42,470 bases of DNA from Bacteroidota bacterium. Lineage in GTDB: Bacteria > Bacteroidota > Ignavibacteria > SZUA-365. The first letter of the stretch is position 1. The number at the start of each line of letters is the position of its first letter. Below, piece by piece: positions 1 through 42,470 of this stretch. The stretch covers positions 1 through 42,470 of the forward strand of contig JACZJN010000058.1 of the NCBI GenBank assembly GCA_014860565.1, in the 5' to 3' direction. A model generated the notes under the pieces. That model worked only from the letters and a program-made list of their open reading frames with translations. It did no database searches and had not been told where the DNA came from. The position numbers and the translations under genes were made by a program.

Positions 1-574
1 GGATGTAGAAGGAGACCTGCAACGGACCATCGCCGTTAGTGACGGAGGCGTTGACGAGACGCTGGCGCTTGCAGTGGCGATCGAGTATGTCGATGTAGGC
101 GGGATGGGCGTCGTCACCGGCGTCGTAACTGAACTGCAGAAAGTATTCTTTCCGCTGCGGCGCGAGCAAAGGCACGCGCGCAAGCAGGTACACGACGCCG
201 CCGATGGCCACGGTGCCGACGAGGGCGATGGCCTGGGCACCGGCGCCGGCGGCGAGTCCGGCCGCGAGCGAGAAGAAAATGAAGACGATGTCGAGCGTCT
301 CCTTGACGGCGGTGCGGAATCGGATGATGGACATCGCCCCCACGAGGCCGAACGCCCGCGCGAGACTGTTGCCGATGATCATGATCACCATCGCGGTGAT
401 GAGCGTGAGCAACACCATGGAACTGAGGAAGGAAGGCGGATAACCCGGCGTGCTCGTGGTCTTTTTGTACAGCCATGCGATGAACATGCCGCAGAGGAAG
501 GCGACGAGCAGGTTGACGAGAATGTCTCCCACGGACATCGGGAGCAGATCCAGGTTTTGCAGATCAGTGAGCAT
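1..574 (-). CDS. DUF4956 family membrane protein (3' end outside window)
   Basis: The frame is open from an ATG at 574 to the left edge of the window, so 191 codons are visible and the C-terminus is missing. Hydrophobic segments lie at about residues 12-34, 48-66, 86-105 and 107-127. Between the second and third is the signature GNSLARAFGLVGAMSIIRFR, followed by TAVKETLDI, which I recognise as the core of DUF4956. The visible part continues into a soluble C-terminal section. The biochemical role of the family is unknown; it often travels with VTC-domain and CotH genes, as here. The start overlaps the end of the VTC gene by 11 bases, which suggests translational coupling in the six-gene cluster. 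Family call is confident; function is not. Confidence 0.88.
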   Translation of the reverse strand, partial: MLTDLQNLDLLPMSVGDILVNLLVAFLCGMFIAWLYKKTTSTPGYPPSFLSSMVLLTLITAMVIMIIGNSLARAFGLVGAMSIIRFRTAVKETLDIVFIFFSLAAGLAAGAGAQAIALVGTVAIGGVVYLLARVPLLAPQRKEYFLQFSYDAGDDAHPAYIDILDRHCKRQRLVNASVTNGDGPLQVSFYI

Positions 575-1286
575 GAGCGTCCAGGCTGAGTGTGTACTTC
601 GATAACGCGAGGCGGCGCAGCTGATACTGCTCGAGCTGCGCGCGCAGCCAGCCCGGCACGCCGCGGGTGAACTTTACCTCGAGTATGCAGTGCTGACGCA
701 TGACGGGTAAAAGCGCGCCGTCGGAATACAAGGCGTCGGGAGACGACGTGCGCGCGGCGCGCAGATGCTTGTCGATGGTTACCCGCAAATCGCCGAATCC
801 GTTGACGGTGTAGGCCTCACGGTCGTAGACGATCAGCGCCACCGGACGCAGCGCTTTCCGATCGTAGTCGCGGAAAAACCGTTCTGCGTTCGCGGGATGT
901 ATACCGTCGCCGTGCTTTTTCTCTACGTGCCGATCAAAGTCCCGGTCGGCGATCAGCGTCCCTATGGCGTCGACGGCCAGACCGCAGCGGTATTTGGTCA
1001 GATAAGCGCCGACCTTTTCCTTGATCTCCAGAAATGCGCGCGCTCCTGCGGATGCGTCGTTGTAGGCGCGGATGCGGTACTTGCGGCGAACGCGGACGCC
1101 TTCCACTTTCTCCCGGTATGCGGCAAAGCGCGGCGTGTCGAGATACACCGAACGCACGGTGTATTCCAGGTCGGGCGACATTTTCGCATACTTGTCGGGC
1201 TGCATGTGCAGCAGCAGGCTGCGGCGCAGGGCCGGAATGCGGTCCAGGGGAAGCAGGTACTTGTATTCGAGCTTGGGATACGGCAT
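564..1286 (-). CDS. VTC-domain (polyphosphate polymerase-like) protein
   Basis: This 240-residue protein consists of a single VTC/CYTH-type tunnel domain. Visible signature elements are EYKYLLP near the start, SVYLDT, the basic strand VRRKYRIRAY, the acidic strand FLEIKEK, and the late strand ILEVKFTRG. These match the pattern of Lys/Arg and Glu residues lining the active-site tunnel in the yeast Vtc4 catalytic domain. The family makes inorganic polyphosphate from ATP in yeast; the bacterial stand-alone versions are mostly uncharacterised, so the substrate here is inference. I chose the ATG at 1286 because it lies 2 bases after the HlyD-like stop and starts directly at the domain; the open frame upstream only overlaps that gene. 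There is no signal peptide, so it is probably cytoplasmic, next to the membrane partner DUF4956. Confidence 0.88.
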   Translation of the reverse strand: MPYPKLEYKYLLPLDRIPALRRSLLLHMQPDKYAKMSPDLEYTVRSVYLDTPRFAAYREKVEGVRVRRKYRIRAYNDASAGARAFLEIKEKVGAYLTKYRCGLAVDAIGTLIADRDFDRHVEKKHGDGIHPANAERFFRDYDRKALRPVALIVYDREAYTVNGFGDLRVTIDKHLRAARTSSPDALYSDGALLPVMRQHCILEVKFTRGVPGWLRAQLEQYQLRRLALSKYTLSLDAHAH

Positions 1287-1288
1287 GG

Positions 1289-2371
1289 CTACATCGTTAT
1301 GCGGGACCACAGGTGAAGCAGATACCCGGAGACGCTGAGCGGCGGGGTCTCGACCCGGCAGCGTGCGATGAGTCCCGGGCGTAAATCCTCGGCTCCGTCG
1401 CGAATTTCTGCGGAAACGACGCACACGGGACGTCCCTTCACGTACTGCACCGCGCGGTCGATGCGGAGGAGTATGGCAGTGCCCGAAAGTCCCGTGAGCG
1501 GGATGTCGAATGCGATGCGGTCTCCCTCGCGCAGTCCCGTGCAATCGCCGATGTCCACCGGCAGCATCAGCACGAGTGCGGATTGGTCCTGTACCGCCAT
1601 CAGCGTGTCGGCGGCCTGCGGATGCAGCAGCACGCCGCTCAACGGCGCGATGTGCGTGAAGCGGTTCATGCGCAGCCGCACGGCGGCGATTTCATCCTCC
1701 AGCGCCGCGGCCTGGGCTTCCATCTGGCGCACGTCTTCCGGCTTGCGTCCGCTGGTGGCGGCGGCGAGCTGGGCCTCGGCCACGGCGACGCCGGCGCGCA
1801 GCACTTCGAGCCGGTCGCGCGATAACTCGAATTCCTCATCCGATAGTATTTTTTTCTGATGCGGTTCGGCCTGACGCGCATGCAGATGCTGCTGCTCGTC
1901 GAAAGCGGCCCGCGCCTGTGCGAGCGCCCCGTGCGACTGCTGTACGACCGCGGGTTTGTCTCCGCTGCGGGCCGATGCCTCGGCGGCATGCGCAACGTCG
2001 AGCGCGCCTTCGAGCGCCGCGAGCTGCTGCGCGAGTTCGGGCGAGGTCACCCAGCCGATCGTGTCGCCTTCCTGCACCGAGGCGGCGGTGAGCACCGCGG
2101 GCGAGAGCACGAAATGCATGGCGTCGCCGCGCTCGGGCTGCGTGACGGAATACTGCTCCACCACGCCCGTGCCGTTGCTGCGCACGAGCGATGTCAGCTG
2201 TCCGTTGTCCGTCCGGAGCAGCACCCATTCACGTGCGGGCAGCAGACGTCCGAAGACGGTGGCCGACATGGGAATGCGGATCGGGAGCAGCGCGAGCACA
2301 AGCGCAAGTACCGCGAGGGCGCCGATGGCATAGAGGATGCGGTGACGCGAGATATGGGGAAGGGTTGTCAT
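1289..2371 (-). CDS. HlyD-family periplasmic adaptor-like protein
   Basis: A 360-residue protein with one N-terminal membrane anchor (about residues 11-31) and a short cytoplasmic tail. A beta region follows, then a long helical stretch (about 120-240, rich in Ala, Glu, Gln and Arg, likely coiled-coil hairpin) and a second beta region containing FTHIAPLSGVLLHP, typical of the barrel-sandwich half of membrane fusion proteins. It ends with PGLIARCRVETPPLSVSGYL. Such proteins bridge an inner-membrane transporter to an outer-membrane channel, but no transporter ATPase, permease or TolC-like gene is adjacent. The ATG at 2371 shares one base with the preceding stop (TGATG). In this cluster it may hand material made at the membrane to the surface enzymes; that is inference. 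Confidence 0.8.
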   Translation of the reverse strand: MTTLPHISRHRILYAIGALAVLALVLALLPIRIPMSATVFGRLLPAREWVLLRTDNGQLTSLVRSNGTGVVEQYSVTQPERGDAMHFVLSPAVLTAASVQEGDTIGWVTSPELAQQLAALEGALDVAHAAEASARSGDKPAVVQQSHGALAQARAAFDEQQHLHARQAEPHQKKILSDEEFELSRDRLEVLRAGVAVAEAQLAAATSGRKPEDVRQMEAQAAALEDEIAAVRLRMNRFTHIAPLSGVLLHPQAADTLMAVQDQSALVLMLPVDIGDCTGLREGDRIAFDIPLTGLSGTAILLRIDRAVQYVKGRPVCVVSAEIRDGAEDLRPGLIARCRVETPPLSVSGYLLHLWSRITM

Positions 2372-3963
2372 CAGTAACGGATCATTTTTCCATCCGCGCA
2401 CGCGCTGCCGCTGCGGATGCGGTAATAATAGATGCCCGGAGATACGGCGCGTCCCGCGGCGTCGCGGCCGTCCCACCACAACTGCCCCGTGCCCGGCGCG
2501 AACTGCTCGCGCGAGAGGCGGCGCACTTCCCGGCCGAGGGCGTCGTGCAGCACGAGTTCCACCGTACCAGCGGCGGGTGTCGTGTAGGATATCATCGTCG
2601 ACGAGGGAAAGGGATTCGGCGCGTTCCACGCCGTGAGCACGGGTGCGTTGGGCAGCCCGGCACCCGCGTCCGCGGTGTGCAGGGCCGCAAGTCCGCTGTA
2701 GTCCGCCGGGTAACGCAGCGACCGCGCGACTTCCTTGCTGTAATTGTATTCCCACACCATGGTGCCGTCGGGCGCCACTTCGCGGAAGTCTCCTTCTGTC
2801 GCCTCGGTCAGATAGGTGTTGCCGTTGGACAGCCGCTGATTGCCGCCGAGATGCGCCGAGAAAAAGCTGTTTCCGGCGCTGTAGGACCAGGCGGGTACGG
2901 CCGGACCAAACGCCTGTCCGGCGTCGTGCACGAACTTCCCTTCCCCGTCGAGCGGAGGTGCGATTTCCACGATCACCGAGGCGCGTGCGCGCGCGGCGTT
3001 GTTGAAGGCGAGAATGTTTCCCGCGCCGGGATATCCCGCAGGCACCCACGCCGAACAGTGTACGACGTCGAAGACCACCGGACCCGGCGCGCCGTAATTC
3101 GCGGGGTTGCCCCAGCGGTAGAGGATGTCGCCGCCCCTGCCGTGCCGTCCGCCCGTATGTCCGGCAGCCTCGGCGGTGGTGGTGCTGTGGTCGATGACGT
3201 AAATCTCGTTCATGAAATGGGAACTGATCACGATCAGGTCAGCTTCGGGATTGTAACTGACACCGTTGATGTGCAGCCAGTCGCCCCCGCCCGGCATCTG
3301 CGCGTTCGAGATCAGATTGACATTGAACAGCTCAGGGTGCTCTGCGATCACACCGTAGTCCGGCTTCGAGGGATCGCGGTCCTGCACGAGATGATCCCAT
3401 GCGTGCCATTCCCAGACGATCGTGCCGGTGCCTCCTGCGGGCGCCACTTCCACGATGTGATCGGGCCACATGACCTGGGCGTTCTGCCGCCCCATGGCCG
3501 TCGCCTCGGCGGCGGACTTCGCCTCCCAGGCGATCAGAAGCACGTTGCCGTTGGGCATCGGCTCGATGTCATGATGCGCGATCCAGGTCGGCCCGGAATA
3601 CATAAACGACCACACCACCCTTCCGCTCCAGTCGATTTTCTCGATGAGCCCGCTGCTCGCCGCGCCGCGCATCTGCGCGTTGGCGACGGAACCCGGACGC
3701 AGCAGCAACCCGTCGGGCAGAAGATACGTCGCATACCCGCCGGGGGAACTGTGCGTCCAGGTGTGCACGGTCTTCCCCTGCATGTCGATCAAGTACGTCG
3801 TGCGTCCGTTGGTCGGACTGAACAGCGTGTATCCGTCGAGCGGCTGCTGGGCCCGTGCAACAGTGCCCGCGAGAAGGATGAACAGCAGCGCCGTGATCAT
3901 CGCCTGGAGCGGCGCGCTCCGGCGCGCCGGCCTGCGTCGGGGGGATACGTTTTTCCCCTTCAT
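2371..3963 (-). CDS. Arylsulfotransferase (ASST)-like protein with T9SS sorting domain
   Basis: A 530-residue exported protein. The basic N-terminus and hydrophobic stretch to about residue 38 (ending ARAQ) form a signal peptide. The body is a six-bladed-propeller type of the ASST family, with repeated histidine-centred motifs: HHDIEPMPNGN (130-140), WEWHAWDH (184-191), DWLHING (228-234), SSHFMNEIY (247-255) and VVHCSAW (301-307). Family members move sulfate between phenolic compounds through a histidine. I cannot show that the catalytic histidine is the same one, so the substrate is open. Residues from about 445 form a T9SS C-terminal domain (NAPNPFPSST, DALGREVRRLS, GIYYYRI), so the protein should cross the outer membrane and be surface-attached or released. 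The ATG overlaps the CotH stop (ATGA). Confidence 0.85.
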   Translation of the reverse strand: MKGKNVSPRRRPARRSAPLQAMITALLFILLAGTVARAQQPLDGYTLFSPTNGRTTYLIDMQGKTVHTWTHSSPGGYATYLLPDGLLLRPGSVANAQMRGAASSGLIEKIDWSGRVVWSFMYSGPTWIAHHDIEPMPNGNVLLIAWEAKSAAEATAMGRQNAQVMWPDHIVEVAPAGGTGTIVWEWHAWDHLVQDRDPSKPDYGVIAEHPELFNVNLISNAQMPGGGDWLHINGVSYNPEADLIVISSHFMNEIYVIDHSTTTAEAAGHTGGRHGRGGDILYRWGNPANYGAPGPVVFDVVHCSAWVPAGYPGAGNILAFNNAARARASVIVEIAPPLDGEGKFVHDAGQAFGPAVPAWSYSAGNSFFSAHLGGNQRLSNGNTYLTEATEGDFREVAPDGTMVWEYNYSKEVARSLRYPADYSGLAALHTADAGAGLPNAPVLTAWNAPNPFPSSTMISYTTPAAGTVELVLHDALGREVRRLSREQFAPGTGQLWWDGRDAAGRAVSPGIYYYRIRSGSACADGKMIRY

Positions 3964-5510
3964 CGCAACACCGTGAATTTTCCCGCGGCGCGCTGCACGA
4001 CGCCGGAGGCGGTGGTCAGGATCAACTGGTAGAAATGCACGCCTGCGTCGAGATCCTGTCCGGCGATCTGGGTCTCGTATGTTCCGGGCGCCTGCGCGCC
4101 GATCGCGCTGCGGCGCAGTTCGCGGCCGAGCGCGTCAAAGAGGACGAAGGTGACTTCCCCGTTGGTGGGGACGACGAATGCGACGCTCGTCTGCGCTGTG
4201 ACGGGATTGGGATAATTCCACGCGGTGAGGAGCGCGCTCTCCGGCACGGCGTCCGTCGACATGCTGGCGTAGTTCAGCAGCTGCGTGCGCAGGTTCTGAT
4301 TGCGCAGCTGCGAAAAACGCGTCAAACCCGGCACCGGCATGTTGGGACCCACCATCACGTCGCGATCCATGTTGTCGAGAAACTGCTGGTAGGAATACAG
4401 CTTGTTCTGATCGGCCTGCACCCACGGATCGATCAGCGGCTTCCAGCGCGCGATCTGCGCGGCAATGCTGTCTTCGTGGGCCGGACCCGCGACCAGACTC
4501 GCGATCGCGCGGAGATAGCGCGCGCGCAGAAGGTCGTCGCCCAGGATGCGGCGGTTGAGCGGACGGCGGTTCAAATTGCTGATGTTGAGCACGTCCTGTG
4601 TAAACACGTTCCAGTTGTTGGAATAGGAGCCGAAGCCTTCGTTGATGTCCCAGGGAATGAAGGTGAACTGCCCGGTGCTCTCGTCGTCGTACACGTAGAA
4701 GTTGCGTCCCGAACCGGTATAGCTGTCGAAGTTCGACATCACCATGTTGAACGCCAGCAGCTGGATGGCGCTTTCGAACTCGATCCATGCGCCGAGCTGA
4801 TCGCGGAATTGCGCGTCCGGAACGCTGCTGAGCCGGTTGATCATGGTGATGAAGCGCGTCCAGTCGTCGGCTTTCTCATTCGTCTTCAGCTCATATTCCG
4901 CGCGATAGCTGTCGGCCGCATCGCCGCGGTACTCGAGCGATGCGCCATTGTCGGCGGCCTTGTAGAGGTTGAAGCCGTTGTCGGTGAAATGACGCTTGAG
5001 GAATTTCTTGTCCACCTGCTCGACCATGGTGAACAGTCCGAGCAGATTGCCGTCCACCTTGATGGCGGCGAAAGCCGTGCGCGGCGCATGCATGCGCGTG
5101 GCGATCATGTCGTAGCAGATTTTCTCGCGCAGAAAAGTCGGATCCTTCGTGGCGTTGCTGAAGTTCAGCGTCTCCACGTCATAGCATTCCTGCTTGCTGC
5201 GGTATTTGTCGAAGGCGAACTTGAGCGGCTTCTTCGGCGTGTTGCGCGACATGTTGTACGAGGAGTTTCCCTTGTAGCGCACGCCGACGCTGTCGAAGAC
5301 CAGCCCCTCGTACTCGATGCGCGCGGGAATGTACTCCTCGCCGTTCTCGTACCAGTACTTGAGCGAGTCTTCCCAGTCCGGGTAGTAAAACGTGATGTTG
5401 AACTCGTGCACGTAGCTGTCATCGAAGAGCAGTGCGGTGGAGTCGATATCCTGCGCGCGCAGCGCGGCACCGCAGAGGAAAAGAGGGAGGAGAAGCAGAG
5501 CGGTTTTCAT
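3960..5510 (-). CDS. CotH kinase family protein with T9SS sorting domain
   Basis: A 516-residue secreted protein with a clear signal peptide (residues 1-19, ending LRAQ). The CotH atypical kinase fold is recognisable from VRYKGNSSYN (77-86), the lysine-rich KKPLKFAFDKY, the strand DGNLLGLFTMVEQVDKKFLK (153-172), RNFYVYDD (269-276) and the metal-site motif IPWDINEGFG (285-294). CotH of Bacillus spores phosphorylates coat proteins; extracellular homologues are mostly unstudied. Residues from about 430 form a T9SS sorting domain (WNYPNPVTAQTS, DALGREL, GVHFYQL). The gene sits 18 bases after the SUMF1-fold lipoprotein and overlaps the ASST gene by 4 bases. A surface-exposed kinase would need an extracellular phosphate donor, which makes its linkage to a VTC-domain protein notable. 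The family call is firm and the activity inferred. Confidence 0.9.
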   Translation of the reverse strand: MKTALLLLPLFLCGAALRAQDIDSTALLFDDSYVHEFNITFYYPDWEDSLKYWYENGEEYIPARIEYEGLVFDSVGVRYKGNSSYNMSRNTPKKPLKFAFDKYRSKQECYDVETLNFSNATKDPTFLREKICYDMIATRMHAPRTAFAAIKVDGNLLGLFTMVEQVDKKFLKRHFTDNGFNLYKAADNGASLEYRGDAADSYRAEYELKTNEKADDWTRFITMINRLSSVPDAQFRDQLGAWIEFESAIQLLAFNMVMSNFDSYTGSGRNFYVYDDESTGQFTFIPWDINEGFGSYSNNWNVFTQDVLNISNLNRRPLNRRILGDDLLRARYLRAIASLVAGPAHEDSIAAQIARWKPLIDPWVQADQNKLYSYQQFLDNMDRDVMVGPNMPVPGLTRFSQLRNQNLRTQLLNYASMSTDAVPESALLTAWNYPNPVTAQTSVAFVVPTNGEVTFVLFDALGRELRRSAIGAQAPGTYETQIAGQDLDAGVHFYQLILTTASGVVQRAAGKFTVLR

Positions 5511-5528
5511 TCGTCCGGGATCCTTCGT

Positions 5529-6485
5529 TTACTGTGCCGTGCGCACGGCACGGAATCCGATGAAGTTGTACAGATAGTCGGGAGTGCTGAATTCGCGGTT
5601 CGTCGCGCGCAGATGCGGCGCCTCGTTGCCCCAGCTGCCGCCGCGCAGCGTATGCCAGTCGCCGCTTGCCGGTCCTTCGGGATCCGCGATCACGCCCGTG
5701 CCGTAATAGGTCGCGTCGTACCAGTCATGACACCACTCCCATGCGTTGCCGACCATATCGTAGAGGCCGAAGGCGTTTGCGGTGCGCGAAGCGGCCGCGG
5801 CAAAGCCGAAGCGCGCGTCGTCAGAACCGAAATTCCAGGAATTCCCGGCCCAGACGGCGTGGGCGCCGATCTCGGTGCTGTCGCCGGAGGAAAGCGGATA
5901 GCCCGCGGCGTTCTTTCCCCAGAAAAAATCGAAATTCACGCCGCCGCGGCAGGCATATTCCCACTCCGCCTCGGTCGGAAGGCGATACCCGGATTTGCTG
6001 AGATCCGCCGTCACCCCTTCGAGCGCGCAGCCGTTGCCCGGCGTACCGAGAATGCTTGCGTACGCATACACGGGCGCCAGACCTTCGGCCTTGCTGCGTG
6101 CGTTGCAGTAGAGCACGGCATCGCCCCATTCGACCAGATACGCGGGGATACGCGATCCGACACCGTAGGGCTCGGTCCAGTCGGGAGTGGAATACGCGGC
6201 ATATTCGGCGCGCATGATGCGCTCGTACTCGCCCTGCGTCACCTCGGTGGTATCAATCCAGTAGCTGCGCGAAAAACTCACCGCGCGTACCGGCTGTTCG
6301 TCGGCGTTGCCGTCGGCCGACCCCATCTGGAAGGACTTCCCTTTCGCCTCCACCAGCACCATGCCGCCGCTTCGCTGCAGCGTGGGAACGGGGTTGGGAT
6401 CGTTCCCGTTGCCGTCGCTCGAATCACAGGACGAAAATGCGGCCACGAGGGCGAACGCTGCGATGATGCCGTGGATGGATCGCAT
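5529..6485 (-). CDS. SUMF1/FGE-fold lipoprotein, catalytic cysteines absent
   Basis: A 318-residue protein starting at the ATG at 6485, which has a GGAG ribosome site 8 bases upstream. The N-terminus has a lipoprotein signal with Cys at about residue 21. The rest is the formylglycine-generating-enzyme (SUMF1) fold: MVLVEAKGKSFQMGSADG, DTTEVTQGEYERIM, RLPTEAEWEYACRGG, FGLYDMVGNAWEWCHDWY, LRGGSWGNEAPHLRATNR and a final FIGFRAV. True sulfatase-activating enzymes have a cysteine pair just after the RGGS motif; here that segment has none, so it is probably not an active FGE. Related cysteine-less lipoproteins (GldJ/GldK type) are structural parts of gliding/T9SS machinery, but assignment to them is not secure. 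It is the first gene of the six-gene minus-strand cluster. Confidence 0.85.
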   Translation of the reverse strand: MRSIHGIIAAFALVAAFSSCDSSDGNGNDPNPVPTLQRSGGMVLVEAKGKSFQMGSADGNADEQPVRAVSFSRSYWIDTTEVTQGEYERIMRAEYAAYSTPDWTEPYGVGSRIPAYLVEWGDAVLYCNARSKAEGLAPVYAYASILGTPGNGCALEGVTADLSKSGYRLPTEAEWEYACRGGVNFDFFWGKNAAGYPLSSGDSTEIGAHAVWAGNSWNFGSDDARFGFAAAASRTANAFGLYDMVGNAWEWCHDWYDATYYGTGVIADPEGPASGDWHTLRGGSWGNEAPHLRATNREFSTPDYLYNFIGFRAVRTAQ

Positions 6486-6780
6486 GGACAGACTCCGGAA
6501 GCGGTGTGGTACGGTATAGGGCGGAAAATGATGGCGCCGGGAAAGAGCTCGAACGCCGGCACGGGAAGTTTGACATTCCAAAAACGAAAAGGTTGCATAA
6601 GATCGACATTCACCTGCGAAAAACCGAACATGCGCCCGTGGGACCTGAAGCGCGCCGACGTGACCTGACGCGAATGGGACCTTCGAAAACCGAACGATTG
6701 TCCAGTTGAGTCAACACGGAGTATAGGATATCTTTCTGCACTACCACGTCCCCCATTGCACCCGTGCGGAGGTACTCGCC
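6486..6780. other. Divergent intergenic region between surface cluster and propeller gene
   Basis: These 295 bases separate two divergent transcription units and hold no convincing gene. On the plus side a weak promoter-like pair is visible: TTGTCC at 6698-6703 and TATAGG at 6722-6727 with an 18-base spacer, followed by TATCTTTC at 6729-6736, close to the TAnnTTTG element of Bacteroidota. A GGAGG at 6768-6772 is the ribosome site for the gene at 6781. I see no clear promoter for the minus-strand cluster. A perfect TTGACA at 6571-6576 lacks a matching -10 at the right distance. Confidence 0.4.
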
Positions 6781-9700
6781 ATGAACATGCGAAGCACGTT
6801 ATCACCGATTCTCATATCAATTTTCCTCCTTCTTTCCACTCCAATCGTCTCCCACGGGCAGACGCTGCAATGGGGACCAACGAATGGTCCGTACGGGTCC
6901 GTGTGCCAGGACCTGGTGATGACGAGTTCCGGCACTTACCTCTTGAACGACGAGCGGAACGGGGTGTGGCGATCGACGGACGCCGGCATGCACTGGCAGC
7001 GTTCCAGTACCGGGCTCTCGATCTACGGCGTGTACGCCCTGGCCATAGCGGCCGACGGCAACGTCCTCGCCGCCACGTATTACGGCGTCAATCGCTCGAC
7101 GGATGACGGAAAAAGCTGGGTGAGTTCCAATACCGGGATTACGCAACAGAATCTGGAGGATATTCTCGCGCTGTCCGACGGCACGGTCCTCGCCACGGCA
7201 TGGGGAGGCGGCCTCTTTCGCAGCACGAATAACGGACAGCTGTGGACGGAGGTGACGCCCGGTCCGGCGGAACTCCGCATCTACTGTCTTCGCAAAACAG
7301 CCGCCGATCATGTCTTTGCGGGCAGCTTCGGCGCTGGTGTTTTCCGCTCCACCGACAAGGGGCTGACCTGGACCGCGCTGTCACTCGGCGGGTACGTCTA
7401 TGATATGGCACAGACCCCCGATGGCATGCTCCATGCTCTCAGGTCCGATGTCGGGCTTTTTCATTCCTCCGACAACGGAGACACCTGGTATAAATCAGAT
7501 GACGGTCTTCCCTACTTCAGAGGCTACGGCTTTGCATCGCGGTCCGCGGGAGAATTGTTTTTTGGCTGCAGCATACCACAGGGCATGTACCGAAGTACGG
7601 ATGCCGGTGCGACGTGGGCGGTGTACAGCGACGGATTTTCCAACGCCATCACGCAGGGAATGTTTCGCGTGGCGAACGGGGATCTCCTTGCGATGACCAA
7701 CGGCGATGGAGTCTACTGTCTGCCGAAGGACAGCAGTGTGTGGTCCGCATGGAATGAAGGAATGCAGGGGACATGGATACGCGCCGTCGCAGTGGCACCG
7801 GACGGATCCATCGCTGCAGGAGGATATGGCGGCGTGTCGATCAGCCGGGATGAGGGTGCTAGCTGGACCAATGCCGGCAGCGGCGTGAAAAGCAGCCTCG
7901 TATACGACCTCCTCTGGATCAATCAGACGTTGTTGGCCGCGGGATATCCCGGAGGCGTCTGCCGGAGCACGGACTTCGGCGTCCATTGGATCCCGATCAA
8001 TTCCGGACAAACCTCCGACCGGCCGACCTGTCTTTCTCTCGACGCCAGCGGGACCTTGTTCTGCGGCACTGACGGCAAGGGTGTTTTTTCTTCCAGCGAC
8101 AACGGTGATACATGGGTCGCCATCAACGACGGACTCACATCGCTCCGCGTGTATGCGCTTTGCGAGGACGCCACCGCGATCTATACTGCCACGGATGACG
8201 GAGTATTCAAGTCGACGAATCAGGGGGCGAACTGGTTTCTCGCATCCTCCGGACTTCCCACGAGTCATGGCAACGCCCTTCTGTCAGTAAATAATCTGCT
8301 CTTCGTCAGCGTGGGCGGGGGCGTTTACCGCTCAAGCGACGGCGGTACGAACTGGAGCCGTTCCGGATTGAATCAGCTTCCCTCCCGCGCCTTCGAAACA
8401 CTCAAGGCCAGCAGCAGCGGATTGATTTTCGCCGGAGGGGATGTCGGGATTTATGCCACGTCCGATGGCGGAGAAAACTGGCAGTACGTCGGCGACGGCC
8501 TTCCAAACAATACGACCTATGATATAGCTTTTGATAGCGCGGGGAAATTATATGCTGCCATCTACGGGAATGGCGTATTCCGTTCTCCTCCGCTGAACAG
8601 TGGACCCGAAGTCACCATCACCACATCCCCGGCGGGTCGGAGCTTCACGGTCGACGGGATGGCCTACACGACGACGCAGACCTTCAACTGGCAGCCGGGA
8701 ACGACGCATGAAATCGGAACGGAATGGACGCAATACGGTCAAACCGGGATCCGCTATGTCTACAGCGGCTGGACCGACGGCGGTGATGTCTCGCACATGA
8801 TTACCGCGCCGATGGGCGCGCAGACGATCACCGCGAATTTCCGCACCGAATATCAGCTGCTGGTGGCGACCGACGGAGCAGGTACGGTCACGCCGCAGTC
8901 AGGATGGTACAATCCCGGGGCGCAGGCGGAATTGCTCGCGACCCCGGAAGCGGGACAAACTTTCCTCCGCTGGGAAGGGACAGGCTCCGGTTCCTATACG
9001 GGCACGAATAACCCGGCAACAGTGACGCTGAACAACCCTGTGACCCAAACCGCCTACTTCTCTGGAAACGCGGCTGGACGGGAAATCACCGTAACCACCG
9101 CACCGTCCGGACGGCGCGTCACGGTGGACGGACAGGATTACTCGAATCGCACGACCTTCACATGGAATGTGGGATCCTCCCATCAGATCAGCACGGCGAG
9201 TCCGCAGCAGGGTTCGCCCGGCATCCGCTATGTGTGGAATTCCTGGAGCAACGCGCAGCCGATGACACACACATACGTCGTGGCCGCCGGTCCGGCAGTG
9301 GAACTCACCGCGAATTTCGATATGGAGTACAGTCTCACGATGACGGCCGGGACGGGAGGAACCGTAAGCCCGGGCACGTCCTGGCACGGCACTGGGACCC
9401 GTGTACAGATTCGCGCTACTCCGCAGGGGGGGTATGAATTCGACCGATGGGTGGGTTCGGGTGTCAGCTCGTATTCGGGCACTGATAATCCCGCGACGGT
9501 GACGATCACGAATGCGATAACGGAAAATGCGGTTTTCCGTCAGGTAACCGATGTAAGGGATGATCCGTCAATGCCACGGACAATGCAATTGGAACAGAAC
9601 GCTCCGAATCCCTGCGCGTCATTCACGGTGTTTTCCTTCGTCCTGCCCCGTGCGCAGGCGGTCTCACTCGTGGTGACCGACCTTCTCGGCCGGGAATGTG

Positions 9701-9843
9701 CACGCGTATGCGACAGGCGCACCTTCCCCGCGGGTGCGCAGCGCATCGGATTCGATGCGTCCGTACTGCGACCGGGCGTGTATCTGTATCGGTTGGAGTC
9801 GGCGGGGGAAACGAGATCAGGCAGAATGATCGTCATTCGATAA
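6781..9843 (+). CDS. Secreted Asp-box beta-propeller protein with InlB-like repeats and T9SS domain
   Basis: A 1020-residue secreted protein with a strong GGAGG ribosome site 8 bases before the ATG and a signal peptide (about 1-26). Residues 30-600 contain about twelve Asp-box motifs of the form S-x-D-x-G-x-x-W (for example RSTDAGATW, RSTDKGLTW, RSSDGGTNW). These mark sialidase- or Ycf48-like beta-propeller blades; no sialidase catalytic set was recognised. Residues 608-765 and 766-920 are two copies of one module beginning VTITTSPAGR and ITVTTAPSGR and ending in a strand resembling divergent InlB B-repeats (GSYTGTNNPATVTL, SSYSGTDNPATVTI). Residues from about 930 form a T9SS sorting domain (EQNAPNPCASF, DLLGRECARV, GVYLYRL). 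Likely a surface binding or adhesion protein; the ligand is unknown. The gene converges on the minus-strand TSP3 gene, leaving 16 bases between stops. Confidence 0.85.
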   Translation: MNMRSTLSPILISIFLLLSTPIVSHGQTLQWGPTNGPYGSVCQDLVMTSSGTYLLNDERNGVWRSTDAGMHWQRSSTGLSIYGVYALAIAADGNVLAATYYGVNRSTDDGKSWVSSNTGITQQNLEDILALSDGTVLATAWGGGLFRSTNNGQLWTEVTPGPAELRIYCLRKTAADHVFAGSFGAGVFRSTDKGLTWTALSLGGYVYDMAQTPDGMLHALRSDVGLFHSSDNGDTWYKSDDGLPYFRGYGFASRSAGELFFGCSIPQGMYRSTDAGATWAVYSDGFSNAITQGMFRVANGDLLAMTNGDGVYCLPKDSSVWSAWNEGMQGTWIRAVAVAPDGSIAAGGYGGVSISRDEGASWTNAGSGVKSSLVYDLLWINQTLLAAGYPGGVCRSTDFGVHWIPINSGQTSDRPTCLSLDASGTLFCGTDGKGVFSSSDNGDTWVAINDGLTSLRVYALCEDATAIYTATDDGVFKSTNQGANWFLASSGLPTSHGNALLSVNNLLFVSVGGGVYRSSDGGTNWSRSGLNQLPSRAFETLKASSSGLIFAGGDVGIYATSDGGENWQYVGDGLPNNTTYDIAFDSAGKLYAAIYGNGVFRSPPLNSGPEVTITTSPAGRSFTVDGMAYTTTQTFNWQPGTTHEIGTEWTQYGQTGIRYVYSGWTDGGDVSHMITAPMGAQTITANFRTEYQLLVATDGAGTVTPQSGWYNPGAQAELLATPEAGQTFLRWEGTGSGSYTGTNNPATVTLNNPVTQTAYFSGNAAGREITVTTAPSGRRVTVDGQDYSNRTTFTWNVGSSHQISTASPQQGSPGIRYVWNSWSNAQPMTHTYVVAAGPAVELTANFDMEYSLTMTAGTGGTVSPGTSWHGTGTRVQIRATPQGGYEFDRWVGSGVSSYSGTDNPATVTITNAITENAVFRQVTDVRDDPSMPRTMQLEQNAPNPCASFTVFSFVLPRAQAVSLVVTDLLGRECARVCDRRTFPAGAQRIGFDASVLRPGVYLYRLESAGETRSGRMIVIR

Positions 9844-9859
9844 CGGCGAATGGACTTCC

Positions 9860-11320
9860 TCAGCGTTCTTTGACGTCCGGACACCCGTCGTTGTCCTGGT
9901 AACCGTTCCTGTTTTCAGGAAGCCGCGGGCACCTGTCTTCCTTGTCGTTGAAGCCGTCACCGTCGGTATCGGCCTTCTTCGGATCAGTGCCGACGATGCG
10001 CAGTTCTTCGTAATCGGTGAGTCCGTCACCGTCGGTGTCGGGATTGAAGGGATCGGTGCCTTCGATCGAGCGTTCCTCGAAGTCGGTCAGCCCGTCTTTG
10101 TCGCTGTCCGCGGAGGCAGCTTCCGTTTTGCCGACGAACACCTCGTCGTAATCGCCGATGCCGTCGCCGTCGCTGTCGGGAAGCAGAGGGTCGGTGCCGT
10201 ACTTGAGGTATTCGTCGCCGTCGCTGAGGCCGTCGCCGTCGGTATCGACGCGGTTGGGATTGGTACCCAGCTGCAGCTCGCGTCCGTCGGGAAGCTGATC
10301 GCCGTCGCTGTCCACCTTGTGAGGATCGGTGTTGAATCGCTGTATCTCTTCCGCATCCCGGATTCCGTCCCCATCGGTATCGAGCGTATCGGGGCGCGTG
10401 TGGTATTTCACCGCCTCTTCATAGTCGGTGAGGCCGTCGTCATCCGAGTCCATCTTGCGGGGGTCGGAATGGAGATTGGTGACTTCATGCCAATCGGTGA
10501 GCAGGTCGCCGTCGGTGTCGACGTCGTAGGGATTCGTGCCGAGTTCTTCCTCCTCGTCGTTGCTCAGCCCGTCGCCGTCGATATCGTTGTCCGGGAAAAG
10601 AAAGAACTTCACGCCCGCGGTCAGGGAGAAATACAGATCGTTTGCGGTTTCCGCGGCGTTGGGATTGCGGCCCACGCCCGATTCGACTGCCCAGGTGTCG
10701 CGGACGTAATCGGACGCGAATGCATCGAGTCCGCCCGTCGAGGTGAGGTTTGCACGAATCTCGAGGTTGAAGGCCATTGTGCGCCCCATAAGGATATCGA
10801 TGCCGAGTCCACCGGGAAAGACCCACGTCTCCTGTTCCGGACTCGCCGGATAATAGCGGGTTACCCGTGCACTGTAATCTTCGGGTGTGTACCAGAGTTT
10901 TCCCGCACCGCCATAGAGATAGGGATTGATGAATTCCCCCGGCAGAAGGTCGAGAAAGACCAGCGCGGTGAACGCTGTAAAATCCGTGCCTCGATCCACA
11001 CCGTTTAATGCGGGATCGTTACCGAACTGAATCTCATACGAAGTGCGGGTATTGCGGCGCCAACGGCGGTTGTAGTACAGCTTCCCCTTCTCACCCTGGA
11101 GTCCGATGCGCAGATAATTGGCCAGCGCGAACGAAGCCTGGGCCCAGTACATCTCGCCGACCGACTGATCGAGGAACTCACCGTTATACTTCGAGATGCC
11201 CCCGCCCACGGTCACTGTCAGGCGTCCGTCCGGATAGCGCGGACGTCCGGTATACGGGACCTCCTGCGCCAACGCAGTACCTGCGAGCAAAAAGAGCGAT
11301 ATCAGTGCCAATAATTTCAT
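9860..11320 (-). CDS. Outer-membrane barrel protein with thrombospondin type 3 repeats, no OmpA domain
   Basis: A 486-residue protein with a signal peptide (1-18, ending LAQ). Residues 30-240 have alternating strands typical of an eight-stranded outer-membrane barrel ([37 protein letters not shown]). They are followed by ten calcium-binding thrombospondin type 3 repeats of about 23 residues (DxDxDGDGLxDxEE...GTDP). It stops straight after DGCPDVKER, where homologues continue into a peptidoglycan-binding OmpA domain. It is clearly paralogous to the gene just upstream (11368-13758), with matching barrel strands and the same number of TSP3 repeats, and is separated from it by 47 bases. Whether it lost the OmpA domain or never had one cannot be told from one genome. 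Confidence 0.88.
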
Positions 11321-11367
11321 CTATACCATTCGCAATTCATGCTTCCAGATTCGAAATTCATCGTTCA

Positions 11368-13758
11368 TCATCGTTCGATCACGTTATACGGCACTCTGTC
11401 GCCGAGCCGGATGATGTAGATTTCCACGCGGCGATTGAACGCGCGGCCGATATCGTTGCTGTTGTCCATCAGCGGCCGCGTTTCTCCGAAGCCACGGGCG
11501 CGGATGCGCGAGGGCGAAATACCTGCCTGCACGAAGAAATTCTTCACGGCAAGTGCTCGGCGCATGGACAGATTCTCATTGTAGGCATCAGTGCCTTCCG
11601 CGTCGGTGTGGCCCCGAATCTCAACAATCATCTGCGGATAGGCCTTGAACACCGCCACCTTCTCCATCAGGTCGGCCGTGTATTCACGCCGGATGATATC
11701 CATGTCAAATTCGAAATGGACATCGGTGAGGATGAATGTCTTGTCTTCCGCGACGTTTTCCAGATTGAATTCTGGAAGGGGGCTGACCAGATTCTCCGCT
11801 TCGAAATCGTAGGCGATCGTACGCCGCGTCGTGTCGTAATTCGACCGCATTGGCATGATATGCTGCACCGCGCGGGGAATGTAGCCCCAGTAGCGCGCAA
11901 GGAGTTGCTGCTCGGCAGTTCCGAAGAGAGAGTCCCGCTCAATGCGCCACATTCGGCCATCGCCGGCGCTGACGCCGTGTCCGCGTCCTGTCGAACCCGC
12001 AAAGCCTGCATCGCCTGAACCGGCGATCGCTGCATAATTCACCTCGCCACGCCCGTCGCCGGTACCCACGCCCTGTCCGCGTCCATTACGCCCGTCGCCT
12101 GTCACCTCGCCACTGTTCACCCCGCCACGCCCGTCGCCGGTACCCACGCCCTGTCCGCGTCCATTACGTCCGTCACCCGTGACCTCGCCGCTGTTGACCC
12201 CACCCCGGCCGTCGCCCGTACCCACGCCCTGTCCGCGTCCGCGCGAGGGATCGGAACCGTTATTGGAGGCCAAAGGAGTGTCGAGATCGATGCCGATGCC
12301 ATCGGGACATCCGTCATCGTCGTTGATACCGTTGTAGATTTCGGGAACGAGCGGACATTGATCCACGCCGTCCCAGATGCCATCGCTGTCGGTGTCGCGA
12401 TCGAGCGGGTTGGTATGCGTTTCGACGATTTCCTGATCGTCGCGCAACCCGTCGCCGTCGGTATCGGCATTGTTGGGATTTGTGCGATGGAACGCGATTT
12501 CTTCGTAGTCGTTGAGATCATCTCCGTCGGAATCACCCTGCAGCGGATTGGTGCGGTAGGTCACGACTTCGTTGTAATCGAACACACCGTCGCCGTCCGT
12601 ATCGGCCTTCACGGGATTGGTACCGTACACGCGCACTTCCGCATAATCGCTCAGGCCGTCGAAATCGGTGTCGACCAAAGTGGGATCGGTACCGAGGCCG
12701 AGTTCCTCCTTGTCATTGAGTCCGTCCTCGTCAGTGTCGAATACGAGGGGATTCGTACCATATCGGTAGATTTCCTCGAAATCGGTGAGACCGTCGGTGT
12801 CCGTGTCCTCCAGTGAAGGACGCGTGCGGAAGACGGTGACTTCGTAATAATCCCCGAGACGATCCTGATCGGAGTCCCATTTCAGAGGGTGGGAATTGAA
12901 CTGCTCGGTCTCCTCGAAATCGGAGAGGCCGTCGCCGTCCGAATCGGGTTCGTACACGTCGCTGCCGAGCCCTTCTTCCTCGCGGTTGGGCAGCAGGTCG
13001 CCGTCGTAATCGTCATTCCGGAAAAGATAGACACGCAGACCAAGCGTGGCGGTGAGCAGATTGTCGTTTGCCTCATTGGGCTGGTAGGCGCGCGACCCGC
13101 CGCTTTTGATATAGTCGATGGTGAGAAGCTTCTCGTCGTAGGCGTCGAGATCGCCCTTGAAAATGAGCGTGTAGCGCAGTTCGGCGCTGAGCGCGATCGA
13201 CGGCGTGAAGAAGACGTCGAGCCCGAGGCCGAAAGGTACGGACACCGCGCCAGGCATATCGGCTTTCGGACGCGTGTGGACCTGATCTCCGCCATGATCC
13301 TCCGCGCTGTAGACGGTCACACCCGCCCCGATCAGCATCGAGATGTCGAAGATCGACATCTGCAGCGGACGATACTGCATCAACAGATGGAAATTGCTGA
13401 ATTCGGTTTCGCGGGTCCCATCCTCCGGACCGAACTGGAAGTCGTACAGAACGGGGTCCACTGCGGAGCGCTGCCGCTGGTACGAGAATTTTCCGTATTC
13501 CACCCCGAGCCCGATGGAAAGGAACGTCCGGACGGAATACATGCCGCTGAGCGACAGAATGCGTGAGTCGTCAACGGGTGAGAATTCTCCGCTATAGCGG
13601 TTCAATCCCCCGGCAATGCGGAACGCAAGCAAACCCTGGGAGTAACGCGTGCGGTATTCTTCATCGAGCATGCCGACATCCTGCTGCGCCCTCAGAGGGA
13701 TCGCGAGCAGTACCGACAGAACGGTGAGGAAGAAAATTGTGCGGATCAATATATGCAT
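11368..13758 (-). CDS. Outer-membrane barrel - TSP3 repeat - OmpA family protein
   Basis: A 796-residue protein, taking the ATG at 13758 directly before a good signal peptide (a TTG nine codons upstream is less likely). Order of parts: signal peptide ending LRAQ; barrel region (about 25-235); ten TSP3 calcium-binding repeats (about 240-480); a Gly-rich linker with three copies of a 26-residue unit beginning GRGQGVGTGDGRG; and a C-terminal OmpA domain (VHFEFDMD, IRGHTDAEGTDAYNENLS, RARGFGETRP, NRRVEIYI) that should bind peptidoglycan. It probably ties the outer membrane to the wall through a long, calcium-stiffened stalk. It precedes its shorter paralogue on the same strand, and a promoter-like pair lies upstream at 13814-13841. 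Confidence 0.9.
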   Translation of the reverse strand: MHILIRTIFFLTVLSVLLAIPLRAQQDVGMLDEEYRTRYSQGLLAFRIAGGLNRYSGEFSPVDDSRILSLSGMYSVRTFLSIGLGVEYGKFSYQRQRSAVDPVLYDFQFGPEDGTRETEFSNFHLLMQYRPLQMSIFDISMLIGAGVTVYSAEDHGGDQVHTRPKADMPGAVSVPFGLGLDVFFTPSIALSAELRYTLIFKGDLDAYDEKLLTIDYIKSGGSRAYQPNEANDNLLTATLGLRVYLFRNDDYDGDLLPNREEEGLGSDVYEPDSDGDGLSDFEETEQFNSHPLKWDSDQDRLGDYYEVTVFRTRPSLEDTDTDGLTDFEEIYRYGTNPLVFDTDEDGLNDKEELGLGTDPTLVDTDFDGLSDYAEVRVYGTNPVKADTDGDGVFDYNEVVTYRTNPLQGDSDGDDLNDYEEIAFHRTNPNNADTDGDGLRDDQEIVETHTNPLDRDTDSDGIWDGVDQCPLVPEIYNGINDDDGCPDGIGIDLDTPLASNNGSDPSRGRGQGVGTGDGRGGVNSGEVTGDGRNGRGQGVGTGDGRGGVNSGEVTGDGRNGRGQGVGTGDGRGEVNYAAIAGSGDAGFAGSTGRGHGVSAGDGRMWRIERDSLFGTAEQQLLARYWGYIPRAVQHIMPMRSNYDTTRRTIAYDFEAENLVSPLPEFNLENVAEDKTFILTDVHFEFDMDIIRREYTADLMEKVAVFKAYPQMIVEIRGHTDAEGTDAYNENLSMRRALAVKNFFVQAGISPSRIRARGFGETRPLMDNSNDIGRAFNRRVEIYIIRLGDRVPYNVIER
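12007..12240. repeat. Three 78-bp tandem repeats inside the OmpA-family gene
   Basis: On the minus strand, units span 12240-12163, 12162-12085 and 12084-12007. Each encodes 26 residues starting GRGQGVGTGDGRG; the first two read on as GVNSGEVTGDGRN, and the third diverges after GEVN. The first two differ only at scattered, mostly silent positions. The period is a multiple of three, so unit gain or loss keeps the frame. Confidence 0.92.
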
Positions 13759-13813
13759 GCGCAGACGCGAAAATCGCGGGGGCAACCGTTCTTGAAACTA
13801 CTGAAACAGATTA

Positions 13814-13841
13814 TTAATAAAACCTACGTATTCCTTGACAA
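13814..13841 (-). promoter_or_regulatory. Possible promoter for the TSP3-OmpA gene
   Basis: On the minus strand TTGTCA (13841-13836) is followed after 16 bases by TATTAA (13819-13814), within an AT-rich patch between the TrmH-type gene and the OmpA-family gene. The predicted start point is about 48 bases before the ATG at 13758. Confidence 0.35.
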
Positions 13842-13846
13842 GAAAC

Positions 13847-14644
13847 CTATACGTTCTCGGATCGAACAGCGGTAAGCGCATGGATGAGTATGCCATGCGA
13901 AACGCCGAGATTCAGCGATTCGGCGCTGCCCCCCGCGATGCGAATGCGGCGGGGAATGCTCTCAAGCAGCTCATCCGGCAGTCCGTGCGCTTCGCCGCCG
14001 AAAACGAGAATTTCGCGGCCGCTTGCCTTCCACTCCCCGACCTCCGTCCCGTCTTCCGCGACGGTGGCCACGAGTTCGCGGCCGCTTTCCTCTGCGAGCG
14101 CATGCAGCTCATCCACGGTCGTGATTTCACCCAGCCGCACACGAAAAAGCGAACCCATGCTGCCGCGCACTACCTTGGCGTTGAACGGATCCGCGCTGCC
14201 GGAGGAGAAAAGCAGGCCCTTGGCCCCGAACCAGTCTGTCGTGCGTATCATCGTCCCGAAATTTCCGGGGTCGGAAACACCCCAGAGCACCGCGGCAGGA
14301 TATCCCTCCGGCACCGACGCCAGGGCCGCGCGCGCATCGAGCACGGGAAGATACGCGACCAGGGCGATGCCCTGCGGCTCCCGCGTTTCTGCGATTTTTT
14401 CGAACAGCTTCGGCGTCGTCTCGAGCACCGGAATACCGGCTGCTTCCATTTCCTCGAGTAATGCCTTGTAGCGCTCCGCACGTTCGTGCTCAACAACCGC
14501 GATGGAGACACGCGCGCCCGCCCGCCAGGCGTCGGCCACCAGCCGTTCGCCCTCGATGACAAAGCGCCGTTTTTCCTCGCGATGCTTTTTCAGACGCAGC
14601 TTCCCCAGTTCGACGGCAAGATCCCGCGTCAACAAATTGCGCAT
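13847..14644 (-). CDS. TrmH/SpoU-family RNA 2'-O-methyltransferase
   Basis: A 265-residue protein with a small N-terminal substrate-binding domain (FVIEGERLVADAW, about 28-40) and a C-terminal SPOUT domain that forms the knotted SAM-binding fold. The three family motifs are present: DPGNFGTMIRT (125-135), with the conserved Asn and Arg; FGGEAHG (215-221); and SLNLGVSHG (243-251). It should methylate a ribose 2'-OH in rRNA or tRNA; the sequence does not show whether it is a 23S rRNA (RlmB-like) or another target. The start is 4 bases after the stop of the upstream lipoprotein gene, so the two are probably co-transcribed. No truncation is seen. Confidence 0.92.
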   Translation of the reverse strand: MRNLLTRDLAVELGKLRLKKHREEKRRFVIEGERLVADAWRAGARVSIAVVEHERAERYKALLEEMEAAGIPVLETTPKLFEKIAETREPQGIALVAYLPVLDARAALASVPEGYPAAVLWGVSDPGNFGTMIRTTDWFGAKGLLFSSGSADPFNAKVVRGSMGSLFRVRLGEITTVDELHALAEESGRELVATVAEDGTEVGEWKASGREILVFGGEAHGLPDELLESIPRRIRIAGGSAESLNLGVSHGILIHALTAVRSENV

Positions 14645-14648
14645 GGTA

Positions 14649-15047
14649 TTAATTGTTTTTCGCGCCCTCGGCGATCCAGGTCCGGATGCCGGTGAGCTGA
14701 TTGGTGTTGATGATGATCGGGACGTTGATGGGATGCGGCAGGCGTCCGTCGATTTTCTGCAGCAGCAGGCTGCTTTCGGGATTGCCGGGAATGATGATGC
14801 CCGGCCGCTCGGTCATCGAAACATACGACGTCAGGCTGAGATTCCCGGCGCGGCTCTGATCTTCGTGGCAGCCGTAATTGGCGCAGCGCAGGTTGAAAAA
14901 CGGCTGCACGTGTACCGCGTAGCTGACGTCCTTTTCCGGAAATATGATTTCGTCGCCCGGTGTGGTGCCGCTGTCGTCGCAGGCAGTCAGCACGACGAAC
15001 AAGGAGATCAGGAGAAAACCGGCAGCGAGGGAGAGGGTTCGCGTCAT
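14649..15047 (-). CDS. Small lipoprotein with cytochrome c-like CX4CH motif
   Basis: A 132-residue protein with a lipoprotein signal (lipobox LTAC, Cys at about residue 23). The mature part resembles the PSCyt1-type cytochrome domain found in planctomycetes and Ignavibacteria: VQPFFNLRC, then GCHEDQSRAGNLSL, then the strongly conserved-looking PGNPESSLLLQKI. The candidate haem motif reads C-A-N-Y-G-C-H, i.e. CX4CH instead of CXXCH. Haem attachment is therefore uncertain, and the domain may be a haem-free descendant. The ATG overlaps the stop of the 5'-nucleotidase gene (ATGA). Probably a periplasm-facing lipoprotein; electron-transfer function is inference. Confidence 0.75.
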   Translation of the reverse strand: MTRTLSLAAGFLLISLFVVLTACDDSGTTPGDEIIFPEKDVSYAVHVQPFFNLRCANYGCHEDQSRAGNLSLTSYVSMTERPGIIIPGNPESSLLLQKIDGRLPHPINVPIIINTNQLTGIRTWIAEGAKNN

Positions 15048-16558
15048 TTCCTGGATCCTTTCAATGTGATGCGCCCGTCTTTCTTCGAATCGATGCGTTT
15101 CTGTGCGCGCACGTAGTCGATGAAAACGTCGCGGTCCACCGCGGCGGAACCGGCGGGACGCACGGCGATTTCCGCTTCCGGCAGTCCGAACACATCGTAG
15201 AGATGTCCGCCGACATAGCTGTTGGTCACAACGGTATAGATGCGCGCGGGATCCACCGCCTCGCCGTTCACTTCCGCCGTGAGCGCATTTTCGGGAGCGG
15301 CGTCGAAATCATAGGTGAAACGCAGACCGCCCACCTGGCAGAACTCGCCGGTCTTCGTGGCCTGGTAGCGCAGCATGCCGAGCAGCTGTTCCCCGTTCAC
15401 GGTAAAGGTGACGAATTCATTGGCGAAGGGGCTGATCTCCCACATGTCGCGCAGGGTGATCGGACCCGCGGACAGATTCTTCCGAATGCCGCCGGAATTC
15501 TGGAACGCGACGTCGGCCTTCGCGAAATCGCGCATGACGTCGGCCTGCCAGTTCCCCATGTTGGATTCGCCGTCATGCCCGCGCACCCAATCGGTGAGCA
15601 GCTCGCCGATGACTTCGGAGAGCCCGCTGTCGACCACGGCTTCCATCTCCTTCACCTTCGCCAGCATGACGGGATCGGGCGTGATGTCATTGACGCGCGT
15701 TTCGATGAGCTGTCCCCACGACGAGTCCACTGTCCCCTTCGCGGCGTCGACTTTAAGGTCGAGGCGACCGAGCCAGCGTCCCTTCGAGCCGGCCTGCACG
15801 ATCAGCGCGCCGTTTACTTTCTTCGGTTTCCAGAGCGGTGTATGCGAATGTCCCCCGACAATCACGTCGATGCCGTCGACCGTGGCGGCGAGCGCCGAAT
15901 CGGCCTCCACGCCAGAGTGGCTGAGTACGACGATGAAGCGGGCGCCGAAGCGCTGCTCGAGTTCGTGTATGGTGTTCCGCACGGTCATCGCCGCGTCGAG
16001 CACGTCGAGGTCCGCGACATTGCTGCGCATGGTGAGGGTTTTCAGATCCATCGGCGCCAGCCCGATCACGCCGATCGTCATTCCCCCGCGATGCAGAATG
16101 CGATAGCGCGGCACAAACGGCGTGCCCATGCGCTTATCCCAGAGGTTCGCCGAGATGATCGGGAAAGTGACGGTGGGAAACAGATGGCGCAGGTTGTCGG
16201 CGCCGTAGTCGAACTCGTGATTGCCGAGGGTCATGGCGTCGGGCTGCATGAGTTCGAGCAGTTCGAACTGCGAGGCGCCGCGCGTGATCGAGGAAATGGG
16301 AGTACCCTGAAAATCGTCGCCTGCATGGAGGAGAATGGTGTTTGTATGCTGCTTCCTCTCACGGTCCACGTACGCTTTGAGTGCCGCGTAGCCGCCGACC
16401 GGAATTTTCTGACGCTCGCCGTTGACCTCGGCGTTCACGCTCATCGGGACGTTCTGCGCATGAAAATCATTGTAGTGGAGAATCGTCAGTTCAACCTGCT
16501 GTGCATGCAGCGATCCGGCGAGAAGGAGAAGGGCGAGAAAGCGGGTGATGGTAGGCAT
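15044..16558 (-). CDS. Periplasmic 5'-nucleotidase / metallophosphoesterase (UshA type)
   Basis: A 504-residue protein starting at ATG 16558, which begins a clean signal peptide (1-20). The open frame upstream runs back into the tRNA and is not coding. The N-terminal metallophosphatase domain has HYNDFHA (28-34), AGDDFQGT (79-86), GNHEFDYG (112-119), HSGVEAD (214-220) and GGHSHTPL (235-242), which supply the dinuclear metal ligands. The C-terminal 5'-nucleotidase domain has QNSGGIR (353-359) and a substrate-stacking region near ISPFANEF. It should hydrolyse nucleotides or UDP-sugars in the periplasm. The first motif has Tyr in place of the more common Thr (HTND), which is a mild variation. 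Coupled to the next gene through ATGA. Confidence 0.92.
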   Translation of the reverse strand: MPTITRFLALLLLAGSLHAQQVELTILHYNDFHAQNVPMSVNAEVNGERQKIPVGGYAALKAYVDRERKQHTNTILLHAGDDFQGTPISSITRGASQFELLELMQPDAMTLGNHEFDYGADNLRHLFPTVTFPIISANLWDKRMGTPFVPRYRILHRGGMTIGVIGLAPMDLKTLTMRSNVADLDVLDAAMTVRNTIHELEQRFGARFIVVLSHSGVEADSALAATVDGIDVIVGGHSHTPLWKPKKVNGALIVQAGSKGRWLGRLDLKVDAAKGTVDSSWGQLIETRVNDITPDPVMLAKVKEMEAVVDSGLSEVIGELLTDWVRGHDGESNMGNWQADVMRDFAKADVAFQNSGGIRKNLSAGPITLRDMWEISPFANEFVTFTVNGEQLLGMLRYQATKTGEFCQVGGLRFTYDFDAAPENALTAEVNGEAVDPARIYTVVTNSYVGGHLYDVFGLPEAEIAVRPAGSAAVDRDVFIDYVRAQKRIDSKKDGRITLKGSRK

Positions 16559-16615
16559 ATCGCTCAGGGGGTTCGCGTTTCGTGTTGCGGTAATATCGTC
16601 AAAAGGGCAAAAGGT

Positions 16616-16648
16616 AAAAAGGTCAAAAGGCGCTCGACCTTTTGACCT
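16616..16648 (-). terminator. Intrinsic terminator downstream of tRNA-Glu
   Basis: On the minus strand an 11-bp perfect stem (AGGTCAAAAGG at 16648-16638 against 16630-16620) with a 7-base loop runs into a T tract at 16620-16616. It lies about 20 bases after the tRNA 3' end and before the 5'-nucleotidase gene. Confidence 0.7.
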
Positions 16649-16667
16649 CTTGACACTTTGACGTTCC

Positions 16668-16742
16668 TGGTAGCGCGTACGGGAATCGAACCCGTGTTTT
16701 GGCCTTGAGAGGGCCACGTCCTAGCCGCTAGACGAACGCGCC
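16668..16742 (-). tRNA. tRNA-Glu (anticodon CUC)
   Basis: The reverse complement folds as a complete 75-base cloverleaf with an encoded CCA end. The acceptor stem is GGCGCGT/ACGCGCT (first pair G-U). The D region TTCGTCTAG...GGAC matches the bacterial tRNA-Glu pattern. The anticodon stem is TGGCC/GGCCA with loop CTCTCAA (anticodon CUC), and the T arm is ACGGG-TTCGATT-CCCGT. It reads GAG codons. The CUC species usually supplements a UUC tRNA that would lie elsewhere. Confidence 0.97.
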
Positions 16743-16754
16743 ATATAGTCATGT

Positions 16755-16783
16755 AATATACCAATGGAAAAATTCGAAATCAA
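16755..16783 (-). promoter_or_regulatory. Promoter of tRNA-Glu
   Basis: On the minus strand TTGATT (16783-16778) and TATATT (16760-16755) are 17 bases apart. The -10 ends 12 bases before the mature tRNA 5' end, giving a very short leader, as expected for a tRNA gene. Confidence 0.6.
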
Positions 16784-16935
16784 TACTGCCGCGTCGTCGC
16801 CACGGGAGGCGTTTCGTGGCAGCAGTCGGATCCTCACACGGACGCACCACGGTTTCCGGTGCCATTCCTCTCCCGGGCGAGAACTGAACATTTGTTCTAT
16901 TGCCCGTTACGTATTTGTTGCATACCATACCGCAT

Positions 16936-17592
16936 ATGTCAGACGTCATAACTCATACCGTGATATCCGTTGTCATTGTGGATGACGACGCGGAAGTGCG
17001 CAACGGATTGGAGTGGATGATCAACCATTCCGACGGCTTTCGCTGCGATGCGACATTCGGCAGTGCCGACGAAATCCTGGCGCAGCTCACCGCGCCGCTG
17101 CCCGACGTCGTGCTGATGGATATCGGGCTCCCGGGCATGAGCGGTATAGAATGCGTCCGCGAGCTGAAAAAAATATTCCCGCAGCTTAATATCATCATGC
17201 AGACCGTGTACAGCGACGACGAGAAAATTTTCGAGTCCCTGCGCGCCGGTGCCATCGGATATATTCTCAAGAAGTCACCGATTCTCAAACTCCTGCAGGC
17301 TATCAGCGACGCGGCCGAGGGGGGCGTGCCGATGTCGGGCGAGGTGGCGAAACGCGTGCTCGCGTTCTTCCGGCAGCCCGCACAGGACGACGAGATGGCC
17401 AGTCTTTCGCAGCGCGAACACGAGGTACTCGAAGCGCTGATCGAAGGACGCAGCTATAAGGCGATCTCCGAAAAACTCTTCCTCAGTATTCACACCGTCC
17501 GCTTCCACGTTCATCACATCTACGAAAAGCTGCATGTGCGCTCCCGCGCCGAATTCATGGCCAAGGTCATGAAGCACAATCATCCCTCCTGA
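16936..17592 (+). CDS. NarL/LuxR-type response regulator (orphan)
   Basis: A 218-residue two-domain protein. The receiver domain has the acidic trio after SVVIV (Asp16-18), the phosphoacceptor in VVLMDIGLPG (Asp62) and the conserved Lys in GYILKK (Lys112). The C-terminal LuxR-type helix-turn-helix (about 150-215) contains LSQREHEVLEALIEG, ISEKLFLSIHTVRFHVHHI and YEKLHVRSR. I chose the ATG at 16936; the frame extends to a TTG at 16900, but that only adds unrelated residues. There is no cognate histidine kinase next to it, so its signal is unknown. It is separated by 94 bases and a promoter from the ABC genes. Confidence 0.92.
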   Translation: MSDVITHTVISVVIVDDDAEVRNGLEWMINHSDGFRCDATFGSADEILAQLTAPLPDVVLMDIGLPGMSGIECVRELKKIFPQLNIIMQTVYSDDEKIFESLRAGAIGYILKKSPILKLLQAISDAAEGGVPMSGEVAKRVLAFFRQPAQDDEMASLSQREHEVLEALIEGRSYKAISEKLFLSIHTVRFHVHHIYEKLHVRSRAEFMAKVMKHNHPS

Positions 17593-17609
17593 CCACTCCT
17601 GCCATGAAT

Positions 17610-17630
17610 GAGCCGTGGGCTCGCCCCTAC
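17610..17630. repeat. Truncated copy of a GTAGGGGC-type palindromic element
   Basis: The sequence forms GAGCC-GTG-GGCTC, followed by GCCCCTAC. This is the right arm of the same kind of palindrome found complete at 39906-39939 (both end in GCCCCTAC), but the matching left-arm GTAGGGGC is missing. It lies between the response regulator and the ABC genes. Confidence 0.55.
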
Positions 17631-17632
17631 GC

Positions 17633-17661
17633 TTGGCGGATCGCGGGCGGATTCCTATCTT
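17633..17661 (+). promoter_or_regulatory. Promoter candidate for the ABC exporter genes
   Basis: TTGGCG (17633-17638) and TATCTT (17656-17661) are 17 bases apart. The predicted start is about 19 bases before the ATG at 17687. Confidence 0.5.
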
Positions 17662-17686
17662 ATTGCTTCACAAGACACGGAGCCCC

Positions 17687-18616
17687 ATGTCCATCATCCA
17701 TGCTGACCGCATCACGAAGGTGTTCAATCCGCGCGGCAAGGGAGCAGTGACCGCATTGTCGGAACTCTCGCTCGACGTACGCGAGGGAGAAATCTTCGGC
17801 CTGCTCGGTCCCAACGGTGCCGGGAAAACGACCTTCATCAAGGTGCTGCTCGAAATCGTCGCAGCCACGTCAGGCACGGCGCAGATGCTCGGCGCGCCCA
17901 TCGGGAATTCCGCCGCGAAAGCACGGGTGGGATATCTGCCCGAGAATCACAAATACCCCGACTTCCTGACCGGTGCACAGGTGCTGCGCTATTTCAGCAA
18001 GCTGGGGGGACTCCCTTCCGACCAGCGGGAGCAGCGCATCACCGACCGCCTCCGCCTCGTCGGCATGGAACAATGGCACAAAACGAAAATCCGGAAATAC
18101 TCGAAGGGTATGATGCAGCGCATCGGACTGGCGCAGGCGCTGGTAAACGATCCGCAGCTGGTCATTCTCGACGAACCGACCGACGGCGTCGATCCCCTCG
18201 GCCGAAAGGAAATCCGCGACATGCTGCTGCGCCTTCGCGACCAGGGAAAGACGGTCTTTCTCAACTCGCATCTGCTCTCCGAGGTCGAACTGATCTGCGA
18301 CCGCGTGGCGATTCTCAATAAAGGCCGCCTCATCCGCATCGGCACGGTCAAGGAACTGACGACGCAGGAAAACACGTATCGCATCGGCGTCGAGGGAACG
18401 CTGCCCGCGGAACTCCGCCTGCAGTGGGAAGCCACGCGCGTCAGCGTGCACGAAGAGAACGGCGAGCTGGTCTGCGCCCTCCCCGACCTCGCCGCGCTCA
18501 ATGCCGTGATCGATCAGCTCCGCTCCGCCGGACTCCTGATCAGGAGTGTCGCGGAAAAGCGGCAGAGCCTCGAAGACATGTTCATCGACGTCATTTCGCG
18601 GGAGGAAGCACAATGA
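17687..18616 (+). CDS. ABC transporter ATP-binding protein (ABC-2 exporter type)
   Basis: A 309-residue ATPase. Walker A GPNGAGKTT (about 44-52), Q-loop region GYLPENHKYPDF, signature KYSKGMMQR (a variant of LSGGQ common in ABC-2 exporters), Walker B LVILDEPTDGVDPLG and the switch His in LNSHLLSEV are all present. Residues 215-309 form the extra C-terminal domain seen in gliding/Nos-type ABC proteins. The ATG at 17687 is chosen because it begins at the conserved fold and follows a promoter-like pair. Its stop overlaps the permease start (ATGA), so the two make one exporter. The substrate cannot be read from sequence. Confidence 0.93.
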   Translation: MSIIHADRITKVFNPRGKGAVTALSELSLDVREGEIFGLLGPNGAGKTTFIKVLLEIVAATSGTAQMLGAPIGNSAAKARVGYLPENHKYPDFLTGAQVLRYFSKLGGLPSDQREQRITDRLRLVGMEQWHKTKIRKYSKGMMQRIGLAQALVNDPQLVILDEPTDGVDPLGRKEIRDMLLRLRDQGKTVFLNSHLLSEVELICDRVAILNKGRLIRIGTVKELTTQENTYRIGVEGTLPAELRLQWEATRVSVHEENGELVCALPDLAALNAVIDQLRSAGLLIRSVAEKRQSLEDMFIDVISREEAQ

Positions 18617-19431
18617 AACTCCTTGCACTCATAGAATTCACATTCCGCGAAGGACTGGCCCGCAAGACCATCATCGGCTTCGCGGTCATCTCGACCTTCT
18701 TCCTGCTGCTGGGCGTGCTTGCCGCATTCCTGATTCCGACGACGATCGAGATGGGGAATCCGCAGACCGGCGGCAGCACGATCGATATCACCACGAATCC
18801 CACGGTGGTCTGGCAGGTGCAGGCGGCGATGACCGGCTTCATCAATTTCGCCGCGCTGGTCCTGTCGATTTTCGCAACCGCGAGCATTCTGCCGAATACG
18901 ATGGAGAAAGGCAGCATCGACCTGCTGCTCTCCAAGCCCGTTTCCCGCTACGACATCCTGCTCGGCAAATCGCTCGGAAGTCTGCTGATCGTTTTTGTCA
19001 ACGTCGCGTATTTCATCGTCGGCATGTGGCTCATCGTCGGCATTCGCACGGGCGAATGGAACATGGGCTTCCTTGCGGTTTCGCTGTCGATCACCTACAC
19101 CTTCATCATTCTCTTCGCGCCGATGCTGGTGATCGGCATCAGTTCGCGGAGTTCCGCACTGACCATCATCGTGCTCTACGTGTTCATGTTTCTGCTCAGT
19201 CCCATCCTTGAAGCGCGGGCGGTGATCCTCCAGCTCGCATCGAGCGACGCGGCGAAGACCATCCTCGACACGCTCTACTACATCCTCCCCAAGCCCGATG
19301 CGCTGGGCAAGCTGTCGTATTCGCTGGTGATGCATCTGCCGCTGGATTGGATGCCGGTCTGGAGCAGCGGACTCTTCGCGGCAGTGATGTATGCGCTTGC
19401 CGCGTGGATGTTCCGGCGCAAGGATTTTTAA
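18613..19431 (+). CDS. ABC-2 type permease
   Basis: A 272-residue integral membrane protein with six predicted helices. The first starts near residue 20 and is followed by an external loop (PTTIEMGNPQTGGS). Between helices two and three is EKGSIDLLLSKPVSRYDILL, the coupling segment typical of NosY/ABC-2 permeases that contacts the ATPase. It ends in the cytoplasmic tail FRRKDF. It is translationally coupled to the ATPase gene (ATGA). Together they are probably an exporter of lipid, polysaccharide or another envelope component; which one is unknown. Confidence 0.9.
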   Translation: MKLLALIEFTFREGLARKTIIGFAVISTFFLLLGVLAAFLIPTTIEMGNPQTGGSTIDITTNPTVVWQVQAAMTGFINFAALVLSIFATASILPNTMEKGSIDLLLSKPVSRYDILLGKSLGSLLIVFVNVAYFIVGMWLIVGIRTGEWNMGFLAVSLSITYTFIILFAPMLVIGISSRSSALTIIVLYVFMFLLSPILEARAVILQLASSDAAKTILDTLYYILPKPDALGKLSYSLVMHLPLDWMPVWSSGLFAAVMYALAAWMFRRKDF

Positions 19432-19434
19432 GTC

Positions 19435-21150
19435 GTGCCGGCGGGAGTGCAGGCAACGACATTGGGGAAGGGCGTCCGCTGGGACGCCCTTTTTCTGCTT
19501 TTGCTCACAGCCGCCGCGCTCGTCCTTTTCCTCTTCCCCCTTTTTTCAGCTTCCCTCGAAGCAGGTTTCCCGCTCGATGACGGATGGATTCACGCGACCT
19601 ATGCGCGCGGCCTTGTCGAACACGGGGAATTCGCATTCAACCCGGGCGAACCCAGCACCGGAACGACAAGTCTGCTCTGGACGCTGCTGTGCGCCGGCGT
19701 GCTGCTGACCGGAAGCAGCGCTGCGGGAACCGCCCTCTTCCTCGGCGCGGCCTGCCTGCTGATTCTCGTGCCTGTCTGGCATCGGGTGCTACTGCGAACG
19801 GGATGCGGGCGCGCAGGCGCGCTGTTCGGCGCGGCGCTGCTCCCGCTTTCTGGAGTACTGCTGTGGTGGTCCCTCTCCGGCATGGAGACCGTGCTCTTTC
19901 TTCTCCTCGCGGCGCTGGCGCTCGATGCGTTCATGCGCGGAAAGCTCGTGTGGAGCGGAAGCTGGCTCGCGCTGCTCGTGCTCGCGCGTCCCGAAGGCGT
20001 GCTGCTCGCGCCTGTACTCGCATTCGCGGAGTGGCGGCGCAGCGGGTCCATCGGCCGGACGCTGCTCCTGCTCGCGCTCGCTGCCACGGGAGTCGCAATC
20101 TATGCCGCATGGAATCTTGCCGTCAGCGGCGCGCTTTGGACAAGCACGCTCGCCGGAAGGCGTTGGCTGGCCGCCGGTGGCCGTCCGCCCGAGACCGGCA
20201 TCCAGCAGTTTGCCCTCGCCTTCGCAGAGATTCTGTACCGCTGGATGAGGACGCTGCTCTGGGGCGCATTGCGGTGGTCCACCCCTGGAACCTGGATCTC
20301 CGCCGCCGCTGCCGGCATGGTGCTGCTGTGGTCCGGAGGAAGAAGAATATTCCATTTGCTGAAGCCTCGGCGGAAAGCGGACACTCCGTCTGCGTCCGAA
20401 AGCGGCACTGCGCCGTCGCCAACCGGGACGACGCCGATCCGTCCGGTCTTTGCCCCAGCGCTTGCAGCCTGGCTCTTCCTTCACACGGCGGCATACGCTT
20501 TGCTGCTTCCGTATCCCGGACACGCCGGCCGCTATCTCGCTCCCCTGCTGCTCGGTGTGTCGCTGCTGCTCGCGCGTCTCGCCTCCTCATTGCCCCGGGC
20601 GGACGGAGATCTCAGGATCTTCCCATTCCTTCTTCGCGGCATACTACCCCGGGCCTTGCTGCTGGCAGCCGTCACAGTGATCGGCTGGTCGGCGCTTGCG
20701 AGCTGGACCTGCGCCTGGCGCAGCAGCGTCGAGCACATCAACACCGTGCACGTCCGCGCGGCACGATGGATTTCGAAGCACACACCGCCGGATGCCCGCA
20801 TCGCCGCCTACGACATCGGGGCCATCGGCTATTTCTCCGGCCGCACGGTGATCGATCTGGGCGGGCTTGTGCAGCCTGCCGCGGTGCCGTACATGAACGG
20901 ACAGATCGACGCGTACATACTCCGCTCCCGCGCCGACTACGTGGTCATGGTCATACCATACGAAGGCCAGGACGCCGAGGGCTACCTTCCACGGGCCCTC
21001 GGATACGGCCAAAGCGGGCTTCTCACCCTCCGCCGCGCCGCTGCTTTCGGAATACCTGAAAAGGCGTATCAGCGGCATATTTCCATCACCGGCAACGCAT
21101 ATCCCCGAATAGTGATAGAAACAGCACATAAAAAGCTTGAAAAATCATAG
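19435..21150 (+). CDS. Polytopic membrane protein, GT-C glycosyltransferase-like
   Basis: A 571-residue protein with about eleven hydrophobic helices. I use the GTG at 19435, 4 bases after the permease stop and preceded by AAGGA. The first external loop carries the acidic pair in PLDDGWIHATYARGL (about 46-60), placed where GT-C enzymes using polyprenyl-phosphate sugars have their catalytic Asp. A cytoplasmic loop around 325-350 is low complexity (Ser, Thr, Pro, Gly). The soluble C-terminal part (about 440-571) has DARIAAYDIGAIGYFSG and IDLGGLVQP, which recur in uncharacterised bacterial GT-C-like proteins. It is probably co-transcribed with the ABC exporter, but donor and acceptor are unknown. 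Confidence 0.75.
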   Translation: MPAGVQATTLGKGVRWDALFLLLLTAAALVLFLFPLFSASLEAGFPLDDGWIHATYARGLVEHGEFAFNPGEPSTGTTSLLWTLLCAGVLLTGSSAAGTALFLGAACLLILVPVWHRVLLRTGCGRAGALFGAALLPLSGVLLWWSLSGMETVLFLLLAALALDAFMRGKLVWSGSWLALLVLARPEGVLLAPVLAFAEWRRSGSIGRTLLLLALAATGVAIYAAWNLAVSGALWTSTLAGRRWLAAGGRPPETGIQQFALAFAEILYRWMRTLLWGALRWSTPGTWISAAAAGMVLLWSGGRRIFHLLKPRRKADTPSASESGTAPSPTGTTPIRPVFAPALAAWLFLHTAAYALLLPYPGHAGRYLAPLLLGVSLLLARLASSLPRADGDLRIFPFLLRGILPRALLLAAVTVIGWSALASWTCAWRSSVEHINTVHVRAARWISKHTPPDARIAAYDIGAIGYFSGRTVIDLGGLVQPAAVPYMNGQIDAYILRSRADYVVMVIPYEGQDAEGYLPRALGYGQSGLLTLRRAAAFGIPEKAYQRHISITGNAYPRIVIETAHKKLEKS

Positions 21151-21339
21151 TTTTGCACTTGCGTCAAGCCCTTTCTCGACCTATTTTAGGTCAAAAATCT
21201 GTCCCCATCCAGCCATGCACTCAGCTTCGTACCGCTTCCCGGCACTGGCATAAGGCGCAGACCCGCCGTTCCGCGCGTAGAGAACATATGTCTGCAGGTG
21301 CGTTGGCGATTTGTTCACCCTGATTTTCGAGGAGGCTTC
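21151..21339 (+). other. Long 5' leader region of the cold-shock gene
   Basis: These 189 bases precede the cold-shock gene and hold no gene. They contain the short hairpin GACCTA-TTT-TAGGTC (21178-21192) with no T tract after it, and end in a very strong ribosome site GAGGAGG (21329-21335). Cold-shock genes often have long structured leaders, but I cannot locate the start point here. Confidence 0.4.
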
Positions 21340-21573
21340 ATGGAACAGGGCGTCGTCAAGTGGTTCAACAACGCGAAGGGTTTCGGGTTTATCAAGCCCG
21401 AAGAGGGCGGAGACGTTTTTGTTCATTACAAGTCGATTGAAGGAGACGGCTACAAGAAGCTCAAAGGAGGCGAACTCGTCGAGTACGAGGCGCAGATGGG
21501 CCCCAAGGGCATGCAGGCGACAATCGTCAAACGCATCCATGAGTACGCGGAAATGGAACAACAGTATTCCTGA
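21340..21573 (+). CDS. Cold-shock domain protein (CspA family)
   Basis: A 77-residue single-domain protein. It has the N-terminal VKWFNNAKGFGFI, with RNA-binding motif RNP1 (KGFGFI), and RNP2 as VFVHY (Tyr in place of the usual Phe). The ATG at 21340 is fixed by the ribosome site GAGGAGG 4 bases upstream; the open frame before it is leader. It should bind single-stranded RNA or DNA and melt secondary structure, either in cold or constitutively. It is monocistronic, ending at a strong terminator 22 bases after the stop. The tail HEYAEMEQQYS is slightly longer than in E. coli CspA. Confidence 0.95.
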   Translation: MEQGVVKWFNNAKGFGFIKPEEGGDVFVHYKSIEGDGYKKLKGGELVEYEAQMGPKGMQATIVKRIHEYAEMEQQYS

Positions 21574-21594
21574 AAATAACCGCATTCCGGTCGC

Positions 21595-21622
21595 AACCTC
21601 TCCCGCGCGGAGAGGTTTTTTT
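21595..21622 (+). terminator. Intrinsic terminator of the cold-shock gene
   Basis: A 9-bp perfect stem (AACCTCTCC / GGAGAGGTT, loop CGCGC) is followed by a T tract at 21616-21622. Confidence 0.9.
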
Positions 21623-21696
21623 ATCCTTCAAATTACCGTAGATTTCTCCTTCCGGGGCAGGCGCATGTTCTCCTGCCGCCGAACCCACAACGACAC

Positions 21697-22311
21697 ATGT
21701 TTTCAACCCTGGCAAATAAATTATCCCTGCTCCGCATCGTGCTTTCTCCGGTGTTTCTCTTCATGATCATTTCGGACGACAAGCTGATGCGGGAACTGTC
21801 CCTGGCTGTCTTTTTCATCGCCGCCATCACCGACTGGTACGATGGAGAAATTGCACGGCGAAGCGGAACAGTGACCAATCTGGGCAAGTTTCTCGATCCG
21901 CTGGCAGACAAGTTCCTCACGTCTTCCGCCTTCCTCGCCTTCGCCCTGCTTGACTACGTTGCCTGGTGGATGGTGCTGGTGATTGTGTTCCGCGATCTGC
22001 TGATCACCGTGCTGCGTTCACTCGCGGAAAGCCGTGGCGTCCACATCGTCACCTCGAAAACGGCGCAGTGGAAAACCTTCATTCAGATGACGGTGCTCTA
22101 CTATCTGCTCCTGCTGATCGTGGGACAGGACGTCGGCTGGGTGAAAGCAGTGCTTGGCGGAACGCTTCCGGTGTTATTGGACGCCGACGTGGTATACGTG
22201 CTCATGTTCGCCGTGACGCTTTTCACCGCCTACACCGGCGTGCAGTATATTGTTGAGAACTGGAAATTTGTCTCATCACTGCTTCCCAACAGCAAAGGGG
22301 TGATTGAATGA
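21697..22311 (+). CDS. pgsA: CDP-diacylglycerol-glycerol-3-phosphate 3-phosphatidyltransferase
   Basis: A 204-residue membrane protein of the CDP-alcohol phosphatidyltransferase family. The catalytic signature is complete: DGEIARRSGTVTNLGKFLD followed by PLAD, matching DGxxAR-x8-GxxxDxxxD (about residues 50-72). The N-terminus NKLSLLRIVLSPVFL and the following helices match PgsA. It makes phosphatidylglycerol phosphate from CDP-diacylglycerol and glycerol 3-phosphate at the inner membrane. The stop overlaps the pgpA start by 4 bases, and PgpA performs the next step. Phosphatidylserine and phosphatidylinositol synthases share the motif, but the pgpA neighbour supports PgsA. Confidence 0.92.
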   Translation: MFSTLANKLSLLRIVLSPVFLFMIISDDKLMRELSLAVFFIAAITDWYDGEIARRSGTVTNLGKFLDPLADKFLTSSAFLAFALLDYVAWWMVLVIVFRDLLITVLRSLAESRGVHIVTSKTAQWKTFIQMTVLYYLLLLIVGQDVGWVKAVLGGTLPVLLDADVVYVLMFAVTLFTAYTGVQYIVENWKFVSSLLPNSKGVIE

Positions 22312-22793
22312 GCGTCACGACTGTACCCGGCATGTTCAGAACGATCCTGCACTGGTACTATCGGCTGCTGGGAACCGTGTTCTTCACGGGATACTTCCCG
22401 TTCGCTTCGGGCACCGTCGGATCCGCTGTCGCGCTCGCGCTCTACTGGGTACTGCCCTTCACCGATAACGGCACGATCGCGATTTCCTTTGCGCTGGCGG
22501 GCGCCTTCCTCGGTGTCCCGGCCGCGGACTGGCTCGAACAGCAGCACGGCGACGATCCGTCCATCGTCGTCTTCGACGAAGCCGTCGGCATGTGGCTGGC
22601 GCTGGTGTTCCTTCCGAAAATCTGGTGGGTCGCCCTGGGCGCCTTCCTTCTCTTCCGCCTCTTCGACATCGTCAAGCCGCAGCCTGCGAAGTATTTCGAC
22701 AACATGCGCGGGGGCGCGGGGATCATGATGGACGATGTCATCGCGGGCGTGTACGCCAACATCGTCATGCAACTGGTCCTGCTGTTCGTCTGA
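22308..22793 (+). CDS. pgpA: Phosphatidylglycerophosphatase A
   Basis: A 161-residue membrane protein with the PgpA motifs: FASGTVGS (about 32-39), DPSIVVFDEAVGMW (about 84-97) and the long acidic stretch RLFDIVKPQPAKYFDNM followed by GAGIMMDDVIAG, which provides the Mg-binding Asp residues. It removes phosphate from phosphatidylglycerol phosphate to give phosphatidylglycerol, completing the step begun by the overlapping pgsA (ATGA). The protein is of usual length for the family. Confidence 0.95.
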   Translation: MSVTTVPGMFRTILHWYYRLLGTVFFTGYFPFASGTVGSAVALALYWVLPFTDNGTIAISFALAGAFLGVPAADWLEQQHGDDPSIVVFDEAVGMWLALVFLPKIWWVALGAFLLFRLFDIVKPQPAKYFDNMRGGAGIMMDDVIAGVYANIVMQLVLLFV

Positions 22794-22824
22794 CCTGACC
22801 GCCGCCCGCGTTCCTCCGCACTGC

Positions 22825-22852
22825 TTGGAATCTGCCCCGGCGGCTCTATATT
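22825..22852 (+). promoter_or_regulatory. Promoter candidate for the outer-membrane protein - ispE unit
   Basis: TTGGAA (22825-22830) and TATATT (22847-22852) are 16 bases apart, with a predicted start about 31 bases before the ATG at 22890. A GAGG ribosome site precedes that ATG. Confidence 0.5.
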
Positions 22853-22889
22853 TCGTGAAACGCCGACACAACGACTCGAGGATATTATC

Positions 22890-23660
22890 ATGCATCGCGT
22901 ACTGACCGTGCTCCTGCTGCTTCTGCTTCTCGCTCCCTCCGCCTTCGCGCAGGACGACGAGGATTTTGAAATCCGTCCCAACCGCAGACAGCGCGGAGGC
23001 GGCATCGTGGGCGGCGGCGGCGGCATCACCCCAACCTGGCATTTTCTCAACACCGCCGATCTCAACACCGCGCTCGACGCCAAGGGCCTTCCTCAACTCG
23101 GAGAAGACGGTCTCTTTCTCTTTGGGGGACAGGGCTACGCCTACATCGTCATTATTCCGAATCTTCGCATCGGCGGCATGGGCTACGGCGGTTCGATGGA
23201 GTCTTCCTGGTCGCCCAACACGCGCGAGGAGCCCGTCCCGTTCAAGACGACCAAGCTCGATGTGAGCGCAGGTGGAGTCACCCTCGAGTACGTCATCCCC
23301 TTCGGCCGCTTCCACGTCGCCCTCGGCGGCATGCTCGGCGGCGGCTCGTATACGCTGACGCTGATGCAGACCGATCTGTGGCATAAGGACTGGAACGAGC
23401 TCTTCCCGTCCTCTCCCACGTCGGCGGTGGACAGCCGACATGAATTGACCAGCACGTTTTTCACCTGGCAGCCCTCGCTCACGCTCGAATACGAAGTGCA
23501 TCCGTTCATCGTGCTGGGCGTCACCGGAGGCTATTTCGGCGGGAGCGGAAGCTGGGAACTCGACGAGAATTTCGATCTGTCGGGCATGCCGGATTTCAAG
23601 TTTGAAAGTCCGTTCCTGCGCGTCGGTCTTACCTTCGGACTGTTTCTCGGAGAGAATTGA
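22890..23660 (+). CDS. Outer-membrane beta-barrel-like protein of unknown function
   Basis: A 256-residue protein with a clear signal peptide (1-20, ending AFAQ). A short acidic and basic stretch and a Gly-rich segment (GGGIVGGGGG) follow. The rest alternates amphipathic strands and glycines (LRIGGMGYGGSM, LDVSAGGVTLEYVIPF, FHVALGGMLGGGSYTL, FIVLGVTGGYFGGSG) and ends LRVGLTFGLFLGEN, with the aromatic/hydrophobic strand pattern typical of outer-membrane barrels. I do not recognise a named family. It lies 3 bases before ispE, so the two are probably co-transcribed, although no functional link is obvious. Confidence 0.75.
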   Translation: MHRVLTVLLLLLLLAPSAFAQDDEDFEIRPNRRQRGGGIVGGGGGITPTWHFLNTADLNTALDAKGLPQLGEDGLFLFGGQGYAYIVIIPNLRIGGMGYGGSMESSWSPNTREEPVPFKTTKLDVSAGGVTLEYVIPFGRFHVALGGMLGGGSYTLTLMQTDLWHKDWNELFPSSPTSAVDSRHELTSTFFTWQPSLTLEYEVHPFIVLGVTGGYFGGSGSWELDENFDLSGMPDFKFESPFLRVGLTFGLFLGEN

Positions 23661-23663
23661 GCG

Positions 23664-24527
23664 ATGAAAATCCGCTCGTATGCGAAGATCAATCTGGGGC
23701 TGCGCGTGCTCGGAAGGCGCGCCGATGGCTTCCATGATCTCGTAACCGTGTTCCATCTCGTCGATCTCTTCGACACGCTTCAGTTCGAAATCACTGACGG
23801 AAGCATTTCACTCGAGAGCAACCGCGACGACATTCCCACCGACGACGGCAATCTCTGCGTTCGCGCGGCGCGTCTGCTCCTCGAGCAGCAGCGAGGCATG
23901 GGCGTGCATATCGTGCTGCATAAAAATATTCCCGCGGGCGCGGGACTCGGCGGCGGCAGTTCCAACGCGGCTGCCGTGCTCCGCTATCTTCCGTCGCTGC
24001 TGGGACTCTCGTTCCCCGAGGAGGAACTGCTGGAAATGGCGGCGATGCTCGGTTCGGATGTGCCTTTCTTTCTGCAGGACGGCAGTGCCCTGGCCCGGGG
24101 CCGCGGCGAAGTGCTCGAGCATTTCTCCTGGCAGTGTCCCTGGTGGATCGTGCTGGTGAATCCCGGCATCCATGTTTCGACCGCCTGGGCATACGGCAGC
24201 CTCCGGCTCGACGCGCAGCCCGAGGAAGCGGATCTCCGCACCACACTGCGCGAGGCGTACGACGACCCGAACGCCATCGCGCTACTCCTGCACAATGACT
24301 TCGAGCGAACGGTCATCGAAGCGCATCCCGCCATCGGCGAGGCGAAGCAGCGTCTGCTCGACGGCGGCGCTTCGGGCGCGCTGATGAGCGGCAGCGGTTC
24401 TTCCGTCTTCGGTTTATTTCCGGACGAATCCGCCGCACGCGATTGCGCCGCCGGGTTCCCGCAGGAGCAACTCCTGAGTGTGACGCCGCCGCAATTTGTG
24501 CCCGACGCCATCGTCCGGGACCTGTAA
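23664..24527 (+). CDS. ispE: 4-diphosphocytidyl-2-C-methyl-D-erythritol kinase
   Basis: A 287-residue GHMP-family kinase. It starts with SYAKINLGLRVLGRRADGFH (the AKINL Lys and DGFH are typical of IspE) and has the ATP-binding loop PAGAGLGGGSSNAAA (90-104), then LGSDVPFFL, with the catalytic Asp, and the late motif LMSGSGSSVFGLF. It phosphorylates CDP-methylerythritol in the non-mevalonate isoprenoid pathway. No other pathway genes are adjacent. Length and motif spacing are normal. Confidence 0.95.
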   Translation: MKIRSYAKINLGLRVLGRRADGFHDLVTVFHLVDLFDTLQFEITDGSISLESNRDDIPTDDGNLCVRAARLLLEQQRGMGVHIVLHKNIPAGAGLGGGSSNAAAVLRYLPSLLGLSFPEEELLEMAAMLGSDVPFFLQDGSALARGRGEVLEHFSWQCPWWIVLVNPGIHVSTAWAYGSLRLDAQPEEADLRTTLREAYDDPNAIALLLHNDFERTVIEAHPAIGEAKQRLLDGGASGALMSGSGSSVFGLFPDESAARDCAAGFPQEQLLSVTPPQFVPDAIVRDL

Positions 24528-24569
24528 CTTTCCTCCGCACCGACGTGTTGTTTCTCAATTGATCAAGGC

Positions 24570-24968
24570 ATGATGAGTTCACGACGCTTCCCCTGGATTT
24601 TCGCCGCCGCGATCAGCGGCTTCCTCGCTGTTGCTCTCGGCGCCTTCGGCGCGCACGCGCTTGCCTCCCGCGTGGATGCATCGCTTCTCGAGGCGTATCG
24701 CACCGGCGTGCTTTACCATCTGGTGCACAGCGTCGCGATCCTGGGCTGCGGTCTTTTTCTCCTGACGCACGATGAAAGGCGCATCCACCACGCCGCGGGA
24801 TATTTTCTTGCCGGTATCGTGCTTTTCTCAGGAAGTCTGTATATCATGACGGTAACCGGTGCGCGCTGGCTCGGCGCCGTCACGCCCTTCGGCGGCATCG
24901 CCTTCCTCTCGGGATGGGTGCAGCTCGCCGTGGCAGGTTGGCGCGTTTCGCGTCGTTCATCACTCTAG
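24570..24968 (+). CDS. DUF423 family membrane protein
   Basis: A 132-residue inner-membrane protein with four hydrophobic helices. Family hallmarks are GFLAVALGAFGAHAL near the N-terminus, YHLVHSVAIL, LFSGSLYIMTVTG and TPFGGIAFLSGW. Two adjacent ATGs (24570 and 24573) are possible; the first follows AAGG. The function of DUF423 proteins (YwdK/YgdD type) is not established. The stop lies between two copies of a 13-base direct repeat (24949-24961 and 24969-24981). Confidence 0.92.
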   Translation: MMSSRRFPWIFAAAISGFLAVALGAFGAHALASRVDASLLEAYRTGVLYHLVHSVAILGCGLFLLTHDERRIHHAAGYFLAGIVLFSGSLYIMTVTGARWLGAVTPFGGIAFLSGWVQLAVAGWRVSRRSSL

Positions 24969-25010
24969 CGCGTCGTTCATCTTTCCAGGTAGTTTTTTCA
25001 TAGCTTGCAG

Positions 25011-26030
25011 ATGTTGCGTATGTCCATCCTCCGTCATATTTCCCTGCTTCTTCTCGCAGTCGCGCTGTTTGCCGCCTGCTCCGAGGACGATCCCATTGAA
25101 TCGATCCACCACGTCAATCCCCTCTGGACGCCCGACGGGAAAACCATCGTCGCGGGCTATGACCAGTATCTCCCGGTCGGCGGAGATGCCGTCACAGCAC
25201 CGCTGAAGAACCCGACGCGGCTTGCGATCATGGATTTTGCCTCGCGCTCGACCCGCATCGTCGACCTCCAGATCGTTTCCACCTGGCACGAGCTCTACGC
25301 CTTCGATCCTTCCGGAACGGCGCTGGCATTCGTTCAGCAGGGCGGCATCTACTTTTTCGACCTGCAGGGCCGGCTGCTTCTCCAACATCAGCCGACGATC
25401 GGCAGCGCACCGCGACTGCTGGCGTTCAGCAATACGGGCAACTCCTTTGTCTGGCTCGGCACGACAAGCGTGGGATATTCGGTGAACCTCTCCACGTATG
25501 ATGCTTCCGGCTGGACCATTCTCAACTCGGTGGAACTCGGCAGGGTCACCACCACGGAAGCGCCGGTCTCGCTCGTGCTGACCTCGCAGCGATCGTACGC
25601 GGTGCGCACGAGTTCCGGTCTTGTGCGCGAGGTGGACTTCGACGGAACGGAACTGAACAGCTTTTCCATCAAGCCGCTCACCGCCGACAATCCCTGGCAC
25701 GCCAGGCTGATATTCTACGACACGGGTGGAATGCGCTATCTGTATGCGCTCGACAACGAGGGATTGATGCGCCTCGATCTCGCGACCGGAATGGCGGCAC
25801 AGCTGGTGAAAGGACAGATCGTGGATCTCGACGTCTCCGACCTGCGCCGCTCGATGGTTTATGAGACGCACACCGGTGACGTCTGGCTTTCGAATCAGGA
25901 CGGCAGTCCGCTCTCGCGCATCGCGCCGCAGAATCTCATGCCCCGCATTTCACCCGCCGGCAATGGCATCGCCCTCATCGAGCGCATCAGCTCGTATCGC
26001 GATTCGCTGCACATTCTGCTGCTTCGATAA
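25011..26030 (+). CDS. Lipoprotein with beta-propeller-like repeats
   Basis: About 339 residues. The start may be ATG 25011 or ATG 25020; both lead into the same lipoprotein signal, with Cys in LFAACSEDD. The mature part shows repeated strands of TolB/PD40-like propeller type, such as VNPLWTPDGKTIVAGYD, LYAFDPSGTALAFVQQGGIY, LLAFSNTGNSFVWLG, RLDLATGMAAQLV and MPRISPAGNGIALIE. No catalytic motif is visible. It is probably anchored in the outer or inner membrane facing the periplasm. A strong terminator follows 24 bases after the stop and separates it from the convergent protease-like gene. Confidence 0.78.
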   Translation: MLRMSILRHISLLLLAVALFAACSEDDPIESIHHVNPLWTPDGKTIVAGYDQYLPVGGDAVTAPLKNPTRLAIMDFASRSTRIVDLQIVSTWHELYAFDPSGTALAFVQQGGIYFFDLQGRLLLQHQPTIGSAPRLLAFSNTGNSFVWLGTTSVGYSVNLSTYDASGWTILNSVELGRVTTTEAPVSLVLTSQRSYAVRTSSGLVREVDFDGTELNSFSIKPLTADNPWHARLIFYDTGGMRYLYALDNEGLMRLDLATGMAAQLVKGQIVDLDVSDLRRSMVYETHTGDVWLSNQDGSPLSRIAPQNLMPRISPAGNGIALIERISSYRDSLHILLLR

Positions 26031-26053
26031 CACCGAAAAAATTTTGTTCCCAT

Positions 26054-26083
26054 AAACGCGGGCCTAGAGGTCCGCGTTTTTTA
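26054..26083 (+). terminator. Intrinsic terminator after the propeller-like lipoprotein gene
   Basis: The arms 26054-26065 and 26068-26079 pair over 12 positions (one G-U), and a T tract runs from 26077 to 26082. It lies between convergent genes and overlaps the last codons of the minus-strand gene. Confidence 0.85.
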
Positions 26084-28429
26084 TTGACGCGTGCGCCGCA
26101 GCTGCCAGGCGCAGCGGGCCAGCCATTCGGCCACCTCGTTGCGCGCGGCGTCTCCGAGTGCTTCGTTCCACAGATGCCGCAGCAGACGCTGCGCCTCTTC
26201 CCACTGTCGATCGGCATAGTAGAGACGCACCGCGAGCATGCGCACCGCGTCGTTGGCGGGCTGCGACTCGATTTCGCGCCATGCGCGCAGGGCTTCGGCA
26301 CGTCCGCTGCTGTCGTCCGTCGCGGCCCGCATATACTCTTCGACGACCACCGCATCGCGGGGAAATTTTCCGAGCAGTGCGGTGAGTTGCGTCCGTCGCA
26401 GCGAATCCTGATCACGTGCGTCCGCTTTCAGCAGACCGGTCAACAGCACACCGAGCGCATCCCTTCCGCCGCGGCGCAGCGCGCGGCGCATCCGAGCCGC
26501 GAACGGCGTGGGCCAGCCGGGAAGATTCTCCTCGACGAGACGCGTGAGCGCGCGGTCCGCGACCGCACTGTCTCCGCGCCGCCATGCCGCCGCTCCCTCC
26601 CAGAGCTTCATCGGAAAAAGAGAAAAGGCGCGCGTCGTATCGTCCAGATACTGTGAGGTCACCACTGCCACGGAATCCCACCGCTCCAGCGCATAGAGTG
26701 CCCCGACGATGCCGAATGCGGAGCGCGCGTTCGGCGCAAGCGCTTCAGCGGCACGGTACAGCACGAGCGCACGTCGCGGTTTGCCAGCCGCCATGGCTTC
26801 CGCGGCGGATCGATTTCTCTCGGTGAGCACGCGGGGACACACTGCGCTGAACAGGGAAGGACGGCGGAATGCATACGCGACGGCGAGGCTGTCGGGCAAA
26901 TCGCGCCGGACGCTTCCGAGAAAAATCCGCCAGCGGCGATTTATTTCCTCGTAGTTCATTCCCGTCGTCGACTCGAGATTGTCCGCGGCATACGCGCGCC
27001 GGATGGCGGCGACGCCGAGCGAATCCATCAGCCAGCGCGTCAGCGAACCGCTCGCCACGTAGCCGCTCGAAGAGCTGTTCGTCGCGAAGCCCACCGTCCC
27101 CATGCATGTGCGCGCATGCGGCAGAACGCCCTGTGCGAGCATTCCGGCGCTGAAGGCGTGCAGAGTGCGGTTGCCCCACGACCATTCCACCGCCATCGCG
27201 AGTCCCTCGGTCAGTCCCAGCACGCGAATGAAGGGCGCTCGGTTCAGATACGGACCAAACGACCCCGCCACCACGTGCACGAGTTCGTGCTTGACCGTCT
27301 CGGCCCAGCTGTCGGCGGAGAGATGCACCTCGGCGCGCCAGGGACGCGCCAGATCGCTGCTCTCGGTGCCGAGCAGGCGGCGCTTGCTCGCGCGGTCGGG
27401 ATAGATGTATGATGTGATTTCCCGCTTCCAGTCCACCCCGAGTTCGGCGCAGACGCGTTCGAGCTGAAAGAGATGTTCTTCCGCGATCCGCCGTGCGGCG
27501 CTGCTGTCCATGGTTGCGCCGTCATACACGACACGGATGTTGTCAAGGCGGTATTCCGCGTTCAGTACACGCTGAAGATGTGCATAGCTGTTGGTGAAGC
27601 CGAGCTGCGTACTGAAGAAATGGAAGAGCAGCACGGCCGCAAGAGGAGGCAGAAATGCCAGGAGCATGCGTCGGCGATGCATCCCAAAGAGCACTCCCTT
27701 CCGGCGGGCCTCGAGTACGGCAATCACGGTGAGCAGCAGCGCAACGTAGGAAGCCGTCGACAGGCGGTAGAGCAGCAGCGTCAGAAACGGCGGCTGCGAC
27801 TGATCCCACGAAAGTCCGAGAAACATGCCGAAGACATGATTGTAGGCGTAGAGCTGCGGGAGGGTGTAAATCTGCACGAACGGCTGAAACAGCAGAAGAA
27901 GCAGCACCGCATAGTATGCCCATACCGCGCGGCGTCCGAGCAAAGCGTCCAGGAACAGCACCACCGCGGTACTGAAGCCGACAGTGGCCATCGGGATCAG
28001 CAGCCAGAACAGTGCGCCATCGAACATCGAGCAGTTCCGCACCAACAGTGCGTTGGCGGTGAGGATCGTCGCGGGGAGCAGAAGCAGCGTCATGCCGGCC
28101 AGCGTCAGATGCAGCCAGCGTGCGGCGGTCACGCGTAGAGGTCCGGGCGCCTTCCCGCGTCCGTTCTCGTTCTCCGCGGTTGCAGCCGGGAGCGGGCCGG
28201 TCCCGAAGCGCGACAGGCGCTGGAACGCGTGCCGCATCGACAGGGGCAGCAGCGCACCGATCCATGCCGCGAGTAACCCGAAAACGAGTGCCGATTCATA
28301 ACCGAGCGTATGGAGCAGCGGAACAAACGCGCATCCGAGTCCTGCCGCGGCATACAGCGCGGCCAGCGCCAGCGCGGATGGGCGCAGCAAAATACGGAGG
28401 AACAACGGATATTTTTTTCCTGTACTCAT
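26081..28429 (-). CDS. Multi-TM membrane protein with HELVH metallopeptidase-like domain and helical repeats
   Basis: A 782-residue protein in three parts. Residues 1-270 hold about seven or eight membrane helices. Residues 290-510 form a gluzincin/peptidase-MA-like domain: ITSYIYPDRASKRRLLG, the zinc motif HELVH (His381, Glu382, His385) in AETVKHELVHVVAG, and the likely third ligand Glu408 in LGLTEGLAMAVEW. Residues 550-782 are Ala/Arg-rich helices with a TPR-like pattern (ALVLYRAAEALAPNARSAFG). All three zinc ligands are in place, so an active protease is possible but unproven. The ATG overlaps the stop of the GT39 gene (ATGA), which suggests joint production. I know no named family with this exact arrangement. 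Confidence 0.8.
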   Translation of the reverse strand: MSTGKKYPLFLRILLRPSALALAALYAAAGLGCAFVPLLHTLGYESALVFGLLAAWIGALLPLSMRHAFQRLSRFGTGPLPAATAENENGRGKAPGPLRVTAARWLHLTLAGMTLLLLPATILTANALLVRNCSMFDGALFWLLIPMATVGFSTAVVLFLDALLGRRAVWAYYAVLLLLLFQPFVQIYTLPQLYAYNHVFGMFLGLSWDQSQPPFLTLLLYRLSTASYVALLLTVIAVLEARRKGVLFGMHRRRMLLAFLPPLAAVLLFHFFSTQLGFTNSYAHLQRVLNAEYRLDNIRVVYDGATMDSSAARRIAEEHLFQLERVCAELGVDWKREITSYIYPDRASKRRLLGTESSDLARPWRAEVHLSADSWAETVKHELVHVVAGSFGPYLNRAPFIRVLGLTEGLAMAVEWSWGNRTLHAFSAGMLAQGVLPHARTCMGTVGFATNSSSSGYVASGSLTRWLMDSLGVAAIRRAYAADNLESTTGMNYEEINRRWRIFLGSVRRDLPDSLAVAYAFRRPSLFSAVCPRVLTERNRSAAEAMAAGKPRRALVLYRAAEALAPNARSAFGIVGALYALERWDSVAVVTSQYLDDTTRAFSLFPMKLWEGAAAWRRGDSAVADRALTRLVEENLPGWPTPFAARMRRALRRGGRDALGVLLTGLLKADARDQDSLRRTQLTALLGKFPRDAVVVEEYMRAATDDSSGRAEALRAWREIESQPANDAVRMLAVRLYYADRQWEEAQRLLRHLWNEALGDAARNEVAEWLARCAWQLRRTRQ

Positions 28430-30234
28430 TGCGTTGTCGCCACGCTCTTCAGCTTCAATCCGGCATCGCCGGCCACGATGTAGCGTCCCCGCTGCAGGCG
28501 GACCTGGAATCCCGGGGGGAGAATCTCGGCGGCATTCTCATACGCGCCCTGCGCGATCTCGTCGCGCTCGATGAGGACGGCGGCCGGTCCGAGGCCGCGC
28601 TGTGCGGCGATGCGCGCGCGTATGCCCTCCACTCCCATGGCATGCGGTTCGAGACGTTCGAAGCGCCGCTGTTCCGATTCGACCCATCCGATATCCGCGC
28701 CGTTGAGATAAAACGTGAGCTGGGGATTGTCGCCGTTGCCGATCAGAAACACCCGCGCGGCATTCGAGGAGCGTACGGCCGCGGTGACCGCGGAGGCGCC
28801 GTCATCGGACGCGGCGGGGACGATCAGCCAGATGCGAACGCAGGTCGCGGCGGCAAGGACGAGTACCGTCGTTCCGGTCAGCGGCAGGGAGAGCAGGCCC
28901 CGGAGTCGATTGCTTCGGTACAGCCACCACACAGTCAGCAGCGCGGCCGTGGAGGCCGAGAGCAGAAGGGCACCGTCGGCAAGCGTGCCCGATGGCAGCG
29001 GCGCGCCGCCGAGACTCCGCAGCAGGCTCTTCACCGCCATGCGCCACGAAGGCGCGAGCGACCAGGCAAAGCACAGCGCGGCGGCAATCGAAAACGACAG
29101 CAGACGCACACGCGAGGCGCGCCGCACGAGCGCCACTCCTCGCACCGCGTGGAGAAAGAGCAGCGGCATGATGGGGATCAGGTAGACCTCGAACGACGAA
29201 CGCATCATCCACAGGGCCATGAGCGTGAGCACGATCATGATCGTCGAGGCGATCCATCCCGCACGCCGCGGGCGGAACAGGGCGTACCACATCGACGCCA
29301 GCGCAAACGGCAGCATCACGCTGATATTGACGATGAGCTGATTGACGTAGTAAAACGCCCCCGTGTCTTTCACGCTCCCTTCCATGCCGCTGAGAGTCGC
29401 ACCGAAAGGTAGCGCGGCGGAGAACAGGAAGCCGGGACCGTCGCCGTGCGCCGCTGCAAACGACCACGCCCACGGCACCCAGAGCGGGAGGGAAATCAGC
29501 AGCATGAGAAGCGATACGCGAAAGGCGCGGTTTCGCTCGGCGCCGTCGAGCAGCGGCGCGGCGAGAAGCACTGCCACGGGCACGCTCAGCGCGAAAAACA
29601 GTTTCGTCATCAGGGCGGCTCCCAGCGCCGCACCGGCGAGCAGCGTGTCTGTTGCGGCACCGAAGCGCACGGTGCGCAGCGCAAAATACAGCGCTGCGGT
29701 CATGCACAGCGTCAGCAGCAGGTCAAGCTGGCCGAGGCGGGAAAAAAGGACCGGCAGCGGCGCGAAAGCGAACAGGCCCGCGACGGCAACGGAACGGACC
29801 GTGGGCTGCAGCATGCGGGAAAACCGATACAGCAGCGGAACCAGCAGGGCGCCCGCGATCGCCGACGTGAAGCGGTAGACCCAGAGATGATCGGAAAACA
29901 GAAGGAGAAACGATGTCGAAAGCCAGACGTAGAGCGGTGGATGCGCGGAATAGTACGTGCCGTTGAGCATAAAGGCCGACTGATCCCACAACGCGCCGAA
30001 CTGCAGTATCACCTGTGAACGCAGCGCATAAATCGATTCGTCCCATTGCTGCATCTCACTTGTACCGAGGCCGATGAAGCGGTACAGCGCCATGACTGCA
30101 ATAATGGCGATCCGGTGCGCGTCGATCCAACGTGCGACGGACTTCCAGCGGCCCGGCGTCCGGGACCGCACCTGGGCCGAGGTTCGGCGTTCGCGGCGCG
30201 GAGATTCGGTGTCGATATAAGTGATTTGTGGCAT
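28426..30234 (-). CDS. GT39/ArnT-like membrane glycosyltransferase
   Basis: A 602-residue polytopic protein, using the ATG at 30234. After a cytoplasmic N-terminus and first helix, the external loop has QWDESIYALRS with the Asp-Glu of PMT/ArnT enzymes, followed by YYSAHPPLYVWLSTSF, also typical of the family. A dozen hydrophobic segments follow, then a soluble C-terminal domain (about 480-602) with FLIGNGDNPQLTFYLNG, as seen in ArnT-type proteins. It should transfer a sugar from a polyprenyl-phosphate donor to a protein or lipid on the periplasmic side. It is coupled to the downstream protease-like gene. Substrate unknown. Confidence 0.88.
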   Translation of the reverse strand: MPQITYIDTESPRRERRTSAQVRSRTPGRWKSVARWIDAHRIAIIAVMALYRFIGLGTSEMQQWDESIYALRSQVILQFGALWDQSAFMLNGTYYSAHPPLYVWLSTSFLLLFSDHLWVYRFTSAIAGALLVPLLYRFSRMLQPTVRSVAVAGLFAFAPLPVLFSRLGQLDLLLTLCMTAALYFALRTVRFGAATDTLLAGAALGAALMTKLFFALSVPVAVLLAAPLLDGAERNRAFRVSLLMLLISLPLWVPWAWSFAAAHGDGPGFLFSAALPFGATLSGMEGSVKDTGAFYYVNQLIVNISVMLPFALASMWYALFRPRRAGWIASTIMIVLTLMALWMMRSSFEVYLIPIMPLLFLHAVRGVALVRRASRVRLLSFSIAAALCFAWSLAPSWRMAVKSLLRSLGGAPLPSGTLADGALLLSASTAALLTVWWLYRSNRLRGLLSLPLTGTTVLVLAAATCVRIWLIVPAASDDGASAVTAAVRSSNAARVFLIGNGDNPQLTFYLNGADIGWVESEQRRFERLEPHAMGVEGIRARIAAQRGLGPAAVLIERDEIAQGAYENAAEILPPGFQVRLQRGRYIVAGDAGLKLKSVATTQ

Positions 30235-30330
30235 GTTATGACCTGATAAATTCACCCTTCGCGGCGAAGAAAGCAAATCCGCGATCCTGTGCAGGAAATG
30301 AACAGCGAAGCGTTTTGCCGTTGATTTTCT

Positions 30331-30356
30331 AACTTGAATAAAATAAGTTGTATAAT
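30331..30356 (+). promoter_or_regulatory. Promoter -10 with adjacent dyad upstream of plsY
   Basis: A perfect TATAAT at 30351-30356 would place the start about 24 bases before the plsY ATG. Directly upstream is the short dyad AACTT-N9-AAGTT (30331-30349). No good -35 is at the expected spacing, so the call rests on the -10. Confidence 0.4.
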
Positions 30357-30386
30357 TGGCGTAAGTATTGATATACGGAGCTGCCC

Positions 30387-31088
30387 ATGTATCTTCTCAG
30401 CCTCATCATCATCCTCAGTTATATCGTCGGTTCCATACCGACGGGGCTCCTCGTCAGCCGCTGGCTCGGTGGAACGGATATCCGCCAGCACGGAAGCGGC
30501 AATATCGGGAGCACCAACGTCATGCGGACGCTGGGCTGGAAGCTGGGACTGCTGGTTCAGGCGGGAGATGTGCTCAAGGGACTCTTCGCGGTGCTCCTTA
30601 TCGCACGTCTCCACTACGGGGATTTCCCTTTCAACAACCGCACCCCGTTTGATGATTTCACCGTCGTGCAGATCATCGCAGGCATGGCGGCGGTGCTCGG
30701 CCACATTTTCTCCCTCTTCCTCAACTTCAAGGGCGGCAAGGGCATCAACACCGCGGCCGGCATGCTCGTTGGCATCGCGCCGATCGATATTTCCGTCGCG
30801 CTGATCGTGTTCGCCCTCGTGCTCCTCTCTACCGGGTATGTTTCCCTCGGGTCGCTGAGCGCCGCAACGGCATTCCCGACCACCATGTTCATCCGCTTCA
30901 ACGTGTTCCATGTCGACATACCCAGCTACCATACGCTCATTCTCTTCAGCATCGCGACGACGCTGTTATTATTTTATGCTCACCGCGCGAACATCAAGCG
31001 TCTGCTCAACGGCTCGGAAAACCGCTTCAATCGTCTGAAGCTGGTCGGACGCAAGGCCGGAAGCTCCATGCGCATGTTCTTTTTCTGA
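30387..31088 (+). CDS. plsY: Glycerol-3-phosphate acyltransferase PlsY
   Basis: A 233-residue inner-membrane protein. Conserved PlsY motifs are GSIPTGLLVSRWLGG, the catalytic loop HGSGNIGSTNVMRTLGWKLG (about 35-54), GHIFSLFLNFKGGKGINTA (glycine-rich GGKG) and HRANIKRLLNGSEN near the C-terminus. It acylates sn-glycerol 3-phosphate from acyl-phosphate, the first committed step of phospholipid synthesis. The next gene, gpsA, makes its substrate. A terminator-like hairpin lies between them. The C-terminal tail (about 20 basic and hydrophobic residues) is a little longer than usual. Confidence 0.95.
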   Translation: MYLLSLIIILSYIVGSIPTGLLVSRWLGGTDIRQHGSGNIGSTNVMRTLGWKLGLLVQAGDVLKGLFAVLLIARLHYGDFPFNNRTPFDDFTVVQIIAGMAAVLGHIFSLFLNFKGGKGINTAAGMLVGIAPIDISVALIVFALVLLSTGYVSLGSLSAATAFPTTMFIRFNVFHVDIPSYHTLILFSIATTLLLFYAHRANIKRLLNGSENRFNRLKLVGRKAGSSMRMFFF

Positions 31089-31112
31089 TTCTGACTCGGC
31101 TTGGATCTGTCG

Positions 31113-31141
31113 TGCGGGTCCCGTCGGGATCCGCATTTTTT
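31113..31141 (+). terminator. Intrinsic terminator-like hairpin between plsY and gpsA
   Basis: A 10-bp stem (31113-31122 with 31126-31135, one G-U, loop GTC) is followed by six T at 31136-31141. The gpsA ATG is only 22 bases further on, so this could end plsY transcription or act as an attenuator for gpsA. Confidence 0.8.
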
Positions 31142-31163
31142 GTTTTGTCTCTCCTGGTGTGCT

Positions 31164-32168
31164 ATGAAGATCGGTATTCTCGGTGCCGGCAGCTGGGGAA
31201 CCACGCTGGCAGAACTTCTATTCAGCAAAGGACACGCGGTCAGGCTCTGGTCGTGGTCGGAACGTGATGTGGAAAATATCCGCATCACCGGACGCAACAC
31301 GGTCTACCTCCCCGACATCGCGATTCCGGAAGGACTCGTCGTCACAGCAGACATCGCCGTCGCCACGAACACCGCCGATATGCTTGTGCTTGCCACGCCG
31401 TCACAATTCGTGCGCGGAGTGCTGACGCGCATTCCGCGCGAACATCTGGGCGATCCGATCATCGTCAACGTCGCCAAGGGAATCGAGAACGGTACTCTGC
31501 TGCGCATGTCCGAGGTGGTTGCCGACGTGCTGCCGCGGCTTTCTCGGGAACGCTACGCGGTACTCTCCGGGCCCAGCCACGCCGAGGAAGTGTGCCTGCG
31601 CCGTCCGACCACCGTCGTGGCGGCATCCTCGGGCGCCGAGACCACGGCGCAGGTGATCGAAACGTTCATGACCGAGAGCTTCCGTGTGTACGGAAGCAGC
31701 GACGTGGCGGGCGTGGAACTGGGCGGATCGCTGAAAAACGTGATCGCGATCGGCGCGGGCATCTGCGACGGATCCCGTTACGGAGACAACGCCAAGGCTG
31801 CGCTGATCACCCGCGGCATCGCGGAAATCCGCCGCCTCGGCGAAGTGCTGGGGGCCGATCCGGACACGTTTGCAGGTCTCTCCGGACTTGGCGATCTTAT
31901 CGTCACAACCATGAGCCGCCACAGCAGAAATCGCTACGTCGGGGAAGAAATCGGCAAGGGCCGTCCCGTCAAGGAAGTGCTCGCCGGCATGTCCATGGTC
32001 GCCGAGGGCGTCGATACCACACGGTCGGCCTACGAGCTCGCACAGAAACTCAACGTGGAAATGCCTATCATCCGCGAGATGTACGAGATCCTGTTCAACG
32101 GCAAGGACCCTGTGCAGGCGACGCAGGATTTGATGATGCGCGAGGCGAAAAACGAAGTCTGGTCATAA
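31164..32168 (+). CDS. gpsA: NAD(P)-dependent glycerol-3-phosphate dehydrogenase
   Basis: A 334-residue enzyme starting at ATG 31164 with the Rossmann motif MKIGILGAGSWGTTLAELL. Other hallmarks are LATPSQFVRGVL, VNVAKGIENGTLL, AVLSGPSHAEEV and the catalytic-domain segment ELGGSLKNVIAIGAGICDG with its conserved Lys, then NAKAALITRGIAEI and GLSGLGDLIVTTMSRHSRN. It reduces dihydroxyacetone phosphate to glycerol 3-phosphate in the cytoplasm, feeding the neighbouring PlsY and also PgsA. The open frame upstream of this ATG covers the hairpin and is not coding. It lies 17 bases before the large kinase-regulator gene. Confidence 0.96.
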   Translation: MKIGILGAGSWGTTLAELLFSKGHAVRLWSWSERDVENIRITGRNTVYLPDIAIPEGLVVTADIAVATNTADMLVLATPSQFVRGVLTRIPREHLGDPIIVNVAKGIENGTLLRMSEVVADVLPRLSRERYAVLSGPSHAEEVCLRRPTTVVAASSGAETTAQVIETFMTESFRVYGSSDVAGVELGGSLKNVIAIGAGICDGSRYGDNAKAALITRGIAEIRRLGEVLGADPDTFAGLSGLGDLIVTTMSRHSRNRYVGEEIGKGRPVKEVLAGMSMVAEGVDTTRSAYELAQKLNVEMPIIREMYEILFNGKDPVQATQDLMMREAKNEVWS

Positions 32169-32185
32169 CACCTTATCCGGTCCCG

Positions 32186-35100
32186 ATGTCTGATCCCTCC
32201 ACTCCGCTCCCCCTCGTCCCGGGCTGCACGCTTGAATCCCTTGCGGGAAGCGGCGGCATGGGCCTGGTGTACCGCGCACGGTACGGGGCCGACGCACGTC
32301 CGGTCGCGGTGAAGGTGCTGCACGCCTGCGACCCCTCGCTTCGTGCGCGGCTGCAAACGGAATTCCGTCTGCTCAGCCGGCTCGAGCATCCCGCGCTCGT
32401 GCGCATGCATGATTTCGGATATCTTGATGACGGACGTCCCTTTTTCGTCATGGACTGGGTGGAAGGAACGGCGATCTCCGCCTCGTCCATTCGTGTCGGG
32501 GAGGACATCGACGGCGAACGCTTCGCCTCGCTGGTCTACGACCTTACGTCCGCCCTTGCCTTCATCCATTCGCAGCATGTGATTCACGGCGACCTGAAGC
32601 CCGCCAACATCCTCCTTGCCGACGGCAAGCCCCGCATCATGGACTTCGGCCTCAGCGCGCTGCACGACGCGGCGCAAAACGGCGCGGCGGTCCGTCAGGG
32701 ACTGAACGGCACCTTCGAGTACCTGGCGCCGGAACTGATTCGGGGTGAGGCGCCCACTCCCGCGACCGACCTCTACGCACTGGGATGTGTTCTCCATGAA
32801 TTGGTGGAAGGTGCGCCTCCCTACGAAGGTGGCGACGCAATGGAAGTGCTGCGCAAACATCTGCGTGAGGCCGTTCCCGCACCCACGACGCAGCTTCCAG
32901 AAGCGCTGGCCGCCTGGATCACAAGCCTGCTGCAGAAGCAGCCGCAGCTGCGCTTCCGAAGCGCACTCCAGTTGCATGCCGCCGCCGCCGCATATCTCGG
33001 CCGTCCCCCGGCACAACAGGCCGACACCGACACCGGTACACTGCGTCTGCTCGAGATTCCCCGCGACCAGGAACACGCGCGCGCCCGCGAATTGTGGGAG
33101 CAGACGCGCACGAAAACGGGCATGCTGGTCGTCGTCGGACCCGAAGGAGTCGGGAAAACGCGCTTCCTCCGGGAGCAGGGTACGGAAATCCAGTTCGCCG
33201 GCGGCCGTGTACTGCGCATCGACATCAGGGCCGGGGATGGCATGTTTACTTCCACGCTCCGCATGCTGCAGCACGAGGCGACAGTCGACGGCGAAACGGA
33301 CTCGCTGTGCGCGCGCATTGCCACGTGGTTTCCCGATGCGTTTCCAGGCGTCGAACCCGCGTCCCGCGACGGTCTGACCACGGACAGTCTCCGGCTGCGC
33401 ACCATCCATGCCGCAACCGAGCTGCTGTGCAGGCACATCGCGCCCGACGCGTTGCTTGTCGACAATTTCCATCTTGCGGACGAATTCACCAGGGAATTTT
33501 TCGCATACCTGCTGGCCTGGGCCGATGCCAATGCCCATGCGGGGATGCTACTGCTCGCCGCGCACGACGCGACCTCCGACGACGCGTTTCTGCCCGATTC
33601 GCCGCTGCTGCAGACGCTTCGGCTTCCCGCGCTCGGGAAGGCGGAAGTCGGTCAGGCGCTTCGTGATCTGTTCGGCGGCATCTCGCCCTCCTTCGTCGAG
33701 GTCATCGCCCGCCAGTCGAAAGGCCTTCCGGGCCGCATCGAGGATCTTCTGAATTTCTGTCTGACAGAGCGCATCCTCGAATCCACCGACCACGGATGGC
33801 TGGTGCATGAGCGGGAAAATCTCGGGGGCATTTTCCCTGCGACCATGCCGCAATTGTATGCGCGCACGATCGAACGGCTCGATGAAGATGCCCGCGCCGC
33901 ACTCGTCACCCTCGCCGCGACCCCCATTCCGGCTTCGCTTGAGGCGCTGGCGCATGTAAGCGGCATGAGTGAATTCGACTTGCGTGCGGCCCTTGCCGAT
34001 CTGATGCGCGCCGAACTCGTGGAAGGCGCGCTCGATGCGCTCACACCCGCGCATGACGCGGTGCGCGAGGCGCTGGGCAGCTTGCAGAGCAGCGAAACGC
34101 ACAATGACTCCGCAAGAAAATTGCCCGGAATGCCGGAACTGCACGCCGCGTGGTACGACTGGTATGCGGCGCATCCCCCTCGGCATGATGCCGAGGCCCT
34201 GCGGGCGCATCATGCGCTGCACGGCATCGAACCGGGACGCGCACTGCCGCATCTGCTCGAGGCCGCGCATTCCCGGGAAAACCGTTTCGATGTCGCGGGC
34301 GCGGAAGCCATGCTGCGCGCCGCCCTGCCGCTGATCGATGAAACGGACACCGAACGCCGCTTCATCGCGCTCGACGGATTGAGTCGGCACAGCAATATTC
34401 TCGGGCGCCGTGCCGAGGAGGAGGAATTCCTCGAGGAGATGCTGCTCCTTGCCGCGCAATCGAATTCCAATACGCGGCTCGCCGCAGTGTACCGTAATCA
34501 GACGGAACATTACATTTCCATCTCTGAATTCGAACGCGCCCGCCGCAGCGCGGAAAAGGCGCTCGGCTATTTCGGCGAGATCGGCGACGCGCTCGGACAG
34601 GCATGGTGCCATCAGAAAATCGGCTTGACCGAATACCGCACGCGGCCGGGCGAACACGTCCTTACGCATTATGAAAAAGCGCGCGCCCTTTTCCGCAGCT
34701 CCACCGCAGCGAGCGACGAAGGGGGCATTCTCATCGACATCGGCCTGGTGTATTATTCGGTGCTCGAAAATCCGGAACGCGCCCTGGCATGTTTCGAGGA
34801 GGCGCGAAGTATTTTCGAGGCGAACCAGGACAAGCGGGGACTGACGCGCGCGTTCGGCAACATGGGCGCCCAGTACTATGCGCTGGGCCGCTACGAGGAG
34901 GCGCTCGAATTCCACGGCAAGGCCAACGCACTGGCGACGGCCTCCGGCGACCGCCGCCTGATCGCCACGAGCTACGGTTCGCTCGGTCAGTGTGAAATCG
35001 CGCTCTGCCGCTACTCCCCCGCCCTGCTGCATCTGCAGGAGGATCTGCGCATCAGCCGGGAAATCGCCGACCGCTTCCGGCAGGAACTGTGCCTCGAAAA

Positions 35101-37315
35101 CCTCGGCGAGCTGTACATGGTGCTCGGCGCGTATGATCAGGCCATCGATGCATATTCGCGCGCGCAGGCATTCGCCGAATCGAGCGGCAACACGGCGGGC
35201 GTTGCAGCGGGACACATCGATACCGCGGGCTGCCTGATCGAAAAGCGCGAGTACGACGCCGCGCAGAAACTTCTCAAGCGCGCCGCCCTGCTGCTCGAGG
35301 AAGCGCATGACGTCAACATCACCGCCATGCTGCATTATCGCAGCGGAATCCTGCATCTCATGCGCGCCGACGAGGAATCGCTCGATCAGGCGCTGACGCA
35401 GTTCAATCTGCTCGGCGATCTTGCCGACAGCCACGGCTTCGATTCCTTCAGCATTCTCGCCCGCTCCTATGCGGGACTGACGCAACAGCGGCTGGGCCGT
35501 GCCGCCGTGGCACTGGAACTTTCGCTGGAAGCGATGCAGCTGCTGGAGGAGAAAGGTCCGCTCTACGGCGGTTCGCACGACATCCTCTACAACCATGCGA
35601 TGATACTCCGCGCCAACCGCGACACCGCGGGCGCGAACGACTGCATCACGCGTGCCCATGAGGCGCTGATGCGCAGCGCCGAGAGCATCGCCGACGCCCA
35701 GCTCTACCGCAGCTATCTCGAGCAGGTGTACGTCAACGCCGAAATCGAGCGCGAGTTCGCGCGCACCCACCGCAGCGAATCACCGCATGCGCTCACGGCC
35801 GTGCGCGAGCAGAACCTGCGCACGCTCTATGCCGTCGCGAGCAAAATCAATTCCGTCCTCGATCTCGATCAGCTGCTCGACACCATCATGGACAGCGCGC
35901 TCGAAAGCATGAGCGGCGAACGCGGACTGATTTTCCTGATCGAAAACGACCAGCTCGCCTTGAAAGTCTCGCGCAACGTGGAGAAGGAAACCATCCGCGA
36001 CGCGACGGAAATCAGTCTGAGCATTCTGCGCGACGTGCTCAACGCAGGCCGGCCGATCATCGTCTCCGACACCGCGGCGAGCGAGGAATTCCGCAAACGC
36101 GAATCAGTGGTGAACTTCAACATCCACTCGTTGATCTGCGTGCCGATGAAGTCGCGGGACCGCATCATCGGCACGGTGTACGTCGACAGCCGCTCCGATG
36201 CGCTGTCCGCGATGTCCTTCTCCGAAATCGACGCAGAGTTTCTCGAGGCCTTCGCGAATCTCGCGACCATGGCCATCGAAAACGCCCGTCTGCACGCGGA
36301 GTTGAAAAAAGAGAATCTGTATCTGCGCCGCGAAGTGGAGCAGCGCTTCGGCTTCGAAAACATCATCGGCGGCAGCAAACCGATGCAGCAGCTGTTCGCG
36401 GAAACACAGGCGGCGATCGACAGCGAAGGCAGCGTGCTCATCTATGGCGAAAGCGGCACGGGAAAGGAACTCATCGCAAAGGCCATTCACTACAACGGCA
36501 CGCGGCGCGAACACCGCTTCGTCGCAGTGGATTGCGGCGCACTCCCCGACACGCTGCTCGAAAGCGAACTCTTCGGATACAAGCGCGGCGCGTTTACCGG
36601 CGCGGTGACCGACAAACCCGGGCTTTTCGAGGAAGCGCACAACGGCACGCTGTTTCTAGACGAAATTTCCAACACCTCGCTGGCTTTCCAGGCGAAGCTC
36701 CTCCGCGTGCTGCAGGAAGGGGAATTCCGCCGCGTGGGCGACACCAAGACGCGCATCGCCAACGTGCGCGTGATCTGCGCGACGAACAAGGATCTGCAGA
36801 AGGAAATCGAGGCCGAACGCTTCCGCCAGGATCTGTTCTACCGACTCAACGTCATTCCCATCACCGTGCCGACCCTGCGTGCCCGTATTTCGGACATCCC
36901 GCTCCTTGTTGAGCATTTCATCGCGAAATACAATCAGCGGCATCCTTCTCCCGTGAGGGGCGCCTCCGCCGATGTGATCGAGTACCTCCAGAAACTTCAG
37001 TGGAACGGCAACGTGCGCGAACTGGAAAACCTCGTCAACCGTCTTATCGCACAGTCGCAGGAAGAAATGCTGACCACGCGGATGATCCCATCCGACTACG
37101 CCACTGCCCAGAAATCGGCCGCTTCCACAGAGCGCGGGGATTTCGAAGTGTCGCTGAAATCGCCCCATCGGCTCGGCACACTGCAGGATATCGAGAAGGA
37201 GCACATCACCTTTGTCCTCCGGCATACCGATGGCAACAAGACGGAAGCCGCGAAAATACTGGGGCTCAAGCGCACGACACTCGTCGAGAAGATGAAGAAA
37301 CTGGGGATGATGTAA
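32186..37315 (+). CDS. Ser/Thr protein kinase - AAA ATPase - TPR - GAF - sigma54 activator fusion
   Basis: A 1709-residue regulator starting at ATG 32186. The open frame runs much further upstream, but only through gpsA. Domains in order: (1) protein kinase, about 13-270, with GSGGMGLVY, Lys43 in VAVKVL, HGDLKPAN (Asp136), DFGLS (Asp153) and YLAPE; all key residues are present. (2) AAA/STAND-like ATPase, about 300-650, with Walker A GPEGVGKT (Lys324). (3) TPR-type helical repeats, about 700-1190. (4) GAF sensor, about 1210-1375. (5) Sigma54-interaction domain, about 1390-1635, with Walker A GESGTGKE (Lys1427) and an intact GAFTGA loop (1468-1473). (6) Fis-type helix-turn-helix at the C-terminus (TEAAKILGLKRTTLVEKM). 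It should activate sigma54 promoters by ATP hydrolysis in response to a ligand or its own kinase. Such fusions are known in myxobacteria and some FCB genomes. A sigma54-like site follows the gene. Confidence 0.93.
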   Translation: MSDPSTPLPLVPGCTLESLAGSGGMGLVYRARYGADARPVAVKVLHACDPSLRARLQTEFRLLSRLEHPALVRMHDFGYLDDGRPFFVMDWVEGTAISASSIRVGEDIDGERFASLVYDLTSALAFIHSQHVIHGDLKPANILLADGKPRIMDFGLSALHDAAQNGAAVRQGLNGTFEYLAPELIRGEAPTPATDLYALGCVLHELVEGAPPYEGGDAMEVLRKHLREAVPAPTTQLPEALAAWITSLLQKQPQLRFRSALQLHAAAAAYLGRPPAQQADTDTGTLRLLEIPRDQEHARARELWEQTRTKTGMLVVVGPEGVGKTRFLREQGTEIQFAGGRVLRIDIRAGDGMFTSTLRMLQHEATVDGETDSLCARIATWFPDAFPGVEPASRDGLTTDSLRLRTIHAATELLCRHIAPDALLVDNFHLADEFTREFFAYLLAWADANAHAGMLLLAAHDATSDDAFLPDSPLLQTLRLPALGKAEVGQALRDLFGGISPSFVEVIARQSKGLPGRIEDLLNFCLTERILESTDHGWLVHERENLGGIFPATMPQLYARTIERLDEDARAALVTLAATPIPASLEALAHVSGMSEFDLRAALADLMRAELVEGALDALTPAHDAVREALGSLQSSETHNDSARKLPGMPELHAAWYDWYAAHPPRHDAEALRAHHALHGIEPGRALPHLLEAAHSRENRFDVAGAEAMLRAALPLIDETDTERRFIALDGLSRHSNILGRRAEEEEFLEEMLLLAAQSNSNTRLAAVYRNQTEHYISISEFERARRSAEKALGYFGEIGDALGQAWCHQKIGLTEYRTRPGEHVLTHYEKARALFRSSTAASDEGGILIDIGLVYYSVLENPERALACFEEARSIFEANQDKRGLTRAFGNMGAQYYALGRYEEALEFHGKANALATASGDRRLIATSYGSLGQCEIALCRYSPALLHLQEDLRISREIADRFRQELCLENLGELYMVLGAYDQAIDAYSRAQAFAESSGNTAGVAAGHIDTAGCLIEKREYDAAQKLLKRAALLLEEAHDVNITAMLHYRSGILHLMRADEESLDQALTQFNLLGDLADSHGFDSFSILARSYAGLTQQRLGRAAVALELSLEAMQLLEEKGPLYGGSHDILYNHAMILRANRDTAGANDCITRAHEALMRSAESIADAQLYRSYLEQVYVNAEIEREFARTHRSESPHALTAVREQNLRTLYAVASKINSVLDLDQLLDTIMDSALESMSGERGLIFLIENDQLALKVSRNVEKETIRDATEISLSILRDVLNAGRPIIVSDTAASEEFRKRESVVNFNIHSLICVPMKSRDRIIGTVYVDSRSDALSAMSFSEIDAEFLEAFANLATMAIENARLHAELKKENLYLRREVEQRFGFENIIGGSKPMQQLFAETQAAIDSEGSVLIYGESGTGKELIAKAIHYNGTRREHRFVAVDCGALPDTLLESELFGYKRGAFTGAVTDKPGLFEEAHNGTLFLDEISNTSLAFQAKLLRVLQEGEFRRVGDTKTRIANVRVICATNKDLQKEIEAERFRQDLFYRLNVIPITVPTLRARISDIPLLVEHFIAKYNQRHPSPVRGASADVIEYLQKLQWNGNVRELENLVNRLIAQSQEEMLTTRMIPSDYATAQKSAASTERGDFEVSLKSPHRLGTLQDIEKEHITFVLRHTDGNKTEAAKILGLKRTTLVEKMKKLGMM

Positions 37316-37409
37316 GCCGTCAATATCCTGACGATTGCCGTTTCTTGACGTCAGCATCGTGCCGCTGTCACAAAAACCCTGTTTCCGGGTCATTACAGCG
37401 GGGCATTTC

Positions 37410-37426
37410 CGGCACGATTATGGCAT
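37410..37426 (+). promoter_or_regulatory. Sigma54-type -24/-12 promoter candidate
   Basis: The sequence reads cGGCACG-ATTA-TGGCat: GG at 37411-37412 and GC at 37423-37424, exactly 10 bases apart, with an intact GGCACG. It departs from the YTGGCACG-N4-TTGCW consensus at the T before GG and at one T of TTGC. The predicted start lies near 37436, about 100 bases before the secreted-protein gene. A TGACGTCA palindrome at 37346-37353, about 60 bases upstream, could be an activator site. Confidence 0.5.
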
Positions 37427-37479
37427 CTAAGTACTTCGAGTCATTAATGAAACTTTAATGCTATTTGCCTGATTTTTCA

Positions 37480-37508
37480 TTGCATTCGTTCCGGCAAAGG
37501 TGTAATTT
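37480..37508 (+). promoter_or_regulatory. Alternative housekeeping-type promoter
   Basis: TTGCAT (37480-37485) and TAATTT (37503-37508) are 17 bases apart, about 29 bases before the start at 37537. The match is weak; it is listed because it competes with the sigma54 reading. Confidence 0.25.
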
Positions 37509-37536
37509 CACAGAGGTATAATCAGACGGCTATATA

Positions 37537-39789
37537 GTGACACGTTACCTATCCATATTGTTCGCCCTGTTGTTGTGGACGGGAAGCACCGGCCAGGCAC
37601 AGGATATCAACCCGCAGAATCTCAACGCGGAGCTGACGGCGGACTGGTACGTGAAGCTCACATGGCAGGCAGCCCCCGGGCAGCTCCCCTCCAGCTATGA
37701 AGTCTGGCGAGGATATATCTCACCCGACGAGCGCGTCGCACAGATTTATTCCCCCACCGCCGTGCAGTTCACCGACTACGATGTGAAGTACGGCGAAGAG
37801 TATGTCTACATGGTCGTCGCGATCTATCCGGGATCCAGGTACGGCAGGGCCTTTACGAGTATTCGCATCATGCCAGCGCCTGACGGATTGAATTTCACGT
37901 CCGACCCGAAAACCACCGTACGTGTAGGAATGGACTATGTCTATGCGCCATCCGTCGATGCCGCCAACCCCGCGGATATCGATTATATGCTCGTGGGCTC
38001 GGTGCCCGAGGGTATGACGCTGAACAATGTCGTCGGCGGCGGCTCCTACATTTACTGGAATCCGAAGAAAGCGGGTGTGTACCGTGTGACCATCGTCGCC
38101 ACCAACGTCCGCACCCACGCCTATGCGGATCAGCAATTCGACATCAAGGTGGCGGACAAGGCCGGTACGCTGAATGGTTTTGTGAAGACAATCACCAATC
38201 AGCCGCTCGCCGGTGCGATTGTGCGTTTCTGGCAGGTTTCCAAAAACACGAACATGAATTACGAGGTGCGCACCGACGCGAACGGTGAGTTCGTTCTTGA
38301 GAACGTGCAGGTCGGACGCATCTACGCATATGCGGAGCCACCGACCGATGCCTACCAGCCGCAGTGGTACATCAATGCACCGAGCTTCGACGAAGCACTT
38401 GAACGCGTACTCGACACGCTGAATAACAACACGCTCCGCTACGAATTCTATTTATTTGCATCCGCGGGCATTCCCGCACCTGTCACAGGCCGCGTGGTCA
38501 ACGAATCCGGAGCTCCCGTCAGTGATGCGAAAGTATCGTTCATCCGCAAGCAGGACTTCATCCATATCGGCGATACCAGCAGCCTGAAAAACTTCGCGCA
38601 GGACATCGTCACTCCCTGGCAATCCGGGGTCATCGACACGATGGTTTACACGAATTTCAACGGCAATTTCAGTGTGAATCTGCCGGTCGGGCGCGAGTAT
38701 TACACGATTGTGGAAAAGGATCAATACCTTAGCACGTTCATCGGCGAAGAAACGAATGCGATGATGGCGAAGGCGATCCGTATCGAGAACAGCAACAACC
38801 TGAACTATCGTCTGCTCAGTTCCGGATCGAGCAACAACAAGCTCTACGGCAAGGTTTCCAGCAAGGCGACCGGCGTGAGCAAGTCCGCCACGATCGTGCT
38901 GATCGATACCGAACTCAAGCGCGGCGCAGGTGGTGGGAATACCTACCGCAAGTACCGTTCAGTCGTGACCGATTCCAACGGCGTGTTCAATTTCGATAAC
39001 CTCCCCGATTCACCACCGTCTGCCCTGCTCGCCATTCCGATGGACAACAATCTTGCCCCGCAGTATTACCATTCCAGCGGCGGCCGGAGCAACTTCACCG
39101 AAAGCGAAGAACTCTCACCGCTTGGCACGATGCAGAACATCAATTTCGAGCTGCAGGAAACCAAGCGCCTCGGCATCGGCAGCTACTTTGGGCAGGTGAT
39201 CCTCCGCAAGGGCGCCGAACGCATTCCCCTCGCGGGCACGATCGTTTTCGCGGAAGCCGAAAGCACGGGCAAGCTCGCAGGCTACGCCATCACCGATTCG
39301 ACCGGCTGGTACTCCATCGTCGGGCTCGAACCCGGGAATTATCTCCTCTACGCCGACAATCCGACCTACAGCAATCACTCGGTCTTCACACCCGCACGTG
39401 CGAGCCGCACAATGCCGGTGACCATGACCTATGTGAATTCACTCGATCTGAATCGCACCGTCGGAGTGAATTTCAATATCGATGACCTGCGCACCACCGT
39501 CGGTGTGAATGAGGACGTTGCTCCGGGCACACTGTTCCTCTCGCAGAATTATCCGAATCCGTTCAATCCGTCGACCACGATACAGTTCAACGTGCCGCAA
39601 AGCCAGCACGTTACACTGAAGGTGATCAACGCACTCGGTGAAACCGTCGCCACACTCGTCGATGGAAACGTAGAAGCCGGTCATCACAACGTCGTCTTCG
39701 ACGCCGACGGAATGACTTCGGGCGTGTATTTCTACCAGCTCCAGAGCAACGGACAATCGCTCGGCAAACACATGCTACTGGTGAAATAA
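37537..39789 (+). CDS. Secreted multi-domain protein with carboxypeptidase-regulatory-like folds and T9SS domain
   Basis: A 750-residue protein; the start is a GTG at 37537, followed directly by a signal peptide (1-22, ending GQAQ). Residues 25-115 look like a fibronectin type III domain (VKLTWQAAPGQLPSSYEVWR). Residues 115-210 are a cadherin-like Ig fold. At least three carboxypeptidase-regulatory-like beta folds follow (LNGFVKTITNQPLAGAIVRF; VTGRVVNESGAPVSDAKVSF; GQVILRKGAERIPLAGTIVF). The last 90 residues are a canonical T9SS sorting domain (LSQNYPNPFNPSTTIQF, NALGETVATLVDG, GVYFYQLQS). Probably a surface or matrix protein with no enzyme domain. It lies downstream of the sigma54 activator gene and a sigma54-type site, so its expression may be under that protein's control (inference). 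Confidence 0.87.
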   Translation: MTRYLSILFALLLWTGSTGQAQDINPQNLNAELTADWYVKLTWQAAPGQLPSSYEVWRGYISPDERVAQIYSPTAVQFTDYDVKYGEEYVYMVVAIYPGSRYGRAFTSIRIMPAPDGLNFTSDPKTTVRVGMDYVYAPSVDAANPADIDYMLVGSVPEGMTLNNVVGGGSYIYWNPKKAGVYRVTIVATNVRTHAYADQQFDIKVADKAGTLNGFVKTITNQPLAGAIVRFWQVSKNTNMNYEVRTDANGEFVLENVQVGRIYAYAEPPTDAYQPQWYINAPSFDEALERVLDTLNNNTLRYEFYLFASAGIPAPVTGRVVNESGAPVSDAKVSFIRKQDFIHIGDTSSLKNFAQDIVTPWQSGVIDTMVYTNFNGNFSVNLPVGREYYTIVEKDQYLSTFIGEETNAMMAKAIRIENSNNLNYRLLSSGSSNNKLYGKVSSKATGVSKSATIVLIDTELKRGAGGGNTYRKYRSVVTDSNGVFNFDNLPDSPPSALLAIPMDNNLAPQYYHSSGGRSNFTESEELSPLGTMQNINFELQETKRLGIGSYFGQVILRKGAERIPLAGTIVFAEAESTGKLAGYAITDSTGWYSIVGLEPGNYLLYADNPTYSNHSVFTPARASRTMPVTMTYVNSLDLNRTVGVNFNIDDLRTTVGVNEDVAPGTLFLSQNYPNPFNPSTTIQFNVPQSQHVTLKVINALGETVATLVDGNVEAGHHNVVFDADGMTSGVYFYQLQSNGQSLGKHMLLVK

Positions 39790-39810
39790 TCCACCCCGAA
39801 ATAAGAGCAT

Positions 39811-39842
39811 AAAAAAACCGTCCCATGTGGACGGTTTTTTTT
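39811..39842. terminator. Bidirectional intrinsic terminator
   Basis: The stem CCGTCC/GGACGG with loop CATGT is flanked by an A tract (39811-39817) and a T tract (39835-39842), so it can end transcription in both directions. It lies 22 bases after the stop of the secreted-protein gene. Confidence 0.9.
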
Positions 39843-39870
39843 GCATTCGCATTCGCGTTCGCATTCGCAT
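39843..39870. repeat. GCATTC hexamer repeats
   Basis: Four and a half consecutive copies of GCATTC follow the terminator; one copy reads GCGTTC. Confidence 0.85.
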
Positions 39871-39905
39871 GGGCGCTTGGTGTGGCATTGGTGGTTGTCT
39901 CGGCA

Positions 39906-39939
39906 TTTGTAGGGGCGCAGCATGCTGCGCCCCTACAAA
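39906..39939. repeat. Perfect 34-bp palindrome (GTAGGGGC type)
   Basis: The left arm TTTGTAGGGGCGCAGCA (39906-39922) is an exact inverted copy of the right arm at 39923-39939, with no spacer. Palindromes bounded by GTAGGGGC and GCCCCTAC recur in intergenic DNA of many bacteria and look like REP/MITE-type elements. It lies between convergent genes. Confidence 0.85.
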
Positions 39940-40010
39940 CCCAAACCCAAAACCCAAACCCAAACCCAAAAACCAAAATCCCAAACCCAAAATCCCAAAC
40001 CCAAACCGAA
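39934..40010. repeat. CCCAAA low-complexity array
   Basis: About eleven imperfect copies of CCCAAA, with spacing varying from 6 to 9 bases (CCCAAAC, CCCAAAA and AATCCCAAAC variants), start within the right end of the palindrome. Spacers are not unique, so this is not a CRISPR array. Confidence 0.85.
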
Positions 40011-40011
40011 A

Positions 40012-40056
40012 TCCTACATCCTATATCCTACATCCTAAGTCCTATATCCTATATCC
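40012..40056. repeat. 7-bp tandem repeat TCCTAYA
   Basis: Six head-to-tail heptamers (TCCTACA, TCCTATA, TCCTACA, TCCTAAG, TCCTATA, TCCTATA) plus a partial seventh. They end 15 bases before the stop codon of the minus-strand lipoprotein gene. Confidence 0.9.
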
Positions 40057-40071
40057 CGAGATGCGAAATAT

Positions 40072-40734
40072 CTATTGCCGCTTGCGTCGGATCCAGAGGA
40101 TGAGGGCTGCCAGAACCACCACCACCAGAATCCCAAGAACCCACCAGACGCTGGTGCCGCTCGAGGCGACAATTACGGCTTCCATCTTCTTCGCGTCGTT
40201 GAGGTCGGAGAGTTTGAACACCCATACGGCATGATCCCCGTCGATGGTGTCGGCATTGCTCTCCCGTACTTCGCCGGGAAAATTATAGCGATACGTGAAT
40301 GTGAAATTGTCGAGCATCCCGTCGCCGGAACTGCTTGTGCTCGGAAGGGATTGCACGAAGCGAAACACGTCACCCTCGCGCATCCATTTGATATCTATAT
40401 CCTTGAATCCCGTGCATGCGGACAGACGCTGAATATCGTCGAATTGAAGTGCAACAAAGACGTGGCGGGTCGAGTCTACTTCCCGTGATTCCGTGCGCAC
40501 GCTCTTGACGACGATGCCGTCGGAAGCATACTGTGCGCGAACGGAGTCTTCGTTGAACGAAAGAGCCCCGCCCTTGAACCAGGAGAGCACGTTTTCGGAA
40601 ATCCAGTAGTGGATTTCCATTTCCCCGGAGCCGTCTTCGTTCAGCTCAGTATCCTGCTCGTAAAAGATGCAGCCGGCAATCAGCAGCGGCATGACGCATA
40701 GGAAGAGGGCAAATCGACGCACTGTGGACCTCAT
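40072..40734 (-). CDS. LppM-like lipoprotein with C-terminal membrane anchor
   Basis: A 220-residue protein with a lipoprotein signal (Cys22 in LLIAGCIFYEQ). The beta-rich body starts with ELNEDGSGEMEIHYWIS, similar to the opening of LppM/DUF3153-type domains (a strand carrying acidic residues and GSG). A C-terminal membrane helix follows (about 193-213, WWVLGILVVVVLAALILWI) with a basic tail RRKRQ. The combined lipid anchor and C-terminal helix suggests that it faces the periplasm from the inner membrane. The function of the family is poorly known. The ATG overlaps the stop of the PD40-OmpA gene (ATGA). Confidence 0.72.
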   Translation of the reverse strand: MRSTVRRFALFLCVMPLLIAGCIFYEQDTELNEDGSGEMEIHYWISENVLSWFKGGALSFNEDSVRAQYASDGIVVKSVRTESREVDSTRHVFVALQFDDIQRLSACTGFKDIDIKWMREGDVFRFVQSLPSTSSSGDGMLDNFTFTYRYNFPGEVRESNADTIDGDHAVWVFKLSDLNDAKKMEAVIVASSGTSVWWVLGILVVVVLAALILWIRRKRQ

Positions 40735-42470
40735 TCAATGGTTTCTATCAGAATTTGAACTGTTCGGCAATAGAAACGTCCTTCGGGGAGCCCGTTGTCG
40801 AAAAGCAGGTTCGACTCCCCGACGCCTTCCGAGCGCATTGCGCCGGCAGGGATCTCGCGCTGCAGCTGTTCACGCACAGCGGACGCGCGACGCTCCGACA
40901 GACGCTGGTTGTAGCTGTCGTCTCCCATCGCATCGGTGTAGCCGCGGATCACCATCGTGGATTGTTCACGCAGCCGCGTCGCGGCATGTGAGAGTATCGC
41001 GGTGTTGCGCTCGCCGAGTTCGAAGCGATCGAAGTCAAAAAGGATCAAACTGATTTTTTCGAGTGTGCGCCCGGGCAGCTTCTCTACATTTTTTCTATCC
41101 AGGGTCAGCACCTGCACTGGAATGACCTGTGGCTGCGTCGTGAGCTCGTTCCCCTGCGCGTCCTTCGCATACAGCGTAAATCGTAGCGTATCCTCGCCCG
41201 GCAGATTTCCCTGCAGGTCCCGCCAGTTCCAGAGGATGGAATCCGGGTACGTCGTATAGCCATCCGAATCGCGGAGGATGCGATTTCCCTGCTTCACTTC
41301 GAACATCCAGCGTTGAAGCCCCGCATCCGCGGTGATGGAAGGAAAGAATCGCACGTCGGGGGGCGAAAGCATTTTCTCGATCTTGCTGGTCTCGATCGGT
41401 GCAAGCAGATCGGCGTCCGGGGAATCGATTTCCACGCGGCGGTTCTCGGCGCGTCCCTCGGCGGAACGGCTGGTCGATGCCGCGGCAGGCAATCCCCGCG
41501 ACACCACCTTGATCCGGGCCGCATCGATGCCCCAGATGTCCGTGAGATAGGTCCCCACGCTGCGTGCGCGCGCTTCTGCGACCGTTGCGGCCTCCGAACC
41601 GTCCGTGGTGCCGGTCAGTGTTATGGTGGCCGCAGGACGCTGCTGCATGCGCAGAGCGATGATGTTGAGCAGCTGATGGTAGCGCTCGATCGTGCCGTCC
41701 GGCAGTGCGTCGAGACGGAACGTTTGTGCCTGCTCCGCGCTGAGAAGATTGTACCTGCGTGGAATGTCGTTCGCGTTTTCCTCGAAGAACACGTAGTTGA
41801 GCAGCGGTACGGTCTCGCGTGTCACAAGTTCTTCGATCTGCAGTCCGCGATGCCCCGTCATGCCGCGAAGGACGCTGAAATCGAGCACATCGGCAGTGAC
41901 GCTGGCCTCGAGCGCGGCGTCTTCATGTTCCTTGGTGAGAAGGAAATCGTGGCTGATTTCTCCGTATGCCTGGTTGTTGACGAGATCGAAGCGCTTGCTC
42001 TCGGGAAGATAGACGCCGGAACGGACGTCAACCTCGTACACCGCCCCTGCGGGCAGCACAATGACATACTCGCCGGAATAGGCATTGCTGTTGTGCGTGC
42101 TGATGGTTTCGCCGGTCGAAGCATCCCGGAGCGTCAATGTCGCGGATAGAGGAGTGCGTGTTTTCTTGTCGCGGACGGTACCGCTGAGCACGAGCACCGC
42201 GCCGGGCGGAAAGGGATTGGGTTCCGCGCGGTAAATATCGTATCCGCCGAACCCGCCCTCGCGCCGTGAGGAAAAGTACACGGTGCGTCCCTCGGCGGCG
42301 AGCGCAAAAAATTCGTCGTTGTTTTCGGAGTTCAGCGGACGCCCGACATTCGTCGGTGTCGACCACAGCTCGCCAAGTTTTCTGCTGACGAACATGTCTG
42401 TCCCGCCCAGCCCCGGGTGTCCGTCCGAAGCGAAATAGAGCGTCTGGCCGTCGGATGCGATGAACGGAGA
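40731..42470 (-). CDS. PD40-OmpA family protein with two OmpA-like domains (5' end outside window)
   Basis: The frame is open to the right edge; 579 residues are visible and the N-terminus with its signal is missing. Starting at 42470, PD40 propeller repeats are seen (SDGQTLYFASDGHPGLGGTD; EGRTVYFSSRREGGFGGYDI). A carboxypeptidase-regulatory-like fold follows (about 42190-41920: LSGTVRDKKTRTPLSATLTL). Next is an OmpA-like domain (about 41795-41420) with ITLTGTTDGSEAATVAEARA, VVSRGLPA and AENRRVEIDS. After a linker with a beta domain comes a standard OmpA domain (about 41060-40735: ILFDFDRFELGERN, IRGYTDAMGDDSYNQRLSER). Proteins of this layout bind peptidoglycan under the outer membrane. The second OmpA-like copy is unusual. 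Confidence 0.88.
   Translation of the reverse strand, partial: SPFIASDGQTLYFASDGHPGLGGTDMFVSRKLGELWSTPTNVGRPLNSENNDEFFALAAEGRTVYFSSRREGGFGGYDIYRAEPNPFPPGAVLVLSGTVRDKKTRTPLSATLTLRDASTGETISTHNSNAYSGEYVIVLPAGAVYEVDVRSGVYLPESKRFDLVNNQAYGEISHDFLLTKEHEDAALEASVTADVLDFSVLRGMTGHRGLQIEELVTRETVPLLNYVFFEENANDIPRRYNLLSAEQAQTFRLDALPDGTIERYHQLLNIIALRMQQRPAATITLTGTTDGSEAATVAEARARSVGTYLTDIWGIDAARIKVVSRGLPAAASTSRSAEGRAENRRVEIDSPDADLLAPIETSKIEKMLSPPDVRFFPSITADAGLQRWMFEVKQGNRILRDSDGYTTYPDSILWNWRDLQGNLPGEDTLRFTLYAKDAQGNELTTQPQVIPVQVLTLDRKNVEKLPGRTLEKISLILFDFDRFELGERNTAILSHAATRLREQSTMVIRGYTDAMGDDSYNQRLSERRASAVREQLQREIPAGAMRSEGVGESNLLFDNGLPEGRFYCRTVQILIETIE

Follow-up and report, generated by a model that had tools for sequence, protein, structure and literature searches.

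Six closely packed genes at one end of the window (the whole 42,470-nucleotide stretch of DNA analysed here) appear, with a probability that we put at about 0.5, to form an operon whose core serves envelope-spanning synthesis and export of polyphosphate, joined by secreted enzymes of the cell surface (Table 1). The VTC-domain protein would make polyphosphate from ATP at the cytoplasmic side, and the DUF4956 protein, in the inner membrane, would receive the growing chain, taking the role of the membrane part of yeast VTC. The HlyD-like adaptor would link DUF4956 to an outer-membrane channel of TolC type, whose gene would lie elsewhere in the genome, and polyphosphate would thereby reach the cell surface. 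There a CotH kinase and an ASST-like transferase, both predicted cargo of the type IX system (T9SS), would act as surface partners, with a probable lipoprotein of lectin fold (SUMF1) as the third secreted partner; together the three may build up or modify a surface layer that is phosphorylated and possibly sulfated, CotH drawing its phosphate from exported polyphosphate or from a co-exported nucleotide. That polyphosphate is the product, that DUF4956 is the conduit and that transport runs in this direction we infer from gene content. The weakest of these steps is the donor proposed for CotH; a polymer would be an appealing source, given that a kinase outside the cell has no pool of ATP to draw on.

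Table 1. The six genes of the minus-strand cluster, from the first gene onward, with positions in the window.
Gene product	Coordinates	Strand	Family match and remarks
SUMF1/FGE-fold probable lipoprotein	5529..6485	-	PF03781 (FGE-sulfatase) 6e-48; first gene of cluster
CotH-type kinase with T9SS type A sorting domain	3960..5510	-	PF08757 1.9e-57; TIGR04183 26.9 bits
ASST-like beta-propeller with C-terminal FlgD-like/T9SS domain	2371..3963	-	PF05935 (Arylsulfotrans) 1.8e-19
HlyD-like periplasmic adaptor, N-terminal hydrophobic segment	1289..2371	-	family profile matches MacA/AcrA/EmrA
VTC polyphosphate-polymerase domain protein	564..1286	-	PF09359 5.3e-39
DUF4956 membrane protein, C-terminus missing	2..574	-	PF16316 4e-14

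The ORF coordinates and family matches bear out the six minus-strand genes and their order as given in the first-pass annotation, and its description of the packing (overlaps, or gaps of at most 18 bases) is exact, the measured spacings ranging from -11 to +18 bases (+18, -4, -1, +2 and -11, in gene order from SUMF1 to DUF4956). The first base of the window is also base 1 of its contig (C120, from a draft genome of 4.75 Mb); the DUF4956 gene is therefore cut by the assembly, and encodes 191 amino acids as against about 224 for the full protein. Of the relatives that bear a name, the closest are Bacteroidetes/Ignavibacteria MAGs, SZUA-365 among them.

Of the 197 genomes of the class that were searched for VTC, 37 have it. 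The six-gene order of the window is repeated in four relatives (G022, G012, G032 and G042, at loci L032, L034, L035 and L036), three of which belong to other genera, and the arrangement is thus not due to chance. All six genes are present but rearranged in G081 (L039), G061, G101 and G088 show part of the set where a contig ends, G052 has the HlyD-VTC-DUF4956 triplet only, and VTC is absent from two members of the family, G068 and G001. A lack of recurrence in related genomes had been named beforehand as grounds for abandoning the six-gene set, and the set was found again. What is conserved as a unit, however, is less the whole set than HlyD-VTC-DUF4956. Among 92 VTC loci, made up of the class set, a phylum-wide set and loci selected through ASST, DUF4956 lies alongside VTC in 89; 59 loci have a HlyD-type adaptor and 23 a DUF2490 gene, whereas no locus has both and 10 have neither, an exclusivity with a Fisher p of 3e-14 in which phylogeny is not taken into account. 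The switch between the two occurs even inside one family (f41), where G225 has HlyD and G316 and G319 have DUF2490, and in the loci that lack HlyD the DUF2490 gene adjoins the VTC-DUF4956 pair in 23 of 33; pairs with neither are seen in L181-L183 and L196. Across 395 genomes, strong matches to the HlyD subfamily abut VTC in 29 of 30 loci, the sole exception (G322) reading HlyD-DUF4956-TolC in a genome in which no VTC was found.

A Zixiibacteriota locus (L076) reads HlyD-VTC-DUF4956-ASST-ASST-SUMF1-CotH, so that the six families travel together outside the phylum of the window; the genes of Bacteroidia follow one another as ASST-T9SS protein-CotH-one or two small genes-VTC-DUF4956-DUF2490. ASST lies near VTC in only one of the 39 loci of the phylum-wide set (L176-L215). 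At L063:8601-9649 the HlyD gene falls into two separate ORFs, by a frameshift or an assembly error, and this otherwise intact triplet may therefore be broken.

The VTC gene product scores 134.6 bits against a curated Pfam cut-off of 23, and among the yeast proteins its family profile fits Vtc4 best (6.6e-22), ahead of Vtc2 and Vtc3. All nine of the Vtc4 tunnel residues compared (K200, R264, R266, E279, K281, R361, E426, K428 and K458) are kept, and the protein is predicted to polymerise phosphate from ATP. Its 240 amino acids hold the VTC domain alone, with no SPX and no fused membrane domain, which places it outside the eukaryotic VTC complex yet still in the VTC domain family. In yeast, the polymer is translocated as it is made, by way of a basic channel in the membrane (PMC9911596), and this coupling, together with the retained tunnel residues, supports the export reading. 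The genome of the window also encodes PPK1, so VTC is not the only candidate maker of polyphosphate, and the notion that it is the sole one in this cell was rejected.

Two arginines of DUF4956, R85 and R87 within GLVGAMSIIRFRT, are invariant; the parallel with the basic channel of yeast VTC is suggestive, no more. A predicted model of the L070 ortholog has five helices and an ACT-like domain; this C-terminal domain matches solved folds weakly, the membrane part gave no fold match among solved structures, and DUF4956 is a weak relative of MgtC. The cluster thus resembles the yeast complex (Vtc1/3/4) in a Vtc4-type active site and in the pairing of a polymerase with a membrane part that bears conserved basic residues, but here the parts are separate genes, SPX is missing, the membrane parts are not detectably related, and the setting is the plasma membrane of a diderm with a periplasmic adaptor. 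In twelve Bacteroidota loci (L216-L222 and L225-L229) DUF4956 is followed by a HlyD-like gene and then by a conserved protein of about 412 amino acids, with VTC not adjoining; comparison of the last with TolC gave an hhalign probability of 5-10%. Such loci suggest that DUF4956-HlyD is a general module, and since the pair occurs without VTC, the conduit may carry something other than polyphosphate.

The HlyD-like gene of the window has no Pfam adaptor match and hits PRK03598 at 1.6e-12, below the cut-off of that family, while its own family profile matches the structures of MacA, AcrA and EmrA. Adaptors such as MacA and AcrA dock to TolC through the RLS motif, RxxxLxxxxxxS (PMC3391258), which is present in 46 of 54 adaptors of the family as against about 20% in shuffled sequence. 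The motif of the window adaptor reads RQAEPHQKKILS, with Pro in place of Leu, and this substitution counts against the export reading, as the L190A change in HlyD abolished crosslinking to TolC. No TolC gene adjoins the window cluster, although eight OEP genes occur elsewhere in the genome. TolC does lie within the operon in L053 and L210; in the former (G066) the genes CotH-DUF4956-HlyD-TolC-VTC-lamin-tail protein share one strand and, from DUF4956 onward, are separated by at most 2 bases or overlap. Where HlyD is replaced by DUF2490, the model of the latter (pLDDT 83) shows an N-terminal helical segment and then 11 antiparallel strands, its best-fitting matches are porins (e.g. NanC, TM about 0.56), and an outer-membrane beta-barrel is predicted. 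The operons that contain TolC, the RLS-motif adaptors and the replacement of HlyD by a modelled barrel all support export; in bacteria that have an outer membrane, VTC-DUF4956 comes with outer-envelope parts, as an exporter would require. The resemblance to tripartite efflux and type I secretion (AcrA, MacA or HlyD with TolC; PMC3391258) lies in the adaptor, whose family mostly carries the RLS motif, and in the TolC-containing operons of L053 and L210. No ABC, RND or MFS inner-membrane pump was seen in the cluster or beside the adaptor, and as DUF4956 is proposed to stand in place of the pump, the cluster would work like such a system rather than be one. An operon-like run in L223 (G152, 3898-10464) comprises LPG_synthase_TM, a HAD hydrolase, myo-inositol-1-phosphate synthase, DUF4956, Porin_O_P, CotH and a second HAD hydrolase, a DUF4956-CotH arrangement that is free of VTC and has a homologue of phosphate-selective porins; it, too, speaks for export.

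Turning to the secreted proteins, CotH scores 195.6 bits against a Pfam cut-off of 23.8. The CotH of Bacillus subtilis is a spore-coat kinase that needs D228 and D251 for activity (PMC7821199); on alignment to 5jd9 these residues correspond to D262 and D288 of the window protein, and among 15 relatives the second is invariant and the first nearly so. With both catalytic aspartates kept, the window CotH is predicted to be a protein kinase; it shares the kinase domain with the spore-coat enzyme but adds a sorting domain, and is predicted to be secreted by the T9SS, beyond the ATP pool. Its sorting domain and that of the ASST (26.9 and 26.0 bits) exceed the NCBI cut-off of 23 and the genome encodes the T9SS sortase PorU (987 bits), so that the first-pass annotation of CotH and ASST as T9SS-exported enzymes is supported, most catalytic residues being kept. 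The genome has at least 150 matches to T9SS sorting domains, and the tails are for this reason weak evidence of a shared function.

The catalytic set of E. coli AssT includes H252, H356, N358, R374 and the nucleophile H436 (PMC13426309). Hand and profile alignments place H131, H231, N233 and H302 of the window ASST at H252, H356, N358 and H436, the last correspondence requiring a one-residue indel, and these three histidines and the asparagine are invariant in all 98 sequences compared. The position of Arg374 is occupied by H249 in the window, and by His in 60 and Arg in 21 of the 98. Searches of the PDB with the protein or its profile returned essentially matches to the FlgD/T9SS tail only. 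The window ASST may transfer sulfate; other T9SS propellers (SBBP, Reg_prop and YCF48) can join or replace ASST beside CotH, and the ASST may therefore serve binding besides catalysis, but the invariance of the active-site residues weakens the notion of a purely structural propeller. A survey from the side of ASST covered 80 named loci, and in the tree of 98 sequences one clade of 34 has 32 members that adjoin CotH and/or VTC, as against four of the other 64. This clade spans Bacteroidota, Ignavibacteriota, Zixiibacteriota, Calditrichota and Electryoneota, and the loci of WOR-3/Stahlbacteria form a separate lineage that is likewise linked. The protein is thus like the PAPS-independent AssT of E. 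coli CFT073 (PMC13426309) in its propeller and in the three active-site histidines and asparagine, and unlike it in the change of Arg374 to His, in T9SS export and in belonging to a distinct CotH-linked subfamily. At L076:2386-6388, in a Zixiibacteriota MAG, two ASST genes of this subfamily stand in tandem.

The SUMF1-fold protein, whose closest solved chain is Treponema TvpA, recurs beside ASST/CotH or VTC in L073, L075, L076 and L078. On alignment to human FGE the catalytic Cys pair is absent, and the protein is thus not an active FGE; a role as sulfatase activator was dismissed on this ground. In sum the earlier proposal, a surface phosphorylation and sulfation system in which a membrane-made phosphate compound is carried outward, finds partial support in these results. 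Recurrence and the logic of export speak strongly for it, and outward carriage is backed genetically by operons in which TolC is present, or in which a barrel predicted for the outer membrane takes the place of the adaptor. Its joint phosphorylation and sulfation fares less well, as SUMF1 is not an FGE, ASST is a regional addition in which one active-site residue differs, and T9SS tails are common.

The association of CotH, VTC and DUF4956 in other bacteria, also pointed out beforehand, is well founded: CotH-PPP(VTC)-DUF4956 is packed together as an accessory set of Gram-positive Pel clusters in streptococci and clostridia (PMC7112168), and SIR_1592-1594 of Streptococcus intermedius comprise the same three families (PMC12345266). 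In that species mutants of the CotH gene and of the gene for the four-helix/ACT membrane protein aggregated less and had altered Pel levels (PMC12345266). The authors of that study (mBio 2025) state that they did not find the synteny of CotH, VTC and DUF4956 outside Pel loci (PMC12345266); contrary to their statement, it is common there in Bacteroidota and their relatives, with CotH neighbours called by a profile built on CotH domains. The window cluster and the Gram-positive set share the same three packed families, and the deletions tie the CotH and DUF4956-type genes to one surface trait, but no HlyD, TolC, DUF2490, ASST or T9SS is reported from the latter. Neither the envelope-spanning form nor the ASST subfamily was found described in the open-access papers searched.

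Among the other readings, the one that survives best, though we consider it somewhat unlikely, is that two separate systems share one operon, namely a HlyD-VTC-DUF4956 unit for a phosphate polymer and a T9SS-displayed set of CotH, ASST and SUMF1 that makes or decorates a surface layer with another donor and is biochemically uncoupled from the first. CotH was not seen nearby in 19 of 39 VTC loci of the first set and in 26 of 39 of the second, some of them owing to short contigs, and this proportion of about one half, along with the missing TolC neighbour in the window, also weakens the export reading. The exchange of ASST for other propellers beside CotH, the presence of Lcl_C with SUMF1 in L073, and the abundance of T9SS tails point the same way. 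Against such a separation, CotH is packed with VTC and DUF4956 in streptococci and clostridia as well, where no HlyD is reported (PMC7112168), and deletion of the CotH gene or of the DUF4956 gene in S. intermedius leads to the same kind of defect (PMC12345266). The Gram-positive association with Pel and the aggregation phenotype speak for a rather improbable third reading, in which the cluster modifies an exported polysaccharide as a Pel-like accessory set, CotH adding phosphate and ASST sulfate, with VTC and DUF4956 supplying or regulating the phosphate; a polysaccharide-deacetylase gene adjoins VTC, CotH and DUF4956 in L204. No gene for Pel or other polysaccharide synthesis was present, however, in the scanned flanks of L034-L036 or among the scanned window ORFs adjoining the cluster, where the contig ends at base 1, and identification of the cluster as a Pel locus was rejected for these flanks. 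Least credible is that VTC and DUF4956 handle intracellular phosphate, by storage or by sensing through the ACT-like domain, with HlyD a mere scaffold and no export, for despite this domain, the weak kinship to MgtC and the few VTC-DUF4956 pairs that lack HlyD and DUF2490, these two genes are repeatedly found beside TolC itself, adaptors of the TolC-docking kind or barrels predicted for the outer membrane.

A wider and more doubtful claim is that DUF4956 represents a novel kind of inner-membrane component in tripartite export of TolC type, that in these bacteria it exports inorganic polyphosphate while VTC is making it, and that the polymer energises the phosphorylation of surface proteins by secreted CotH kinases; the DUF4956 exporter would then be the diderm counterpart of the eukaryotic VTC complex. 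To our knowledge this is the first functional hypothesis for DUF4956, a family seldom named in the open literature searched. Since the conserved operon brings together a polymerase, a secreted kinase, a small membrane protein and either a TolC adaptor or a predicted outer-membrane barrel, one series of deletions could probe both the route of polyphosphate to bacterial surfaces and the source of phosphate for kinases beyond the ATP pool.

The divergent neighbour of the cluster in the window (6781-9843, plus strand) encodes a BNR/sortilin-type propeller of 1020 amino acids with B-repeats and a T9SS tail, and two genes at 9860-13785 (minus strand) carry bacterial TSP3 repeats, one of them ending in an OmpA domain. 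At L034:7037-8785, a gene that converges on the operon from its DUF4956 side encodes a multihaem cytochrome c; this protein bears a T9SS sorting domain and may be a cargo that the T9SS places at the surface for electron transfer.
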